From NCBI RefSeq assembly GCF_023277115.1, contig NZ_JALQCS010000001.1:1296001-1360000 (forward strand): 64,000 bases of DNA, given 5' to 3'. The notes below the pieces were generated by a model, which was not told the origin of the DNA, did no database searches, and saw only the letters and a list, made by a program, of their open reading frames with translations. Below, piece by piece: positions 1-64,000 of the stretch (within the stretch, counting starts at the first letter, position 1; the number at the start of each line of letters is the position of its first letter). This stretch comes from Acidithiobacillus acidisediminis (lineage in GTDB: Bacteria > Pseudomonadota > Gammaproteobacteria > Acidithiobacillales > Acidithiobacillaceae). Position numbers and translations under genes: made by a program.

Positions 1-260
1 GGTCCGTAGAGAATGCCAAAGGCCATCTCCATGGTAACGCCGGTAGCGACACCGGCACCAAAGTTGACGATGAAGAGCTTTTCGAAAAAACGTTGCAAGC
101 GGTACCACTTCTCGTTTCCCGAGCGTAGCCAAGCTACTTCCAAAAAGAAGAGCAGCCAGGACATGCCGATGGTCACCGGCGTCCACAGAATATGCATGGA
201 CGTGATGAAGGCAAAGTCCAGACGGCTAAGCAGAATCGGGAGGGAGTTCTCGATGATCAT
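1..260 (-). CDS. cydA: Cytochrome bd-type ubiquinol oxidase subunit I, N-terminal part (cut by window edge)
   Basis: Only the first 86 codons are inside the window; the gene runs off the left end. The translated minus strand has the CydA N-terminus: a motif SRLDFAFITSMHILW carrying the conserved early histidine that is a haem ligand in the family, then a first membrane segment, then FGAGVATGVTMEMAFG, which matches the conserved GVATG-x-TMEFQFG region after the second helix. The ATG at 260 is preceded by GAGGG at a suitable distance. The enzyme would oxidise quinol and reduce oxygen in the inner membrane. It could be either a classical bd or a cyanide-insensitive subtype; the Q-loop that distinguishes them is outside the window. 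Confidence 0.85.
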   Translation of the reverse strand, partial: MIIENSLPILLSRLDFAFITSMHILWTPVTIGMSWLLFFLEVAWLRSGNEKWYRLQRFFEKLFIVNFGAGVATGVTMEMAFGILYG

Positions 261-413
261 GATGTTGCCCTCGTTGATGAAAACCGTTGTTTTGCGTAAT
301 GCGAGGGGAGGGAGGCATCTTCCATACCAGAGCAATTCACTAAAGTTTAGTAGTAATATAATTATGTGCTTATCTGATTATCCTTTGTTCTTGGGAGTGA
401 TGAGCGGTTCATA

Positions 414-453
414 TCAACCGGCATGACTAGTTGTTAACAACCACCACGGTTGA
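414..453. repeat. Nested inverted repeats upstream of cydA
   Basis: TCAACCG at 414-420 is mirrored by CGGTTGA at 447-453, and between them lies a perfect 12-base palindrome GTTGTTAACAAC at 430-441. The element sits in the 200-base gap between the stop of the small anchored protein (463) and the start of cydA (260), both read leftwards. It could be a regulator site for cydA or a terminator for the upstream gene; no run of T follows it, so an operator is somewhat more likely. The rest of the gap (about 261-413) is AT-rich and holds the cydA leader. Confidence 0.4.
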
Positions 454-462
454 AAACACCCG

Positions 463-948
463 TTATTCGTTGGGGATTGGCCCGAGACTGGGATGGAGTT
501 GTAGAGAATGAATCTTCCAGGGGGAATGCTGCGCGGCAAGTTGGGCGTTCAATTGCGAGCGAATCTGGCTGGCGAGGCGTTCTTGTACGGTAATATTTTC
601 TGCGACTTGGTCTAGTTGCGGAAAACGCAGAAAGAGGTTGGCGATGATCTCCTGTTCTCGGGGGCTGTCCAGACGCGGCAACGCCATATCGCGCGGACCT
701 TGCAGCTCGGCTACGGGATGAATCTGTAGGGCAAGTTCCTGGCCGTTGCGTCGCAGTGCCGAGCCGTAACTACCCAATGCTACCGGTAGAAGATATTTTT
801 CTGCGGAGCGCGGTTGCTTGGCAATGGGTTTGCTGACGCTCGGGGGAGGCTTGGGCGCTTTCTGCACCGTTAGGTACAACAAAGCTGCGGCGGCGATTGC
901 CGCCGCTGCAATGCCAAGCCCCCAACTCCTGGTCTTTTTCTTCGCCAT
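463..948 (-). CDS. Small membrane-anchored protein of unknown function
   Basis: Not recognised. The 161-residue product starts with a basic stretch (MAKKKTR) and one hydrophobic segment at about residues 10-27, rich in alanine, followed by a Lys/Pro-rich linker and a soluble domain of about 110 residues, so it is probably anchored in the inner membrane with the domain outside. No cysteines or recognisable catalytic motif are visible. It follows the ClC gene by 60 bases on the same strand and may be the last gene of the yajR-clc transcript. No good Shine-Dalgarno precedes the chosen ATG, so the start is less certain than the reading frame. Confidence 0.6.
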   Translation of the reverse strand: MAKKKTRSWGLGIAAAAIAAAALLYLTVQKAPKPPPSVSKPIAKQPRSAEKYLLPVALGSYGSALRRNGQELALQIHPVAELQGPRDMALPRLDSPREQEIIANLFLRFPQLDQVAENITVQERLASQIRSQLNAQLAAQHSPWKIHSLQLHPSLGPIPNE

Positions 949-1008
949 GTGCAGCAGTGTAGGGCCGGTTGCGGTGCTGCAGCAAGCCAGCGCAAGCCAT
1001 TCCTTGAC

Positions 1009-2883
1009 CTATTTTTCTGGTCTCATCTCTGGGTGTAGCAGGAGTACCGGCAGACTGGTGTCGGCGAGGATGTCTTCGCTGGTGACGATGGCAGTGACAT
1101 CGTCATAGTGCTGCGGCATTTCTCCGTCCTTACAGAGCAGCGCAATTTCTGCGCCGCTGCGGCGGAATTCTGCCACCAGCTCGTAGAGTTGCACATCCCG
1201 ACGCAGGAGAATCCAGTCCGTGCTCGCGAGTTCCAGCAGCGGTGTCTCCCCAGGCAGATTACGGCGCGCAAGGATCTCCCGCACGCGATGCGAGGCAATG
1301 GCCGCCATCGGCTTGCCATCGCGGATCAGCAAGATATGGGGTAGACGCGGATAGCGGCGGAGCAAGCGATGCAGGTCTTGGAGTAGACGATGATCATGCA
1401 GCCGTAGCATGGGTGTTTCCACCAGACTGCTCGCAGAGCGCATCAGGTAAAGGTTGCTGTGGCGCGCCTCTGGAATATAGTGCCCGCGCCGTAGCAGTTT
1501 GAGGGTATAGATGCTGTCGCGGGTGACCATGCGCCGAATACCAAAGGCAATGGAAGCGACAAGAATCAAGGGAATGATGATGTGATAGTCATTCGTCATC
1601 TCAAAAATCATCACCGCACCGGTTACGGCGGCACCGGTGGAGGAGGCGACCATGCCTGCCATACCCAGGGCGGCACCCGTGGCGAGATGCATGTGCAGAC
1701 TCGGGAACAGCCAGTTCAGCACCAGAATGAATGCTGCGCCCAGTAGCGCACCAACGTACAAGGAGGGCGAAAAGACCCCGCCCGATCCTCCCGCTGCCAG
1801 CGTGGTGCTGAAACTGAGGATCTTGAGCAGCACCAGAATCAGCAAAAAGCCAGGATTCAGCAATACCCCATCCAAGGCGTCCTGCACGCTGGCGTATCCG
1901 ACGCCTTCCACATAGTAGTGGCCAGTGAAGGAGAATATCAGCCAGATGGTAATGCCGACGGCACCCATGCCCACCATGGCGCGGAGGTAAGCGTTGGGCA
2001 GCCAACGTTCAAGAAAGTCTTCGGTCCAATACAGCATGCGTGTAAAGAATAGGCCTACCGCACCGATGAGGATCCCCAGTAAGGCAAAAACCAGATAGTT
2101 GGGGATGTCCATATGCGCCGTCTCGGCGATGATATCGGGCGGGATGATGAAGGAGGGGAAATTACCCAGTAGCAGGCGGGAAACCAGGGTTGCCGTTCCT
2201 GTTGCGATCATCACCGGTACCAGGGTGCGGGCACTGATTTCGACCAGCATCAGCTCGATAGCGAAGAGCACGCCGCCGACAGGGGTGTTGAACGTGGCCG
2301 CAATGCCGGCACCGGCGCCCGCTGCAATCAGCCCCAGACGTTGCCACTCGGGCAAGCGTATCCACTGTGCGAGGCTGGAGCCAAAGGCTGCGCCAATCTG
2401 AATGATGGGGCCTTCGCGCCCGACTGAGCCGCCACAGCCAATGGTGATGGCAGATGCAAGGGCCTTGACCACTACCACCACGGGACGAATCACCCCGGCC
2501 TTGTAGTAGATGGCATCCATCACTTCCGGTACCCCGTGTCCCTTGGCCTCGGGGGCAAATTGGCGTACCAGCCAGACAACGATCAGGCCGCCGACCACCG
2601 GGGCGAGAATGATTCCTGCGCCCCAGCGGCTGGCGTCGGCATGTTTCAGCGCGTTGAAAACGAAACTGAGCTGACCATAGAAGAAAAGGTTGTGCATCAG
2701 GCCGATGAGGCGGCGAAAGACTACTGCCCCCAGACCGGCCACGATGCCAACAAAGATTGCCAGGAGAAAGTGAAAGAAGGGATTGCGGCGTACCTTGCGC
2801 CAGCGCGCCCGTAGCTTACCGCTCTCGCTGCTGCTCCCCTCTAGGGATACCGCACCTACAACGGTGCTGGTGAGCTCACTCAT
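1009..2883 (-). CDS. ClC-family chloride channel/transporter with C-terminal CBS region
   Basis: A 624-residue ClC protein of the inner membrane. The family signatures are present in order: GHGVPE (GSGIP position), GSVGREGP with the external gating glutamate, and GGSGGVFSPSLYVG (GxFxP filter region). After the roughly 430-residue membrane domain come about 150 residues that look like a CBS pair, ending near TAIVTSEDIL. In the internal-gate helix the sequence is LFAIELM, where the E. coli ClC-ec1 antiporter has IIEEM; the second glutamate, needed there for proton coupling, is replaced by Leu. The serine of the GSGIP filter is His here. The gene starts 6 bases after yajR, so the two are probably co-transcribed. 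Confidence 0.9.
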   Translation of the reverse strand: MSELTSTVVGAVSLEGSSSESGKLRARWRKVRRNPFFHFLLAIFVGIVAGLGAVVFRRLIGLMHNLFFYGQLSFVFNALKHADASRWGAGIILAPVVGGLIVVWLVRQFAPEAKGHGVPEVMDAIYYKAGVIRPVVVVVKALASAITIGCGGSVGREGPIIQIGAAFGSSLAQWIRLPEWQRLGLIAAGAGAGIAATFNTPVGGVLFAIELMLVEISARTLVPVMIATGTATLVSRLLLGNFPSFIIPPDIIAETAHMDIPNYLVFALLGILIGAVGLFFTRMLYWTEDFLERWLPNAYLRAMVGMGAVGITIWLIFSFTGHYYVEGVGYASVQDALDGVLLNPGFLLILVLLKILSFSTTLAAGGSGGVFSPSLYVGALLGAAFILVLNWLFPSLHMHLATGAALGMAGMVASSTGAAVTGAVMIFEMTNDYHIIIPLILVASIAFGIRRMVTRDSIYTLKLLRRGHYIPEARHSNLYLMRSASSLVETPMLRLHDHRLLQDLHRLLRRYPRLPHILLIRDGKPMAAIASHRVREILARRNLPGETPLLELASTDWILLRRDVQLYELVAEFRRSGAEIALLCKDGEMPQHYDDVTAIVTSEDILADTSLPVLLLHPEMRPEK

Positions 2884-2889
2884 GTCGGC

Positions 2890-4269
2890 CTACGCGGGCT
2901 GCAGCATGGCCCGCGCCTGCTCTTCGACAAAGATCTTGCTGTCCACTTTACAATAAATGGCCTCTTCGTCAGGAAATACAGCAACTTCAGCTACCCCAGG
3001 AAGGGCCAGTAATCTTTGCTCCAGTCCACTGTCGGAGTTTGCAGGCAGGCTGAATATGCGCGTAGCCAAGTAGCGCGGACGCTGCATACTCAGTGCTACG
3101 CCCATCCAGACCACAAATATGCCGGTAACCACCCAAAAAATAACACTATAATTGCGGGATTCCGGGAGATAGAGCAAGCCACCCAGCAAGCCACCGCAGA
3201 AGGCGCCGAAAAACTCGGAAGAGGTATATACCCCCGTTGCCGTGCCCTTGGCGCCGGGGTGGCTGAATTTGGCAATCAAGGAAGGCAGGCTGGCCTCCAA
3301 GACATTGAAGCCAACAAAAAACAGGAAGAGGGCGATGGCGATGGTGGTGAGGCTATGGTACGAGACCGCCATGAGTATCCCAGCAATGATCAGTAATGCG
3401 ATAGCGACGAGAAAAACTTCCTTCAGTTTGCGTTTGGCCTCACCCACGATGATGAGAGGTATCATGAACAAGAAAGAGAGCAGCACGACGGGTAAATACA
3501 AGATCCATTGATCGGATAGGGCCAGCAAGGGATGGCGCGGATCGACCAGCACCAGAGGCAACACCACAAAGATTGCGGTGAGACCGGTATGGAGGGCAAA
3601 GATACCAAAGTCCAGGCGCAGCAGATTGGGATCGCGCAAGACGGTGCGCAGCATAGCCGGATTCAGTTCTGCATCGCGGTGAAACTTGGCCGGACTGCTG
3701 GGGATCACCAGATACAGCACCGCAATCGCCAACAAAGCCAGCAGAGCGGTCAACCAAAAGATTCCCGACACGCCGATGAAATGTGCCAGCGGTGCGGACA
3801 GTACCAAGGAGGCACTGAAACTGATCCCAATGGTAATGCCAATGACCGCCATGGCCTTGGTCCATCGTTCTTCACGCACCAGATCCGCAGTCAGCGCAAT
3901 GATCGCTGCAGCGACGGCGCCCGCGCCTTGAATGATTCGTCCGATCAATAAGCCATCGATGCTACTGGCGAGGGCGGCGATGACGCTACCTATGGCAAAG
4001 ATCAATAGGCCGATGGCGATGACCGGTTTGCGACCGATACGATCCGAGAGTTTGCCGAAGGGAATCTGCAGGACTGCCTGGGTAAGACCGTAGGCGCCGA
4101 GAGCAATGCCGATCAGGGCGGGATGGTCTGCTGCACCGCGAAGGCCGTGGGCATAAACCGAGAAGACGGGCAGAACGAGGAACAAACCCAGCAACCGGAG
4201 TCCGAATATCCCTGCCAAAGAAAAGACGGCCCGCTTTTCGCGGTGATCGAGGACAGCTTCTACGGACAC
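2890..4269 (-). CDS. yajR: MFS transporter of the YajR type
   Basis: A 459-residue major facilitator with twelve predicted membrane helices. The loop motif GKLSDRIGRKP (motif A) follows helix 2, and the order and wording of conserved stretches (GLTQAVLQIPFG, GRIIQGAGAVAAA, KGTATGVYTSSEF) follow E. coli YajR closely. The last 60 residues form a small soluble domain (LLALPGVAEVAVFPDEE) equivalent to the YAM domain of YajR. The substrate is not established for the family; it is usually annotated as drug/proton antiport. The gene heads a minus-strand unit with clc and is divergent from a LysR-type regulator, which is a natural candidate to control it. Confidence 0.85.
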   Translation of the reverse strand: MSVEAVLDHREKRAVFSLAGIFGLRLLGLFLVLPVFSVYAHGLRGAADHPALIGIALGAYGLTQAVLQIPFGKLSDRIGRKPVIAIGLLIFAIGSVIAALASSIDGLLIGRIIQGAGAVAAAIIALTADLVREERWTKAMAVIGITIGISFSASLVLSAPLAHFIGVSGIFWLTALLALLAIAVLYLVIPSSPAKFHRDAELNPAMLRTVLRDPNLLRLDFGIFALHTGLTAIFVVLPLVLVDPRHPLLALSDQWILYLPVVLLSFLFMIPLIIVGEAKRKLKEVFLVAIALLIIAGILMAVSYHSLTTIAIALFLFFVGFNVLEASLPSLIAKFSHPGAKGTATGVYTSSEFFGAFCGGLLGGLLYLPESRNYSVIFWVVTGIFVVWMGVALSMQRPRYLATRIFSLPANSDSGLEQRLLALPGVAEVAVFPDEEAIYCKVDSKIFVEEQARAMLQPA

Positions 4270-4366
4270 GGAGATTCTCCTGTAACGATTGCGGGGCTTG
4301 TTTTGATCATAAAGCGGATATTAAATCGTAACAGTCCGACAGTGAAATCGAATTCATCGAATCAAA

Positions 4367-4383
4367 TATCATTGAAAATGATA
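4367..4383. promoter_or_regulatory. Inverted repeat in the yajR/LysR intergenic region, probable LysR operator
   Basis: TATCAT and ATGATA form a perfect inverted repeat with a 5-base spacer in an AT-rich patch between the divergent yajR and LysR genes. Just to its left, ATCGAAT occurs twice at 4347-4353 and 4356-4362, nine bases apart. LysR proteins typically bind short interrupted palindromes in such divergent gaps to control themselves and the neighbour. That this is the operator is an inference from position and symmetry. Confidence 0.5.
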
Positions 4384-4484
4384 GACCCTCCGAGTATCCT
4401 GTTCCCTTGCGTATCAAGGCTAAAGCCGCCCCGGTTGGAGGGCTGCGCTGCAGCAATGCAGAGGACTCCGATGGAGGGTTGTCT

Positions 4485-5390
4485 ATGGCGCTGGACTCGG
4501 AACAGCTACTGACTTTTTTGGTCCTTGCAGAAACTGGCAGTGTCAGCGAAACCGCCCGTCGCTTGCATCGCGGACAGCCTGCTATTTCTGGACGTCTGCG
4601 CAAATTGACCGAGAGCGTGGGTGAGCCACTTTATGTGCATGATGGCGGAAAGATACGACTGACTGACATGGGGTTGGCCTTGTTGCCAGAAATTCAGCGT
4701 TTGCGTACCAATATGCAGGTGCTGGAGGAGTTTGTCGGAAAAAAACAAAACCTAGAGCTGGGAACCCTGCGTTTGGTAGCCACCAGCTTGATCGTGAATT
4801 ACCACCTGCCACAGGTGCTGCACCAGTTTCGTCAACAATATCCGCATATCAACTTGCTAATTCATGGTGGTGAGCGTTACTGGCAAGGTTCATTGGTGGA
4901 AAGAGTCGACGGAATTTTTTTTGAAAACAGAGGAGATGCCGCGCAGCTGTCCACATCTTATGATATATACCTGTGGCATCGGGATGACATTCTGGCAATT
5001 ATGCCCAAAGAGCATCCGCTGGCTGATCAGCCATATGTCACTCTGGAGCAGTTGCGAGATTACCCTCTGGTTTGGCGAGAGCCATCCTCAGGAACGCGGC
5101 GGATACTGGAAAAGGCCTTCTTAGCCAGGGATGTTCAACCAACACATTTTATCGAAGTTGCCGATGTAGAGTCCGTTGGCGCTTTGGTGGAAGCCGGATT
5201 AGGTATCGGTTTTGTACCTCGCAGCGTCATTGAGCGGCGCCGTGACTGGCAAGTGCAAAAAGTACCAGCTATCCCCAGTATGAAGTTGGAAACCTATCTC
5301 GCTGTTCCTGCCAAAGAGCAGCGTTCGCGAGTTTTGCATGCATTTCTTGAGTTGCTACAGTTTTCTGCAGCGGAAAATATTGAGCAATGA
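4485..5390 (+). CDS. LysR-family transcriptional regulator
   Basis: A 301-residue LysR protein. The winged-helix domain occupies about residues 1-60 (EQLLTFLVLAETGSVSETA, then RGQPAISGRLRKL as recognition helix), followed by a substrate-binding domain with YPLVWREPSSGTRR and EAGLGIGFVPRSV. The ATG at 4485 is chosen over an upstream in-frame ATG because GGAGG lies 7 bases before it and the family N-terminus begins there. It is divergent from yajR and convergent with the second ClC gene. The inducer cannot be read from the sequence; regulation of the yajR-clc unit is the simplest guess. Confidence 0.88.
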   Translation: MALDSEQLLTFLVLAETGSVSETARRLHRGQPAISGRLRKLTESVGEPLYVHDGGKIRLTDMGLALLPEIQRLRTNMQVLEEFVGKKQNLELGTLRLVATSLIVNYHLPQVLHQFRQQYPHINLLIHGGERYWQGSLVERVDGIFFENRGDAAQLSTSYDIYLWHRDDILAIMPKEHPLADQPYVTLEQLRDYPLVWREPSSGTRRILEKAFLARDVQPTHFIEVADVESVGALVEAGLGIGFVPRSVIERRRDWQVQKVPAIPSMKLETYLAVPAKEQRSRVLHAFLELLQFSAAENIEQ

Positions 5391-5411
5391 GTGATGCAGT
5401 ACAGCTGACAG

Positions 5412-6821
5412 CTATTTCTGTGTTCCGGGCTGCTCGACGACGTAATGATTTTCCGGGATGTCGAGGCCATACCGACGTAAGGGCAAGGTATAGATGCTGG
5501 CCGAGAGAAGCATGCGGCGGACCGCAAAGGCCGTGACGGACGTGAGCATGGCCGGAAGCAGTGCTTCATAGCTGCCAGTCAACTCTACCGCCATCACCGG
5601 TGCACTGAGGAGGGCGCCGGTACTGGAGGCAACCATCCCGGCCATGCCGCACAGGGCCAATAGGCCGATAAGGTTTGCCGGGATAATCTGCCAATGCAAT
5701 AGCCATAGGCCATAGATTGCGCCCGTACTGGCACCAATGAAGAGGGAAGGGGAAAAAATCCCACCGGAGCCACCGGAGCCAATAGTCAGGCTGGTGGCGA
5801 GCAGTTTGAGTGCAAGCAATAGGAGCAAAACATCCCAGGCGGTAATTTGACCCCGCAAAATATCACCGATTCCGGCATAGCTGCCCCCAATCAGGTAATA
5901 GTGTCCGGTGAGCCAAAAGCAGAGAAGTAGCAAAAGACCCACCAGAAACATGCCCAAGGCATGACGCAGATAGGGATTGAGGAGAAGCTTTTCGCTGTAT
6001 TGCGTAACAATGCTCAAACTGCCGATGAACAAAATGGCGGCGATGGCATTGACGGCGCCGAGAATGACAAAGAGGGGAAGTTCCGCCGCCCTGTTCACCA
6101 ACGCACTGGTGACATTAGGCAAGAGATGGAAATTGCCGAAGACGAGTTCGGTAACCTGGCTGGCGCCGATGGTGGCGACCAGGGTGGAGAGAATGGTCCA
6201 CGGTCGCCAGTCGGGGACAATGATTTCCATTGCCAGAAACCAGCCCCCGAGGGGTGCATTGAACACCGCGGCAATACCGGCACCGACGCCACAGCCCAAG
6301 AGATGAATGCGGCGATGGGCGGGCATGCTAAAGATGGCATCCAGCCAGGCGGTAATGGCTGCACCAAATTGCATCGCGGGTCCTTCGCGTCCCGCCGACC
6401 CACCGGTGCCGATGGTGATCGCGGTGGCCAAGGGGCGCAAGAGGGCAATGCTGCGGGCCATGCGTCCTTCTTGCGTATACGCAGCCTCAATCACTTGGCT
6501 TACACCAGCTCCCTGCACTGCGGAACCGTAGTGACGCGCGAGGAATATCACCAGCAAGCCCCCCAGGGTGGGCACCAGGGGCAAAGCCCAACCCCAGGGC
6601 GAGTGAGGACTATGTTGGTGCAGGCGATCGTGGACATCCCAGATGCCCAAGAGGGCTACGTTGTGGATCAGGGCAACGAGGTAATGAAAGACTATGGCGC
6701 CAGCGCCGGTCAAGACACCAATCAAAGCCCCGAGGACTGCAAGGAGAGGACCCTCGCCGAAGGGCCCGTGCTCGGGGTGCCAGAAATGCCAGTCGCTGTA
6801 GGTCTTCTTCTCCTCGTTCAT
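5412..6821 (-). CDS. Second ClC-family chloride channel/transporter, without CBS domains
   Basis: A 469-residue ClC membrane protein, shorter than its paralogue at 1009-2883 because it ends soon after the last helix. It has GAGVSQ at the GSGIP position, GSAGREGP with the external gating glutamate, and GGSGGIFSPSLFIG. The internal-gate stretch reads LAMEII, again lacking the second glutamate of the IIEEM motif that ClC-ec1 uses to move protons. The gene begins 7 bases after the cinA-like gene, so it is probably the last member of a purM-purN-cinA-like-clc unit. Chloride movement matters to acidophiles for charge balance, but the direction and proton coupling cannot be read here. Confidence 0.9.
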   Translation of the reverse strand: MNEEKKTYSDWHFWHPEHGPFGEGPLLAVLGALIGVLTGAGAIVFHYLVALIHNVALLGIWDVHDRLHQHSPHSPWGWALPLVPTLGGLLVIFLARHYGSAVQGAGVSQVIEAAYTQEGRMARSIALLRPLATAITIGTGGSAGREGPAMQFGAAITAWLDAIFSMPAHRRIHLLGCGVGAGIAAVFNAPLGGWFLAMEIIVPDWRPWTILSTLVATIGASQVTELVFGNFHLLPNVTSALVNRAAELPLFVILGAVNAIAAILFIGSLSIVTQYSEKLLLNPYLRHALGMFLVGLLLLLCFWLTGHYYLIGGSYAGIGDILRGQITAWDVLLLLLALKLLATSLTIGSGGSGGIFSPSLFIGASTGAIYGLWLLHWQIIPANLIGLLALCGMAGMVASSTGALLSAPVMAVELTGSYEALLPAMLTSVTAFAVRRMLLSASIYTLPLRRYGLDIPENHYVVEQPGTQK

Positions 6822-6828
6822 GGATCAA

Positions 6829-7602
6829 TCAGGTCATCGCTTCGTCGGTTCGGAGCGGTCCTTCCATCCATTCCCAGCGCACCTTGCGCCGCTCCAGCTC
6901 TTGGCGCAAAGAGGTCCACGCCTGCTCCAGCTCTGTCTCTTCGCCGCGCAAACCAATTTCGATCTGGGTGTGGCCGTCAGCGAGAAAACTGGGCAGGCTG
7001 GAAAATTCGATTTCGCGGTGTGCGGCGCAGAACTGCTCCATGAAGACGACCCAATCACTTTCCCTTTGATCACGGAGAATCAATCGCAATTGCACCGCTG
7101 GATTGCACAACGGAAAGTCCCGTTCCAAAACCCAGGCCGTCATGGGCTCTGCCATTTGCGGAAAACCGGGAAAGAAATAGCCGTTCTGTAACTGAAAGCC
7201 GGGGATCTGATTGATCGGGTTGGGAATGATGTCGCTTCCCTTGGGGAGATCGGCCATACGGATACGAATGGGTTCGGCCTCGTCGCCAAAGCGTTCGCGT
7301 ATCCGGGCCTCAGCCTCAGGATGGCGTTGCAAGGGCAGATCTAAGGCGGCCGCTGCTGCGGCCCGGGTCAGATCGTCGGGGGTCGCCCCCAGGCCACCAA
7401 AGGAAAAGAAGGAACCGTCTTGGGCAAAGGCCCAACGATACTGCGCTACCAGGTCCTGCCAGGAATCTGCCAGCACTAGGCTCCATGCGAGCTCGTAGCC
7501 GCGTGCATGGACTTGCGCACGACTGCGCGCAAAGTGTTTGTCCTCCCGTTTGCCCAGCAGGATCTCAGAACCGACGATGATGATGCCAAGTCGTGTCGTC
7601 AT
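6829..7602 (-). CDS. CinA-like protein, molybdopterin-binding (MoCF) domain only
   Basis: The 257-residue product has the MoaB/Mog-like fold signatures GIIIVGSEILLGKREDKH near the start and FFSFGGLGATPDDLTR at about residue 68, typical of the N-terminal domain of CinA. The C-terminal nicotinamide-nucleotide amidase domain of full-length CinA is absent. The start ATG overlaps the purN stop (ATGA at 7602-7599), showing translational coupling. Stand-alone proteins of this kind are common and their role (possibly nucleotide pyrophosphatase or molybdopterin-related) is unsettled. Confidence 0.75.
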   Translation of the reverse strand: MTTRLGIIIVGSEILLGKREDKHFARSRAQVHARGYELAWSLVLADSWQDLVAQYRWAFAQDGSFFSFGGLGATPDDLTRAAAAAALDLPLQRHPEAEARIRERFGDEAEPIRIRMADLPKGSDIIPNPINQIPGFQLQNGYFFPGFPQMAEPMTAWVLERDFPLCNPAVQLRLILRDQRESDWVVFMEQFCAAHREIEFSSLPSFLADGHTQIEIGLRGEETELEQAWTSLRQELERRKVRWEWMEGPLRTDEAMT

Positions 7603-8250
7603 CGCAGCAGCTCGGGGTTGATGGCCTGCATTTGTGGGCTGCGATAGGGTTGGCGCCAAAGGGTCTGGCCGTTTTCCCAGCGGCAGTCACCGCGCAGAAG
7701 GTGCCCGAGGGCTTGCGGATAGAGGCTATGCTCCAGTTCCAAGACCCGCGCCGCGAGGGTCTCCGGATTATCACCAGCGAGAACCGGCACGATGCCTTGG
7801 GCAATGATCGGACCAGCATCCAGTTCGGGGGTGACGAAATGCACCGTCGCGCCATGCCAGCGCACCCCCGCCGTGAGGGCACACTGATGTGTTTGCAGCC
7901 CAGGAAAGGCGGGGAGCAGGGAGGGGTGGATATTGACGAGCCGTCCCAGGTAGCGAGCGACGAAACCTTCCGTCAGTTGGCGCATGAAGCCCGCTAAAAG
8001 CACCCAGTCGGGAGCGTAGGCATCAATGGCCATGGCCAGGGCGTGGTCGAAGTGCTCGCGGTCTGGAAAGTCCTGATGAGCTATGATCTGAGTCGGCAGA
8101 TGGGACTCCTGGCACCAGCGCAGTCCAAGGGTATTTGCACGATTGCTGATGACGCCGACGATCTGGGCCGGAAGATCGTCGCTGGTGCAGGCCTGGTGGA
8201 TAGCGCGTAAATTGCTGCCCCGTCCCGATATCAGCACCACCAGCCGTTGC

Positions 8251-8258
<8 letters not shown>
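7599..8258 (-). CDS. purN: Phosphoribosylglycinamide formyltransferase
   Basis: Transfers a formyl group from 10-formyltetrahydrofolate to glycinamide ribonucleotide, the third step of purine synthesis. Visible signatures are [15 protein letters not shown] at the N-terminus, [19 protein letters not shown] and the catalytic [13 protein letters not shown], followed by [18 protein letters not shown] with the active-site His and Asp. A TTG at 8258 is chosen as start: it gives a 219-residue protein close to the usual 212, has GGAG about 11 bases upstream and overlaps the purM stop by a few bases. The downstream cinA-like gene overlaps its stop. Confidence 0.92.
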
Positions 8259-9285
<1,027 letters not shown>

Positions 9286-9344
9286 GGTAGGTTCCTCCTG
9301 CATGAGGAACCGATGGTACGAAGCCGCCACGTCCTCGGCAAGCG

Positions 9345-9370
9345 AAAAAAAACCCGCAGAGGCCTGCGGG
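9345..9370 (-). terminator. Rho-independent terminator after sodB
   Basis: On the minus strand a perfect 7-bp stem (CCCGCAG / CTGCGGG at 9353-9359 and 9364-9370, 4-base loop) is followed by a run of eight T. It lies between the sodB stop and the purM start and should separate the two transcription units. Confidence 0.88.
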
Positions 9371-9396
9371 CACTTTCGTCGTCTCGTTGTTGATGC

Positions 9397-10014
9397 CTAG
9401 AATCGCTTGAAAACCTGGCCGCTCTTCGCCGCCTGGAAACGGGCCTCGACCAACGCCCAATTCATGTTTTTATGCAGCGCTGCGAGATAGTCCGCCCGCC
9501 CCATGGCTTTCCAGTCCACCATATAGGCATGCTCCCAAACATCGACTACCACCAGAGGACTGAAGCCACCAATGTTGCCATCCTCATGCAGTTGCACGAA
9601 GTGGTTGTTGATCTGACCGGTGCTGGCGTCGTAGTAGCAGATGCCCCAGCCAATGGCACGGCTCTTGGCCGCCGCCATGAGGTCTTCATGCCATGCCTCG
9701 GCACTCCCGAACTGTTCGTTCACTGCGGCCTTGAATCCAGGGGCCTGGTCCAGGCTGCTACCGGGCTTTAGTTGCGCAAAGTAGTATTCGTGCAAGACCA
9801 TGCCGTTGTATTCAAAACCGAGGCGGCGCCGACGATCGGCATAGGTCAGCGAACTGCCTTTGCCCGCAGCGCGCATCTCCTCTAGTTCCTTGCGCAGGGC
9901 ATTGCTCTGCGCGACATACCCCTTGTACAAACCCCAATGATCATCGATCTGCGCGTCGCTGATGCCGTCCAGGCCGCTGGGCTTGAGTTCTTCCCGTACT
10001 GTGTATTCAGACAT
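9397..10014 (-). CDS. sodB: Iron/manganese superoxide dismutase
   Basis: A 205-residue Fe/Mn superoxide dismutase that disproportionates superoxide, expected in the cytoplasm. The four metal ligands can be placed: His in DDHWGLYKGYV near residue 30, His in MVLHEYYF, and Asp and His in VVVDVWEHAYMVDW. The ATG at 10014 follows AGGAG by the usual distance; in-frame codons further upstream have no ribosome site. The gene has its own terminator and is divergent from hda. Whether iron or manganese is preferred cannot be decided from these motifs. Confidence 0.9.
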   Translation of the reverse strand: MSEYTVREELKPSGLDGISDAQIDDHWGLYKGYVAQSNALRKELEEMRAAGKGSSLTYADRRRRLGFEYNGMVLHEYYFAQLKPGSSLDQAPGFKAAVNEQFGSAEAWHEDLMAAAKSRAIGWGICYYDASTGQINNHFVQLHEDGNIGGFSPLVVVDVWEHAYMVDWKAMGRADYLAALHKNMNWALVEARFQAAKSGQVFKRF

Positions 10015-10121
10015 TGCTGCTCTCCTGTAGCTGGGTGTGAACGTATGCACTCCTAAAATTGTAGTCGGGCAGTTGTACTGCCTGCAAACGATAGGGAGGT
10101 CCGTTGGGTGGCGGGGATTGG

Positions 10122-10150
10122 TTTCGAGCCGGGAAGAACATTGCTACACT
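10122..10150 (+). promoter_or_regulatory. Possible promoter of hda
   Basis: An extended -10 element TGCTACACT (10142-10150) is preceded 17 bases upstream by a weak -35 TTTCGA (10122-10127). It lies 35 bases before the hda start, in the 170-base gap shared with divergent sodB. The -35 match is only partial. Confidence 0.35.
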
Positions 10151-10184
10151 GCTCTATCGATCTGTTCGCGAGTGTCTTGTCACC

Positions 10185-10874
10185 ATGCCGCTATCTATCG
10201 CTGCTGGTCAGCAACTCTTGCCTTTGCAGGCGCGGCAGCCGAGTCAACTCAGCAATCTTCCCGGTTTGCACGAGGAAGTGCTGGCGGCCGTGCAGAAACT
10301 CCGTTCTGGGACGGGTGCGCTGTGTGTCTATGGCGAACCGGGCGTGGGTAAGACGCACCTCTTGCTCTGGGCTGCCTTTGCCCATGGCCAGTGGGCGCCC
10401 TACCTGGATTGCCGGGCAATGCAAAGCGTAGACGACAGTGTCCTGGATCTTTCTGACGCGCCCTTCCTTTGCCTGGATAATATCGATGCTTGGGCAGGAA
10501 CCCGGCTGCGGGAGGAACAGCTTTTCTGCCTCTTCAATGAGCGCATGAGCAAGGGGCTGCCGTGGCTGGTAAGCTGTGCTATGCCCCGTCCGGGCTGGTT
10601 GCTTGCCGACTGGGATAGCCGTCTATCCGCCTTTACCAGCTATCGTCTGGAACGCCCGCACGAGTCGCAACTCGACCCCTTGATCCACAGTATTTCGGCG
10701 CGCTTTGGGCCGCCTTTCAACGATGCCTTGCGGCGTCACTTGTTACGCTGGGAGACGCGTAACCTGGGTGAACTCAGTCAGCAGATTGAGGAGTTTCAGC
10801 ACTGGCTGTGGCAAAGACATGCCGCCCCGAGTGTGGTGCAGTGGCGCTTGTTTCGGCAACAGGCACATGGCTGA
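10185..10874 (+). CDS. hda: DnaA-related regulatory inactivator Hda
   Basis: A 229-residue AAA+ protein of the DnaA family without the DnaA DNA-binding domain. Walker A is GEPGVGKTH and the Walker B region is FLCLDNID, as in Hda (CIDNIE). In the family it works with the beta clamp to stimulate ATP hydrolysis on DnaA and prevent re-initiation. The ATG at 10185 starts the family-like N-terminus (PLSIAAGQQLLPLQ, a plausible clamp-binding QLLPL motif at residues 9-13). The length is close to E. coli Hda (233). Its end overlaps the start of yihY. Confidence 0.82.
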   Translation: MPLSIAAGQQLLPLQARQPSQLSNLPGLHEEVLAAVQKLRSGTGALCVYGEPGVGKTHLLLWAAFAHGQWAPYLDCRAMQSVDDSVLDLSDAPFLCLDNIDAWAGTRLREEQLFCLFNERMSKGLPWLVSCAMPRPGWLLADWDSRLSAFTSYRLERPHESQLDPLIHSISARFGPPFNDALRRHLLRWETRNLGELSQQIEEFQHWLWQRHAAPSVVQWRLFRQQAHG

Positions 10875-11769
10875 TTTGTTGAATAACGGGCCAAAGCGGT
10901 TGCTTGCTCGGCGTTGGCATCCACACCCACAACTACCCTGGTGGCGACACCTCTTTTTTCGCTTTATCCGGGCAGGAATAGGATTCTGGCATGATGGTTG
11001 TGTCGACCGTGCCTCTCTGCTTGCGTACACTACGCTGTTGGCGATCGTGCCTCTGTTGGCCGTGATTTTTAGTTTGTGGAATCTCATTGGTTTCGCCCAG
11101 GAAAAACGGCAACTGTTTGATCGCTATGTTTTCCAAAGCTTTGTTCCGCAAGTCGGGGATACAATCATCCACTGGCTGAACATGCTCGCGACCCGCGGTG
11201 ATAGTTTGGGTTGGTATGGGGTGATTGGCTTGTTGATTACTGCCCTATTACTGATCCATGAGATTGAGCGGCATTTCAATGCCATTTGGGGGGTGCAAGT
11301 TCTGGTTCATTGGTTACGCCCGCTTCGTTATCTTTTTCTCATCATTTTGGGCCCGATCGCGAGTGCAGTGTTGGTTCTTTCCCTTGGTCCTGTACAAAAA
11401 TGGCTATCCCATTTTGGTGCCTTGCCGGTGCTCCCGGATCAGCTCAATTTCCTAATTTCCTTTGTTTTAGAGACCATCATATTTTTGGTTCTCTACCGGG
11501 TGCTTCCAGCGGCGCAGGTGAAGATATCCGATGCGTTTCTGGGCGCAATTACTGCGGCGGTATTATTGAGTTTGGCAAAAACTCTTCTGGCTCTTTACAT
11601 TCAATACTCTATTATGGAAACATTATATGGAGCCTTAGGAGTCTTGCCGGTGTTTTTGCTCTGGCTGTACCTGGTCTGGATTTCGGTGTTGTTTGGCGCG
11701 GAAACCGCAGCGGCAATCCCGGTTCGTGTGCCGGAGCCGGCGGTGACACCGCAGCAGACGGTGCCATGA
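10867..11769 (+). CDS. yihY: YihY/BrkB-family inner membrane protein
   Basis: A 300-residue protein with about six membrane helices and the family's FIRAGIGFWHDGCVDRASLLAYTTLL opening region (quoted in part: FWHDGCVDRASLLAYTTLL) and the C-terminal YGALGVLPVFLLWLYLVW. The start ATG at 10867 is inside the last codons of hda, so the two are translationally coupled. The family was once called RNase BN by mistake; its real function is unknown. Confidence 0.85.
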   Translation: MADLLNNGPKRLLARRWHPHPQLPWWRHLFFRFIRAGIGFWHDGCVDRASLLAYTTLLAIVPLLAVIFSLWNLIGFAQEKRQLFDRYVFQSFVPQVGDTIIHWLNMLATRGDSLGWYGVIGLLITALLLIHEIERHFNAIWGVQVLVHWLRPLRYLFLIILGPIASAVLVLSLGPVQKWLSHFGALPVLPDQLNFLISFVLETIIFLVLYRVLPAAQVKISDAFLGAITAAVLLSLAKTLLALYIQYSIMETLYGALGVLPVFLLWLYLVWISVLFGAETAAAIPVRVPEPAVTPQQTVP

Positions 11770-11792
11770 ATTTTTAGAGAAAGGATATGACG

Positions 11793-12455
11793 ATGAAAGG
11801 TGCCCCTTATCTGGGTCTCGCAATTCTTGCTGGGGCCTTAGCTGGATGTGCCTCGGCAACGAGCAACGGCCTTCCCCCGTCCGCACCGGCCATGCCACCA
11901 TTGCCGGAGCCGACGCCAATGCCACGGGTATCGCCAGTCACCCCAACCCCTCCCCGGCTTGCCCTGCCCAAGACAACGCAACAGCCATCCGCGCCCAGCA
12001 TCCAGGAAGAAGATCTGCCAATGCAGACCCTCGAGACGAAGCCGAACCCCTCCCAGCTCACCAATTCTCCGGTGCAGACAGTCACTCAATCGCCAAGCAG
12101 TGCCGGTGCGATTACCAGTGGCAATTTTGCCCAGTCCTGGAGCCAGGATCTCGGCAGTGCGCGTCAACAGAGCACGGTCTGCGTGGGAGAGAGTGGTAGT
12201 CAGCGTTCCGCCTGCTGGCAAGGCGTGGCTCGTTGGTCGCAGGCCCGCGCAGCCGAATACAGCCAAGCCGCACGGCTCCTGGGTGGGGCACAGAAAGAGC
12301 AGGCAAACGCGGCGCAGAAGTTTTTTCAGACTACCAGCCAGTGGGCCAGCGCCTGTAGCAGTCTGTCCGCTACAGACTGTGCGCACTCGCCGCTGATTGC
12401 CAAGATGCAACAATGGAAGTCTTCGGTGGGTATCAGCGCAACGAACAGCAATTGA
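11793..12455 (+). CDS. Proline-rich lipoprotein of unknown function
   Basis: The N-terminus has a lipoprotein signal ending in LAGALAGC, so the mature protein begins with an acylated cysteine. Residues about 28-100 are rich in Pro, Thr and Ser and probably unstructured; the last 110 residues are Gln/Ala/Ser-rich, contain four cysteines (VCVGES, ACWQG, ACSSL, DCAHS) that could pair as two disulfides, and look helical. The second ATG (11793) is preferred over 11787 because AAGGA then has a normal spacing. It is the last gene of the hda-yihY unit and faces ccsB. No family recognised. Confidence 0.7.
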   Translation: MKGAPYLGLAILAGALAGCASATSNGLPPSAPAMPPLPEPTPMPRVSPVTPTPPRLALPKTTQQPSAPSIQEEDLPMQTLETKPNPSQLTNSPVQTVTQSPSSAGAITSGNFAQSWSQDLGSARQQSTVCVGESGSQRSACWQGVARWSQARAAEYSQAARLLGGAQKEQANAAQKFFQTTSQWASACSSLSATDCAHSPLIAKMQQWKSSVGISATNSN

Positions 12456-12463
12456 GAGGAGTT

Positions 12464-12490
12464 GCGCACCCCAAGGATGGCGGGGTGCGC
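12464..12490. terminator. Hairpin between convergent lipoprotein and ccsB genes
   Basis: GCGCACCCC (12464-12472) and GGGGTGCGC (12482-12490) form a perfect 9-bp GC-rich stem with a 9-base loop, placed exactly between the two stop codons. It lacks a T run in either direction, so it may act with Rho or simply protect 3' ends. Confidence 0.5.
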
Positions 12491-12499
12491 CAGAGATGC

Positions 12500-13678
12500 C
12501 TACAACTTGGCGTAGGAATGCAGTCCACCAAGGAACAGATCGACGCCAATGAAGCAAAAGGTGACCGTCAGAAGACTGATGACCGACCACCATGCCAGGG
12601 TTTTTCCGCTCGGACGATGTTGTGGGCTACGACCACGCAGGTGCAGATACGCGGCATAATTGAGCCAAACGATTAGTGCCCAAGTCTCCTTGGGATCCCA
12701 GGACCAGAATCCACCCCAGGCCTTGGCTGCCCAGACTGCGCCCAGAATGGTGGCAGCGGTAAAAAGGAGGAAGCCAAAGGTTACCATTGCCGCCATGATC
12801 CGTTCTAGCTTGGGAAGATCGGGTAGGCGTTCCGTCAGGTGACTGCCTATGCGTTCGGCGCGCTGCCGCAGCAAATAGGCTAGACCTACCATCGCCGCTA
12901 GGTAGAAGTTCGCATAGGCAATGAATTCGCAAGGTACGTGCAATTTGATCCAGAAACTGTTCAGCGCCGGTACAATAGGCTGGATCTGGTTTTGGTGATA
13001 GGCCACCCCGACCCAAATCAAGAAGATATCCGCCGCCAAAATCATCGGCATGGCGAAGGCGCCCAGGCCGCGCCGTTTGCCCTGTGACTCATAATAGAGA
13101 TAGAAGAGGGCGGTAATGGTGCAGAGCAGTACCATGGCGTCGTACATATTGGTGACGGGGATGTGTCCCCAGGAGGGGTGCCCCACGTAGGTCTGCTTCC
13201 AGCGGATGGCCAAGCCGGCAAAACCCAAGACCGTCGCTAACCAGGCGAAGCGATGCCCACGATCTCCCGCGCTTTGCGAGCCAGCGTAGAGGTACCAATA
13301 ATAGCTGACCGCGCTAACGAGAATCGCAGCACTCATCCAGTAGAACATGGAGGTGCTTTGGAAGATGTAGCGCAGTAAGAGGCTATTGGCGGCTGTGTAG
13401 CCTGCCATGTACAGGCCTACTCCTGGCGCCGCGACGATCAGAATGGCAAAAAATAAACGCCGAAAGGCTGGCCAATGCCAACCGAACCAGAGCAAGGCCG
13501 CATACCAGATGCCGAGGGTAATGTACTGCCACATCCAAAAGTCGGCGCGAAAAATTGCCCAGACAGCAATTGCCCCAGCGCTAAGAAAAACGGCCCACAG
13601 ACGCTGCCAGAGGCGCTGTTCTCTCGCCCCCTGTGGAAAAGCGAACCATTGGCGAAAATCACTGACATCTACAGACAT
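12500..13678 (-). CDS. resC: Cytochrome c biogenesis protein CcsB/ResC type (CcsA family)
   Basis: A 392-residue polytopic protein with the haem-handling WWD domain GGFWSWDPKETWALIVW at about residues 316-333. Together with ResB it forms the System II machinery that exports haem and attaches it to periplasmic CxxCH motifs. Conserved histidines flank the motif, e.g. near VAYHQNQ. The ATG at 13678 is 7 bases after GAGGAGG. It closes the Sox unit, 12 bases after soxA, which implies that this pair serves the SoxA, SoxX and membrane cytochrome encoded just upstream. Confidence 0.88.
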   Translation of the reverse strand: MSVDVSDFRQWFAFPQGAREQRLWQRLWAVFLSAGAIAVWAIFRADFWMWQYITLGIWYAALLWFGWHWPAFRRLFFAILIVAAPGVGLYMAGYTAANSLLLRYIFQSTSMFYWMSAAILVSAVSYYWYLYAGSQSAGDRGHRFAWLATVLGFAGLAIRWKQTYVGHPSWGHIPVTNMYDAMVLLCTITALFYLYYESQGKRRGLGAFAMPMILAADIFLIWVGVAYHQNQIQPIVPALNSFWIKLHVPCEFIAYANFYLAAMVGLAYLLRQRAERIGSHLTERLPDLPKLERIMAAMVTFGFLLFTAATILGAVWAAKAWGGFWSWDPKETWALIVWLNYAAYLHLRGRSPQHRPSGKTLAWWSVISLLTVTFCFIGVDLFLGGLHSYAKL

Positions 13679-13690
13679 CGTCACGCCTCC

Positions 13691-14563
13691 TCAAGGCCGA
13701 TAGCCCGGCACATTGATTTTGACCCCATTGTCGATATAGGTCATGAAGTAGTCCAGATCGCGATATTCCGAACTCTGCAATTTCTGCGGCGCAGCGCCGA
13801 CCTTTTTGTCACATCCCATGAAGCGCTTTTGAAAAGTGTTGACTGCACCCCACGCAGATCTGTAGGTAGGATAATGGGCATTTTGTCCAAGCAGCGGGGA
13901 AATGATTTGCGCGCGGAGATATTTTCCAGCGTAAGCAATATGACAACTGGCACAACTGAAATTCAGTTGTCCACGACGCATGAAGTAATAGGCCTTCCCC
14001 TCTTCGAAGGCGGCCACCGCGCCTGGCCCAGCAACTTTCACATCGGTAGGCATGCCATTGGACAGAGAACCAAAATAGGTTTGCAGGGCGATGAGCGGCG
14101 AGCTGCCATATTTTAATGGTGCCAGATGATTTTCTACGCGACAGGCATTGATACGCATCGCGGATGTTACAACCTGGTGCGTCTTATTATCATAGTAGGG
14201 AAATCCAGCAGCCACACCTTTGCCACCATTCGCAAAACAAGAGGAATAGGTCTTACCATCGGGAAATTTTTTGTTCCATAAAGCCTTTCCTTGCGATAAG
14301 GTTAGGTCGCCAGGATTGAACTGTATTGCCTCTTGATACTGTTGATAGGCCTGCTTGTTGAAGGCATAGCTGCCCAAGGCGTATTGTGCGAGGGTCATCT
14401 TCGGGAATTGTTCTTTGAAATATTGGTGAACTTCCTGGAGGGTTTTTTGTGGGCCTACTTTGGTGTTCCCCAGTTGCCACCAATCGATGGCATTGGCGGA
14501 TATCGCTGCGCTGCTCAGAGCTAGGCCAAGGCTGATTGTCAATATGCGTTTTGTGTATTTCAT
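13691..14563 (-). CDS. soxA: SoxA, mono-haem c-type subunit of the thiosulfate-binding SoxAX
   Basis: SoxAX couples thiosulfate oxidatively to the SoxY carrier in the periplasm. The 290-residue product has a signal peptide (cleavage near ANA, residue 25), one haem site CASCH at residues 204-208 in the family context RRGQLNFSC, and the active-site cysteine C251 in KRFMGCDKKVG. The region of the first haem in di-haem SoxA has only C109 and C141, so this is the single-haem type, in which such cysteines form a disulfide. A good ribosome site (AAGGAG) precedes the ATG. Adjacent to soxX. Confidence 0.93.
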   Translation of the reverse strand: MKYTKRILTISLGLALSSAAISANAIDWWQLGNTKVGPQKTLQEVHQYFKEQFPKMTLAQYALGSYAFNKQAYQQYQEAIQFNPGDLTLSQGKALWNKKFPDGKTYSSCFANGGKGVAAGFPYYDNKTHQVVTSAMRINACRVENHLAPLKYGSSPLIALQTYFGSLSNGMPTDVKVAGPGAVAAFEEGKAYYFMRRGQLNFSCASCHIAYAGKYLRAQIISPLLGQNAHYPTYRSAWGAVNTFQKRFMGCDKKVGAAPQKLQSSEYRDLDYFMTYIDNGVKINVPGYRP

Positions 14564-14586
14564 GTGGTTTCTCCTTCTGGGTTGAT

Positions 14587-14952
14587 TTATTTCTGTAGAG
14601 ACCAGAGATAATCCGCAACCAACTCGATCTGGTGATGACTGAGCACCTTGTTCTTGCCAAATTGTGGCATATTGATGTGCGGAATTGCCTTTTCCGGATC
14701 ATAAATAAAATTCACCAGTTTTTGCCGAGTATGGAAAACGACTGTATAGGGAAAGTGACTCAAATCCGGCCCCACGTCACCCGCCATCGTGCCACCGGGC
14801 AGGACGTGGCAGGCGAGGCAATTGCCCTCGCTACGATTGAAGGCAATGGATTTTCCGGCGGCGATATCGGCGGCGCTGGGTGCGGCAAAGGCTGCCGTTG
14901 GGAGAGCAATGGCCCCCAATAAGAGCAAGATGCGAGCGTTGTGACGGTACAT
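14587..14952 (-). CDS. soxX: SoxX, c-type cytochrome subunit of SoxAX
   Basis: The 121-residue product has a signal peptide (PTAAFA, cleavage near residue 23), haem site CLACH at 45-49 followed by the SoxX stretch VLPGGTMAGDVGP, and a probable axial methionine M95 in NMPQFGKNKVLS, all typical of SoxX. It would receive electrons from SoxA when thiosulfate is joined to SoxY. AGGAG precedes the ATG. It lies between resB and soxA in the minus-strand unit. Confidence 0.93.
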   Translation of the reverse strand: MYRHNARILLLLGAIALPTAAFAAPSAADIAAGKSIAFNRSEGNCLACHVLPGGTMAGDVGPDLSHFPYTVVFHTRQKLVNFIYDPEKAIPHINMPQFGKNKVLSHHQIELVADYLWSLQK

Positions 14953-14973
14953 GGTGATCTCCTTTTGCTACGG

Positions 14974-16788
14974 TCAGGGCTGGAGCTCCTCGGCGATGCC
15001 GAGAAATTCCTGATGAAAATCCTCTTGGTTGCGTGAACTGTCGCCACTGATTTGAAATTGCTGATTTCCCTGTTTCCGAATCCACAAACGTTTCCGCGGT
15101 ACATAAAAGAGAATAAAGATGCCACCTACTAGTAAGAAACAGGACCCATAGACAATTTGCATGCCGGGATACTTGGTCATTTCCAGCCCAGCAGACCAGC
15201 GCAGATCGAGATGATGCAAGGTGACCAGAAATGGGAGCGGGTAATCATGCAGGCTGTGGAGCGCAATCAGGCTGGCGTGCAGAAAACGGTCTTTCTGCAC
15301 TGTGGTCAGACTTGTGCCTTGGTCCGTGGTGACCCGCGTCAGGATCTGGCGAAATATGCGGGGGCTGGCCTCGGCACCCTGCGCCGCTGCAGTTTCCAGG
15401 GCACCCAGATAATGGACAAAGAGGCTGATATTGCCATGCGGCCCCTCCGGGATAGCAAGGTACTGTTCAGTCCTCGTGCCCTGTCGATGGTAGGCAAGAA
15501 GCAGGAAATCCTCACCGTGACGACGAAGGGCGCGAAGATAACTTTTGTAGATCCAAATTTCGCCGGTTTTGCGATCCGTTACCTGGTAGCGGACGATGGG
15601 GCCAACGTTGATCATGCTGTGGCCCGGCTGCTCTGGAATTCCAAGATCGGTACGAGGAATCGTATTATTTATTTTTAATTTTTCTACCGTCAATTGATAA
15701 TTGCTACTGCCGGCTTGCAAGTTCTGGCCGACCCGTGCGGTGAAGGCGTTGGCAGCAAGGCCCGGATCCACCAAGGAACGACTTTGAAAAACCAGCTGCG
15801 ATTCTGCATCGCTATAGGAAGTCTGGTAGATGCTAACGCCATCGTAAGTTAGCGGATGATTGGGATAGGCGATGCCGCGATGCAAGAGTTTCCCGTGGTC
15901 GTTATACAGCGAAATTCGGGAAATGAAACTCTTGGCGATGCCATTGCGATAATGGGTAATGGTGAAGTGGTCGAGGTGTAGCGTAAAAGGCAATCGTTGT
16001 ACCAGAAAGCCGTCGCCGACCAACTCGAACATGGCATTCACACTTTGTCCAACCGGGATACTGATGATGCCACGAAAGGCGCTATCGTCAGCGGGCAGCC
16101 AATGTCTCTGCGGGATTTTTTCCAAGGGTCGGGAAAAATTATGTAGGGGTCGAACGCTGCCTAGCCACTCCCGTATCTTTAACGGTAGATTGGCATTGTA
16201 CAATGCGCCGGCACAAAACAGGATGATCGCAAAATGGGTAAACAGATAGCCAAAGCGATAGAATCGTCCCTTCTGTGCAAACAGCAACACACCGGAATCC
16301 TTCTGGGGTAACTGCTGGGTGTGATAGCCGCGCTCGCGTAAGATCTTCTCCCAATGGTTGATCGAAGCAGAGTCCTCAGAAACTGTCAGGGCGGCTTGCT
16401 CCTGTCGACCCTGCAAAAATTTGTCGCCTGGAGCGCGCTTCGGCGCCGCCATGTCGCGCAGCATGGTCGGGGTGTTGCGGGTGACGCACGAGGCGGTGGA
16501 AAGTACCAAGAATGCGACCAGACCGATGTACCAACCGCAACGATACACATCGTAAAGATCCAGATCGGCAAAGACCCGATACCAGAACGGCCCAAATTGC
16601 GCCACATACTGATGATAACTGACCTGTTGCTGCAAAATGGTGCCGATGATGGAGGTAATGGCCACAAAAAGCAGCAGATGGACTGCCAGACGCATGGAAA
16701 CCAACGCCTGCCAGATCAGGCGGGCGCTGGCGCTCCACGGACGTCGGCGGTAGCGCTCAGGGAGTGAGGGGCTGTGTTCGATCGCCAT
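14974..16788 (-). CDS. resB: Cytochrome c biogenesis protein ResB
   Basis: A 604-residue ResB/Ccs1 protein: three helices in the first 110 residues (the family's SMRLAVHLLLFVAITSIIGT), a helix near residue 185, a large periplasmic domain, and a final helix near residue 560. With CcsB it delivers reduced haem to apocytochromes outside the membrane. The start overlaps the end of the preceding membrane cytochrome gene by 32 bases. Length and layout are normal for the family. Confidence 0.9.
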   Translation of the reverse strand: MAIEHSPSLPERYRRRPWSASARLIWQALVSMRLAVHLLLFVAITSIIGTILQQQVSYHQYVAQFGPFWYRVFADLDLYDVYRCGWYIGLVAFLVLSTASCVTRNTPTMLRDMAAPKRAPGDKFLQGRQEQAALTVSEDSASINHWEKILRERGYHTQQLPQKDSGVLLFAQKGRFYRFGYLFTHFAIILFCAGALYNANLPLKIREWLGSVRPLHNFSRPLEKIPQRHWLPADDSAFRGIISIPVGQSVNAMFELVGDGFLVQRLPFTLHLDHFTITHYRNGIAKSFISRISLYNDHGKLLHRGIAYPNHPLTYDGVSIYQTSYSDAESQLVFQSRSLVDPGLAANAFTARVGQNLQAGSSNYQLTVEKLKINNTIPRTDLGIPEQPGHSMINVGPIVRYQVTDRKTGEIWIYKSYLRALRRHGEDFLLLAYHRQGTRTEQYLAIPEGPHGNISLFVHYLGALETAAAQGAEASPRIFRQILTRVTTDQGTSLTTVQKDRFLHASLIALHSLHDYPLPFLVTLHHLDLRWSAGLEMTKYPGMQIVYGSCFLLVGGIFILFYVPRKRLWIRKQGNQQFQISGDSSRNQEDFHQEFLGIAEELQP

Positions 16789-17503
16789 GCTCAGAACCTT
16801 TAAGGAGCCAGATTTGATAGAGGCTGATGGCCATACCGAGCAATACTACGGGGCACGAAAAAATCCCGCCAATCAGTACCAGCCAGACAAAATCTGGACT
16901 CTGTTTGGTGAGAAACCAACCAGCGAAGTCGATAAAAAATGCGAGAAAGGGAATAGCAACAAAAAATATCTTTACTCCTTTGGACGATCGGGTTCTGAGA
17001 AAGATCCATCCGGCAAGCAGAAAAATTACTCCGAGAGTCGTCAAATGGATCATTCCATTCATCAGCATGGCGGAGTAAGGCATCCCCATATCGACCTTGG
17101 CCTGAGTTTTTAGAAGATCGAAGGTGCCAATATTCGGCATGCCTATGGTATGACATTTGAGGCAAGAAGCATTGATCAATGGGCGCACATTCTTTTCGTA
17201 ATCGCTACGGCTTTCGCCATTGGCAATCCAGTGATTGACTGCGGCAACCATTTTTGGCTTTTCCTGGGCTGGAACCTGTGCCATCGACATCATCGTCGGA
17301 AGCATGGATTGCAGTTTGCTCGAACTCCGGTTGCCATAGTAATGCACGACCAGATCCTGCATGGAGATGCCCGGTTTTCCATCTACACCTTGAATGGTAA
17401 AGTAGGTATAGGCCTCGGCAGAAAGGAGACCCAGCCCTACGAGAAAAATAAAGCCGGTGTATAGTAGCTTTTCGATGACCGGCAGATCGGGTAGGAGTTT
17501 CAT
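16757..17503 (-). CDS. Membrane-anchored c-type cytochrome of the Sox block
   Basis: A 248-residue protein with one N-terminal helix (residues 13-35), a periplasmic domain carrying a single haem site CLKCH (114-118) in NASCLKCHTIGMPN, then three more helices in the last 110 residues. This layout suits an electron carrier that docks periplasmic Sox electrons to a membrane quinone or oxidase. It sits 12 bases after soxB and overlaps resB, so it belongs to the same operon. I do not know an established gene name. M123 in GMPN is too near to be a certain axial ligand. Confidence 0.75.
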   Translation of the reverse strand: MKLLPDLPVIEKLLYTGFIFLVGLGLLSAEAYTYFTIQGVDGKPGISMQDLVVHYYGNRSSSKLQSMLPTMMSMAQVPAQEKPKMVAAVNHWIANGESRSDYEKNVRPLINASCLKCHTIGMPNIGTFDLLKTQAKVDMGMPYSAMLMNGMIHLTTLGVIFLLAGWIFLRTRSSKGVKIFFVAIPFLAFFIDFAGWFLTKQSPDFVWLVLIGGIFSCPVVLLGMAISLYQIWLLKGSEHGDRTQPLTP

Positions 17504-17515
17504 GCAAGGTCTCCG

Positions 17516-19252
17516 TCAGAGGTCATATTCCTTGGGAAAGGCGATGCCCGGATTGCCCGTCATATTTTTGGTGAGCACGGGTAAATCGCGATGATCCACA
17601 CGCACGGTCTTCTTGGCCTTGAGCCAGCGGGCAAAGATATCCCATACCGGTGTACCCTCAACTTTCTGCATGGCTGCCCAACCAGCAACCTTGTATTTCT
17701 TGCTCGCGTGGACGAGTTTTCCGCCAACCCGCAGATCAGAGATGCGTTTGTCAATTGTTTCTGCGGGGTTAAAGGTATATTGGATGTTTCCTACCCGGAT
17801 CATGTCGCCACCCTGAATGTAGTAGGGATCCGGATTGAAGAGATTGTCGGCCACCTGCTCCATGACATTCTTCAGTTCCGCACCGGTGTACTCGGTCACG
17901 GTGACCTGTGGGTAGGTGATTGCCGTTTGGCCCATGACGTCTTCCATGGTGATGGTCTCGCCGGGAAGTTTGGTGTAGCCCCAGCGGAATCCTGGCGAGA
18001 ACGCTGCCTCACAATCCATTTCTTCACGCAACGCATTACAGATCAATTGATCGAAGGAGCCATTGAAATTGTCCCGCCGGTACAGCAGGCTCTCCGTAAC
18101 TGCCATTGGCTCGGCCAGTTTTTCTGCGTAGGGTGCACGAACTTTCTCGATATAATCGCTCATTTCCTTGTCGGCAGGAATCATGTTCGACAGGATGGGC
18201 AGATAATAAAAACGCCAGCCGCGCAGACGCCCCTTGGCGACGTCTAAATCAAAGCGGGCCATGAACTTACCGTTGGTGCTGGTATTGACGATGATGGTCT
18301 TGTTCACCATCACCGGCTTCGGGCCCATGATTTCGTGGGTATGTCCACCTAGAATGATGTCAATGCCATGCACCTGGGATGCCATTTTCTTGTCGACATC
18401 GGCACCATTGTGCGAGAGCACCACAACAACATCGGCATGATGCTTTTCTCGGCATTCATTCACCATTTTTTGCATATGTTCTGGATGAATGCCAAAGGCC
18501 CACTTGGGAGTGAAATAGGCCGGATTGGCAATCGGCGTAAAAGGGAAGGACTGGCCAATCACCGCGACCTTCACACCATTGATTTCACGGATGTCATAAG
18601 GGTCAAAGACCGGTTCATCCCAAGGAGTCGTGAAGACATTTTGCGAGAGAAATTTTGCCTTCAACTTGTGCTTGAGGAGATATTCCACCCGTTCCGCCCC
18701 GTAGGTGAATTCCCAGTGCCCAACAAAATAGTCTTCCTTAAGCAGATTCTGCGCTCCGACCATATCTTCCCCGCGGGTCCAGAGGCTGGTCGCCGAGCCT
18801 TGCCACGCATCGCCACCATCAAAGAGTAAGGTACGATCAGCGCCAACCTGCTCGCGGTAGCGCTTTACCAGCGTGGCAATATGGGCGTAGCCACCGATCT
18901 TGCCGTATTTGTGCGCCATGGTGTCGAAGTCCAGGCAGGACAGGGCGTAGCCCTCCGGCGTTCCCGCCTTGATTCCATAGTAGTCCAACTTGAAATTGCC
19001 TACTCGATGCGGCGTGACACCCCATTCATGTTGTTGCCGGGTGCCGATGTTGGTACCCGGTTCGCGCCACCAGACCGGCAGAAGCTGAGCGTGGGTGTCG
19101 GTGATGTGCAATAGGGTAACGTTGCCATATTTGGGGATGTCGTAGGGGTCTTTACCATCCCCCCAGCTGGAGGCGAGGGCTGTCGGTGCCAGAAATCCGC
19201 TGGCACCGGCGATACCCATGATGGACATGAAATCTCTGCGGCTAAGGTTCAT
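17516..19252 (-). CDS. soxB: SoxB, S-sulfosulfanyl-L-cysteine sulfohydrolase
   Basis: SoxB hydrolyses the sulfonate from sulfur-loaded SoxY and releases sulfate. The 578-residue product begins with a Tat signal (SRRDFMSIMG) followed by a hydrophobic stretch, so it is exported folded with its two manganese ions. Metal-site motifs of the 5'-nucleotidase family are clear: D52-x-H54 in HITDTHAQL, LFDGGDAWQGSA, SHNGADVD and GGHTHEIMG. AGGAG lies 9 bases before the ATG. It is the largest gene of the Sox unit; its partner soxYZ is not within the window. Confidence 0.95.
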   Translation of the reverse strand: MNLSRRDFMSIMGIAGASGFLAPTALASSWGDGKDPYDIPKYGNVTLLHITDTHAQLLPVWWREPGTNIGTRQQHEWGVTPHRVGNFKLDYYGIKAGTPEGYALSCLDFDTMAHKYGKIGGYAHIATLVKRYREQVGADRTLLFDGGDAWQGSATSLWTRGEDMVGAQNLLKEDYFVGHWEFTYGAERVEYLLKHKLKAKFLSQNVFTTPWDEPVFDPYDIREINGVKVAVIGQSFPFTPIANPAYFTPKWAFGIHPEHMQKMVNECREKHHADVVVVLSHNGADVDKKMASQVHGIDIILGGHTHEIMGPKPVMVNKTIIVNTSTNGKFMARFDLDVAKGRLRGWRFYYLPILSNMIPADKEMSDYIEKVRAPYAEKLAEPMAVTESLLYRRDNFNGSFDQLICNALREEMDCEAAFSPGFRWGYTKLPGETITMEDVMGQTAITYPQVTVTEYTGAELKNVMEQVADNLFNPDPYYIQGGDMIRVGNIQYTFNPAETIDKRISDLRVGGKLVHASKKYKVAGWAAMQKVEGTPVWDIFARWLKAKKTVRVDHRDLPVLTKNMTGNPGIAFPKEYDL

Positions 19253-19283
19253 TAATGGAGACTCCTCTTCATGATTTGATAAA

Positions 19284-19305
19284 CTCGCCTGTCTGAGGCG
19301 GCGAG
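19284..19305 (-). terminator. Hairpin in the DUF302-soxB gap, possible attenuator
   Basis: CTCGCC (19284-19289) pairs with GGCGAG (19300-19305); on the minus strand the stem is followed by TTTATC. It is short and the T run is poor, so it may reduce or process rather than stop transcription from the upstream DUF302 gene into soxB. Confidence 0.35.
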
Positions 19306-19324
19306 GGAAGGTTCTCAGCCCAAA

Positions 19325-19843
19325 TTACGTTGCTGGTGCAACCCAATCCGGAATTTTGTGTAGCACCCGAGACATGGGAATTTGTTGCAAGGCCTTGATG
19401 ACTCCCTGGTCAACACTGGTCGTGACCTTTTTGTTGGCAGCAGAATTGCCGGCGTAGGCGATTCGTTCACCATAGACGATATAGCTGCTCTGTCCGCGTC
19501 CAAATACCGTCAGATTCAAGGGGCAGGCGGCTGCACTGGGCCAGTAGGTGTTGAGTAATTTGCTGAAGTCATAAGGGTTACAAAAGACCAACGCACGGAC
19601 ATCGGTGAAATGCACCGCATCAAAATCCGGTATTTTTAACGTTTTTTGTTGCGCCCGGACGAGCTTGAGAATGTTGAGCTTGAGGACGATCTTATAACCG
19701 GCAGCATGAAGGTTGCTGTTGATCTCCGACATGGTGCTTTGGACGGGTAGGTCCACCTTCTCGACGTAGAGGGGAGCGGCATAGGCCTGGACCGCCGCAA
19801 AGACAGTGCACAGTGCGGGAAGAAGGATGGGGATTTTCTTCAT
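19325..19843 (-). CDS. Exported DUF302-family protein preceding soxB
   Basis: The 172-residue product has a signal peptide (ends near AYA, residue 22). The mature part resembles the DUF302 fold: an N-terminal MSEINSNLHAAGYKIVLK strand-helix, and FTDVRALVFCNPYDFSKLL, where family members have a VLVFGNP-like strand. Two cysteines (FCNPY and ACPLN) could form a disulfide. Function of the family is unknown. It is the first gene after the sigma-54-like promoter at 19866-19890 and therefore leads the soxB operon, which suggests a periplasmic role linked to sulfur oxidation. Confidence 0.65.
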   Translation of the reverse strand: MKKIPILLPALCTVFAAVQAYAAPLYVEKVDLPVQSTMSEINSNLHAAGYKIVLKLNILKLVRAQQKTLKIPDFDAVHFTDVRALVFCNPYDFSKLLNTYWPSAAACPLNLTVFGRGQSSYIVYGERIAYAGNSAANKKVTTSVDQGVIKALQQIPMSRVLHKIPDWVAPAT

Positions 19844-19865
19844 AATGACTCCAAACGGGCTAACG

Positions 19866-19890
19866 CAAAGTCTGTAGCAATATGTATGCC
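19866..19890 (-). promoter_or_regulatory. Sigma-54-type -24/-12 promoter of the DUF302-soxB operon
   Basis: Read on the minus strand the element is GGCATACATATTGCT: GG (19890-19889), ten bases, GC (19878-19877), matching the sigma-54 pattern TGGCAC-N5-TTGCW except for a few positions. It is 22 of 25 identical to the element before hip at 20424-20448. Transcription would start near 19865, leaving a 22-base leader with GGAG before the ATG at 19843. Sigma-54 control of sox genes by a two-component system (TspS-TspR) has been reported in Acidithiobacillus caldus. Confidence 0.62.
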
Positions 19891-20061
19891 GTAAAGAGTT
19901 AGGTGTGAACGAACCTTCTCTGCGCGGTGGTAACCTGCAGAAAAATTAGAAAGACAGGGTTGGCAAGCAGAAAAGTCCGAAGAAGGGGGGTGCTGGAGAA
20001 GACGGAGTTTTCGGGTAGGGGATGGGCAAAATGGAACAGTAGGGACCAGCGGGGGGAACAA

Positions 20062-20084
20062 TTGGGCCGCAGTTTGCGGCCCAA
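20062..20084 (-). terminator. Probable terminator after hip
   Basis: A perfect 10-bp stem TTGGGCCGCA / TGCGGCCCAA with a 3-base loop begins 6 bases past the HiPIP stop. On the minus strand it is followed by TTGTT and then C-rich sequence, so the U tract is weak. The remaining sequence from 19891 to 20061 has no gene; it would contain any activator site for the downstream sigma-54-type promoter. Confidence 0.65.
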
Positions 20085-20089
20085 CGGGT

Positions 20090-20380
20090 TCAGGCTTTGG
20101 GGACGTAGATGTCGCACCAGCCCTTGGGATCGATCTTGCCAGCAACGGCCTTGCACGCACCGTCGGCGGTGGGTGTTGGGCCAGGGAGGAAGAGTTTGCA
20201 GTTACTACACATTTCCGAACCCTTGGGCTTAGCGCGGTAGTTGACGGCGCTTTTGGCCATTTTGTCTGCCGCTTCCGCCGGACTGGTAAACACCAGAGGG
20301 GCGACACTTGCAGCACCAATGAAGAGTGCGCTCTTGCGCAGCCAGTCGCGGCGATTCATCTTTGGGGTTTCCGTACTCAT
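20090..20380 (-). CDS. hip: High-potential iron-sulfur protein
   Basis: A 96-residue HiPIP precursor. A Tat signal (NRRDWLRKSALF, twin Arg at 10-11) targets it to the periplasm with its cluster assembled. The four cluster ligands are C58, C61, C76 and C89 in MCSNCKLF, DGACKAV and KGWCDIYV, the expected CxxC...C...GWC spacing. HiPIPs carry electrons between periplasmic donors and terminal oxidases. Its leader has the same -24/-12 element as the Sox operon, which links it to sulfur oxidation rather than to nadC upstream. AGGAG precedes the ATG. Confidence 0.9.
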   Translation of the reverse strand: MSTETPKMNRRDWLRKSALFIGAASVAPLVFTSPAEAADKMAKSAVNYRAKPKGSEMCSNCKLFLPGPTPTADGACKAVAGKIDPKGWCDIYVPKA

Positions 20381-20423
20381 ACGTATCTCCTGTTGTGGGT
20401 GAACAAGGCAATCCGACTATACC

Positions 20424-20448
20424 CAAAGTCGGTAGCAATTTGTATACC
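20424..20448 (-). promoter_or_regulatory. Sigma-54-type -24/-12 promoter of hip
   Basis: On the minus strand the core is GGTATACAAATTGCT, with GG (20448-20447) and GC (20436-20435) separated by ten bases. The whole 25-base stretch differs from the copy before DUF302-soxB at only three positions, and the conserved part continues past the -12 as GACTTTG. Transcription would start near 20423, 43 bases before the hip ATG. An alternative -10-like TATAGT occurs just downstream but without a matching -35. Confidence 0.58.
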
Positions 20449-20454
20449 TTGCTG

Positions 20455-21282
20455 TCAGAGATAGCGGAGCGACAGATCCAAGCTTTGGACGTTGCGGGTG
20501 ATGCTGCCCACCGAAAGATAATCGACCCCAGTCGCCGCGACGCTGGCCACTGTCGCCAGCGAGATATTCCCCGATGCCTCGAGGGGAATGCGCCCGGCGA
20601 CCCATTGCACCGCCTCACGCAAGGTGGCCAGGGAAAAATTGTCGAGAAGCACCATATCCGCGCCAGCGCTCACGGCTTCTTCCAGTTGCTCCAGGGTTTC
20701 CACTTCGACTTCGATACGCGTAAGCACCGGCGCCAGGGTTCGTGCTCGGGTAATCGCAGCGCGGATCCCGCCAATGGCGGCAATATGATTTTCCTTGATC
20801 AGAATACCATCGAAAAGGCCGAGACGATGGTTGTTCCCGCCCCCGACGCGAACCGCGTATTTTTGCGCCAAGCGCAGACCAGGCAAGGTTTTCCGGGTAT
20901 CCAGGAGGCGCGTTGTACTGCCCTGCATGGCTTCCACGAAGGCCTGGGTCTGGGTTGCTGTCGCAGAGAGTAACTGCAGGAAATTCAATGCGCTGCGCTC
21001 GCCACTGAGAAGCGCTGCGGCGGGGCCATGGAGGCTGCACAATTCTTGATTGGCGGAGATTCGTTCACCCTCTCCGATACGCCAGTGGATCTGCAGCCCG
21101 CTGCAGAGCTGTGCAAAGACCGCCTCGGCATAGGGCTGTCCGCAGAGGATTCCGTTGTCGCGGCTGATGATCCGCGCTTGGAGTTCTCGGCCCGGATCGA
21201 TGAGCGCAGCACTCAGATCGCCACTGCCCAGGTCCTCGCTCAGGGCCCGCGCAACCGTCGCATCGAGATCAGCAGGGAGCAT
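20455..21282 (-). CDS. nadC: Nicotinate-nucleotide pyrophosphorylase (carboxylating)
   Basis: Converts quinolinate and phosphoribosyl pyrophosphate to nicotinate mononucleotide in NAD synthesis. The 275-residue product shows SEDLGSGDLSA, ERSALNFLQLLSATAT, the DTRKTLPGLR motif that binds substrate phosphates, VGGGNNHRLGLFDGILIK and EASGNISL, all diagnostic. The ATG at 21282 has AAGGA upstream and overlaps the nhaA end by 14 bases. It is the last gene of the valS-nhaA-nadC run; hip follows with its own promoter. Confidence 0.95.
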   Translation of the reverse strand: MLPADLDATVARALSEDLGSGDLSAALIDPGRELQARIISRDNGILCGQPYAEAVFAQLCSGLQIHWRIGEGERISANQELCSLHGPAAALLSGERSALNFLQLLSATATQTQAFVEAMQGSTTRLLDTRKTLPGLRLAQKYAVRVGGGNNHRLGLFDGILIKENHIAAIGGIRAAITRARTLAPVLTRIEVEVETLEQLEEAVSAGADMVLLDNFSLATLREAVQWVAGRIPLEASGNISLATVASVAATGVDYLSVGSITRNVQSLDLSLRYL

Positions 21283-22648
21283 GTTCTTTCCTTTCACTTG
21301 CGATCCATAGCCAGACAAGACCGATGATACCAGCCAGCAGCGAGGCAAGCAGAATGCCGACCTTGGCCTCTTCCCGCAGTGCCGCTTGGGTAAACGCCAG
21401 TTGGCTGATGAACAACGACATGGTAAAGCCGATGCCGCCCAGCCAGGCGGCGCCGAGTAGATGACGCCATGCTACCCCGTGCGGAAGCTGGGCGATGCGC
21501 AGCCGAATGGCCAGCCAACTACTGAGGCTGATGCCAAGGAATTTGCCGATGACCAGGCCCAGGCTGATGCCCAGCGTCACCGAACTCCAGAGCATATCCC
21601 CGCTGAGCGCGGAAAAATCGACGCCGGCGTTGGCGAGGGCGAACAGAGGTAACACGCCAAACGTAACCCACGGGCTGATGGTTTCTTCCAGTCTTTGCTG
21701 CGGTGCGATCATTTCCCGGCTGTGGCGACGCAGTTCGTTGGCCAGATGTAGGAGTTTGGGATTGACCATGGGATCAAAGGATTTCTCCTCCTGTAACAGG
21801 CTGGCCAGGTCTTCTCCTTGCTCCCGTAACGTGGCGCGTAATTGTTCTGGACTGACACAGCCACGAGCGGGGAGGGTGAGGGCCAGCAAAATCCCAGCGA
21901 CCGCCGCGTGGACGCCAGAAACCAGCAGGAAGTACCACAGGACTGCGCCGAGCAAAAGGTAGGGGAGAGGACGACGAATCCCACTTTGGTTGAGCAAGAG
22001 GAGGGAAAGGAATACGACCCCCGCCATGGCGAGCGCCCACCAATCCAGATGCGCGGTATAAAATACGGCAATGACCAGCACTGCGCCGAGATCATCGGCA
22101 ATGGCCAGGGCGGTGAGGAAGATGATCAGATTGCGCGGTATGCGCCACGCCAGAAGCACCAGGATGCCGATGGCGAAGGCGATGTCCGTGGCCATGGGTA
22201 TGCCCCATCCCGCATGCCCACTGCCATGGAAATTCAAGGCGGAATAGAGGAGTGCCGGCGCGAGCATCCCACCTGCAGCGGCGACGATGGGCAGTATCGC
22301 ATCGCGCAGCTGCGCCAGTTCGCCGACCAACAGTTCGCGCTTGAGCTCCAGGCCGACGACGAAGAAAAAGATCGCCATAAAGGCATCGTTGACCCATTCC
22401 TGTAGGTCGTGATCCAGGCGCCAGGCACCGAGTTGCACAACAAAATGCTGGTGCCAGAAATGCTGGTATGCACCCTGGAGAGCCGAGTTGCTGAGGATCA
22501 GGGTCAGGATGGTGACGCCAATGAGCACCATTCCCCCCGCCGTCGCCCGGCGCAGAAATTGCTCGAAGGGGGTCAGGAGTTTGCCGAAGAGAATTTCCAG
22601 AGGATAAGGACGATCCTGAGGAAAAGGTGTTCTGCGCTGCGCACCCAT
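21269..22648 (-). CDS. nhaA: Na+/H+ antiporter NhaA
   Basis: A 459-residue NhaA with about twelve membrane helices. The essential paired aspartates are seen in ALAIADDLGAVLVIA, and VNDAFMAIFFFVVGLELKRE, GIPMATDIAFAIG and GIGFTMSLFIS are family hallmarks. It exchanges Na+ or Li+ for protons across the inner membrane. The protein is longer than E. coli NhaA (388) because of a 30-residue N-terminal tail and a longer hydrophilic loop around residues 280-320. It lies 15 bases after valS and overlaps nadC. Confidence 0.93.
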   Translation of the reverse strand: MGAQRRTPFPQDRPYPLEILFGKLLTPFEQFLRRATAGGMVLIGVTILTLILSNSALQGAYQHFWHQHFVVQLGAWRLDHDLQEWVNDAFMAIFFFVVGLELKRELLVGELAQLRDAILPIVAAAGGMLAPALLYSALNFHGSGHAGWGIPMATDIAFAIGILVLLAWRIPRNLIIFLTALAIADDLGAVLVIAVFYTAHLDWWALAMAGVVFLSLLLLNQSGIRRPLPYLLLGAVLWYFLLVSGVHAAVAGILLALTLPARGCVSPEQLRATLREQGEDLASLLQEEKSFDPMVNPKLLHLANELRRHSREMIAPQQRLEETISPWVTFGVLPLFALANAGVDFSALSGDMLWSSVTLGISLGLVIGKFLGISLSSWLAIRLRIAQLPHGVAWRHLLGAAWLGGIGFTMSLFISQLAFTQAALREEAKVGILLASLLAGIIGLVWLWIASERKEHAPC

Positions 22649-22663
22649 GTTCGGCCTGCTGCC

Positions 22664-25483
22664 TCAGGCGATCTCGGCCAGGCGTGTGCGCTGCTTGGCC
22701 AGTTCTTCCAACGCAGAGCGCAATTCCTCGACCCTTGCCTCCTCGCGGGCTACCACCTCTGCGGGCGCCCGCTCGCGGAAGCTGGCTTGGCCGAGACGCG
22801 CCGTAACCTTTTCCTGTTCTGCCCGCAGGCGGGCCTCTTCCTTGGCGAGGCGTTGGCGCTCCGCCTCGACATCAATCAGGCCCGCCAGGGGCACGAGGAT
22901 CTGCAGATCCCCCAGTAATTGCAGAGCCGCCGGCGGTGCATCCTGCTCCGGCGCCAACCAGGTCGGCTCGTCACAACGGGCCAACTGTTGCAGCCAGGGA
23001 AGCAGGTGAGACAGACGCTCCCGGTCGGCACGGCTGCCTCCCTGTAAAAGCACCGGGAGCGTGCGGTTGGGCGCGATGTCCATCTCACCGCGGATGGACC
23101 GCAGGGCACCGACAAAACCCATCAGCCAGGCCAGATCTGCATCCGCCTCTGCGTCGCAACGGCTGGGGTCGGCAATGGGGTAGGGCGCCAGGGCGATGCT
23201 GTCCCCGGCCTTGCCCAAGCGCGGCGCTACACGCTGCCACAGGGTTTCGCTGAGGAAGGGCAGGAAGGGGTGCGCCAGTCGCAAAGCCGCCTCGAGGACA
23301 GCCAACAGGGTATGGCGGCTGCCGCGAATTTCCACCGCAGAAAAGCCCGAGTCCGGACGCAGTACCGTCTTGCTGAGTTCGATATACCAGTCGCAGTAAT
23401 CGTCCCAGAAGAAGTGGTAGATCGCCTGCGCGGCATCGGCAAAGCGGTATTGGTCGATGGCCTCGTTAACGTTCGCCTCTGCCTCCTGCAAACGGCCAAT
23501 GATCCAACGCTCGGGAGGCAGGAGCTGCCGTTCTCCGCTCAGCTCGGCATCGTCGGGCACCTGCATCAGGGCAAAGCGGGTGGCATTCCAGATCTTGTTG
23601 CAGAAATTGCGGTTGCCCTCCACGCGCTTGAGGTCAAAGCGCAGGTCGCGGCCCTGGGTGGCGACGCTGGCGAAGCTGAAGCGCAGGGCATCGGTGCCGT
23701 AGGCGGGGATGCCGGTGGGAAAGTCCTTGCGCGTTGCCTTGGCGATCTTTTCCGCCATCTGCGGCTGCATCAGCCCCTGGGTACGCTTGCTGACCAAGGC
23801 TTCCGCCTCAATGCCGTCGATCAGATCGATCGGGTCGAGGACATTGCCCTTGGACTTGCTCATTTTCTGCCCTTCCCCATCGAGGATGAGGCCATGTACG
23901 TAGACCTCGCGAAAGGGGACCTCACCGGTGAAGTGCAGGCCCATCATGATCATCCGGGCTACCCAGAAGAAGATGATGTCGAAGCCGGTGACCAGTACGG
24001 AGGTCGGGTAGAACGTCTGCAATTCAGGGGTTTCGTCCGGCCATCCAAGGGTAGTGAAGGGCCACAATGCGGAGCTGAACCAAGTGTCGAGGACGTCGGG
24101 ATCACGCTCAAGGGAGACCGGCATGCCATAGTGGGCCGCCGCTGCCCGATGTGCCTCTTCGTCGCTGCGGGCAACGAAGATTTTGCCATCCGGGCCGTAC
24201 CAGGCCGGAATCTGATGTCCCCACCAAAGCTGGCGTGAGATACACCAGTCCTCGATGCGTTCCATCCAGTCGTAATAGGTGCGTGTCCAGTTCTCAGGCA
24301 AGAAGCGGATCTTGCCCGCGCGCACGACCTGGGTTGCCTTCTCTGCCAAGGGCGCGACGCGAACGTACCACTGATCCGTCAGATAGGGTTCGATTACCGC
24401 TTGGGAGCGATCGCCACGGGGAATCATGAGACGATGATCCTCCGTGCGCACCAGGCTACCCTGCGCCTCCAGCAGCGCGATAAGCCGCTTGCGTGCGGCG
24501 TAGCGGTCCAGACCGCGCAGCTCGGCGGGGATTTGCGTGTCATTGATTGCCCCGCTTACCACCTCGATATCGTCCCGAATATGCGCATCGGGGGTAAAAA
24601 TGTTGAGCAGAGGCAGATGGTGGCGTTGCCCTACCTGATAATCGTTGAAATCGTGGGCCGGGGTGATCTTGACGCAGCCGGAGCCGAAATCCTTCTCCAC
24701 ATAGTCATCGGCGATGATGGGAATTTCCCGTCCGGTGAGAGGCAGACGCAAGGTTTTGCCGATCAGGCCTTGATAGCGTTCATCTTCTGGATGCACCGCT
24801 ACCGCCACGTCACCGAGCAGGGTTTCTGGCCGAGTGGTGGCGACCACCAGACTGCTGGAGCCATCGCTCAGCGCGTAGCGGATGTGCCAAAGATGCCCGG
24901 CCTCCTCAGTGCTCAACACTTCGAGATCGGAGACCGCCGTTTGCAGGACGGGGTCCCAGTTGACCAGGCGTTTGCCACGATAGATCAAGCCATCCTCATG
25001 CAGGCGCACAAAGACTTCCGTTACCGCGTGGGAGAGCCCTTCATCCAGCGTAAACCGTTCCCGCGACCAGTCGCAGGAGGCGCCGAGGCGCCGCATCTGC
25101 TGGCTGATCTTGCCCCCGGACTCCTCCTTCCACTGCCAGACCTTGGTCAGGAAGGAGCTGCGTCCCAGTTCGTGCCGCTTCTGTCCTTCTGCCTCCAGGC
25201 GGCGCTCCACCAACATCTGGGTGGCAATCCCGGCGTGGTCCGTGCCGGGTTGCCACAAGGTCCTCTTACCCTGCATCCGGGCGCGCCGGATGAGGATATC
25301 CATGAGGGTATCCTGAAAGGCATGTCCCATGTGCAAGGTGCCGGTGACGTTGGGGGGAGGCAACATGATGCAGTAGGGGGCGCCGTCGCCGCGGGGAGGA
25401 AAGATGCTGAGTTCTTCCCAGCGTTGGTAACAGGCAGTTTCTATATCGGCCGGCGCGTAGGGGCGGTCGAGAGAGTCAGACAT
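22664..25483 (-). CDS. valS: Valyl-tRNA synthetase
   Basis: A class I synthetase of 939 residues. The ATP-site motifs are [15 protein letters not shown] (HIGH box as HMGH) and [12 protein letters not shown]. An editing domain lies between (about residues 200-350, with [20 protein letters not shown]), and the C-terminus ends in the ValS coiled coil ([20 protein letters not shown]). The ATG at 25483 is chosen over a longer in-frame start because AAGGAAG precedes it and the upstream gene ends 11 bases before it. Confidence 0.96.
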
Positions 25484-25493
25484 CGGGGCTTCC

Positions 25494-26495
25494 TTACGGG
25501 GCGGTCGAGGGAGGAGCATCCCCCGGGAGATTACTGGTCAGCGCTTCGTCCAGCCCTTCATGGAGAACGCGCGCAAGGATTTCCGGTACCGCCATCTGGA
25601 TTTCGCGCGCTACCGTCTCGCGTAGGCGAATACCTTCCAGGGCCAGGCTGCGCATGATCGCCAAGCTTACCTGCTCTTTCCAGGCCTTTTGCAGATGCTG
25701 GGTAATTTTCTCTTCCAGTTCGATGATGATTCGACGTTCGACCTCTTGAAACAGCAGGGTCTCGAATTCGCGCAGGAACTCGCCATCGAGCAGCGATGGC
25801 GTGGCGCTGGGTGCGCCACTCGCCGGGGTTGCAGTTGCTTGTCTGGCCTCTGGCTGCGGGTTGTCCTTCGGCCTGGGCTCTGTCTCGGGCACGTCCTGAG
25901 TGACGGCCGGCGTTTCTGCGTGAGCTGCAGGATATTGTGTCGTTTCCTGATCAGCCGCCAGGGATGAAATCGGCGCGTGGGATTCGACCGCCGCCGCCTC
26001 GTCATGAGCCATATTTTCTGGCGCAGATGGAGCAAGGGGAGGCTCTGGCCGTTGGTCATCGGCCTGCTCTTCCTTTTCCTCTTCGGCGGGATAGTGAAAG
26101 GAGATCTTGCGGATTTTCTCCAAGGCCTTCGCCAATTCCGTCTCTTCCATGCTTTTCTCTGCTTCCAACTCCTCTACGCCAGAGACCGTGGCGGAAGCAA
26201 CGGGAATCACTGCGGGGTTTGGGTCTGAATCAGCTGGGAGCGGAGGCAGATCCTCAACTTTTGTCATGCTGCCAGTGAACACCATGTCAGAAGTGATTGC
26301 GGGCACGGGATCGGGCGGGGAAGGAGGGAACTCCTCTTCCTTTGCCGTCGCTTCCTCCTCTCTAACTTTTGTTGAGCGTCGCCACAAGGGTGGGGGTAAA
26401 CCCTCGCGTACCAGATCTTGCAGGAGGAGAGGCTCCACCCCGTCGGGGATCTCCTGCTCATCCAATATGGGCTCACGGCGATCTTGCGCGGTCAT
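25494..26495 (-). CDS. Acidic, proline-rich protein with C-terminal helical domain, unknown function
   Basis: Not recognised. Of 333 residues, about the first 225 are low in complexity, dominated by Glu, Pro, Ala and Ser (for example [19 protein letters not shown]), and probably unfolded. The last 105 residues are strongly helical and amphipathic ([22 protein letters not shown], shown in part: [19 protein letters not shown]), suggesting oligomerisation or a binding domain. No signal peptide. It lies between holC and valS in one operon, with GAGGA before the ATG. A scaffold or partner-recruiting role would fit the build but nothing shows it. Confidence 0.65.
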
Positions 26496-26507
26496 GGAGA
26501 TTTTTCC

Positions 26508-26942
26508 TCAAGCTTCCAAAGGGAACATCTGGATACTGTAACCCGCTTGCTTACACTGGCGGTAGCGTTTCCGCGCCGCTTCGCGATCTGCCTCGGCCGC
26601 GGGAATAAAGTCGATGAGACGCTCTACCGTATCCGCTATTGCGGGGAGTTCTCCAGGCCATTCCAGCAGGACCAGGGCGCGGGCCTCCGGGCGCCGCTGC
26701 TGTGGATCGGAGAACAGATAGACGGGCTCCTGAATCGTGCTGCCGTGGGGGAGAAAGGCCCCAGCATGGAAGGTCCAGAGCAGGTCATCATAGTTCTTCT
26801 GCAGCTCGGGGCTAGCGGCGAGGACGTCGACACGGCCCAGGACCTGCCACGCCTTGGCAATGACCCGACAAATCGCGCGCCGACTCTCCACCACGGACAG
26901 GGGCAGGGCAGGAAGCTGATAAAAGTTGACCGTCCCCGACAT
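26508..26942 (-). CDS. holC: DNA polymerase III chi subunit
   Basis: The 144-residue product matches HolC in length and in its conserved elements: a first strand VNFYQLP, then DDLLWTFHAGAFLPHG and EPVYLFSDP. Chi links the clamp loader to single-strand binding protein in the cytoplasm. It follows pepA by 9 bases, the arrangement common in Proteobacteria (pepA-holC-valS); here an extra gene separates holC and valS. Confidence 0.85.
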   Translation of the reverse strand: MSGTVNFYQLPALPLSVVESRRAICRVIAKAWQVLGRVDVLAASPELQKNYDDLLWTFHAGAFLPHGSTIQEPVYLFSDPQQRRPEARALVLLEWPGELPAIADTVERLIDFIPAAEADREAARKRYRQCKQAGYSIQMFPLEA

Positions 26943-26951
26943 GATGTCGGC

Positions 26952-28454
26952 TCAGACCGCCTTGGCGCGCTGACGCAGGAAATGCACCAGGAGCGGTACG
27001 GGGCGACCGGTTGCACCCTTGTTCTCCCCGCTTTGCCAAGCGACGCCGGCGATATCCAGATGCGCCCAGCGGTAGTCCTCCGTAAAACGGGAAAGAAAAC
27101 AGGCGGCCGTAATGGTGCCAGCGGGTCGTCCACCCACATTGCTAAGGTCGGCGAAGGGGCTTTTCAGCTGTTCCTGGTAGTCCTCGAAGAGGGGTAACTC
27201 CCAGGCACGATCCTGACTGCTCCGACCGGCGTGCAGGAGCTCGGCCACCAGGCCCTCGTGATTGCCCAGTACCGCAGCGGTTTGATGACCAAGGGCAATG
27301 ATGCAAGCACCGGTGAGCGTGGCCATGTCGATGACCACGTCGGGATGAAAGCGTTTGGCATAGGTCAGGGCATCAGCCAGAATCAGGCGCCCCTCGGCAT
27401 CGGTGTTGATGATTTCGACGCTGAGGCCGGCCATGCTGCGATGAATGTCGCCAGGTTTGGTCGCCTGCCCGTCGGGGAGATTTTCCGAGGCGGGTACGAT
27501 CACCGTGATATTGAGCGGCAGAGCAAGATCGGCAGCGGCCTGGATGGCGGCCAGGGCCGCGGCGCCACCGCACATGTCGTATTTCATCTCATCCATCTTG
27601 TCTGCTGGCTTGAGAGAGATCCCTCCGGCATCGAAGGTCAGCCCTTTGCCCACCAGCACGATGGGCGCTGCATCTGCAGCGCCGCCGCGGTAGTGCAGGA
27701 CGATCAGGCGCGGCTCCTGGCGGGAGCCTTGCGCCACCCCCAGAAGGAGGTGCATGCCCAGTTCCTCCATCTCCACTGGGCCGAGGACTTCGGATTCGAT
27801 TCCCCGTTGCGCCGCCATATTTACGGCTTGTTCGGCCAGCCAGCTGGGAGTACAGATGTTGCCTGGCTGGTTGGCGAGGTCGCGGGCCCAATCATTCGCT
27901 TGGCTGATTGCCAGTGCCGTAGCTATGGCATCTTGCATTTCTTGCTGGTTTGTCGCGCTGTTTTCCGGAGCTGGCAGGACATGGATCTGCTCCAGGCTGC
28001 GCCGCGGGTGTTTTGCGGGCTTCTTGTGTTGATCGAAGCGGTACTGCGCATCGAGGATGCCGCGCAGCCAGATCTCCATCGCCTCTGACATGCTGCGGTG
28101 GGCGATGGATACGTCGCAAAGGGCGAGACTGACATTGGTAAGCTGGGCCTTGGCGATGGTTTGCCCCAGGGCGCGGGCCGCTTTCTGCAGTTTGCCATCG
28201 GCCAGTTTTTCCCCACTGCCAACGCCGACCAGCAGGAGTCGCTCGGCGCCAATGCCGGGGACACCATAAAGAAGCTGACATTGTCCCGGCTCCGCCGTAA
28301 AATCGCCGGAGGCAAGGAAGCGGCTGAGGAAGCCGCCGCTGCTTTCCTCTATTTTTTGGGCGTTCGCCGTGCGTTGTCCTTGTTCATGACAGGCGATTAC
28401 CAGACAGGCGCATGGATCCATTATGGTGATGTTCTGTTCCAAGCTAATTTTCAT
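26952..28454 (-). CDS. pepA: Leucyl aminopeptidase (cytosol aminopeptidase)
   Basis: An M17 aminopeptidase of 500 residues with two metal ions. The signature NTDAEGRLILADAL and the metal/active-site stretch VGKGLTFDAGGISLKPADKM are both present. The ATG at 28454 has GGAGG 8 bases upstream; the longer in-frame start has none. Besides peptide turnover, E. coli PepA is also a DNA-binding factor, which may or may not hold here. It is divergent from lptF across a 95-base gap. Confidence 0.95.
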   Translation of the reverse strand: MKISLEQNITIMDPCACLVIACHEQGQRTANAQKIEESSGGFLSRFLASGDFTAEPGQCQLLYGVPGIGAERLLLVGVGSGEKLADGKLQKAARALGQTIAKAQLTNVSLALCDVSIAHRSMSEAMEIWLRGILDAQYRFDQHKKPAKHPRRSLEQIHVLPAPENSATNQQEMQDAIATALAISQANDWARDLANQPGNICTPSWLAEQAVNMAAQRGIESEVLGPVEMEELGMHLLLGVAQGSRQEPRLIVLHYRGGAADAAPIVLVGKGLTFDAGGISLKPADKMDEMKYDMCGGAAALAAIQAAADLALPLNITVIVPASENLPDGQATKPGDIHRSMAGLSVEIINTDAEGRLILADALTYAKRFHPDVVIDMATLTGACIIALGHQTAAVLGNHEGLVAELLHAGRSSQDRAWELPLFEDYQEQLKSPFADLSNVGGRPAGTITAACFLSRFTEDYRWAHLDIAGVAWQSGENKGATGRPVPLLVHFLRQRAKAV

Positions 28455-28549
28455 TGTCAGCCTCCGGTCGTTGTCATAGGGCGAAATATGAATTTCCATA
28501 GGGTACACCAGGGCCGCGCCTGCAGGCCAATGCCGCGGCAGGGGATTTG

Positions 28550-29692
28550 ATGCATATTCGCTTACCTCTGTGGTCGCGCGAACAGATCACCAGTCATATC
28601 CGCCATTCTGTCTTGCTCTACTTTGGGATTGCCTGTGCTGTGGTGCTGTCCCTGCTCGCCATTGGTCAGCTGAGTCAGATCTTGCAACAGGTGGCTTCGG
28701 GACAGCTGCCGCTGCGGGTCGTGCTGCAGTTGTTGGGCCTGAGCGTTCCTACCCTGTTGGTGACTGTGCTGCCATTGGCACTCTTTTTTGCCGTGTACTT
28801 GGTCTTTGCCAATCTCTATCGACACAACGAGATGATGGCCATTCACGGTGCGGGTATTGGCTTGCAGAAGCTGCTGCTCGGCCTTTTGCCCAGCGTTCTG
28901 GTGCTCGTTCTCCTGGAGGCTGGTCTGGCGCTCTGGTGGGCTCCTGCCTCGCAACAACATTTACAGGACGAAAGTGCGCGTTTGGCGGCGGCGGCTGCAC
29001 AAGCCCTGATTCAACCGGGTAGCTTTGCTCATCTTCCAGATGGACGGGTAATTTACGTGGGTCAGGAGGCTGGGAACAAAGATCGGTATCAGGAAATCTT
29101 TATCGATCTATCGCATGTGGGGGCGCCGGACTACGCAACGGCCGCCTATGGCAAGGTGCAGATCGACAAGAAGGCGGGGGTCTCGTTGCTGCTGATTGAT
29201 GGTCAGCGCTATCTCGGCCAACCCGGTCAGCCGGGATACAAGATTTGGAGCTTCGCGCGCTACCGGGTCGACTTGGCCGCACCGCAACAAAGTGCGGCCG
29301 GTGGGCAGTCCTGGAGCGCAATGCCGCTGGTGCAGTTGTTTGCCGAGCTGGCGCGCCCAAATACGCATATGCACGCCATGGCCGAGCTGGAATGGCGATT
29401 TTTCTGGCCATTATTCCTTCCGGTCATCGTGCTTCTCGCGATTCCGCTGGCCTATGCTGAGCCGCGGCATCCTGGACGCGCGGGAGGGATTCTCGTGGGG
29501 ATACTGTTGCTCCTGGGCGCAAACAATCTTCTGGTGGCGCTCAAGGAAAATCTGATTCAGGGCAAGATTGCACCAGTGCCCGGACTCTTCTGGACCTGGA
29601 TTCTACTTGCAGTGTTGGCGGGCTATCTGTTCTACCGCCGGCAGGCCGACCTGCCGCTACTGCCAGCCTGGTTGCGTGGGGTTTTGCCATGA
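28550..29692 (+). CDS. lptF: LPS export system permease LptF
   Basis: A 380-residue YjgP/YjgQ-family permease with six helices, three at each end of a large periplasmic beta-jellyroll domain. Family sequences include FFAVYLVFANLYRHNEMMAIHGAGIG (shown in part: VFANLYRHNEMMAIHGAGIG), the coupling helix region. With LptG and the LptB ATPase it extracts lipopolysaccharide from the inner membrane. A GGGG sequence precedes the ATG. The stop overlaps the lptG start (ATGA). Confidence 0.9.
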   Translation: MHIRLPLWSREQITSHIRHSVLLYFGIACAVVLSLLAIGQLSQILQQVASGQLPLRVVLQLLGLSVPTLLVTVLPLALFFAVYLVFANLYRHNEMMAIHGAGIGLQKLLLGLLPSVLVLVLLEAGLALWWAPASQQHLQDESARLAAAAAQALIQPGSFAHLPDGRVIYVGQEAGNKDRYQEIFIDLSHVGAPDYATAAYGKVQIDKKAGVSLLLIDGQRYLGQPGQPGYKIWSFARYRVDLAAPQQSAAGGQSWSAMPLVQLFAELARPNTHMHAMAELEWRFFWPLFLPVIVLLAIPLAYAEPRHPGRAGGILVGILLLLGANNLLVALKENLIQGKIAPVPGLFWTWILLAVLAGYLFYRRQADLPLLPAWLRGVLP

Positions 29693-30759
29693 GACGTGCC
29701 GACTCCCTGCTCTTTCGTGGCATGCTCTTCTATAGCAATTTGGTGCTCTTTGTCCTGCTCGCCATGGTTTTTGTCGCACAAATCATTGCCAAGGCATCCG
29801 GACCAGGGCATGGGCACTGGACAACGGGCTTGTTGTTTCGCTATGTGGCGTTACAGATGCCGGAGACTGCCTACACCGTTATCCCTCTGGCGTTGTTGAT
29901 TGGTGCGCTGATCTGGATCAGTCTGTTGAATACCCATTCCGAGATCACCGCGTTGCGCATGGCCGGTTGGTCTCTCGGTCGCTTGCAACGTCCCTTGTTC
30001 GGTGTTGGCCTGCTGGCTGCGGTGTTCATGTTCGTCCTGGGTGAATGGATCGTGCCGTATAGCTCCCTCGCTTCGGAAATGCTATGGGCCAATGCGGGAA
30101 CGCATAGCTTCCAGGAGTTTGGCAGCGGGGGGTTATGGCTACGTCAAGGACAAATGCTGTTGCACATTCAGTCCGTAAGCGGCAATGGCAAGCAGTTACG
30201 ACAGATTCACGTCTACTATCCGCGGCCAGGCATGAGCGGTATGGAGGAGGAAATCGAAGCGCAGACGGCAGAATACCGGCAGGGGCACTGGGTATTGCAG
30301 GATCTCCGCGAATATCACATCGGCAATCAGTCGATACGCTCGTTTGCGGAGACCGAACGCCCCTGGCACGTGCAGTTGGACCCAGAGACGCTACGCAGTT
30401 TTACCCATCACACCCGTACCATGACTTTGCAGACCCTATGGCGGAACGATCGCGATTTGCAAGGTGGGGTTCTGGCCATGAATCGCTTCGCCTTGGCCTT
30501 CTGGCAGCGCATTACCTATCCTTGGGTGGGATTGATCATGATCGCTTTGGTGGTACCGATGGTCATCCGTAATCCGCGTACTGGTGGCGCATATTATTGG
30601 ATTGCCGCAGGCTTGGCGCTGGGTATCTCGTTTCACTTCCTCACCCAGATGTCTGGTTTTATCAGCGTTGCCGGTGGCATACCCCCTTCGCTTGCCACCC
30701 TGGTGCCGATAGCGCTTTTCGCCGCTTTGGCGTGGTGGCTGCAAGTCCGCCACCAGTGA
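29689..30759 (+). CDS. lptG: LPS export system permease LptG
   Basis: A 356-residue partner of LptF with the same six-helix plan. LLNTHSEITALRMAGWSLGRL is the coupling region (20 residues NTHSEITALRMAGWSLGRL) and the final helices carry ALVVPMVIRNPRTGG. The start codon overlaps the lptF stop by four bases, so the pair is made in equal amounts. The gene is 356 residues, close to E. coli LptG (360). Confidence 0.9.
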   Translation: MRRADSLLFRGMLFYSNLVLFVLLAMVFVAQIIAKASGPGHGHWTTGLLFRYVALQMPETAYTVIPLALLIGALIWISLLNTHSEITALRMAGWSLGRLQRPLFGVGLLAAVFMFVLGEWIVPYSSLASEMLWANAGTHSFQEFGSGGLWLRQGQMLLHIQSVSGNGKQLRQIHVYYPRPGMSGMEEEIEAQTAEYRQGHWVLQDLREYHIGNQSIRSFAETERPWHVQLDPETLRSFTHHTRTMTLQTLWRNDRDLQGGVLAMNRFALAFWQRITYPWVGLIMIALVVPMVIRNPRTGGAYYWIAAGLALGISFHFLTQMSGFISVAGGIPPSLATLVPIALFAALAWWLQVRHQ

Positions 30760-30765
30760 CCGTCG

Positions 30766-30782
30766 CCACCTCGTAGAGGTGG
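30766..30782 (+). terminator. Short hairpin after lptG
   Basis: CCACCTC and GAGGTGG form a perfect 7-bp stem around a 3-base loop seven bases past the lptG stop. There is no T run, so it is only a possible transcript end. The gap to the next gene (30760-30854) holds nothing else I can support. Confidence 0.35.
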
Positions 30783-30854
30783 GGCTGCACTTGCCTCGGA
30801 TAGGATTGTTGCAGCACACTACAAATTGACACCTCGTACTCTTGGGGAACGCCT

Positions 30855-32810
30855 GTGAACGATTCGGGACTGGTTGTGGCGCTGCAGAATTTTGCCAATT
30901 GGCGCAATGATTTGGCAGCTCTTGTCGAGCAAATTTCCGGGTTTTCCCATCGCCTTGATCTCTTGCCTAGTGGCACTATGCTGCGCCTAGAAATACTGGC
31001 GCGAGAAATCCGTGAAGAAAGAGTCACTATCTCTTTTTATGGTGAATTTGCGCGTGGTAAATCGGAACTGATCAATGCGCTCTTTTTTTACAATCAGGCA
31101 TATCGCTTTCTTCCGTCGGGAGTGGGACAAACCACCATGTGCCCGGTGGAAATTTGCGCGGCAGAGGAAGATCGGATTGATCTTTTGCCCATGCAACCTA
31201 GCAGCCTGCATAAAAATATTGGGGATTTGAAGAAAAGCGCAGAGCACTGGCAGCGTATACCTATGGTTTTGACGGATGCGGAAAAAACGCAAAGTGTATT
31301 GCGACAGATTCAGGAGACGCAATGTGTTCCGCTTACCGAGGCCAGACGTTTCGGACTTTGTCCGCCGTTGGATAGTGCCCGTCCGCATCTTACCCATTGC
31401 CCTTCCTGTGGGGAAGGACGGGTAAAAATCTCGCGTTGGCGTTACGCGTTATTACGCTTGTCCCACCCATTATTGGCTGCTGGCCTGGTCGTTATTGATA
31501 CCCCCGGGCTGAATTCCCTGGGTAGTGAGGCGGATTTGGGTCTGGATGCGACGAGATCTGCTGATGCCTCTATCTTCGTATTGGCAGCAGACGCGGGAGT
31601 GACGCAAAGCGATTTGCAGATCTGGGAACAATCCCTGGCAATTCTCAGCCGCCAGCGTCAATTGGTGGTGTTGAACAAATGCGATTTACTGTGTGACGAG
31701 ATGGATTCGCCAGAATCTCGCGCTGAGAAGATTGCGGAGCAAAGGAAAAATACCGCCGACCGCCTGCAGGTTTCTTTGGATCAAGTGATTGCCATATCTG
31801 CGCGAGAGGCACTGATTGGTCGCCTGCGCCAAAAAGAGGACCGTGTTCTCGAAAGTGGAGTCGAAGACCTCGAAAGTGGCATTGCAAATGTTCTGATTCC
31901 GGAGAAGCGCAAGGATATCGCAAACAATACTCAAGCAATCTTGCAGCGGGCAATTACGGATCAACGGTTTGTTCTGGAAGAACAGTCGCAATCGGTTGCC
32001 GTAGAGATGGAAAGCATGCGCAGGCTGGAGGCCCAAGCGGGAGATCAGGTGCTGTCCCTGCTGGATAGACAAAGAAAAATCATTGACAATCTTGCCTTGG
32101 ATAGAGATCAATTTTTTCGACTCCAGGAAGATATGAAACAGGAAGCCAATCGCGATCTTCTCGCCCCCCTTTCTCTGGAAGACCTGAATGATCTCATAGA
32201 GCGCGCGAAGAGTGATATTCTCGCCGTCTGGACGACTTTTGGTATTTATGAGCGGTTCAGTAATTTCTTTGTCAATACGATTGCCGGTTTTGACGAGGCA
32301 CTTGCTCGCGCCAACCGTTTATCGGATAAAATGACGAGTGCCTATAGGGCCTTGGAGCAACAGTATGCACTTCCCAAGTTGGATACCTTGCCCTATGTTC
32401 TGCTGCCTAGAAGGGCAGAATTACTCGCTTTGTCCGATTACTATGAGCGCTTTGGAAAACGCCTAGAGATCGCCGCCTATCCGCAGGGCATGGTAGTGCG
32501 CAAGGCATTTCTGAACCTAGCCAGGCAAGTGCAAAACTTTGTTCTTGAGACGCGTCGCGATCTTCTCAGCTGGGTGGAAGAAAGTTTTGAGCTGATGAAT
32601 GCGCACCTGCAGCGTTGCAGTGCCCAGGCGCAAGAAAAATTGCTTGCTTTGACCGCCATCGCTGAGTCCTCGGCCAGCATTCAGCAAAGAATTGACGCGC
32701 TGCGAATGAAGGAGGCGCGTATTCAGTACGAAATGGATGAGTTGGCCGCGCTACAGGCGGAACTGGATCGGTACTTTCAGACTCCGCTGGAGACGCCAAG
32801 CGCTGCGTGA
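30855..32810 (+). CDS. Dynamin-like large GTPase
   Basis: A 651-residue GTPase of the bacterial dynamin type. G1 is GEFARGKS (63-70), G2 the threonine of GQTTMCP, G3 DTPG (215-218) and G4 NKCD (274-277). Between G2 and G3 there is an extra segment with CPSCGEG, possibly half of a metal site. The rest is long helices, in line with a dynamin stalk, with charged coiled-coil stretches (VEMESMRRLEAQ; RIQYEMDELAALQAEL at the end). No clear membrane helix is visible. GTG start with GGGGA upstream. Bacterial dynamins remodel or protect membranes; the specific role here is unknown. It follows lptFG and faces the hypothetical at 32836. Confidence 0.78.
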   Translation: MNDSGLVVALQNFANWRNDLAALVEQISGFSHRLDLLPSGTMLRLEILAREIREERVTISFYGEFARGKSELINALFFYNQAYRFLPSGVGQTTMCPVEICAAEEDRIDLLPMQPSSLHKNIGDLKKSAEHWQRIPMVLTDAEKTQSVLRQIQETQCVPLTEARRFGLCPPLDSARPHLTHCPSCGEGRVKISRWRYALLRLSHPLLAAGLVVIDTPGLNSLGSEADLGLDATRSADASIFVLAADAGVTQSDLQIWEQSLAILSRQRQLVVLNKCDLLCDEMDSPESRAEKIAEQRKNTADRLQVSLDQVIAISAREALIGRLRQKEDRVLESGVEDLESGIANVLIPEKRKDIANNTQAILQRAITDQRFVLEEQSQSVAVEMESMRRLEAQAGDQVLSLLDRQRKIIDNLALDRDQFFRLQEDMKQEANRDLLAPLSLEDLNDLIERAKSDILAVWTTFGIYERFSNFFVNTIAGFDEALARANRLSDKMTSAYRALEQQYALPKLDTLPYVLLPRRAELLALSDYYERFGKRLEIAAYPQGMVVRKAFLNLARQVQNFVLETRRDLLSWVEESFELMNAHLQRCSAQAQEKLLALTAIAESSASIQQRIDALRMKEARIQYEMDELAALQAELDRYFQTPLETPSAA

Positions 32811-32835
32811 TAGCCGCAGCTCTGTGGCATGTCAG

Positions 32836-33171
32836 TCAGGAAGTTTTGCTGCGCAGCGTCTCTTCGTCAAAAGCCTGATCCAGGGTTTGTGATAGCTGTA
32901 ACACCTGCCGGAATAATTTGGCATCTGCATCATCTGCCTGACTGCGTAAGCGCAGCGGCGCTAGTCCAGAAAAGCTGTTGGCGCGGTTGACCTCGGCATT
33001 GACTGCGCTGCAGTCGTTGCTGCGGTAAATGCTCAACAGCACTTCACGCGCGATAGGATCGTCCAATGCGCCTGACTCCGCAGCGTGGAGGGCTGCAGCG
33101 ACGTCTTTGCCCTGCAGCAAGGAAAAGTTCACATGGTTTTCGAGAAATTCGATCAGCTCCGCATAGGTCAT
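32836..33171 (-). CDS. Small conserved-looking protein of unknown function
   Basis: Not recognised. A 111-residue soluble, acidic, mostly helical protein (LIEFLENHVNFSLLQGKDVA at the start) with one cysteine and no export signal. AGGAG precedes its ATG at good spacing. It is the last gene of the apaH-recQ-cyaY run, 13 bases after the GST-like gene. Confidence 0.6.
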   Translation of the reverse strand: MTYAELIEFLENHVNFSLLQGKDVAAALHAAESGALDDPIAREVLLSIYRSNDCSAVNAEVNRANSFSGLAPLRLRSQADDADAKLFRQVLQLSQTLDQAFDEETLRSKTS

Positions 33172-33184
33172 GGATAGACTCCTG

Positions 33185-33859
33185 TTAGGTAGGGCGCATG
33201 CCGCTGTTCAGAGATACCTGACAATGTTCGGCAACGCGTTGAAAATAATATTGTAAGTCGAGCGGCAGGGTAACGCCATCCAGCAGTCGCAGCAGATGGA
33301 AGTCCGCACACAGAACTAGGTCGATAATGGAGGGCCGACCCAGATAGAAACGTTGTTTGGCCAATAGCTTGGCCAGCGTACTGAGACGGGCGCGTTGGGC
33401 CAGCTGCTGATACGCGCCGTAGCGATCATTTGCCAGGGCTTCCAAACTCTGACCCAGGCGACGCTCGTTTTCCTGGCGGAAATATTGTAGATCCTCTGGG
33501 TCATCGGCAATCTCGGCAAAGGCGGGTTGCACGGGCACGATCAGGCGTTGCAGCAAAGCGTCGAGATCCTGGCGCCACTGGCAGAAGGCCTGCCACTCTC
33601 TTGGGTCAACGAAGCCTGCACCAAGAGACTCACCGCCAAGCTCCGCTTCCAGCCCGGGCAACTCGTCAAGCGCGCCGCTCCAGCAGCGCTCGCTCGTCTG
33701 CAATACCGGTAGGCCAGCATGACCCAGATCGAATGCGGTCTCTAGATCCTGTAAGGGTCTTGTCTCTTGCCGGTAGGCAATCCGCTTGGCGCCCAGGAGT
33801 AGACGGAGACGTAGGGCTTGGGGGTCCGACCAATGAAAATAGAGCACTGGCTCAGACAA
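33185..33859 (-). CDS. Glutathione S-transferase-like protein
   Basis: The 224-residue product has the two-part GST layout: an N-terminal thioredoxin-like domain (VLYFHWSDPQALRLRLLLGAK, in part WSDPQALRLRLLLGAKRI, then GLPVLQTSERCWSGALD) and a helical C-terminal domain with LAKQRFYLGRPSIIDLVLCADF, the GST N-capping region. The usual Cys or Ser-Pro at the first helix is replaced by WSDPQ, so catalysis is uncertain. A TTG at 33859 overlapping the EVE stop is taken as start; a GTG four codons later is the alternative. Confidence 0.68.
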   Translation of the reverse strand: MSEPVLYFHWSDPQALRLRLLLGAKRIAYRQETRPLQDLETAFDLGHAGLPVLQTSERCWSGALDELPGLEAELGGESLGAGFVDPREWQAFCQWRQDLDALLQRLIVPVQPAFAEIADDPEDLQYFRQENERRLGQSLEALANDRYGAYQQLAQRARLSTLAKLLAKQRFYLGRPSIIDLVLCADFHLLRLLDGVTLPLDLQYYFQRVAEHCQVSLNSGMRPT

Positions 33860-34310
33860 TGTTGGCCCGCCCCAATACGCTATCCCATTGCGCCGCTGTG
33901 ATTGGCAGGATCGACAGGCGATTACCTTTGCGCAGCAACGGGCTATCGGCAAATTCCGGGATCTGACGCAATTCTTCCAAGGTGATGGCGGCTGCAAAGC
34001 GGGCGCGAAAACCCACATCCACGAGATCCCAGCGCGGCGCTTCGGGTCGCGATTGCGGGTCGTAATATTTACTGCTGGGGTCGAATTGCGTTGGATCTGG
34101 ATGGGCGCGACTACGGACCTCTGCTAGCCCCACGATTCCTGGAGCGGCCACCCGGGAATGGTAAATAAAAACGCCATCGTCAGGACGCATTGCGCGCAGG
34201 AAGTTACGCGCCTGATAATTGCGAATGCCATCCCAGGGTTCCTGACCCCGCGCAGCGAGATCGTCGAGGGAAAAGGCTTCCGGTTCCGTTTTCATTAGCC
34301 AGTATGCCAT
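33852..34310 (-). CDS. EVE-domain protein
   Basis: The 152-residue product is a single EVE domain, a PUA-like fold that binds modified bases in nucleic acids: YWLMKTEPEAFSLDDL at the start, WDGIRNYQARNFLRAM, GDGVFIYHS-like DDGVFIYHSRVAAPGIVG and SPLLRKGNRLSILPI. It starts 3 bases after cyaY and overlaps the next gene. Housekeeping EVE proteins of this kind are widespread in Proteobacteria; the ligand is not known. Confidence 0.87.
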   Translation of the reverse strand: MAYWLMKTEPEAFSLDDLAARGQEPWDGIRNYQARNFLRAMRPDDGVFIYHSRVAAPGIVGLAEVRSRAHPDPTQFDPSSKYYDPQSRPEAPRWDLVDVGFRARFAAAITLEELRQIPEFADSPLLRKGNRLSILPITAAQWDSVLGRANIV

Positions 34311-34313
34311 CGC

Positions 34314-34631
34314 TTAGGCCCCCAAATCGATGCTTTGTCCCAAACGCGCTTGCAAAATGCTTCCCAAATACACGGGCAAAGTCCGACCGGAACGGCTATC
34401 TACCCAGGCACCTCCGGGGTCACGATCGAAACGCGCCGGTCCGTCGCTGCAGGCAAGCCAGATCTGGCCCACCGCCTCTTGGCGATTGAGGATGATTTCG
34501 CTGTCATCCGGTAAGTGCAGAGAGAGCACACTGTCGATGAGATCGGCCTCCACCTCCGGGGCTTGCGCCTCGATCTGCGAGAGAAGTCCTTGCAAACATT
34601 CCTCAACTGCTGCGGCAAAGCTTTGTGACAT
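34314..34631 (-). CDS. cyaY: Frataxin-like iron-sulfur assembly protein CyaY
   Basis: A 105-residue frataxin homologue, the normal size of CyaY. The acidic first helix (QIEAQAPEVEADLIDS) that binds iron and the beta-sheet motif IILNRQEAVGQIWLA are both seen; WVDSRSGRTL corresponds to the family WICDRSGE. CyaY modulates IscS during Fe-S cluster synthesis. The ATG at 34631 has a perfect AAGGAGG site; a long in-frame extension upstream overlaps recQ and is not coding. It lies 10 bases after recQ. Confidence 0.88.
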   Translation of the reverse strand: MSQSFAAAVEECLQGLLSQIEAQAPEVEADLIDSVLSLHLPDDSEIILNRQEAVGQIWLACSDGPARFDRDPGGAWVDSRSGRTLPVYLGSILQARLGQSIDLGA

Positions 34632-34641
34632 CGCACCCTCC

Positions 34642-36228
34642 TTAGCTCCATGATCGCTTTCTCGGCTTTGCGGAGCAAGAGCTGACTGCCTCGACCGCAC
34701 GCAACCAGATCCGTTGTTCCTTGCGTAAGATGGGGCGGCTGCTGCCATGCAGCACGAGTCCCCCTTGCGGATGGGGCTGCAAATAGCCGCGCGCGAGCAG
34801 GTGGCGAAATACTTGTTGCCAGTCGCGCGGTGGCAGCTTGTGCCCAATGCCAAAGACCGGAAGACGATGGTGTTGCGCCTGGCGCACGCGCGAGGTATCA
34901 CGGCCAAGCAGGATATCGATCAGATGCTGTACACCACAGCGTTGACCGCTGCGATAGGCGGCGGAGAGGGCCATCTGTGCCGCTTCGCTCGCGTCCCAAA
35001 GAGGCGGCGGTCGGAGACAATTGTCGCAGTTGCCACAGGGGTGTGCGAGGGTTTCGCCGAAGTAGCCCAGGAGCCGCTGGCGGCGACAGCCGACTTCTTC
35101 CGTTAGGTCGAGCATGGCCTGGAGCCGTTCCTCTTCGGACTGCTGTTGCTCAGGAGCGGCACCCGATTGCTGGATCATTTGCCGGAGCAGGAGCAGATCC
35201 TGCAGGCCATAGTGCAGCCAGGCCTCCGCTGCTTGCCCGTCGCGCCCGGCCCGCCCAGTTTCCTGATAATAGGCCTCGATGCTCTTAGGTAAATTGAGGT
35301 GCGCGACGAAGCGCACATCGGCTTTATCGATCCCCATGCCGAAGGCAATGGTGGCCACCATGATCTGGGCGCGGTTGCTCAAGAAATCCCGTTGATGCGC
35401 ACTCCGTAGCTCTGCGCTCAGGCCCGCATGATAGGGCAGCGCCCGATAGCCTAAGCCCTGTAGCCAGCTGGCCGTATCCTCGACTTTGCGGCGGGACAAG
35501 CAATACACGATGCCTGAACCGCGTTGCTGACGGAGAAACTCGGCGAGCGCCTCGCGTCCGCTGCTACCTTGTTGCATGCGATAGCGGATGTTGGGTCGAT
35601 CAAAGGACTGAACAAAGATTTGTGCCTCTGCAAGAGCCAAAGACTCGCGGATTTCTTGGCGGCTGGCGAGATCGGCGGTTGCCGTCAGGGCAACGCGCGG
35701 TACCCTGGGAAACAGGGTGCGCAGGCGTCCCATTTGCCGATATTCTGGGCGAAAATGAGGCCCCCATTGCGCCACGCAATGGGCCTCATCGATCGCCAGC
35801 AAACTGATGGGAACGGTGCGCAGAAGGCGTAGGGTACGTTCCTGCAGAATGCGCTCCGGCGCGCAGTAGAGAATGCGTAGTTCCCCGGCGCCCAAGGCCC
35901 GCTCTATTTCCTCCTGCTGCGCGGGAGATGCCGCGGAATGTAAGGCTGCCGCCGGAATTTTTCGTCGGCGCAGCGCCTGCACCTGATCGTCCATGAGGGC
36001 GATGAGCGGCGAGATGATGACGGCGGTGCCCGGCAGAGTCAGGGCCGGAATCTGATAGCAGAGGGACTTGCCACCCCCGGTAGGCATCAGTACCAAGGCG
36101 TCCTTGCCGGCCAGCAGGTGGGCGATGATGATGTCTTGCGGCGGGCGAAAATCGGAGTAGCCGAAGACCTTGTGCAAAATTTCTCGCGCCTGCGCGAGGG
36201 TGGGTCTAGGGGAGGAAACGGGTATCAC
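34642..36228 (-). CDS. recQ: ATP-dependent DNA helicase RecQ
   Basis: A superfamily 2 helicase of 528 residues. Motif I is [11 protein letters not shown], motif [13 protein letters not shown], and ALTATAD, FDRPNI and [10 protein letters not shown] follow. The zinc-binding region CGNCDNC and part of the winged-helix (RQC) domain are present, but the protein ends there and lacks the C-terminal HRDC domain of E. coli RecQ (about 610 residues). GTG start, overlapping the end of the membrane protein gene by 23 bases. Confidence 0.92.
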
Positions 36229-37015
36229 GGGAGCTATGGGCGAGGTTCGCAGCGGCGAGCAGGGTACAACTGCTCGCCCAGATCAGTGCTGGAAACAAGC
36301 AGATCAGCAATAGCAAAGTAAGAATGCCGGTGACCATGGGCGATTGGGCCGCATGGGTGCCGGCGGCAAACAAGCCGACGATGACGACGATCAGGATAAG
36401 AACGGAAGCGAGTATCAGCCCGACCAGAAGAGGGAAAAATAGCCAGCCCAGACGATCGCCAAAAAGGCGCATGGCGCTGCGCATGGCGTCCCGGGTACTC
36501 AGGCCGTAGGCGGCATAGAGGGCGTATCCATATTGGAAAAAGGTGCCAACGAAATACGAGATGACAATACTGATCCAAAAGATCGGTTGTTGCGCTACGA
36601 CGAGGGCCGCAGCGGGATCCGAATGCCCTTGCAGGGCTAGGTAGCCCGAGTTCTGCAGCAGCAACACATTGATGACGGCGGGCGGTAGCGCCAATAACCA
36701 AGCCTCTTGTTCGCGCAGGCTCCAGAAGGGTGCCAAGGCGGAGTAGGGGCGTCCTGCACTGCTCAGCGCGATGGCGCGAAAAAAGCCGATCAACAAGACA
36801 TTGGTCCAGAGGCTCTCCAGTATCGTCCACAGTAGCCGCAGGGACATCATCTGCGCGGTCGCAATACTCAAAAGAGCAAAGCCAAACACCGCTAACAGAC
36901 CGAGTAAGAGGAGGTTGAGGGCAAGTCGCCAAAAATGCGTGCGCAGGATCTGCCATGCGCCGGAGAGGACCTCGCCAACACCAAGAGTGGAAGCCGTGTA
37001 TAATGGTTCAGGCAT
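36206..37015 (-). CDS. Polytopic membrane protein of unknown function
   Basis: About 269 residues with five or six membrane helices and no charged catalytic motif. The N-terminal [21 protein letters not shown] resembles the amphipathic opening of DUF-type bacterial integral proteins with a paired-helix repeat (in part: [16 protein letters not shown]). The ATG at 37015 is favoured because GGAG lies at the right distance; another ATG is at 37024. It overlaps apaH upstream and recQ downstream. Confidence 0.65.
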
Positions 37016-37889
37016 GGGCGGCATGCTCCAATCTTTTGCTTGCGAGAGGGGATGAAGCTTGCGCGTAGGGCGCACAGTGGACCTGCAGAATGCGGATCGG
37101 TGTTATATCTATACGCGCCGCACTGAGTTGTCGTCCCCAGACACAACCGCTATCGAGGGCCAGAAGGCGCTCTTGCACCAGCAGACCTTGGGTCGCCCAG
37201 TGGCCGCAGATGATACTCCCCTCGGGTTGTGCGGCGAAAAACCGTTGATGCCACGGAAGGAAGCTAGAGTCCGGTGGCTCGTTAGTCCAGGCATACAAAC
37301 CATCTTCCCGTACCCAACGGGCGCGGGTAAGGACGGCCACGCGAAAGCGCTGGGCATCCTCTTCCGTACGGCAATCGCGCCAACGCTGTGGTGCATCGCG
37401 CTCCCACAGGTTGCGCAGGAAGCGTTTCCAATTCTTCCCGCGCAAGGCGCGCTGCACCATTTCTGCATGTCCGGCAGCCTCTGCCAAGCTCCATTCCGCG
37501 TCCATAGCGGCATGCACCATCGCCCAGGAGTCTGACTGCTCCTGATAAACCAAGGGCTGTTGGCGTAACCAATGAAAATAATCAGCGGCCTTCCCGTCGT
37601 CGAGGAGCGCGGCCAAGGTGTCGCTTTTCTTCGCCTTGACGAGGCCCGCCCAGCGGCTGATGGCGTAGAGATCATGGTTGCCTAGCACAAGTCGAATGCG
37701 GTCCTGTTCGGCAAAGGCCCATGCCAAGGTTTCGCGGCTTTGTGGTCCACGATTGATCAGATCCCCGGCGAGCCAGAGGGTGGAATAGCTGCCGATCGCC
37801 GATAAAAGCTCCCTCAGCGCTGCAAAACAGCCCTGTAGATCGCCAATTGCATAGACTCCAGGCACGGCGCTGGGAGCATCGTCACTCAA
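37008..37889 (-). CDS. apaH: Bis(5'-nucleosyl)-tetraphosphatase, symmetrical
   Basis: Splits diadenosine tetraphosphate into two ADP. The metallophosphatase motifs are YAIGDLQGC, LAGDLINRGPQS and LVLGNHDLY, followed by VHAA and ICGHWATQGL. The 293-residue length fits the family (about 280). The likely start is a TTG whose last base pair overlaps the stop of the DsrE-like gene (TTGA); no ATG is available before the first motif. It is coupled to the membrane protein downstream. Confidence 0.9.
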   Translation of the reverse strand: MSDDAPSAVPGVYAIGDLQGCFAALRELLSAIGSYSTLWLAGDLINRGPQSRETLAWAFAEQDRIRLVLGNHDLYAISRWAGLVKAKKSDTLAALLDDGKAADYFHWLRQQPLVYQEQSDSWAMVHAAMDAEWSLAEAAGHAEMVQRALRGKNWKRFLRNLWERDAPQRWRDCRTEEDAQRFRVAVLTRARWVREDGLYAWTNEPPDSSFLPWHQRFFAAQPEGSIICGHWATQGLLVQERLLALDSGCVWGRQLSAARIDITPIRILQVHCAPYAQASSPLASKRLEHAAHA

Positions 37890-38239
37890 AAACTGATCAC
37901 CTGATCACTCGCTTTCATGTTGCGCACGAGAGTCGCCATATTGCCAATCTTCACGCCCGGGAGGAAGGGGCTGGCGCTGTCCTCGGGTAAGGTGACGGCA
38001 TGTAGCTGGCCACCCAGTTCCTTGATTTCCTCAAGTAGGTCGCAATGCGCAGGATGAACGGTCCGCGCCTCTTCGCGCAGGACGGCAACCGCCTCTTCTA
38101 AAAAGAACACATTCACTTTGATGTCGTCGGCAAGTGCAGCGATCGCCGTGCGCAAGGCATGCAATACCGGAGTACCTTCGCTGCCAGGGGTAGAGCGGAC
38201 CAGGACTGTCCACTGTATGGTATCGTCGTCTTGCTGCAT
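37886..38239 (-). CDS. DsrE-like small protein
   Basis: A 117-residue DsrE/F-fold protein: the first strand WTVLVRSTPGSE, a helix ALRTAIAALAD, and a second strand KVNVFFLEEAVAVL, as in DsrE-type sulfur-relay proteins. A single cysteine lies in HPAHCDLLEE, at about the place where DsrE family members carry a sulfur-binding cysteine. Start ATG at 38239 with GGAG upstream. In a sulfur oxidiser a persulfide-handling role is possible but not shown; it leads the apaH-recQ run and is divergent from secB. Confidence 0.7.
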   Translation of the reverse strand: MQQDDDTIQWTVLVRSTPGSEGTPVLHALRTAIAALADDIKVNVFFLEEAVAVLREEARTVHPAHCDLLEEIKELGGQLHAVTLPEDSASPFLPGVKIGNMATLVRNMKASDQVISF

Positions 38240-38359
38240 TGCCACTGTTCTCCGTCTCGATCTTTTGATTGTAGCAAAGGTTGACGGTGGCGTGGCAGTT
38301 TCGACTGAAAATCGCTACACTTTGGCAGAATTGTACCGCAACTACGAAAGGCAAGACTC

Positions 38360-38818
38360 ATGACGGATATGGCAGCGCAAGAACCGGTGTTTATGATCGA
38401 GCGGATTTACATCAAGGACCTCTCCTTTGAATCGCCCAATGCCCCGCAGAGCTTTACCATGGCAGAGGCGCCCTCGGTCGATGTTGGACTGAACACGGAA
38501 ACCCATGAAGTGCCTGGAACACCGGAACTGGTTGAGGTGGTCTTGACGGTAACGGTCAATGCCAAGAGCTCTGACAGCACCTACTTTGCTGTCGAGGTAC
38601 AGCAGGGGGGGCTTTTCCGTTTGCAGAATATCCCGGAAGAGCATCAACCGGTTCTGTTGGCGGTACATTGCCCGACCATCCTCTTCCCCTACGCGCGCGA
38701 GGCTGTGGCGGATCTGGTGGGCCGAGGTGGTTTCCAGCCGCTGCATCTGCATCCAGTGAATTTCGAAGCGCTCTATCAGCAGGCGCAGATCGAACAAGCG
38801 CAGCACACCACCCAATAA
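38360..38818 (+). CDS. secB: Protein-export chaperone SecB
   Basis: The 152-residue product matches SecB: IYIKDLSFESPNAP at the start, EVVLTVTVNAK, then CPTILFPYAREAVADLVGR and FQPLHLHPVNFEALY. SecB holds precursors unfolded and hands them to SecA. AAAGG precedes the ATG. The 120-base gap to the divergent DsrE-like gene contains a possible -10 (TACACT) for secB but no convincing -35. Confidence 0.95.
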   Translation: MTDMAAQEPVFMIERIYIKDLSFESPNAPQSFTMAEAPSVDVGLNTETHEVPGTPELVEVVLTVTVNAKSSDSTYFAVEVQQGGLFRLQNIPEEHQPVLLAVHCPTILFPYAREAVADLVGRGGFQPLHLHPVNFEALYQQAQIEQAQHTTQ

Positions 38819-38824
38819 AGTTAG

Positions 38825-39811
38825 ATGGCGGTACGAACGGTGCTTGGGGCGGGTCATTGGGGCACCGCCCTCGCCGTGGCGCTGACGCGTCGGGGCGACG
38901 CCGTATTGCTCTGGGGCCGTTCCCTGCCGGATGCATCAGCCCATTCCGGCTGCCCCTTGCCACACTTTCCCCAGAGTCAGTGGCCGCATGCCCTGCGCTT
39001 GCTGTCCGGCTGGGAGGTGGCGCTGCAAGATGTCCATGAGGTCATTATCGCCGTGCCCAGCCATGGGGTACGCGCCATTGCTCGACGTTTGGCCCATTCT
39101 CTTCCCAGTGCAGTAGCCATTACGCTGACCAGCAAGGGGCTGGAACGGGATACCCAGCAACGTCTCGATCAAGTCATTGCCGAAGAATTGCCGCATCATC
39201 GTTGGGGGGTTTTATCCGGCCCAAGCTTTGCCAGTGATCTCATCGCTGGTCGTCCCTTGGCCATGACCCTGGCCAGTCATTCGTCCGAGTATCTGGATGC
39301 CCAGGCCTCGGCATGGCGTTCCGAGCAGCTACGAATCTATCCCAGTGCGGATGTTGCGGGAGTTTGTCTGGCGGGGGCCATCAAGAATGTCCTGGCGATT
39401 GCAGCCGGCATCTCGGATGGGTTGGGCTATGGCGAGAGTGCCCGGGCAGCCCTGATTACTCGCGGTCTGGCTGAGCTGCAACGACTGGGGATTGCGCTTG
39501 GCGGACGGGCAGATACCTTCATTGGCCTAGCCGGCGCTGGCGATCTCATCCTCACCGCCAGCAGCGATCTTTCGCGCAATCGGCGCCTTGGTCTGGGCAT
39601 CGGTGCCGGAGCTGCGCCGGAACAGGTTCTGCGCGGGCTTGGGGAGGAGGTGGAAGGGTGGCGTAGTAGCCATGCCCTCTATCATTTAGCGCGAGAGCGG
39701 CAGATTGAGATGCCTATTGTCGCTGCGGTGTACCGCGTGCTGTATGAGGGGCATTCCGCAGCCGATGCATCGCGTTCCCTCATGCAACGAGGACTGTCGG
39801 TGGAGGGCTGA
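38825..39811 (+). CDS. gpsA: Glycerol-3-phosphate dehydrogenase [NAD(P)+]
   Basis: Makes sn-glycerol 3-phosphate for phospholipids. The 328-residue product has the nucleotide-binding start VLGAGHWGTALAVAL, TLTSKGLERDT, the catalytic GPSFASDLIAGRP and GAIKNVLAIAAGISDGLGYGES, and ends with the substrate-binding GAGDLILTASSDLSRNRRLG. It follows secB by 6 bases, a common pairing in Proteobacteria. Confidence 0.95.
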   Translation: MAVRTVLGAGHWGTALAVALTRRGDAVLLWGRSLPDASAHSGCPLPHFPQSQWPHALRLLSGWEVALQDVHEVIIAVPSHGVRAIARRLAHSLPSAVAITLTSKGLERDTQQRLDQVIAEELPHHRWGVLSGPSFASDLIAGRPLAMTLASHSSEYLDAQASAWRSEQLRIYPSADVAGVCLAGAIKNVLAIAAGISDGLGYGESARAALITRGLAELQRLGIALGGRADTFIGLAGAGDLILTASSDLSRNRRLGLGIGAGAAPEQVLRGLGEEVEGWRSSHALYHLARERQIEMPIVAAVYRVLYEGHSAADASRSLMQRGLSVEG

Positions 39812-39813
39812 TT

Positions 39814-41274
39814 TTGGCTTTGCTCCGTTTGCCTGGAGGGGATGACGCACGGCGACGGATTCCCTTCGCGCCTTTTCGCACGATTGGCATTCTTCTCGTG
39901 CAATTCGTGGTATTTGCCTTGCTGTTGCTCGGGGTCTTGCTGGTGCATACCAATCAAGACTTGAGTACGCTGAAGCACTATACGGCAAGCATGATCTGGA
40001 TTGCTGAGATCAACCGTGACTGTAGTCAGGCTTGGCAGGAGCACGGCGCATCGGCTGCAATGCAGGTACTCTCTATCGATCTGCGACAATTGCCGTCGGG
40101 ATTTACGACGCGGGAGGAAGGACCACAACTGCGCCAGCTGCGCGCACTCGCAGCGCAGGGGAATCCGGCCGATCTGCCACAGGTATTTGCGGATCTGAGT
40201 GCCTGGAATCTTGCCGCGCACCTGCATGGCCGTGGTTTGGTCCTCGCCGCTGGTCATGATTCCCGCTACACCCTGATCGGATCGGTGATTGCCCTGGCGG
40301 CCTTCATGATCTTCGTCATCGTCACCCTGATCTTTTTTCGGACTCGCATTCTGAGTCCGCTCCGTCGCCTGCAAGAAGCCATGCATTCCCTCGAACTGGG
40401 TGCGTTTCAACGCGTGGGGGAGGATCATGCGGATCCCGGAATCATTCCTCTGCTGCGCTATTACAATCAGATGGTGGGGCGCCTTCAGGAGCTGGAGCGG
40501 CAACGGCGTCAATATCTGCAGGACCTGCAGCAGGAAGTCCACGAGGCGGCGAGTACTTTGATGGCACAGCAGGCGGCCATGACCCGCTCCGAGCGCATGG
40601 CTGCCGTTGGCGAGGCTGCGGCTGCATTTGCCCATGAGCTGCGCAACCCTCTCGCAGGCTTGCAGGTGGGATGTGCCAATATTCGGCGCGAAATTCAGGA
40701 TACCGAGCTCGACGCGCGCTTGGCCCTCATGGAGGACGAGTTACGTCGCGTGAGTCGACTCCTCGATCAGCAGCTGCGTGGTGCGCGTCAGGCGCGGGAG
40801 TCGGGGCAATGGGTGCGTCCGGACGAAGTGGCGGAAGCGTTGCTGAATCTGATACGGTACCAGCTCCCGCCCAATATCCGTTTAGGTCTGAAGCTCGGTG
40901 ATGCGCTGGGCTGTTGTCTGCTCCCCGTGGATCAATTTCGACAGGCACTGCTCAATCTTGTGCTGAACGCGCAACAGGCATTAGAGGAGCGTAGCGGGGA
41001 AATTTCGGTGGAACTGCAGCGCGATGGTGATGGTCGGATACGCCTGGTGGTGGCCGATAGTGGTCCCGGTTTCCCGGCGGCGTTGTTGCGCGAGGGTATT
41101 CGACCCTTTGCCAGTGCCCGTGAACAAGGTACGGGCTTGGGACTGGCGATGGTGCGCCGCTTTGTACGTAGCCTGGGCGGAGAGGTGAAACTTACCAATC
41201 GTCCGCAAGGGGGCGCCGAGGTTGTCCTGATCATTCCCTGTCCAGAGCAGGTCGAGGAGTCCGAGCGTGGCTGA
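39814..41274 (+). CDS. Sensor histidine kinase
   Basis: A 486-residue membrane kinase. Two helices (about 22-44 and 150-173) bracket a periplasmic sensing segment; then come HAMP, a dimerisation region with the phosphorylated H274 in HELRNPLAG, and the ATPase domain (LLNLVLNAQQAL as N box, VADSGPGFP as G1, EQGTGLGLAMVRRF as G2). TTG start with GGAGGG upstream, 2 bases after gpsA. It overlaps the response regulator by 8 bases. The layout is that of NtrB/ZraS-like kinases that serve sigma-54 activators; the signal is unknown. Confidence 0.88.
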   Translation: MALLRLPGGDDARRRIPFAPFRTIGILLVQFVVFALLLLGVLLVHTNQDLSTLKHYTASMIWIAEINRDCSQAWQEHGASAAMQVLSIDLRQLPSGFTTREEGPQLRQLRALAAQGNPADLPQVFADLSAWNLAAHLHGRGLVLAAGHDSRYTLIGSVIALAAFMIFVIVTLIFFRTRILSPLRRLQEAMHSLELGAFQRVGEDHADPGIIPLLRYYNQMVGRLQELERQRRQYLQDLQQEVHEAASTLMAQQAAMTRSERMAAVGEAAAAFAHELRNPLAGLQVGCANIRREIQDTELDARLALMEDELRRVSRLLDQQLRGARQARESGQWVRPDEVAEALLNLIRYQLPPNIRLGLKLGDALGCCLLPVDQFRQALLNLVLNAQQALEERSGEISVELQRDGDGRIRLVVADSGPGFPAALLREGIRPFASAREQGTGLGLAMVRRFVRSLGGEVKLTNRPQGGAEVVLIIPCPEQVEESERG

Positions 41275-42673
41275 TCCCTTATTGATCATCGAAGATGAGA
41301 TCTTTCTCGGGCGGGAGATGCGTCGTTATTTTGAGAAAGAGGGCTGGCAGGTGTTCTGGGCCGAGCGCCTTGGCGATGCGGAGCAGCTCCTCGCAGATGA
41401 TCTCAGTCCCTTGGTTACCCTGGCCGATCTGAATCTCCCGGATGGGAATGGTCTGGACTTGCTGGAACGCTCGCGGGAGCGGGGTATCCAAGGAGAATGG
41501 ATCTTCCTTACCGCCTATGGCAGCGTGCCCGATTCCGTGCGTGCCCTGCGTCTGGGCGCCTACGATTTTCTCGAAAAACCGTGTGAAATGGAACGCTTGG
41601 CCATGGTAGTCCGCTCCGCTGGGCGAGCCGCCAGGGCGCAACGGCGGGTGGCAGATGACACCAGCCAGCACAGCCGGCGCTACAGCGCGACGGCTTTTCT
41701 CGGCACCAGTCCAGCGGCGCAACGAGTGCGCGAGATTCTGCAACGCCTAGCTCAGGTGCCCTATAGTGGTCTGATCATTTCCGGCGAGACGGGAACGGGT
41801 AAGGGGCTGGCGGCGCGGATTCTGCATTATAGCGGTTTACGGCGCGATGGACCGATGGTGGAGATCAACTGCGCCGCCTTACCGCGGGAGCTTCTGGAAT
41901 CCGAGCTTTTTGGTTACGAAGCCGGGGCCTTTACGGGAGCCACCTCTCGCCATCGCGGTCTAGTAGAACAAGCGAACGGCGGTAGCCTATTTCTCGATGA
42001 AATCTCGGAGATGGACCTTGATCTGCAGGCCAAACTCTTGAAGGTGATCGAAGATCGTAGCTTACGTCGCTTGGGGGGAGACCGCACGATCGAAGTCGAC
42101 GTCCGCTTTCTCGCTGCCAGTAACCGCGACCTCGATGCCTTGGTGGCCGACGGACGTTTTCGCGCCGATCTCTACCATCGTCTCAGTGTCGTGCGCCTTC
42201 TTTTACCTGCCCTGCGCGAGCGCAAAGAAGACCTCCAGGAGCTGGTGCCGCATTTTGTGGCGGAATTCAATGCCCAGGCGGGAAAGCGAGTACGACACAT
42301 CAGCCCCGCCGTCTGGACGGCCCTAGAGAGCTATGACTGGCCTGGGAATGTCCGCGAACTGCGCAATGTGGTTGAACGTGGTGTGTTGTTCTCCGAGGGC
42401 GAGGAATTACCGTTGGAGTGGCTGCAATTGCCGGGGATGGAACCTGCCAGCGCGTGCCCGGCACCGGGTGCTTGCCCATTCGATGATCAGCGGCAGGTCA
42501 TCCTGCCCATCGATGGCAGTATGGATCTGGATAGCATGGAACGTGAAATTTTATCGCGGGTCCTGCAATCCACGGATTACAACGTTACCCAGGCAGCGCG
42601 GATTCTTGGCACCACGCGGGAAACGTTGCGCTACCGCGTGCGTAAGTATGGTTTGCTGAGCGAGGATGGCTAG
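41267..42673 (+). CDS. Sigma-54-dependent response regulator (NtrC family)
   Basis: The 468-residue protein has a receiver with phosphoacceptor D54 in [10 protein letters not shown] and K104 in FLEKP, an AAA+ domain with Walker A GETGTGKG, the sigma-54-contacting loop GAFTGA in [13 protein letters not shown], Walker B SLFLDEI, and a C-terminal Fis-type helix-turn-helix ([20 protein letters not shown]). It activates RNA polymerase bound at -24/-12 promoters. Two such promoter-like elements lie in this window before hip and DUF302-soxB, which makes this a candidate, though unproven, regulator of the Sox block. It ends 68 bases before the hopanoid operon. Confidence 0.92.
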
Positions 42674-42741
42674 CAGAAGGCTTGCGCGAAAGGCCGGCGG
42701 CGTTTACAGTCCCGCCTTAATTCCTTCGGCATGGACGTAGA

Positions 42742-43806
42742 ATGACCGATAATATTGCCTCGGAGCAGGCCCCAGGAAGCATGGATCGGGATGCCGCCCT
42801 GCGCTATCAGACAGCGAGTTTGCAGCGAGTTTCGCGTACTTTTGCCCTTACGATTCCGCAACTACCCCCGGGTTTGCGGGAAGCGGTGGGGAACGGCTAT
42901 CTACTCTGCCGTATCGCCGACACCATCGAAGACGATCCCCACCTGACTTGGGAGGCCAAGGCGCATTGGCAGCAGGTATTCCTGTCGGTTTTGCGCCAGG
43001 AAATCGCGCCAACGGATTTCGCAACCGGCTTCGCGGCGGTCATGGCGGCAGAAATGCCAGAGGGAGAACATGACCTGATTGCCCATAGCGCTGCGGTTGT
43101 CGCTCTGACGCACAGCTTCGATCCGGTGCAGCAGTCGGCCCTGATACGTTGTGTGCAGATCATGGGCGCGGGCATGGCAGAGTTTCAGCGGCGCGCCTCT
43201 CGGGCGGGATTGCGTGATCAGGCCGACATGGATCACTACTGCTACGTCGTCGCCGGTGTGGTTGGCGAAATGCTCACGGCCCTGTTCGTAAACCAGGAAC
43301 CTCGCATGTTGGCAGGTGGTGTGGATCTGCAGGCGCTCGCCGTGTCTTTTGGGCAGGGTCTGCAAATGACCAATATTCTCAAGGATCTCTGGACGGATTG
43401 GGAGCGGGGCGTGCTGTGGTTGCCCCAGGATCGCATCCGCGCCCATGGATTGGAGCCAGTGGATCTGCATCCGGGAATGAACCATCCAGGCTTTTCTGCC
43501 CTATTGGCCGAGATGTTGGCTTTGGCAGCCCGCCATTTGCGTAATGCCATGACCTTTACCTTGCAAATCCCGGCGGAGCAGGCCGGTATGCGGGATTTTT
43601 GCCTGTGGGCTATTGCCATGGCCGTGCTGACCTTGCGTCGTATCGCCGAAAATCCTGGCTTTCGCAGTGGTGAAGAGGTCAAGATCAGTCGCGACAGTGT
43701 GCGTAATGTGGTCTTGCTGTCCCGTCTGCTGCATCGTTTTGACCCCCTGCTGGACCTCGCTTTTCGAGTGGGTATCAAGCCGTTGCCGCGGGGTTCCCTA
43801 TGCTGA
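42742..43806 (+). CDS. Squalene synthase (trans-isoprenyl diphosphate synthase, head-to-head)
   Basis: The 354-residue product joins two farnesyl diphosphates. It has the eukaryote-like motifs YLLCRIADTIEDD (first Asp-rich site), MDHYCYVVAGVVGEMLT and QMTNILKDLWTDWERG (second Asp-rich site). This pattern fits single-enzyme squalene synthases such as that of Methylococcus rather than the HpnC/HpnD pair, and no hpnC or hpnE is present. It ends with a 7-base overlap with shc, giving the substrate source for the cyclase. The 68-base gap before it shows no clear promoter. HpnD remains the main alternative identity. Confidence 0.82.
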   Translation: MTDNIASEQAPGSMDRDAALRYQTASLQRVSRTFALTIPQLPPGLREAVGNGYLLCRIADTIEDDPHLTWEAKAHWQQVFLSVLRQEIAPTDFATGFAAVMAAEMPEGEHDLIAHSAAVVALTHSFDPVQQSALIRCVQIMGAGMAEFQRRASRAGLRDQADMDHYCYVVAGVVGEMLTALFVNQEPRMLAGGVDLQALAVSFGQGLQMTNILKDLWTDWERGVLWLPQDRIRAHGLEPVDLHPGMNHPGFSALLAEMLALAARHLRNAMTFTLQIPAEQAGMRDFCLWAIAMAVLTLRRIAENPGFRSGEEVKISRDSVRNVVLLSRLLHRFDPLLDLAFRVGIKPLPRGSLC

Positions 43807-45722
43807 TGCCGACAGCGCGCTATGCGTTGCCGACGTTTTCCCGCAGCGCACTGCAGCAGAGCATCGCGGCCGCACAACAGGCGCTACGGCAACATCAAGC
43901 GCAGGATGGGCATTGGTGCTTTGAGTTTGAAGCCGATTGTACGATCCCGGCGGAATACATCCTGATGATGCACTACATGGATGATCGGGATGCCGATCTG
44001 CAGGCCAAGATTGCGGTGTATTTGCGTCGCCATCAGGGCGATCATGGCGGCTGGCCCCTGTATCATGGTGGTCAATTCGATATGAGTGCATCCGTAAAGG
44101 CCTATTATGCCCTCAAGCTCGCGGGCGATGCGCCGGAGGCGTCGCATATGCAGCGTGCCCGAGCCGCAATTCTGGCGCATGGCGGTGCGGAGCGGGCAAA
44201 TGTCTTTACCCGGATCACCCTGGCCCTGTTTCGTCAGGTACCTTGGCGCGCGGTTCCCTTCATTCCCGTGGAAATCATGTTTCTCCCGCGCTGGTTTCCC
44301 ATGCACATCGATAAGGTGGCGTCCTGGTCGCGCACGGTCATGGTCCCGCTGTTCATCTTGTGCAGTCGGAAAGCGCAGGCGAAAAACCCCACCGGCGTGG
44401 GTATACCGGAGTTGTTTCGGCAGGCACCAGACGAAATTCATGACTACTTTGTTTGTGCTCGCAAGGGCATCGTGGCGCGGACATTTCTCGCGTTGGATCG
44501 CTTGGGGCGAACACTGGAACCCCTCATTCCCGCCTGGATTCGCAATCGTGCGATTCGCCGTGCCGAGGCTTGGTTTATTGCCCGTTTGAATGGCGTGCAT
44601 GGTATCAACGGGATCTTTCCGGCCATGGTCAATGCGCATGAAGCCTTGGCCTTGCTCGGTTATCCCAAGGAGCATCCCTATCGTCAGCAGACTCGCCAGG
44701 CATTGCAAAATCTCCTGGTCGAGCGCGCGCAGGAGGCCTACTGTCAGCCCTGCGTTTCGCCCGTCTGGGACACCTGCTGGGGCCTGCGTGCGCTACTCGA
44801 GATTGCGCCCGAGCCGGAGGAGGATGCCCTGGCGGCCATGCATTGGCTCTTGCAGCGACAAATTACGGATGCTCCAGGAGACTGGCAACACCTTCGTCCG
44901 CATCTGCGCGGTGGCGGCTGGGCCTTTCAGTACGAAAATTCGTATTACCCCGATTTGGATGACACTGCCGCGGTGGCTTGGACTCTGCATCGGGCCGGAC
45001 GGCCAGAGGATCGCCCCGCCTTGGAGCGAGCGGCGGATTGGCTGGTTGGAATGCAGTCCCGCAATGGTGGCTTTGGCGCCTATGATGTCGACAATACCCA
45101 TTATTACCTGAACGAAATCCCGTTTGCTGATCACAAGGCCCTGCTCGACCCACCCACGGCGGATGTGAGTGGCCGGGTCCTGACCTTTCTTGCGGCTCTG
45201 AATCGTCCGCAGGATCGCCCGGCGATCGATCGCCTGGTCAAATATCTACTCGATCAGCAAGAATCCAATGGTTCCTGGTTTGGGCGCTGGGGAAGCAATT
45301 ACATTTATGGGACCTGGTCGGTATTGATTGCCTTTGCGGAACTTGGAGATCCGACCGTGCGGCCGGCGATGGAACGGGCTGCCGCTTGGTTGCGCGCGGT
45401 GCAGCAGGAGGACGGTGGTTGGGGCGAAAGTAATGACTCCTACCTGGATCCTGGCCTTGCTGGTCAAGGGCAGCCTGCGACCGCCGCGCACACGGCTTGG
45501 GCGTGTCTGGCCCTGATGGCTGCGGGAGACCGTGACACTGACGCCCTGCGGCGCGGAATCGCCTGGCTCCAGGAGCATCAGGCAGCCGATGGCGAATGGC
45601 ACGATCCATGGTTCAATGCTCCAGGGTTTCCGCGCGTGTTCTATATCACCTACCACGGTTACAAACTATATTTTCCCTTATGGGCGCTCAGCCAGTATCA
45701 GAATCTCCAGGCCCGCGCTTAG
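43800..45722 (+). CDS. shc: Squalene-hopene cyclase
   Basis: Cyclises squalene to hopene and hopanol at the inner membrane. The 640-residue protein carries the catalytic DxDD motif as DLDD (385-388) in YYPDLDDTAAV and several QW repeats (HQGDHGGWPLY, MQSRNGGFGAY, QQEDGGWGES, QESNGSWFGRWG). NEIPFADHKALLDPPT is diagnostic. The start overlaps the squalene synthase stop and the end overlaps hpnG, so synthesis is coupled. Length equals that of well-known bacterial cyclases. Confidence 0.96.
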   Translation: MLMPTARYALPTFSRSALQQSIAAAQQALRQHQAQDGHWCFEFEADCTIPAEYILMMHYMDDRDADLQAKIAVYLRRHQGDHGGWPLYHGGQFDMSASVKAYYALKLAGDAPEASHMQRARAAILAHGGAERANVFTRITLALFRQVPWRAVPFIPVEIMFLPRWFPMHIDKVASWSRTVMVPLFILCSRKAQAKNPTGVGIPELFRQAPDEIHDYFVCARKGIVARTFLALDRLGRTLEPLIPAWIRNRAIRRAEAWFIARLNGVHGINGIFPAMVNAHEALALLGYPKEHPYRQQTRQALQNLLVERAQEAYCQPCVSPVWDTCWGLRALLEIAPEPEEDALAAMHWLLQRQITDAPGDWQHLRPHLRGGGWAFQYENSYYPDLDDTAAVAWTLHRAGRPEDRPALERAADWLVGMQSRNGGFGAYDVDNTHYYLNEIPFADHKALLDPPTADVSGRVLTFLAALNRPQDRPAIDRLVKYLLDQQESNGSWFGRWGSNYIYGTWSVLIAFAELGDPTVRPAMERAAAWLRAVQQEDGGWGESNDSYLDPGLAGQGQPATAAHTAWACLALMAAGDRDTDALRRGIAWLQEHQAADGEWHDPWFNAPGFPRVFYITYHGYKLYFPLWALSQYQNLQARA

Positions 45723-46408
45723 GTCTGGTCGTGGCCCTGGCGGCGGAGGCCAAGGCCCTCGGCGTAGCTACGCTATGCCCGGAATCGGTGCACGATTATG
45801 GTCGCGACGATCTTCTGGTGGTCTCTGGGATGGGCGCTGATGCTGCACGCCGCGCGGGCCAGACGCTCCTGACGGCGGGCGCCGAAGCCTTGGTCAGCGT
45901 TGGTACAGCTGGGGCACTGCAGCCTGATCTACAGCCAGGGGATCTCTGTATCCCGGAGCAGATCCTTTGGCAGAGCCAGAATTTTCCCACAGCCCCGGTC
46001 TTGGTTGAGTCATTTCAGCGGCGTTTTCCCACAGCCAGGGCTGGGGCTCTACTTTCCCTCCCCCAGGTTTTGTCTGACCCCCAGGAAAAGGCGAAATATG
46101 CCGAGCAGGCGTTGGCTGTCGATATGGAAAGTGGCGTCCTCGCCGCTTTGGCTGCGCAGCAGGGGGTACCGGTTTTGGCGTTGCGGGTCGTCATCGATAC
46201 CCACGATACTCGTCTTCCGGACGCGGTGCGCTACGGTGTGGATGCCTATGGGCGCCCGCAGCCGCTGCGGTTTTTGCGCTATCTGCTGCGACGCCCGCAA
46301 GATCTGCCCCAACTCTTGCGCCTAGGTCAGCAAATGCAGAAGGCGCAAGCGACGCTGCGACAGTTGCGGAGGGCAATACAGATGGAAGAGTGTGCATGCG
46401 CGCGCTGA
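45680..46408 (+). CDS. hpnG: Hopanoid-associated phosphorylase HpnG
   Basis: A 242-residue nucleoside phosphorylase-like enzyme that removes adenine from adenosylhopane, giving a ribosyl-hopane. Visible family elements are GLVVALAAEAKAL at the start, VSGMGADAA, LVSVGTAGALQPDLQPGDL and the AVDMESGVLAALAAQQGVP catalytic segment. The ATG at 45680 lies inside the shc end, a 43-base overlap; hpnA starts within its own last codons. Order shc-hpnG-hpnA is as in other hopanoid producers. Confidence 0.9.
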   Translation: MGAQPVSESPGPRLGLVVALAAEAKALGVATLCPESVHDYGRDDLLVVSGMGADAARRAGQTLLTAGAEALVSVGTAGALQPDLQPGDLCIPEQILWQSQNFPTAPVLVESFQRRFPTARAGALLSLPQVLSDPQEKAKYAEQALAVDMESGVLAALAAQQGVPVLALRVVIDTHDTRLPDAVRYGVDAYGRPQPLRFLRYLLRRPQDLPQLLRLGQQMQKAQATLRQLRRAIQMEECACAR

Positions 46409-47388
46409 TCACCGGCGCTTCGGGTTTCGTCGGCGCGGCGGTGCTGCGGCGGCTGGTGCTGGAGGGCGTGCCAGTGCGCGTCTTGGCCCGACCGGGTGCG
46501 GATGATGCGGCGTGGAAAGACCTGCCGGATATTGAAGTGGTAGAAGGAGATCTCTGCGATCCCGCTAGCTTGGAGCGCGCAGTGCTGGGCTGCCGTTGGG
46601 TCTTTCATGTGGCCGCCGATTACCGCCTGTGGGTTCCAGATCCGGAAATAATGTACCGCGCCAATGTCGATGGCAGCGAAACGCTGCTGCGGGCGGCGTT
46701 GGTGGCAGGTGTCGAGCGTATCGTATATACCAGCAGTGTGGCGGTGCTCGGCTTGCGTAGCGATGGGCAGCCGAGTACGGAAGAAACTCCCTCGTCCATC
46801 GATGATATGATTGGACATTACAAACGCTCCAAATTCCTCGCCGAGGAACGCGTGCGGGTCCTATGTCGCGAGCAGGGGGCGCCGATTGTCATCGTCAATC
46901 CGTCCACACCCATCGGCCCCGCTGATCGCAAACCGACCCCTACCGGACGCATGGTATTGGAGGCTGCGGCGGGACGTATGCCGGCCTATGTCGATACGGG
47001 CCTGAATGTCGTACATGTGGATGATGTCGCCATGGGGCATTGGCTGGCCCTGCAATATGGAAAACCTGGAGAGCGATACATCCTCGGTGGTGACAATCTC
47101 TCCCTGCGCGCCATCCTGACGCGGATCAGCGGGTTGACGGGGCGACCTTCGCCCCGCTTTCGGGTACCGCGACGCTTACTCTACCCCATTGCCTGGGTCT
47201 CAGAGGCTTGGGTGCGCTGGCGTGGCAGCGGTCTTCCGCTGGTGAGCGTCGACGAATTACGGATGGCCGCGCATCATATGTATTTCGACTCCCGCAAGGC
47301 GGAACAAGAACTCGGCTATACCCATCGACCCGCCGAAGAGGCCTTGCGCGATGCGGTCGCTTGGTTTGCTGAACATCACTACTTCTGA
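46396..47388 (+). CDS. hpnA: Hopanoid-associated sugar epimerase HpnA
   Basis: An extended short-chain dehydrogenase of 330 residues: NAD site TGASGFVGAAV, VFHVAADYRLWVPD, YTSSVAVLG, active-site tyrosine and lysine in HYKRSKFLAEE, and VNPSTPIGPADRKPTPTGR. The reaction is not established; HpnA is named for its constant presence in hopanoid clusters and is likely to act on the ribose-derived side chain or sugar. GGAAG precedes the ATG at 46396. Confidence 0.9.
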   Translation: MRALITGASGFVGAAVLRRLVLEGVPVRVLARPGADDAAWKDLPDIEVVEGDLCDPASLERAVLGCRWVFHVAADYRLWVPDPEIMYRANVDGSETLLRAALVAGVERIVYTSSVAVLGLRSDGQPSTEETPSSIDDMIGHYKRSKFLAEERVRVLCREQGAPIVIVNPSTPIGPADRKPTPTGRMVLEAAAGRMPAYVDTGLNVVHVDDVAMGHWLALQYGKPGERYILGGDNLSLRAILTRISGLTGRPSPRFRVPRRLLYPIAWVSEAWVRWRGSGLPLVSVDELRMAAHHMYFDSRKAEQELGYTHRPAEEALRDAVAWFAEHHYF

Positions 47389-48520
47389 CGTGGTGATCGC
47401 CTGGATCTTTGCATTTCTGGCGCTTCTGTCCTGTCTGTACTGGGGGCTCGCCTGGTTGCGCATCGCGCGTTGGCGGCCGCGATTGCCCGAGTTCGCGCCG
47501 GGGGAGCCCGTGACCTGCGCTGCGGGAATCAGTGTGCTCAAGCCTCTACACGGTGTAGAGCCGCAGCTGCCAGAGAATTTGCGCAGCTTCATCGCGCAAC
47601 ACTATTCTCCGTTTGAATTGCTCTGCGGGGTCCAGGACGCGCAAGATCCCGTTCTGCCCTTGCTGGAACCGTTGCAGGGACAGAACGGTCTGCGTATTGT
47701 GCGTCATACGGTTCAGCTGGGTAGTAATCCGAAAGTCAATAACCTGGCAGGGATCTATCCGCACGCGCGCTACCCGATTCTGGTGTTGGCGGATGCGGAT
47801 ATTCGCGTCGGTCCAGACTATCTTGCGCAACTCGCGCAAGAACTGGATCGCCCCGGAGTTGGGCTAAGCAGTTGCCTCTATCGGGCGCGGACACTCCCCG
47901 GGCTGTGGTCGCAAGTGCTGGGGGTGCAGATTCAGGAGCATTTCCTACCTTCGGTGTTGGCGGCAGCAGCGCTTGGCCCCAATCTCTACTGTGGTGGCGC
48001 CACCATCGCTCTGCGCCGGGATGTGTTCGAGCGCTGTGGCGGATTTGCCGCGCTGGCGGATGAATTGGCTGACGATTACGCCATTGGCGCCCATGTCCGG
48101 GCCCTCGGTTACCGTAGCATCGTTAGTGATGTGCTGGTCGAAACACTGGTGGCGGAGGACAGTTTTCGCAGTTTTTACGCCCACGCCTTACGCTGGGCGC
48201 GGACCACCCGGGCCGTGCAACCCTGGGGGCATGCCTTCTCCTTTCTGACCTACCCGTTACCCCTGGTCCTGATCGCCGCATTATGCTGGCAAGGTTGGGC
48301 TTTTGCTCCCCTGGTGCTGGTCCTAGCCTTGCGCCTCGTGTACCATTGGCAGATTGGACGAAAATTGCACTCGCCTCTAATGGTGCTGGCGGTTGGTCTG
48401 GCTGATTTCCTCGGGCTATCGATTTGGGCACATGCGCAAATTGCCGGGAAGGTCCACTGGCGTGGGCGCAATTTTTCCATCGATGCCCATGGGCAAATGC
48501 ATGACGGAGTAGAGCGATGA
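47351..48520 (+). CDS. hpnI: Hopanoid glycosyltransferase HpnI
   Basis: A GT2-type membrane glycosyltransferase of 389 residues with one N-terminal helix (12-33) and two to three at the C-terminus. Motifs: ISVLKPLHGVEPQL, LVLADADIRVGPDYL (DxD-type site), YCGGATIALRR and the acceptor motif HALRWARTTR (QxxRW-like). In Burkholderia, HpnI adds N-acetylglucosamine to bacteriohopanetetrol. The ATG at 47351 lies inside hpnA; a GTG at 47390 right after the hpnA stop is an alternative. Coupled to hpnJ by a 4-base overlap. Confidence 0.9.
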   Translation: MRSLGLLNITTSDVVIAWIFAFLALLSCLYWGLAWLRIARWRPRLPEFAPGEPVTCAAGISVLKPLHGVEPQLPENLRSFIAQHYSPFELLCGVQDAQDPVLPLLEPLQGQNGLRIVRHTVQLGSNPKVNNLAGIYPHARYPILVLADADIRVGPDYLAQLAQELDRPGVGLSSCLYRARTLPGLWSQVLGVQIQEHFLPSVLAAAALGPNLYCGGATIALRRDVFERCGGFAALADELADDYAIGAHVRALGYRSIVSDVLVETLVAEDSFRSFYAHALRWARTTRAVQPWGHAFSFLTYPLPLVLIAALCWQGWAFAPLVLVLALRLVYHWQIGRKLHSPLMVLAVGLADFLGLSIWAHAQIAGKVHWRGRNFSIDAHGQMHDGVER

Positions 48521-49944
48521 CGATGAAAACCTTGTTCCTGCAGGCCCCTTCCTTTGAGGGTTTTGATGGCGGGGCCGGCTCTCGCTACCAGGCCAAGCGC
48601 GAAATTCGCTCTTTCTGGTTTCCGACCTGGCTAGCGCAGCCAGCGGCCATGATCCCGGGCAGTCGCCTGCTTGATGCGCCGCCCGCAGACATCACCGTAG
48701 AGGAAACGCTACGGGTGGCAGCGAGCTACGAGTTGTGCATCATCCATACCAGTACGCCCTCGTTTCCCTCCGATGTGCGCATGGCAGAAATGCTCAAGGC
48801 CCATTATCCAAAGATGCTGATTGGCCTGGTTGGGGCGAAAGTCGCCGTGGAGCCGGAGGAATCCTTGCAGGCTTCCCCTGCCATCGATTTCGTGGCGCGA
48901 GAAGAATTTGATTACACCCTGAAAGAGATTGCCGAAGGCCGGCCCTTTGCCGAGGTAGATGGCATCAACTATCGCGATGCCAACGGTCTGCTGGTGCGCA
49001 CGCCAGATCGCGCCATGATCGAAGATATGGATGCCTTACCGTTTGTCTCCGAGGTCTACAAGCGGGACTTACATATCGAGGATTATTTCATTGGCTATCT
49101 GAAACACCCGTACATTTCTTTCTATACCGGCCGTGGTTGTCGTTCCCAGTGTACATTCTGCCTCTGGCCGCAGACCGTAGGAGGCCACCGCTACCGGACT
49201 CGCAGCGCGGCCAGTGTCATCGAAGAGGTGAAATACATTCAGAAAGCCTTCCCGCAAGTACAGGAAGTCTTCTTTGACGATGACACTTTCACTGATGATC
49301 GCCCGCGTGCCGAAGAGATTGCCCGCGGCCTGGGCAAGCTGGGAGTGACTTGGTCCTGCAATGCCAAGGCCAATGTACCCTATGAAACCCTCAAGGTGCT
49401 GCGCGACAACGGTCTGCGCCTTTTGCTCGTTGGCTATGAGTCGGGCAATCAGCAGATTCTCAACAATATCAAGAAGGGTCTGAAGGTCGAGGCGGCGCGC
49501 AAATTTACCGCTGATTGCCACAAGCTTGGCATTGCCATTCATGGCACCTTTATTCTCGGTCTGCCTGGTGAGACGAAAGAGACTATTCAGCAAACCATTA
49601 ATTTTGCTAAAGAAATCAATCCACACACCATTCAGGTATCTCTTGCTGCGCCGTATCCTGGCACCTATTTGTACAATCAGGCGAAGGAGCAGGGCTGGCT
49701 CACGGAAGAGGATGAGGCGCATCTGGTGAATGATCGTGGTGTGCAGATCAGTCCGATGAGCTACCCGCATCTCAATCACACAGAGATTTTTGATTCCGTT
49801 GAGGTGATGTACAAGAAATTCTACTTTCGTGCGGGTAAGATTGCCGAGATCACCGGTGAGATGCTGCGCAGTTCGCAGATGATGAAGCGTCGTCTGCGTG
49901 AGGGGGTGGAGTTTGTACGCTTTCTGCGGCAGCGTCATGGTTAA
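48517..49944 (+). CDS. hpnJ: Hopanoid radical SAM protein HpnJ
   Basis: A B12-binding-domain radical SAM enzyme of 475 residues. The N-terminal half is the B12-type domain (SYELCIIHTSTPSFPSDV, GLVGAKVAVEPEE); the radical SAM cluster ligands are C208, C212 and C215 in GRGCRSQCTFC. HpnJ is known to contract the glucosamine ring of hopanoids to the cyclitol ether. It lies between hpnI and hpnK, the three enzymes needed for that head group. Start ATG overlaps the hpnI stop. Confidence 0.93.
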   Translation: MTMKTLFLQAPSFEGFDGGAGSRYQAKREIRSFWFPTWLAQPAAMIPGSRLLDAPPADITVEETLRVAASYELCIIHTSTPSFPSDVRMAEMLKAHYPKMLIGLVGAKVAVEPEESLQASPAIDFVAREEFDYTLKEIAEGRPFAEVDGINYRDANGLLVRTPDRAMIEDMDALPFVSEVYKRDLHIEDYFIGYLKHPYISFYTGRGCRSQCTFCLWPQTVGGHRYRTRSAASVIEEVKYIQKAFPQVQEVFFDDDTFTDDRPRAEEIARGLGKLGVTWSCNAKANVPYETLKVLRDNGLRLLLVGYESGNQQILNNIKKGLKVEAARKFTADCHKLGIAIHGTFILGLPGETKETIQQTINFAKEINPHTIQVSLAAPYPGTYLYNQAKEQGWLTEEDEAHLVNDRGVQISPMSYPHLNHTEIFDSVEVMYKKFYFRAGKIAEITGEMLRSSQMMKRRLREGVEFVRFLRQRHG

Positions 49945-49946
49945 GT

Positions 49947-50816
49947 GTGGCGGGCGAACGCAGAATCATTTTCAATGCTGATGATTTTGGGCTGGACCCG
50001 GCGGTAAATGCCGCGGTCGTCTCAGCCCATCGGCGAGGAATCCTCAATAGCGCAAGCCTGATGGTGTCTGCCACCGCAGCAGCGGAGGCGATCACCTTGG
50101 CGCGTAAATTGCCAGAACTTGGAGTGGGTTTGCATTTAACCCTGGTGGATGGTGTTCCCATATTGCCTGCGGCCCAGGTCCCCGACCTCGTGGACGGGCA
50201 TGGGCGTTTCGCAGCTGACCTCTGGAAACGGGGGTTCCGCTATTTTTTTCTGCCCCGGGTGCGGCGTCAGCTCGCAGCAGAAATTTCCGCCCAGTATGCT
50301 GCCTTTGCCGATTCTGGTCTGTCCCTCGATCATGTCAACGCCCATAAACATCTCCATGCGCATCCGACGGTGCTGCGCTTGCTCATCGAGATCGGCAAGC
50401 GGTTTTCCTTGCGCGCTGTGCGTGTCCCCCGTGAGCCCCTGGGTCTGGCACGGCAGCTGGCGCCGGTCAGCGCTGGAACAGCTTTGGGCGCGCGTCTCCT
50501 CTCGACCTGGGCAGGGGGTATGCGCCGCGTGATCCGTGCGCATGGCCTCCTGTGCAATGATCTCCTGCTTGGTCTGCAATCTACCGGGCAGATGGACGTC
50601 CGGCGCGTTCGCCGCGCCTTGGCCATTGCGCCCGCGGGACAATTGACGGAATTATATTTTCATCCTGCTGAAGAGCAGACTGCAGCTTTGCGCGAGCTCA
50701 TGCCGGATTATCGTCCCGTAGTAGAGTGGCAAGCGCTATGCGATTCCGCCCTCGTCGAGGAACTGTGCGCGCAGGGTATCCGTACCGGAAGCTATCGTGA
50801 TTTCGCCCGCGGCTGA
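49947..50816 (+). CDS. hpnK: Hopanoid deacetylase HpnK
   Basis: A YdjC-family carbohydrate deacetylase of 289 residues. The metal site is built from the two aspartates of FNADDFGLDP, GLHLTLVDG and the histidine-rich HVNAHKHLHAHP. HpnK removes the acetyl group from the N-acetylglucosaminyl hopanoid made by HpnI. GTG start directly after the hpnJ stop; its end overlaps hpnN by 20 bases. Confidence 0.92.
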   Translation: MAGERRIIFNADDFGLDPAVNAAVVSAHRRGILNSASLMVSATAAAEAITLARKLPELGVGLHLTLVDGVPILPAAQVPDLVDGHGRFAADLWKRGFRYFFLPRVRRQLAAEISAQYAAFADSGLSLDHVNAHKHLHAHPTVLRLLIEIGKRFSLRAVRVPREPLGLARQLAPVSAGTALGARLLSTWAGGMRRVIRAHGLLCNDLLLGLQSTGQMDVRRVRRALAIAPAGQLTELYFHPAEEQTAALRELMPDYRPVVEWQALCDSALVEELCAQGIRTGSYRDFARG

Positions 50817-53493
50817 GCGTTTTCTTGCCCGCATTGGCGAGCGCTATATGCGTAGCATTTGTCGGTTTATGTCGTTTTGCGTGCAGCACGCACACGCCAC
50901 ACTGGTTTTCTTTTCCCTGCTGCTCGTATTGGCAGTTGTCTATATCGCTGGCCATTTTGCGATGAATACCAACACCAGTGATGTGCTCTCCCGCGATCTG
51001 CCTTTTCAGCAGCGCGAAATTGCCTATAAAAAGGTATTTCCTCAGGATCGGGACAGCATTGTCGTCGTCCTGCAGGGGCAGAACGCCAGCGCTACGGGTA
51101 ATGCCGTCGATCGGTTGGAGACTTGGGTAAGGGCGCATCCGAAGTATTTTCATAGCGTCTACGTTCCCGGTGGTGGAAAATTTTTCCAGCAGAATGGGTT
51201 ACTCTATCTGCCGGTACAACAGGTGCATGAATTTGCGCAGCGAATCACCGCGGCGCAACCACTCATTGCCAGCCTCTCTGGTAATCCCAGTTTAGCGGGG
51301 TTGAGTGATCTGCTCAGCGAGGCCGTAGATCAACGTCTGCATGGTGGTGTGCAGGTGCAGGGGCTGACGCCTGTCTATAATGCCTTTACCCGGAGCATCG
51401 ATGCGCAGTTGGCTGGGCATCCAGAGGAGATCTCCTGGGCCAGTTTGATGGGTGGCAGTCTGGCGCATTTAGGGCCCGAGCAAAGATTTGTGCTCATCGA
51501 GCCCACCCTGAACTATCATAGTCTGCAACCTGCAGAGGCATCCATCCAGTTTTTGCACCGCGGTCTGGAGCAGTTGCATATTGATGCCGCGCATGGACTT
51601 TCCGTGGGAATTACTGGACAAGCGGTGCTAGATGCTGAGCAGCTCAAGACGGTCAGCGAAGGTGCTTTTACTTCTTTGGCGTTGACTCTGGGGTTGGAGA
51701 TTTTGCTCCTGATTATTGCCCTGCGTAGCCCCCGCTTGGTCATCGGGGTATTGGTGAATCTAATTGCCGGCATTATTTTGACGACGGCTTGGGCGTTACT
51801 CGTGATTGGGCCATTCAATCTCATTTCGGTTTCCTTTGCTATCCTGTTCATTGGTCTTGGGGTTGATTTTGGTATCCAATTCAGCCTGCGTTTTCGCGAA
51901 GAACTGTTTAATGGCGCCAGCCACGAGGAGGCGATGCGGCGTGTATCGCGAGGTCTGGGGGCGGCCCTGTCCTTGGCTGCCGTAGCGGCGGCGATCAGTT
52001 TTTTTGCATTCGTGCCGACCAGTTATGCGGGAATTGTCGACCTCGGTCTGGTTTCTGGCGCCAGTATGCTCATTGGCCTCCTGCTCACCATTACCTTGCT
52101 GCCTGCCTTTCTGACCACTTGGCCGCTTTCCGCCAAGGCCCGGCAGCGCGTTGATTTCCCTCATTTTCATCGGGTGCCTACCCTGGCGCGTTACCCCATC
52201 CATCGCTACGCCTGGGGCGTGCTGGTGCTCGTGGCCGCGCTTGCTATTGCGGCGGTGCCAGCGGCATTGCAGGTACGTTTTGATTTCAATCCCTTGCACA
52301 TGATCGATCAGCATGCCGAGGGCGTAAAAGTCTTCGAATCGTTACTGGCCAACCCCGACACGGCACCCTACCGCATTGAGGTGTTGGCAAAAAATCTCGA
52401 TCAGGCCAAGGAAATTGCCCGGCGCGTCAAACAGGTACCGACGGTGGCACGGGCGCTGACCATTGCCGACTATGTACCAACGGATCAGGCTCCCAAGCTC
52501 TCTATTTTGAACAACTTACAGATTCTGGTGCCACCCTTCTCTTTGCTCATGCCGGCGGCGTTGACGCCACCAGCAGCCAACACGGTGGAAAAATTACGGC
52601 AGTTACAGAAAAAGTTACAATCGTTGGCGGCCAAGGATCGTGGTGAAGAGGGGAGGGCTGCGGCGCGCCTCGCGCTGGCGCTGGGGCGGTTTTTACAGGC
52701 AGACGCGCAGAAGCCGCGGGCAATAGATGCGCTGCAGCATTCCCTCTTGGGCACCTTGCCCAGCGAGTTGAAACAACTTGGGGAAGCTTTGCTCGCCGCA
52801 CCAGTGACGATTAATTCCCTGCCAGGGGACTTACGTAGCCGCTACCTTGCCGCAGATGGTCAAGCGCGGGTCGAGGTCTTTCCCAAGGCGGATCTGACAA
52901 ACAATCAAAAGATGTTACATTTTGTCAGCTCGGTCCTGCAGGTGGAACCAACTGCGGTCGGCACCCCGGTCATGCTAGTCGAGGGCGGCGAAGCGGTGCT
53001 CGGGGCCTTTCAGGAAGCCACCTATATCGCGATTGCTGGTATCGCCCTGCTCCTGCTCTTATCGCTTCGGCGCTATCGTGATATGTTGCTGATCATATTG
53101 CCGTTATTGTTGGCAGCGCTGTTCACGGTAGCGGCGATGTCCCTCTTGGGGGTAAGTTTCAACCTGGGCAATATCATCGTCCTTCCGCTTCTCATTGGTC
53201 TCGGCGTAGCCTTCGGTATTTACATCGTCTTGCGCTGGCGCAGCGGAGTGGATGCTGCCCACTTGCTGCAGACCTCCACGCCGATGGCAGTTTTCTTTAG
53301 CGGGCTGACCACGTTGAGCGCCTTTGGTAGCATGGCGCTGTCCGTTGATCCGGGTATGGCCAGTTTGGGGGATGCGTTGAGTATCGCCTTGGCGATCGTG
53401 CTGCTCTGTATTCTCGTTGTGCTGCCTGCGCTTCTTCTGCTTTGTACCAATTCTCCTCATGAAGAAGGGATTGTTCAGGATGAAGGTAGCTGA
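50797..53493 (+). CDS. hpnN: Hopanoid RND exporter HpnN
   Basis: An 898-residue MMPL/RND transporter with two six-helix halves and large periplasmic loops after helix 1 (about 55-270) and helix 7. ILFIGLGVDFGIQFSLRFRE and LPLLIGLGVAFGIYIVLRW are the repeated helix-4 regions. HpnN homologues move hopanoids from inner to outer membrane. The GTG at 50797 fits HpnN N-termini (RFLARIGERYM); an ATG at residue 18 is the alternative. Overlaps hpnK before it and hpnL after it. Confidence 0.93.
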   Translation: MISPAAERFLARIGERYMRSICRFMSFCVQHAHATLVFFSLLLVLAVVYIAGHFAMNTNTSDVLSRDLPFQQREIAYKKVFPQDRDSIVVVLQGQNASATGNAVDRLETWVRAHPKYFHSVYVPGGGKFFQQNGLLYLPVQQVHEFAQRITAAQPLIASLSGNPSLAGLSDLLSEAVDQRLHGGVQVQGLTPVYNAFTRSIDAQLAGHPEEISWASLMGGSLAHLGPEQRFVLIEPTLNYHSLQPAEASIQFLHRGLEQLHIDAAHGLSVGITGQAVLDAEQLKTVSEGAFTSLALTLGLEILLLIIALRSPRLVIGVLVNLIAGIILTTAWALLVIGPFNLISVSFAILFIGLGVDFGIQFSLRFREELFNGASHEEAMRRVSRGLGAALSLAAVAAAISFFAFVPTSYAGIVDLGLVSGASMLIGLLLTITLLPAFLTTWPLSAKARQRVDFPHFHRVPTLARYPIHRYAWGVLVLVAALAIAAVPAALQVRFDFNPLHMIDQHAEGVKVFESLLANPDTAPYRIEVLAKNLDQAKEIARRVKQVPTVARALTIADYVPTDQAPKLSILNNLQILVPPFSLLMPAALTPPAANTVEKLRQLQKKLQSLAAKDRGEEGRAAARLALALGRFLQADAQKPRAIDALQHSLLGTLPSELKQLGEALLAAPVTINSLPGDLRSRYLAADGQARVEVFPKADLTNNQKMLHFVSSVLQVEPTAVGTPVMLVEGGEAVLGAFQEATYIAIAGIALLLLLSLRRYRDMLLIILPLLLAALFTVAAMSLLGVSFNLGNIIVLPLLIGLGVAFGIYIVLRWRSGVDAAHLLQTSTPMAVFFSGLTTLSAFGSMALSVDPGMASLGDALSIALAIVLLCILVVLPALLLLCTNSPHEEGIVQDEGS

Positions 53494-54523
53494 TTTCGCC
53501 GCCGCGGTGCGGCGGCAACTCGGGAGTGCGGTACTGCTCCTGGGTGGGCTGTTATTCATGGGCTATCTCATCTGGGATGAGGGTGCGGGAGGCATTTTCG
53601 CGATACTGCGTGATGGTTCCTGGCTATTGTTGATTCTTCTTCCAGTACATATGCTGGTCATTGCCCTGGATGCCACGAGCTGGCGCTGGATTTTGGCGGA
53701 CGTTCCCAAGCGACCAGCGTTGGCGCGACTGACCTGGTTGGCCCTGCTGCGGGAAGCCGTGAATGGACTCCTGCCCGTCGCCCGAGTGGGCGGCGAATTT
53801 GTCGGTATTCGCGGATTGGCGCAGATGGGGGTATCGCTCTACCAAGCGGCGGCTAGCGTCGTGGTCGAAGTGAGTCTGACGCTGTTGAGCCAGTTTTTCT
53901 TCACGCTGCTGGGTCTTGTACTCCTGTTGCATTGGGCAAGCGATGTCCATCTTCGCGATGCCGTGCTGTATGGATTGGCGCTAAGTTTACCGATACTGGC
54001 ACTGTTGTTCTGGTTGCAGGGTCGTGTCGGTCTTTTCCATCTGTTCCAAAGAATCCTGCGTCGACTGAGCGGGGGGCGGGATTGGATTGCGCTGCGTGGT
54101 GATCCACGGCAACTGGATGCGGAAATCGCCCGCCTATATCGCCGGCGCTGGGCCTTACTCTGGGCGAATTTTTGGCAATTGCTGGGCCTCTTTGCCGGTG
54201 CGGGAGAGTTGTGGCTGAGCTTTGTCTTTTTGCACCACTCGATTTCCGCGCCTGCGGCCCTTCTGCTGGAAAGCCTGGGGCAAGCGCTACGCAGTGCCGC
54301 ATTCTTTGTGCCGTCAGCGTTAGGCGTGCAGGAGGGTGGTTTTATGTTATTCGGGACAGTGCTGGGAATCGGCCCCGATCTGGCCTTGGCCTATTCCTTG
54401 CTCCGGCGCTTTCGTGAGCTGGCATTAGGTCTGCCGTTGTTGCTGTCCTGGTATTTGCTGGAAGGGCGACGCCTTCGTCAAAATTGGTCCAAAAAAGTAC
54501 TGGCTTGGGAGGAAACCGCATGA
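53480..54523 (+). CDS. hpnL: Hopanoid-associated membrane protein HpnL
   Basis: A 347-residue polytopic protein with about eight helices, of the lysylphosphatidylglycerol-synthase-like flippase family used in HpnL. Family features: [31 protein letters not shown] and the C-terminal [17 protein letters not shown]. The function of HpnL is unproven; lipid flipping is inferred from relatives. The ATG at 53480 overlaps hpnN by 14 bases and the stop overlaps the next start (ATGA). Confidence 0.87.
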
Positions 54524-55362
54524 GTGTTGTGGCGACTGAGATGGCAAGGCAAAGTCATCGAGAGCTATTCTGTCAATTTTTTCACGATACCCACGTGGAT
54601 TTCGATCCGAAGACTATCGACTGGCCGGACCTGGATGCGGCGGCCGAGCAGCGACTCAAATCTCTGCCGTTCTGGGGTGAGGCGGTGGCAACGGAAAGTG
54701 TCACGGCGCGCATGGTGCAGCACATGGCGGACACGGAAACCGATCCCTTGGTCAAGGCTGCAGTGGCCCTCGATGGCTACGAAGAGCGCCGCCACGCCGA
54801 GCTCTTGCAGGCCCTGGTCACGCACTATGGAATCGTGATTCCGCCGCTACCGGCGCCGCCGCCGATTCGGGACCCGCACTGGGAGTTTCTTTTTACTGGC
54901 TACGGCGAGTGCCTCGACTCCTATTTTGCGTTTGGTCTCTTTGCTGCAGCGCGAGATTCCGGATTTTTCCCTGAGGCCCTGGTGCAGATCTTCGATCCGA
55001 TCATGCAGGAAGAGGCGCGGCATATCATTTTCTTCGTCAATTGGTTGCATTGGTATCGCCAACAACTGCCGTGGTGGAAGAAGCTGCAGCTCGAATACCG
55101 ACGCTTGCAGGTGATCGCTTTGCAGGCCTGGGCACGGATCCAGACGGCGCGTGGCATGGGAGGGGAGGGGGAAGAAAACTTTACCATGACCGGTCATGAG
55201 CAGGTCAGCCAGGATATGAGTCTCACCAAATTGCTGGCACTGTGCAGAAGCGAAAATGAGCGTCGCTTTGCGCCTTACGACGCCCGATTACTACGCCCCA
55301 AGCTTGCCCCAAGAATTGCCAATTTCTTGTTTTTCTTTCTTTCTCGGAGAAAAACGGCGTAA
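54520..55362 (+). CDS. Ferritin-like di-iron protein in the hopanoid operon
   Basis: Not a named Hpn protein. The 280-residue product has the complete carboxylate-bridged di-iron signature: E59, E89-x-x-H92 (YEERRH), E130 (GYGECLD) and E165-x-x-H168 (QEEARH), on four predicted helices, as in ferritin-like oxygenases and oxidases. The C-terminus ends with a hydrophobic, then basic stretch ([13 protein letters not shown]) that could touch the membrane. It has a strong GGGAGG site and overlaps the hpnL stop by four bases, so it is made with the hopanoid enzymes. A hydroxylase, desaturase or oxidase acting on a hopanoid or its precursor is a reasonable hypothesis; a storage role is less likely given the length. 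Confidence 0.75.
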
Positions 55363-55373
55363 CCATTCTGCAT

Positions 55374-55404
55374 TTGGGTAACATACGCAGTGGTATGTTA
55401 TACT
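55374..55404 (+). promoter_or_regulatory. Palindromic promoter region of hpnH
   Basis: A perfect inverted repeat TAACATAC-gcagtg-GTATGTTA (55379-55400, 8-bp arms, 6-base spacer) runs directly into a -10 box TATACT (55399-55404). The best -35, TTGGGT (55374-55379), is weak and 19 bases away. An operator across a promoter implies control by a dimeric repressor or activator, separating hpnH-hpnM-mlaA from the upstream genes. Confidence 0.6.
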
Positions 55405-55463
55405 TACAGGCATGTTCGCAATCACTGGGGGGTTGAGATCCCTGGAAAAGGAGAATTCAGACC

Positions 55464-56567
55464 ATGGCAGTGCCACTGATACAAAGCTATCGGGTAGGTC
55501 GATATATCATCGGCCAAAAATTGCGCGGAAACCGCCGTTATCCTTTGGTGCTGATGCTCGAGCCACTTTTTCGCTGTAACTTGGCCTGCGCAGGTTGTGG
55601 AAAAATCGATTACCCTGATGAGGTTCTCGATAAACGCCTGTCGGTAGAAGAGTGTATTGGCGCTGCCGAGGAGTGCGGTGCGCCGATTGTCTCTATCGCA
55701 GGGGGTGAACCCCTGATTCACAAGGATATGCCAGAGATCGTTGCTGGGCTGATAGAGCGCAAGCGCTTCGTCTATCTGTGTACCAATGCGTTGCTCCTGA
55801 AAAAGCGTATGGGTGACTACCAACCTTCTCCCTATTTGACGTTCTCGGTGCATCTCGACGGGAATGAGCATCGTCATGATGATTCTGTCTGTCAGCCTGG
55901 CACCTACAAGCGCGCAGCAATGGCGATTCGTGAGGCGGTAGAAAATGGCTTTCGCGTCACCGTCAACTGCACCCTGTTTCAGGGGGAAGGTGCGGAAGAG
56001 GTGGCAGGTTTCCTTGATGATTGCAAGGCGATGGGTGTGGAAGGAGTGACGATCTCGCCGGGTTTCAACTATGAGCGGGCGCCGCAGCAAGAGGTGTTCA
56101 TCAAGCGCCAGGCGTCCCGCCAGCTCTTCCGTGACATTTTTCGCCTGGGCAAGGAGCGCAAGGCGAAATGGAAATTCAACCAGTCGAGTTTGTTTCTGGA
56201 TTTTCTGGCTGGTAACCAGACCTACCAATGCACGCCCTGGGGCAATCCCACGCGCAATATCTTTGGTTGGCAAAAACCTTGCTACCTGCTGGTGAGTGAG
56301 GGCTATGCACCAAGTTTTCGCGCTTTGATGGAGGAAACTCCCTGGGAACGCTATGGCGTGGGTAACAACAGCAAATGTGACCAGTGTCAGGTGCACTCTG
56401 GTTTTGAGCCAACAGCGGTGAACGATACCTTCGCTCACCCCCTCAAGGCGCTGAAGGTATCGCTCTTCGGGCCGAGAACGCGGGGGCCGATGGCTCCCGA
56501 CATGCCCGCAAGCCCTCCGGGTCCGGGCAGCGAGCGGCCGGTGTTCCCCTTGCGGGTGGAACGTTGA
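55464..56567 (+). CDS. hpnH: Adenosylhopane synthase HpnH (radical SAM)
   Basis: HpnH joins a 5'-deoxyadenosyl group to hopene, the first step of the extended side chain. The 367-residue protein has its cluster ligands C38, C42, C45 in FRCNLACAGCG, the family stretch SIAGGEPLIH, and SPGFNYERAPQQEVFI. A Pro-rich tail follows NDTFAHPLKAL. AGGAG lies 9 bases before the ATG. It has its own promoter element and is separated from the di-iron gene by 101 bases, unlike the overlapping genes before it. Confidence 0.95.
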   Translation: MAVPLIQSYRVGRYIIGQKLRGNRRYPLVLMLEPLFRCNLACAGCGKIDYPDEVLDKRLSVEECIGAAEECGAPIVSIAGGEPLIHKDMPEIVAGLIERKRFVYLCTNALLLKKRMGDYQPSPYLTFSVHLDGNEHRHDDSVCQPGTYKRAAMAIREAVENGFRVTVNCTLFQGEGAEEVAGFLDDCKAMGVEGVTISPGFNYERAPQQEVFIKRQASRQLFRDIFRLGKERKAKWKFNQSSLFLDFLAGNQTYQCTPWGNPTRNIFGWQKPCYLLVSEGYAPSFRALMEETPWERYGVGNNSKCDQCQVHSGFEPTAVNDTFAHPLKALKVSLFGPRTRGPMAPDMPASPPGPGSERPVFPLRVER

Positions 56568-56597
56568 ACCCGTCTGCCTAATATAAGGAGCTACGGC

Positions 56598-57254
56598 ATG
56601 TCTTATAAGTCAAGGGTTTTGCTTCCGGTTCTCTCTCTCGCTTGCTTCTTTGCCATAAGTCCGATGGCATGGGCGGATTCCTCGCCCTCCAGTACAGTGA
56701 CGGCAGAGAGCAGTAGTGCTGAGACGACGATTCAAACTCTCGATCAGGCGATCTTGTCCACGATGCAGGCGGGAGAGAAGGCGGGCTACCAGGGGCGGTA
56801 CAAGATCATTGCACCGGTTCTGAACAAGACGTTTGATTTTCGCGGCATTGCGCAAATCGCTTTGGGTTCTGATTGGCCAAAGTTGAGCGCCGCACAGCAA
56901 AAGCAGTTTGTCAGCGTGCTGGCAGAATACACCGCCGCCACCTACGCTGGCCGCTTCGATAGTTACAATGGCGAGCATCTCGCTGTGATTCAAACACAGC
57001 AGCTACGCCCGGGTACGATGGGGGTTTTTACTACCCTTACCCTGAAGAATGGTCGGGTGCATCGTTTTGACTATCTTCTGACCCAAGACAAAGGGGCTGG
57101 ATGGCGCGTTATCAATGTGGTTGCTGATGGCGTCAGCGACCTGTCCATGAAACGCTCAGAATACACCCAGATGATCAAAAACAAGGGCTTCTCTGCACTG
57201 ATTGCGCATCTACAGCAACAAATTAACGACTACGCGACGGGCAAGAAATCGTGA
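56598..57254 (+). CDS. hpnM: Hopanoid-associated MlaC/Ttg2D-like periplasmic lipid carrier HpnM
   Basis: A 218-residue exported protein with a signal peptide (cleaved near PMAWA-D, residue 26) and the MlaC domain: FDFRGIAQIALGSDWPKLS, FVSVLAEYTAATYAGRFDSY and a final helix. MlaC proteins ferry lipids between the membranes; HpnM is the version found with hopanoid genes. AAGGAG precedes the ATG. The stop overlaps the mlaA start by four bases, so carrier and outer-membrane receptor are coupled. Confidence 0.88.
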   Translation: MSYKSRVLLPVLSLACFFAISPMAWADSSPSSTVTAESSSAETTIQTLDQAILSTMQAGEKAGYQGRYKIIAPVLNKTFDFRGIAQIALGSDWPKLSAAQQKQFVSVLAEYTAATYAGRFDSYNGEHLAVIQTQQLRPGTMGVFTTLTLKNGRVHRFDYLLTQDKGAGWRVINVVADGVSDLSMKRSEYTQMIKNKGFSALIAHLQQQINDYATGKKS

Positions 57255-58024
57255 AATTTGCGCGCTGGTCTATGCTGCTCGGTCTTGTTGGCCTCCTATC
57301 CTTGGGCGGCTGTGCCACCATGCAGGGGCCGGCCACAAAATCCTCGGGAGACAATGATCCGTTTGAGCCAGTCAATAAACCCATCTTTCATGCCAATCTC
57401 TGGTTGTTCCGTAATGTGCTTAGCCCGGTCAACCAAGGTTACGAGGCAGTCACACCGAAATTTTTTCGTAGCAGTGTGAGCAATGTGTTTGCCAATGCAG
57501 ATATGCCCTACATTTTCGTCAATGATTTTCTCCAAGGCCGAGTGCAGCCTGGGATGGAGGGTTTGAGCCGCTTTCTCGTCAATACTATTTTTGGCTTGGG
57601 GGGCATATTTGATGTGGCAAACAAACTGGATTTGCCCAAGCAAGATAATAGCTTTGGCGTGACTCTCGGGGTCTGGGGCGTGCCGCAGGGGCCGTATCTG
57701 GTGCTGCCGTTCTATGGTCCCAGTTCGCTGCGCAACCTACCGGGTATGGCACTGGCGATTTTTGTATCGCCCCCGTATTATTTCCCTACCAGCAATGCTC
57801 AATGGGCGTGGTCAGGCATGAGCGTGATCAATACGGGTCATGTGGATGCACCGCAGGTAAAGATGGTGGAAGATGCGGTCAATCCGTATATTTTCGCGCG
57901 TAATGCCTGGGAACAGCACGAGCAGTTCTTGATTGATGGCGGAAAGGTCAGTAAAGAGCAGTTGTTGCAGGGATTGGATCTGCCGCCAACTGCCGCGACT
58001 GCATCCGGAGCTGCTGTACCGTGA
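57251..58024 (+). CDS. mlaA: MlaA/VacJ-family outer-membrane lipoprotein
   Basis: A 257-residue lipoprotein with lipobox LSLGGC (acylated Cys near residue 21). The mature part starts DPFEPVNKPIFHANLW, then FVNDFLQGRVQPGMEGLSRFLVNT and GVWGVPQGPYLVLPFYGPSS, all MlaA hallmarks. MlaA handles lipids in the outer leaflet with MlaC. GTG start overlapping hpnM; the stop overlaps gatC by four bases. Together with HpnM and HpnN it points to hopanoid traffic. Confidence 0.9.
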   Translation: MKFARWSMLLGLVGLLSLGGCATMQGPATKSSGDNDPFEPVNKPIFHANLWLFRNVLSPVNQGYEAVTPKFFRSSVSNVFANADMPYIFVNDFLQGRVQPGMEGLSRFLVNTIFGLGGIFDVANKLDLPKQDNSFGVTLGVWGVPQGPYLVLPFYGPSSLRNLPGMALAIFVSPPYYFPTSNAQWAWSGMSVINTGHVDAPQVKMVEDAVNPYIFARNAWEQHEQFLIDGGKVSKEQLLQGLDLPPTAATASGAAVP

Positions 58025-58320
58025 AGGAAGAGAATTTGGATACGGAAATCGTCAAACGCATCGCACTATTGAGTCGTATCGCCTTGCCCGAGGCGGAACT
58101 GCCACAGGTTGCGACACAACTAGAGCGGATTTTTTCTTTGGTCGCAGAGATGCAGGCGGTGCCTACCGAGGGGATCGAACCTATGGCCCACCCTCTGGAC
58201 TTGCAACAGCCATTGCGTCCGGACGCGTTACGCCCACAGAATTTGCCCCGTGAGGAACTGATGGCCTCCGCGCCGCGCGCGCAGGATGGGTTGTTTCTGG
58301 TTCCCAAAGTCATCGAATAA
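58021..58320 (+). CDS. gatC: Aspartyl/glutamyl-tRNA amidotransferase subunit C
   Basis: The 99-residue product fits GatC: IVKRIALLSRIALPE, then LERIFSLVAEMQAVPTEGIEPMAHP and the C-terminal DGLFLVPKVIE. It stabilises GatA-GatB. The GTG start overlaps the mlaA stop, which ties the amidotransferase genes to the hopanoid transcript at least by position. Confidence 0.92.
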   Translation: MKEENLDTEIVKRIALLSRIALPEAELPQVATQLERIFSLVAEMQAVPTEGIEPMAHPLDLQQPLRPDALRPQNLPREELMASAPRAQDGLFLVPKVIE

Positions 58321-58329
58321 GGTACGATC

Positions 58330-59802
58330 ATGGAACTCCACCAGATGGATGTGGCGGAGCTCGCCGCTGGCCTGCGCGAGAAAAATTTTTCCGCAGTTGA
58401 GCTCACAACAGCACTCCTTGCCCGTATCCCCGCCTCGCAAGAGCGCATCAATGCGTTCATCACGGTCAGTGAAGAATCGGCGCTGGAACAGGCCCGCGAG
58501 GCTGACCAGCGCCGGGCAGGGGGAGAGACGGGCGCCTTGCTCGGCATTCCGCTCGCGCACAAGGACATCTTTTGTACCCGGGGCGAACGCACGACTTGCG
58601 GCTCGAAGATGTTGGCGGATTTCTTATCACCCTATGACGCAACGGTGGTGCAGCGGCTACGGGAGGCCGGGGTGATCACCCTGGGCAAGCTCAACATGGA
58701 TGAGTTTGCCATGGGCTCCTCAAACGAAACTAGTCACTTTGGCGCGGTACATAATCCGTGGGCTTTGGAACGCGTGCCGGGAGGATCCTCTGGAGGATCA
58801 GCGGCATCCTTGGCGGCGCGACTGGTCCCCCTCGCTACGGGAACGGATACTGGCGGATCGATTCGCCAGCCCGCGGCCTTCTGCGGGGTTACCGGACTCA
58901 AGCCCACCTACGGTAGGGTTTCGCGCTACGGGATGATTGCCTTCGCTTCGAGTCTCGATCAGGGTGGTCCGATGGCGCGCACGGCGGCGGATTGCGCCTT
59001 GCTGATGGATGCAATGGCGGGCCACGATCCCCGCGACTCCACCAGCCACCCGCAAGGGGGAGGGCGATTCTCTGCGGCGCTGGGCCGTAGCCTGCAGGGG
59101 CTGCGCATTGGCGTGCCGGAAGAATTCTTTGGCGCCGGCCTCGATCCGGAGGTGGAGCAGGCGGTACGGGATGCCATCCAATGGTACGCCGCCCAGGGCG
59201 CTGAAATTCGTCCCGTCCATCTGCCGAATAATGTCCATGCGGTCAGTACCTATTATGTGCTGGCACCGGCGGAGGCCTCCAGTAACTTGTCGCGTTTTGA
59301 CGGGGTGCGCTATAGCCATCGCAGCAACGCGCCGGCGGATTTGTTGGAGCTGTATCAGCAGTCTCGCTATGAAGGCTTTGGTGCCGAGGTGCGCCGGCGG
59401 ATTCTGATCGGTAGCTACGTCCTTTCCGCGGGCTACTATGATGCGTACTATCGTAAGGCACAGCAGGTCCGTTCCCTGATTCGCGAGGATTTCCGCCGCG
59501 CCTTCGCCGAGGTGGACGTGATCATGGGGCCGACGACGCCTACCCCAGCCTTTGCTTTGGGTGCCAAGAGTGCGGATCCCGTAGCGATGTATCTCGCCGA
59601 CATCTATACCATTGCCGTCAATCTGGCGGGGATTCCGGCCCTGAGCTTGCCTTGTGGTTTTAGCAAGGAAGGGTTGCCGATTGGCTTGCAGATCATGGGC
59701 GATTACTTTGCCGATGAGTTGATTTTGGGCCTTGGTGATGCCTACCAGCGGGATACCGACTGGCACCGCCGTGAACCCCGTTGGGAGGAGCAGTGCGCAT
59801 GA
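58330..59802 (+). CDS. gatA: Aspartyl/glutamyl-tRNA amidotransferase subunit A
   Basis: The amidase subunit that releases ammonia from glutamine. The Ser-cis-Ser-Lys triad is K78 (LAHKDIF), S153 (GGSSGG) and S177 ([12 protein letters not shown]). The 490-residue length is normal. GatCAB makes Asn-tRNA or Gln-tRNA from mischarged tRNA. Starts 9 bases after gatC and its stop overlaps the gatB ATG. Confidence 0.96.
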
Positions 59803-61229
59803 CCTGGGAAGTCGTCATTGGTCTCGAAGTTCATGTGCAGCTCAACACCCAGAGCAAGATCTTTTGTGCCTGTTCCACCGCCTTTGGGGCTGAGCCCAAC
59901 GCCCATACCTGTCCGGTCTGTCTCGCTATGCCGGGAGCACTGCCGGTATTGAACGAAGCGGCAGTGAACAAGGCCATCGCCTTTGGTTTGGCGATTGGTG
60001 CCGAGCTCAACCGGCGCAGCATCTTTGCGCGTAAGAATTATTTCTACCCGGACCTGCCTAAAGGGTATCAGATCAGCCAGTACGAGATTCCGGTGGTTGG
60101 CCGCGGACACCTCGATATCCTCCTGGCAAATGGAGAAGAAAAGCGGATTGGTATCACCCGCGCACATCTGGAGGAGGATGCCGGTAAGTCCTTGCATGAG
60201 GCCTACGACGGAGAGTCCGGGATCGATCTGAATCGAGCCGGAACGCCGCTGCTGGAGATTGTCTCCGAGCCCGACCTGCGCTCTGCGAGCGACGCAGTGG
60301 CCTATCTGAAAAAGTTGCACGCCCTGGTTCGCTACCTCGATATATCCGATGGTAACATGCAGGAAGGCTCCTTTCGCTGTGACGCGAACGTCTCTCTGCG
60401 GCGGCCCGGTGAACCATACGGCACGCGCGCCGAAATCAAGAACCTCAATTCTTTTCGCTTTCTGGAAAAAGCGATTGGATTTGAGATTGCACGGCAGGCC
60501 GATATCCTCGAGTCTGGAGGGAAGGTGGTGCAGGAAACCCGTCTCTATGATGCCAATCAAGGCGAGACGCGTTCCATGCGCAGCAAGGAAGAGGCAAACG
60601 ACTACCGCTACTTCCCCGACCCCGACCTGTTGCCCTTGCAGCTCAATGACAAACGGATCGAGCAGGTGCGCAAGGCATTGCCTGAGCTGCCTGATGCGCG
60701 CAAGGCGCGGTTTATGGAGCAGCATGGACTGCCGGCCTATGACGCTGCGGTGCTGACGGCAGCACGGGAGCTGGCGGACTATTTCGAAGTGGTGGCGCTT
60801 GGTCAGGATGCCAAGGTCGCTGCCAACTGGGTTATGGGTGAGTTATTGGGTGCCCTGAACAAAACCAATCTCGAGATCGAAAACTGTCCCGTAACGGCGG
60901 AAGAGTTGCGTCAACTCCTCGCCCGTATTGCCGATCAGACCATTTCTGGGAAAATTGCCAAGGAAATCTTTGAAATCCTCTTTCACGAAGGCGGTACGGT
61001 GGATGCCATCATCGATGCGCGGGGCTTACGGCAGATTACCGATACCAGTGCCATCGTTGCCATGATCGACGACATCATTGCAAAAAATCCACAGCAGGCC
61101 GCAGATTACCGGTCTGGGAAGGAAAAACTTTTTGGTTTCTTCGTGGGTCAGGTGATGAAGGCGAGCCAGGGAAAGGCCAATCCAGATCAGGTCAATGCGT
61201 TACTCCGAGAACGTTTGCAGTCGGAATAA
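59799..61229 (+). CDS. gatB: Aspartyl/glutamyl-tRNA amidotransferase subunit B
   Basis: The tRNA-binding and kinase subunit, 476 residues. [20 protein letters not shown] and the cysteine pairs CAC...CPVC near residues 28-45 are typical, as are [15 protein letters not shown] and [10 protein letters not shown]. The C-terminal YqeY-like tail ends with [20 protein letters not shown]. The ATG at 59799 overlaps the gatA stop and has GGGAGGAG upstream. Last gene before a strong terminator. Confidence 0.96.
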
Positions 61230-61254
61230 TGGGTCAATCGAATAGCAGGAATTG

Positions 61255-61283
61255 AAAACGCCCGATACGTTATCGGGCGTTTT
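61255..61283. terminator. Bidirectional rho-independent terminator
   Basis: AAAACGCCCGATA and TATCGGGCGTTTT pair fully around a 3-base loop (stem core 61259-61267 with 61271-61279), giving an A/U-flanked stem usable on both strands. It ends the gatCAB transcript on the plus strand and the SCP2-like gene on the minus strand. Confidence 0.9.
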
Positions 61284-61293
61284 GCGTCTTTGC

Positions 61294-61797
61294 TCAGGAA
61301 GCGGGGACCGTCGCTGGTACTTCTTTTACCAGCTTCAAAAATTCGGAAAATGGCCCCATGTTTTCCATAGCTTCCATTTTTGGTCCCTTGAAATTCAGGC
61401 GGCCAAACATCATCGCCATCATCGGGGAGCCCATGTGATGCCAGTCATGGGTGGTGGCCCACATTTTGTAGTCGTAGTTGTAATTCAGGTCAGTGACCTT
61501 TATCGGACCGCCATAGATGCACTCCGCCTTGCCATCCTTGGGGGCAATTTCGAGCTGCACGGGCGGCGTCGATTTCATACTGGAATCGGAAATCTCCATG
61601 ACTTTATAGCCCTTGCCCCCATTGTTCTTGATCCACGAGCCCGCTAACTTTGTCGTCAAGGTGTCGTTTTGGTTCCAGGCGCTGCAGAGATCCTTGGCCC
61701 ATTCTGGCGACATGAAATCGGGTGCTGCGGCGAAGGCCAGGGCCGGGGCCGCTACTACCGAGCCAACTACCGCAGACAGCAACAGTTTTTTGATCAT
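61294..61797 (-). CDS. Exported SCP2-like lipid-binding protein
   Basis: A 167-residue protein with a signal peptide (cleaved near AFA, residue 23). The mature part resembles the SCP2 sterol-carrier domain: a central strand LEIAPKDGKAE, then ATTHDWHHMG and MMFGRLNFKGPKMEAMENMGP, which follow the family's order of a DW-containing helix and a GKLKVKGD-like strand and helix. Family members bind sterols and other lipids in a hydrophobic tunnel. Being exported and facing the hopanoid locus, it may carry hopanoids in the periplasm. The start is 61797 or 61800 (AGGAG site). A TATATACT sequence about 45 bases upstream could be its -10; the rest of the gap (61813-61934) is AT-rich. Confidence 0.62.
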   Translation of the reverse strand: MIKKLLLSAVVGSVVAAPALAFAAAPDFMSPEWAKDLCSAWNQNDTLTTKLAGSWIKNNGGKGYKVMEISDSSMKSTPPVQLEIAPKDGKAECIYGGPIKVTDLNYNYDYKMWATTHDWHHMGSPMMAMMFGRLNFKGPKMEAMENMGPFSEFLKLVKEVPATVPAS

Positions 61798-61934
61798 CAT
61801 CCTTCTCCTCATCCCGCGTGTCAGTTGTATCCTTCCGAAGTATATAGCGTGAGAAGAGCGCGGGACAGCAATAGATTTTTATTTTGTAATAAAGCAGAAA
61901 GATTAAGAATATCAGGGGATTCTGGAAACACTTC

Positions 61935-63083
61935 TTATGCACCAGCACGCGGATTGAATAAATGCTCGTATTCCGCGATGGCAAAGCGGTCCGTCATGCC
62001 GGCAATATAGTCAGCCACGATCCGCGCGCGCCGGCGCAGGTCACCCGCCTCACCAAGACGCTGTTGATGTTTGCGTGGCAGCAGCTGGGGATCGGCAAAG
62101 AGCAGGGCAAAGATTTGGCGTACGGTCCTTTTGGCCTTTTCGGCTTGGCGATGTACCCGCGGATGGCGATATAGATTGGCCATGAGAAAGGCCTTGAGCT
62201 TGCGAATGGCGTGAACCATCTCTGGACTGTGCGCCGCCAATGCCTCAGGGTGTTGCCGAACGTCGGCGAGACTGCGAATCCCAGCGGCGGCAATACGCGC
62301 GGAACTGTACTCGACGAGGTCGGTGATAAGTAGATTGATCAGGCGGCGTCCTGCCTCGTGCCGCAAGACACTGCGCGCTGCCGTGGGATAGCGGCGCTGC
62401 ACCTCGCGGTAAATCGACCCGAACATGGTTTCCTCGCAGAGGGCCTCAAGATCGATCAGCCCGGCACGCAGGCCATCGTCGATGTCATGATTGTTGTAGG
62501 CAATCTCGTCCGCCAGATTGGTGATCTGCGCCTCGAGGCTGGCCTGCTCTCCCTTCAGAAATCGCTCGCCGACATCCCCCAATTTTTCCGCACGGCTGCG
62601 ACTGCAGTGCTTGAGTATTCCTTCTCGAGTCTCGAAGGTGAGGTTGAGACCGGGAAAATCCCCATACCGGGCTTCCAACACGTCGACAACCCGCAGCGAC
62701 TGAATGTTGTGCTCGAATCCTCCGTATTCAGTCATGCAGGCATTCAGTGCATCCTGGCCGGCATGACCAAAGGGCGTATGTCCGAGGTCATGGGCAAGGG
62801 CGATGGCTTCCACGAGGTCTTCGTCCAGACCCAATTGCCGGGCAATGGAACGGGCTACCTGACCCACCTCCAGACTATGGGTGAGGCGAGTACGATAGAG
62901 ATCACCCTCATGATTGACGAAGACCTGGGTCTTGTATTCGAGGCGGCGAAAGGCCGTGGAGTGAATGACCCGATCGCGATCGCGCTGGTGCGCGCTGCGT
63001 CCTCCCGTGGGTTCCTCCTCTGGATGGCGCCGCCCGCGCGTCTGCTGCGGGTGCGCAGCGTAGTCCGCCAAGGCGTGTTCCAT
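61935..63083 (-). CDS. dgt: Deoxyguanosinetriphosphate triphosphohydrolase-like protein
   Basis: An HD-domain dNTP triphosphohydrolase of 382 residues. The metal site is seen in RLTHSLEVGQVARSIA (first His), AIALAHDLGHTPFGHAG (HD pair) and NLADEIAYNNHDIDDGL (final Asp). It hydrolyses dNTPs to nucleosides and triphosphate. It follows thyX by 2 bases; thymidylate synthesis and dNTP clearance in one transcript both affect the DNA precursor pool. Its Shine-Dalgarno is poor. Confidence 0.9.
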   Translation of the reverse strand: MEHALADYAAHPQQTRGRRHPEEEPTGGRSAHQRDRDRVIHSTAFRRLEYKTQVFVNHEGDLYRTRLTHSLEVGQVARSIARQLGLDEDLVEAIALAHDLGHTPFGHAGQDALNACMTEYGGFEHNIQSLRVVDVLEARYGDFPGLNLTFETREGILKHCSRSRAEKLGDVGERFLKGEQASLEAQITNLADEIAYNNHDIDDGLRAGLIDLEALCEETMFGSIYREVQRRYPTAARSVLRHEAGRRLINLLITDLVEYSSARIAAAGIRSLADVRQHPEALAAHSPEMVHAIRKLKAFLMANLYRHPRVHRQAEKAKRTVRQIFALLFADPQLLPRKHQQRLGEAGDLRRRARIVADYIAGMTDRFAIAEYEHLFNPRAGA

Positions 63084-63085
63084 GC

Positions 63086-63892
63086 TCAGCTGTGGCTCTC
63101 GGCCAAGACCTGCTCCATGGTGCTTGCGAGCAACGGTAGGCGGCGGGAAAAGAGTAGGTAGGCCGCGTCGGCGTATTGGCGAATCTCATACTGGGCATCA
63201 GCCTTGCGCCGCAGGCGGAAAAAATTCATCAGACTGCGAAAATTCACGGTCCAGTAGACATCGGAATATGCGGCTACCGGCATGACATTGCGCAACAATT
63301 CGCGCGCTCGGCCACGATAGGGATCACGCCCACCGCTTTTGGCCGGCAGCGTACCATCCGCGCGAGCGGCATCGATCCGGGTGCAGGCAGCGCTGTATTG
63401 TTCCTCGTACCAGGCAAACAAACTGGCCATCAGCGCTTCATATTCTGCCATGCTGTCATCATCCAATACGGCGTAGCCATCCACCGTGCGTGCCGCGAGA
63501 TCCGGCACGTAGGCCTCAGAGATAGGCTTACGATAACGCATGGAAAACTCATTCCAACTGGAGATGCGGTGCTTGACCCACTGTCGGAGAACGAAAATGG
63601 GTGCCACGAAACGAAAGCGAAAATAGACCGTCTCGAAGGGGGTGCCGTGCTGATCGTGAAGTAGCTGGTAGAGCAGACTGCGATCGCGCTCACTGAAGGA
63701 TTCGGCATTGGCGAGACGATTGTTGGTGGTGCTGATGCGGGCGGTATTGATGATCGTGGCCTCATCCCCCCAGCTATCTTCCAGCTCGATGAAGCCAAAA
63801 TTGCCGATTCGCAGGCAGGCGTCGGGGTGCTGCCGAAGGCGCGCAGCAATCTCCTCTTCCAGCTCGTTGGTGGCCTTGTTGTGTTCTGCCAT
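63086..63892 (-). CDS. thyX: Flavin-dependent thymidylate synthase ThyX
   Basis: Methylates dUMP with methylenetetrahydrofolate and reduced flavin. The 268-residue product has the ThyX motif at 107-120 as KHRISSWNEFSMRY; the usual first Arg of RHRxxSxNExSxRY is Lys here. The C-terminal ARELLRNVMPVAAYSDVYWT and MNFFRLRRKADAQYEIR regions are typical. It lies between probable aroB and dgt on the same strand. Confidence 0.9.
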   Translation of the reverse strand: MAEHNKATNELEEEIAARLRQHPDACLRIGNFGFIELEDSWGDEATIINTARISTTNNRLANAESFSERDRSLLYQLLHDQHGTPFETVYFRFRFVAPIFVLRQWVKHRISSWNEFSMRYRKPISEAYVPDLAARTVDGYAVLDDDSMAEYEALMASLFAWYEEQYSAACTRIDAARADGTLPAKSGGRDPYRGRARELLRNVMPVAAYSDVYWTVNFRSLMNFFRLRRKADAQYEIRQYADAAYLLFSRRLPLLASTMEQVLAESHS

Positions 63893-63895
63893 AGC

Positions 63896-64000
63896 TTACT
63901 CCATGAAGGCGTTGAGGGTCTGTCGTATGGCAGCCTCGGGTACATCGCCGGTAATGATCGATTCACCGATGCCACGCAGCAGGATGAAGCGAATCTGTCC
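63896..64000 (-). CDS. aroB: 3' end of a probable 3-dehydroquinate synthase (cut by window edge)
   Basis: The last 34 codons are present and read GQIRFILLRGIGES followed by IITGDVPEAAIRQTL, then TAA 3 bases before the thyX start. This resembles the C-terminus of AroB (a K/G-x-L/I-R-F-x-LL-x-xIG stretch followed by DVP). The aroB-dgt neighbourhood, common in Proteobacteria, supports it. Only the tail is visible, so the identity is tentative. Confidence 0.55.
   Translation of the reverse strand, partial: GQIRFILLRGIGESIITGDVPEAAIRQTLNAFME

Follow-up and report, generated by a model that had tools for sequence, protein, structure and literature searches.

The hopanoid operon of Acidithiobacillus acidisediminis carries, between hpnL and hpnH, a gene encoding a ferritin-like protein (FLP), which raises the question of what such a protein could contribute to hopanoid synthesis. 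The analysis was centred on a stretch of 64,000 nucleotides (the window), in which the following features were located:

43800..45722, + strand: squalene-hopene cyclase (hpnF/shc), named from sequence reading, without a family scan
46390..47388, + strand: hpnA (above the NCBIfam cut-off)
47351..48520, + strand: hpnI (above the NCBIfam cut-off)
48517..49944, + strand: hpnJ (above the NCBIfam cut-off)
49947..50816, + strand: hpnK (above the NCBIfam cut-off)
50797..53493, + strand: hpnN (above the NCBIfam cut-off)
53477..54523, + strand: hpnL (TIGR03476, above cut-off), with an ATGA overlap with FLP
54520..55362, + strand: FLP, subfamily A, ferritin-like protein of predicted di-iron type, 280 aa (E59, E89-H92, E130, E165-H168)
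55380..55404, + strand: perfect inverted repeat AACATAC-N6-GTATGTT that continues into an extended -10-like TGTTATACT (sequence reading)
55464..56567, + strand: hpnH, adenosyl-hopene transferase (TIGR03470, above cut-off)
56598..57254, + strand: hpnM (above the NCBIfam cut-off)

The FLP frame is complete, encodes 280 residues and is followed by hpnH as the next gene downstream. An earlier note on this DNA had given the same coordinates and length, together with a four-base overlap with hpnL, and these were reproduced in the window: the FLP start codon (ATG, 54520) overlaps the TGA of hpnL (end at 54523) in an ATGA. This overlap was kept in seven of the eight loci compared (the window and L001-L007), the exception being L002. 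Of the 25 genomes in the family to which the window belongs, 22 carry FLP. The misses were G005 (61% complete), G011, in which the contig stops before the FLP point of the operon, and G024; a partial match in G039 (E 4e-4) was left out of the carriers. The gene had been described as uncharacterised. This held for its function, as no functional assignment was found, but the gene had already been drawn: the legend to Fig. 6 of PMC8886135 gives the order 'sqs-hpnFGAIJKNL-ferritin-hpnHM' in Acidithiobacillaceae, and the portions of that paper's text consulted here name no function for 'ferritin'. Between FLP and hpnH, the AACATAC-N6-GTATGTT repeat is expected 0.05 times in the window, allowing up to 2 mismatches, and the pattern GGTATGTTATA[CG]T was found before hpnH in all seven loci L001-L007 and in G024. 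The element at 55380-55404 is probably a regulated, separate hpnH promoter, in which case the upstream unit would end with FLP.

The six putative metal ligands (E59, E89, H92, E130, E165 and H168) were all found where the earlier note had placed them. FLP contains only two ExxH motifs, ERRH at 89 and EARH at 165, and the spacing between the successive ligand elements is 30, 38 and 35 residues. All six ligands were unchanged in 81 of 81 sequences (the window protein and 80 homologues), with identity down to 32%, and Cys131, which adjoins E130, was likewise identical in all 81. The AlphaFold2 model, built from an 11-sequence alignment, was a ferritin-like bundle (pLDDT 84.1, pTM 0.84) with predicted helices at residues 52-72 (E59), 76-103 (E89, H92), 119-147 (E130) and 152-182 (E165, H168). 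The four bundle helices thus carry one E or ExxH element each, as in the ferritin-like di-iron superfamily, and about 100 further residues, mostly helical, were modelled at the C-terminal end. The motif is more than chance, because the six ligands are kept in every sequence and the four ligand elements fall on four successive helices. FLP is thus predicted to be a ferritin-like protein with a di-iron site. No transmembrane stretch was detected in it (highest 19-residue hydropathy 1.09).

Family searches placed FLP close to none of the established families. No NCBIfam family matched it at E <= 0.1, hence no TIGR or NF Hpn model did, in agreement with the earlier observation that no named Hpn family fits. 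The match to Pfam AurF (PF11583) reached 20.1 bits, under the gathering cut-off of 29.6, and that to Pfam Ferritin_2 was still weaker. AurF was the only Pfam family matching most of the FLP members (9 of 11 at E <= 0.01). In the window protein, this sub-threshold likeness to the AurF p-aminobenzoate N-oxygenase covers residues 12-99 only. Foldseek ranked ribonucleotide reductase R2 proteins first, but no match reached E <= 0.001. VIA-align gave Z values of 14.2-15.2 to R2 and R2lox proteins over 215-243 aligned residues among the 50 matches listed, a Z of about 15 being little above the values common for helical bundles. The ligand set of R2 is of the E/ExxH/E/ExxH type, and FLP shares both this set and the overall helical fold with R2 and R2lox. 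Nevertheless, identity to these proteins was 9-14% among the 50 matches listed, and the distance from ExxH to the following E is 38 residues in FLP and roughly 60 in R2 and R2lox. The R2-like ligand-binding oxidase is further characterised by a Tyr-Val cross-link and a Mn/Fe site; the NCBIfam R2lox model matched two of the 11 FLP members (best E 0.013) and did not match the window protein. Both ExxH motifs of MiaE-type tRNA hydroxylase were in register with those of FLP in a profile alignment (5ux1), but the match was non-significant (E 0.5) and no link to tRNA modification was seen in the loci read. No AurF or acyl-ACP desaturase structure was among the 50 fold-comparison matches listed.

The distribution of FLP across genomes ties it closely to hopanoids. 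The window squalene-hopene cyclase (SHC) served as the reference for cyclase comparisons. Among 398 Pseudomonadota genomes, FLP was found in 14 and HpnH in 49, and all 14 carriers were within the 49 (Fisher p 3e-14); counted by genus, HpnH was present in 12 of 12 carrier genera (p 4e-12). The test set beforehand, whether FLP orthologues are common in hopanoid-free genomes, thus did not refute a hopanoid role. The second draw, f62, is taken as Acetobacteraceae, because Kozakia baliensis DSM 14400 and Acidibrevibacterium fodinaquatile belong to it. Here, FLP was present in 60 and HpnH in 103 of 120 genomes, and 58 of the 60 FLP carriers had HpnH. The two carriers without an HpnH match (G488 and G460, assembled in 350 and 380 contigs, respectively) both have a squalene-hopene cyclase. 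The cyclase was also present in all three remote carriers, which are metagenome-assembled genomes (MAGs) from Elusimicrobiota (L009), Acidobacteriota (L010) and an unclassified member of Proteobacteria (L008); in L009 the cyclase adjoins HpnH and HpnA. Conversely, both genomes of the neighbouring family f2 were without cyclase and without FLP, HpnH was found in none of the 14 named control genomes, and the SHC model match in Bacillus subtilis fell below the cut-off. In a collection of plasmids and chromids, all 13 FLP records came from Burkholderia, Cupriavidus, Caballeronia or Paraburkholderia. The co-occurrence with hopanoid genes, which the earlier note had suggested testing, extends across phyla, with almost no exception in the genomes searched, and FLP is very probably dedicated to hopanoids.

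In 396 Acidobacteriota genomes, FLP was found in one (G664), around which the draw had been centred, and up to three candidates were scored per genome, so FLP copies may be missed in this count. The draw gave 96 matching genomes, 58 of which matched HpnH at 50% identity or more along a stretch exceeding 300 residues; the remaining matches were weaker or partial HpnH-like ones, and the FLP part was matched in G664 alone, in two copies. These copies (L224 and L010) lie in separate hopanoid-gene neighbourhoods. No FLP was detected in 119 genomes of family f60, searched with the same query that matches in the phylum and f62 draws; f60 appears to be the family of Bradyrhizobium, and Afipia presumably belongs to it. 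Family f57 contained one FLP carrier, with the gene in a hopanoid cluster (G259), and one HpnH genome without FLP (G304).

Physical linkage was observed in several lineages outside Acidithiobacillaceae. FLP was found with hopanoid genes in L008, L010, L224 (the second copy in the L010 genome) and G259, and also in G175 (both copies), Massilia forsythiae (G330), Cupriavidus metallidurans CH34, G436 and G533. It adjoins HpnJ and HpnK in L010 and lies 9 kb from the cyclase in L224. The remaining carriers inspected, among them Burkholderia and acetic acid bacteria, showed no such link within the fetched stretch. For the 13 Pseudomonadota carriers other than the window, the counts were three linked, nine unlinked and one on a contig too short to tell; HpnA-like matches at 27% identity in L036 and L037 were left out of linkage. 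A natural loss was identified in the window's own family. In G024, the gene order from the cyclase to MlaA is preserved, except that hpnL and hpnH have no FLP between them; the gap (L163:9570-9635) contains no FLP remnant, and the promoter-like element of hpnH is still present. FLP is thus absent from an otherwise intact hpn operon, and 35 of the 49 HpnH genomes are without it. From sequence and structure prediction, the best explanation is that FLP is a dedicated accessory enzyme that modifies hopanoids.

The maximum-likelihood tree of 81 sequences separated two subfamilies with a support of 100/100, namely A (65 sequences, including the window gene) and B (16 sequences, with 32-36% identity to the window gene). 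Positions that distinguish A from B are S134A, F136L, L140A and Q163F. All 16 genomes with B in the tree also carry A. The two genes are adjacent, on the same strand and 44-257 bp apart in 14 f62 genomes, on separate contigs in G434, G472 and G517, and about 13 kb apart within one hopanoid cluster in G175. Apart from G175, B was seen in f62 alone, where 17 of the 60 carriers have it by score and 15 of these are represented in the tree; the two scored but not placed in the tree are those of G472 and G488. Subfamily A is duplicated in G504, G458 and G462. The second Acidobacteriota copy is assigned to neither A nor B.

FLP probably performs oxidative di-iron chemistry on a hopanoid. The reaction that we tentatively favour, as a serious possibility, is desaturation of the hopanoid rings. 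FLP would bind two irons, be reduced by a cellular donor and then activate O2, and it would take two hydrogens from the hopane skeleton at the membrane surface, leaving a ring double bond. Subfamily A, including the window gene, would most likely introduce a delta-6 double bond, and subfamily B, found only alongside A and mostly in tandem with it, a delta-11 one. In this more specific form, which we regard as doubtful but worth stating, FLP would represent a new class of soluble triterpenoid desaturases with a ferritin fold, and A and B together would account for the delta-6,11 hopanoids that acetic acid bacteria make. Acyl-ACP desaturases are soluble enzymes with a ferritin fold that take two hydrogens from fatty acids to form a double bond, so the proposed reaction type and the fold superfamily would be alike. 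However, they showed no sequence match to FLP, which would act on a polycyclic triterpenoid instead of an acyl chain.

Reports of unsaturated hopanoids go back to the 1980s (see the references in PMC12583986), and a 2025 survey of Alphaproteobacteria, in the sections consulted, states that the genes for unsaturated bacteriohopanepolyols (BHPs) are unknown (PMC12583986, section 4.1.2.7). Table 3 of that survey, which covers 54 species, puts the unsaturated share of BHPs at 49-82% for seven acetic acid bacteria; Afipia broomeae (43%) and Skermanella (37%) come next, and the remaining producers have 0-4%, most of them 0-1%. Among those with 0% are species related to Methylorubrum extorquens and Rhodopseudomonas palustris TIE-1, two makers of saturated hopanoids. 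Kozakia baliensis DSM 14400, which carries both A and B, is the sole FLP carrier matched by name to a strain of this table, with 56% unsaturated BHPs and 29% pentol and hexol. In Burkholderia cenocepacia K56-2, C5424 and J2315, bacteriohop-6-enetetrol and -pentol cyclitol ethers were annotated in the source consulted in part, with a putative double-bond position; we found FLP-A in another strain of this species. The gene and the unsaturation thus agree for Kozakia and, across strains, for B. cenocepacia. For Acidithiobacillus, the BHPs quoted from Jones 2012 in the available parts of PMC8886135 include no unsaturated form and no pentol, which would mean that unsaturated forms present in small amounts were overlooked or that FLP acts otherwise there. 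In PMC5462960, which surveys cultured Acidobacteria, the terms unsaturat*, desatur* and double bond are absent from the main text as far as it was available. Conversely, Afipia makes delta-6 hopanoids and its presumed family, f60, was without FLP in 119 genomes, which makes it probable that there is one further desaturase or more. The distribution evidence is a correlation across groups, mostly of genomes known by label only. The earlier note had offered the addition of oxygen or of a double bond, or aerobic processing of the side chain. The double bond best fits the distribution, but side-chain processing fits less well, with FLP not tied to hpnJ and pentols reported beyond the range of FLP.

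We regard it as rather unlikely that FLP performs another oxidative step on hopanoids, such as one leading to the 22S epimers or the 31-methyl hopanoids of acetic acid bacteria, or to an undescribed product. Table 3 of PMC12583986 gives a 22S fraction for six acetic acid bacteria only, an FLP-rich group, and Acidithiobacillaceae keep FLP with neither unsaturated nor pentol BHPs quoted in the parts of PMC8886135 consulted. However, likely 22S isomers are also reported in Nitrospirillum and, in small amounts, in Afipia, and the texts consulted in part do not report 22S forms for Burkholderia or Acidithiobacillus. A variant HpnH would be a simpler source of such isomers.

Hydroxylation of the side chain at C-31 or C-30, yielding bacteriohopanepentols and hexols, appears improbable as the function of FLP. 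The genes for these compounds are likewise stated to be unknown in the survey (PMC12583986, section 4.1.2.6, consulted in part), and the pentols and hexols of Kozakia and the pentol cyclitol ethers of B. cenocepacia would fit such an activity, as would the weak, non-significant likeness to MiaE, which hydroxylates a tRNA side chain. Since both Kozakia and Burkholderia also make pentols, their profiles do not separate a desaturase from a side-chain hydroxylase. If f57 represents sphingomonads, listed in Table 3 as saturated and frequently rich in pentols, its carrier G259 would fit hydroxylation better. Against this, the consulted sections of PMC12583986 describe pentols with 0-1% unsaturation in Sphingomonadales, Rhodopila and Nitrospirillum. 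Pentols were also reported in Acidobacteria strains (five in the section text and three in the abstract of PMC5462960, available in part), a phylum in which we found FLP in 1 of 396 genomes, and none is named for Acidithiobacillus in the parts of PMC8886135 consulted. Ring desaturation thus fits better than side-chain hydroxylation because of how FLP is distributed across groups, which is a correlation, and the pattern of A and B suits delta-6 and delta-11 double bonds.

A contribution of FLP to the cyclitol-ether branch, assisting HpnI, HpnK or HpnJ, is very improbable. In G259 and the Acidobacteriota MAG, FLP has HpnJ or HpnK as a neighbour, and HpnJ was present in 9 of 14 FLP carriers versus 9 of 35 other HpnH genomes (p 0.02), but it was absent from 5 of the 14 carriers, and an obligatory tie to this branch was rejected on that count. 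It is equally far-fetched that FLP is an iron-storage or peroxide-protective ferritin placed in the operon by chance, in spite of the published 'ferritin' label (PMC8886135, consulted in part) and the ferritin-like fold, as the distribution disfavours it (a general store would not be limited to genomes with hopanoid genes), the 50 fold-comparison matches listed were R2 or R2lox proteins, ferritins not being excluded thereby, and the matched region of the family is 265-286 residues long and adds further helices to the four-helix core.

Other candidates have been put forward for the unsaturation step that we propose for FLP, namely proteins of the 'sterol desaturase family' (HpnX; PMC12583986 and PMC6460317, each consulted in part). 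The alphaproteobacterial sterol-desaturase-family candidate sits outside hpn clusters (PMC12583986), and that of Methylovulum is described, in the portion of the source consulted, as an integral membrane protein with His motifs. FLP differs from them in having no transmembrane stretch and in lying within hpn clusters in several lineages. The fold and the metal motif of FLP are of known kinds. In the literature searched, which leaves most subscription journals outside, we found no paper assigning FLP a role in hopanoid chemistry and no published hopanoid desaturase gene. New here are that FLP is, across phyla, almost confined to genomes carrying hopanoid genes, that the family splits into A and B, that one genome has lost the gene naturally, and that FLP bears on the desaturase question. 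FLP is a concrete and conserved candidate for an unassigned hopanoid modification; a genome with natural gene loss is at hand, and the pattern of A and B paralogues gives a sharp prediction. If FLP were a desaturase class with A for delta-6 and B for delta-11, unsaturated hopanes would become a readable genetic trait and an O2-dependent biomarker. If the candidate is right, a hopanoid structure would also be tied to molecular oxygen, which is relevant to reading fossil hopanes.

The neighbourhood of FLP was also scanned, using ten selected proteins from nine FLP loci, and no partner common to unrelated carriers was found among them. The neighbours included an aminotransferase and a rubrerythrin/AurF-like protein in L009 and, elsewhere, an FMN reductase, an MFS transporter, an alanine dehydrogenase, a glycosyltransferase, a GMC oxidoreductase and one protein without a family, while a Clp protease lies beside FLP in two loci of one genus (L036 and L041). 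The rubrerythrin/AurF-like gene (L009:6847-7974) is directly upstream of FLP and touches its start. Its product is a second protein of di-iron type, with two ExxH motifs and a match to Pfam Rubrerythrin (E 5e-7), and is unmatched by the FLP profile. In L130, from G460, a TAG was flagged inside the FLP match. The locus reads as an open frame of 306 aa that holds the 276-residue match, so the TAG apparently ends the gene and does not interrupt it.
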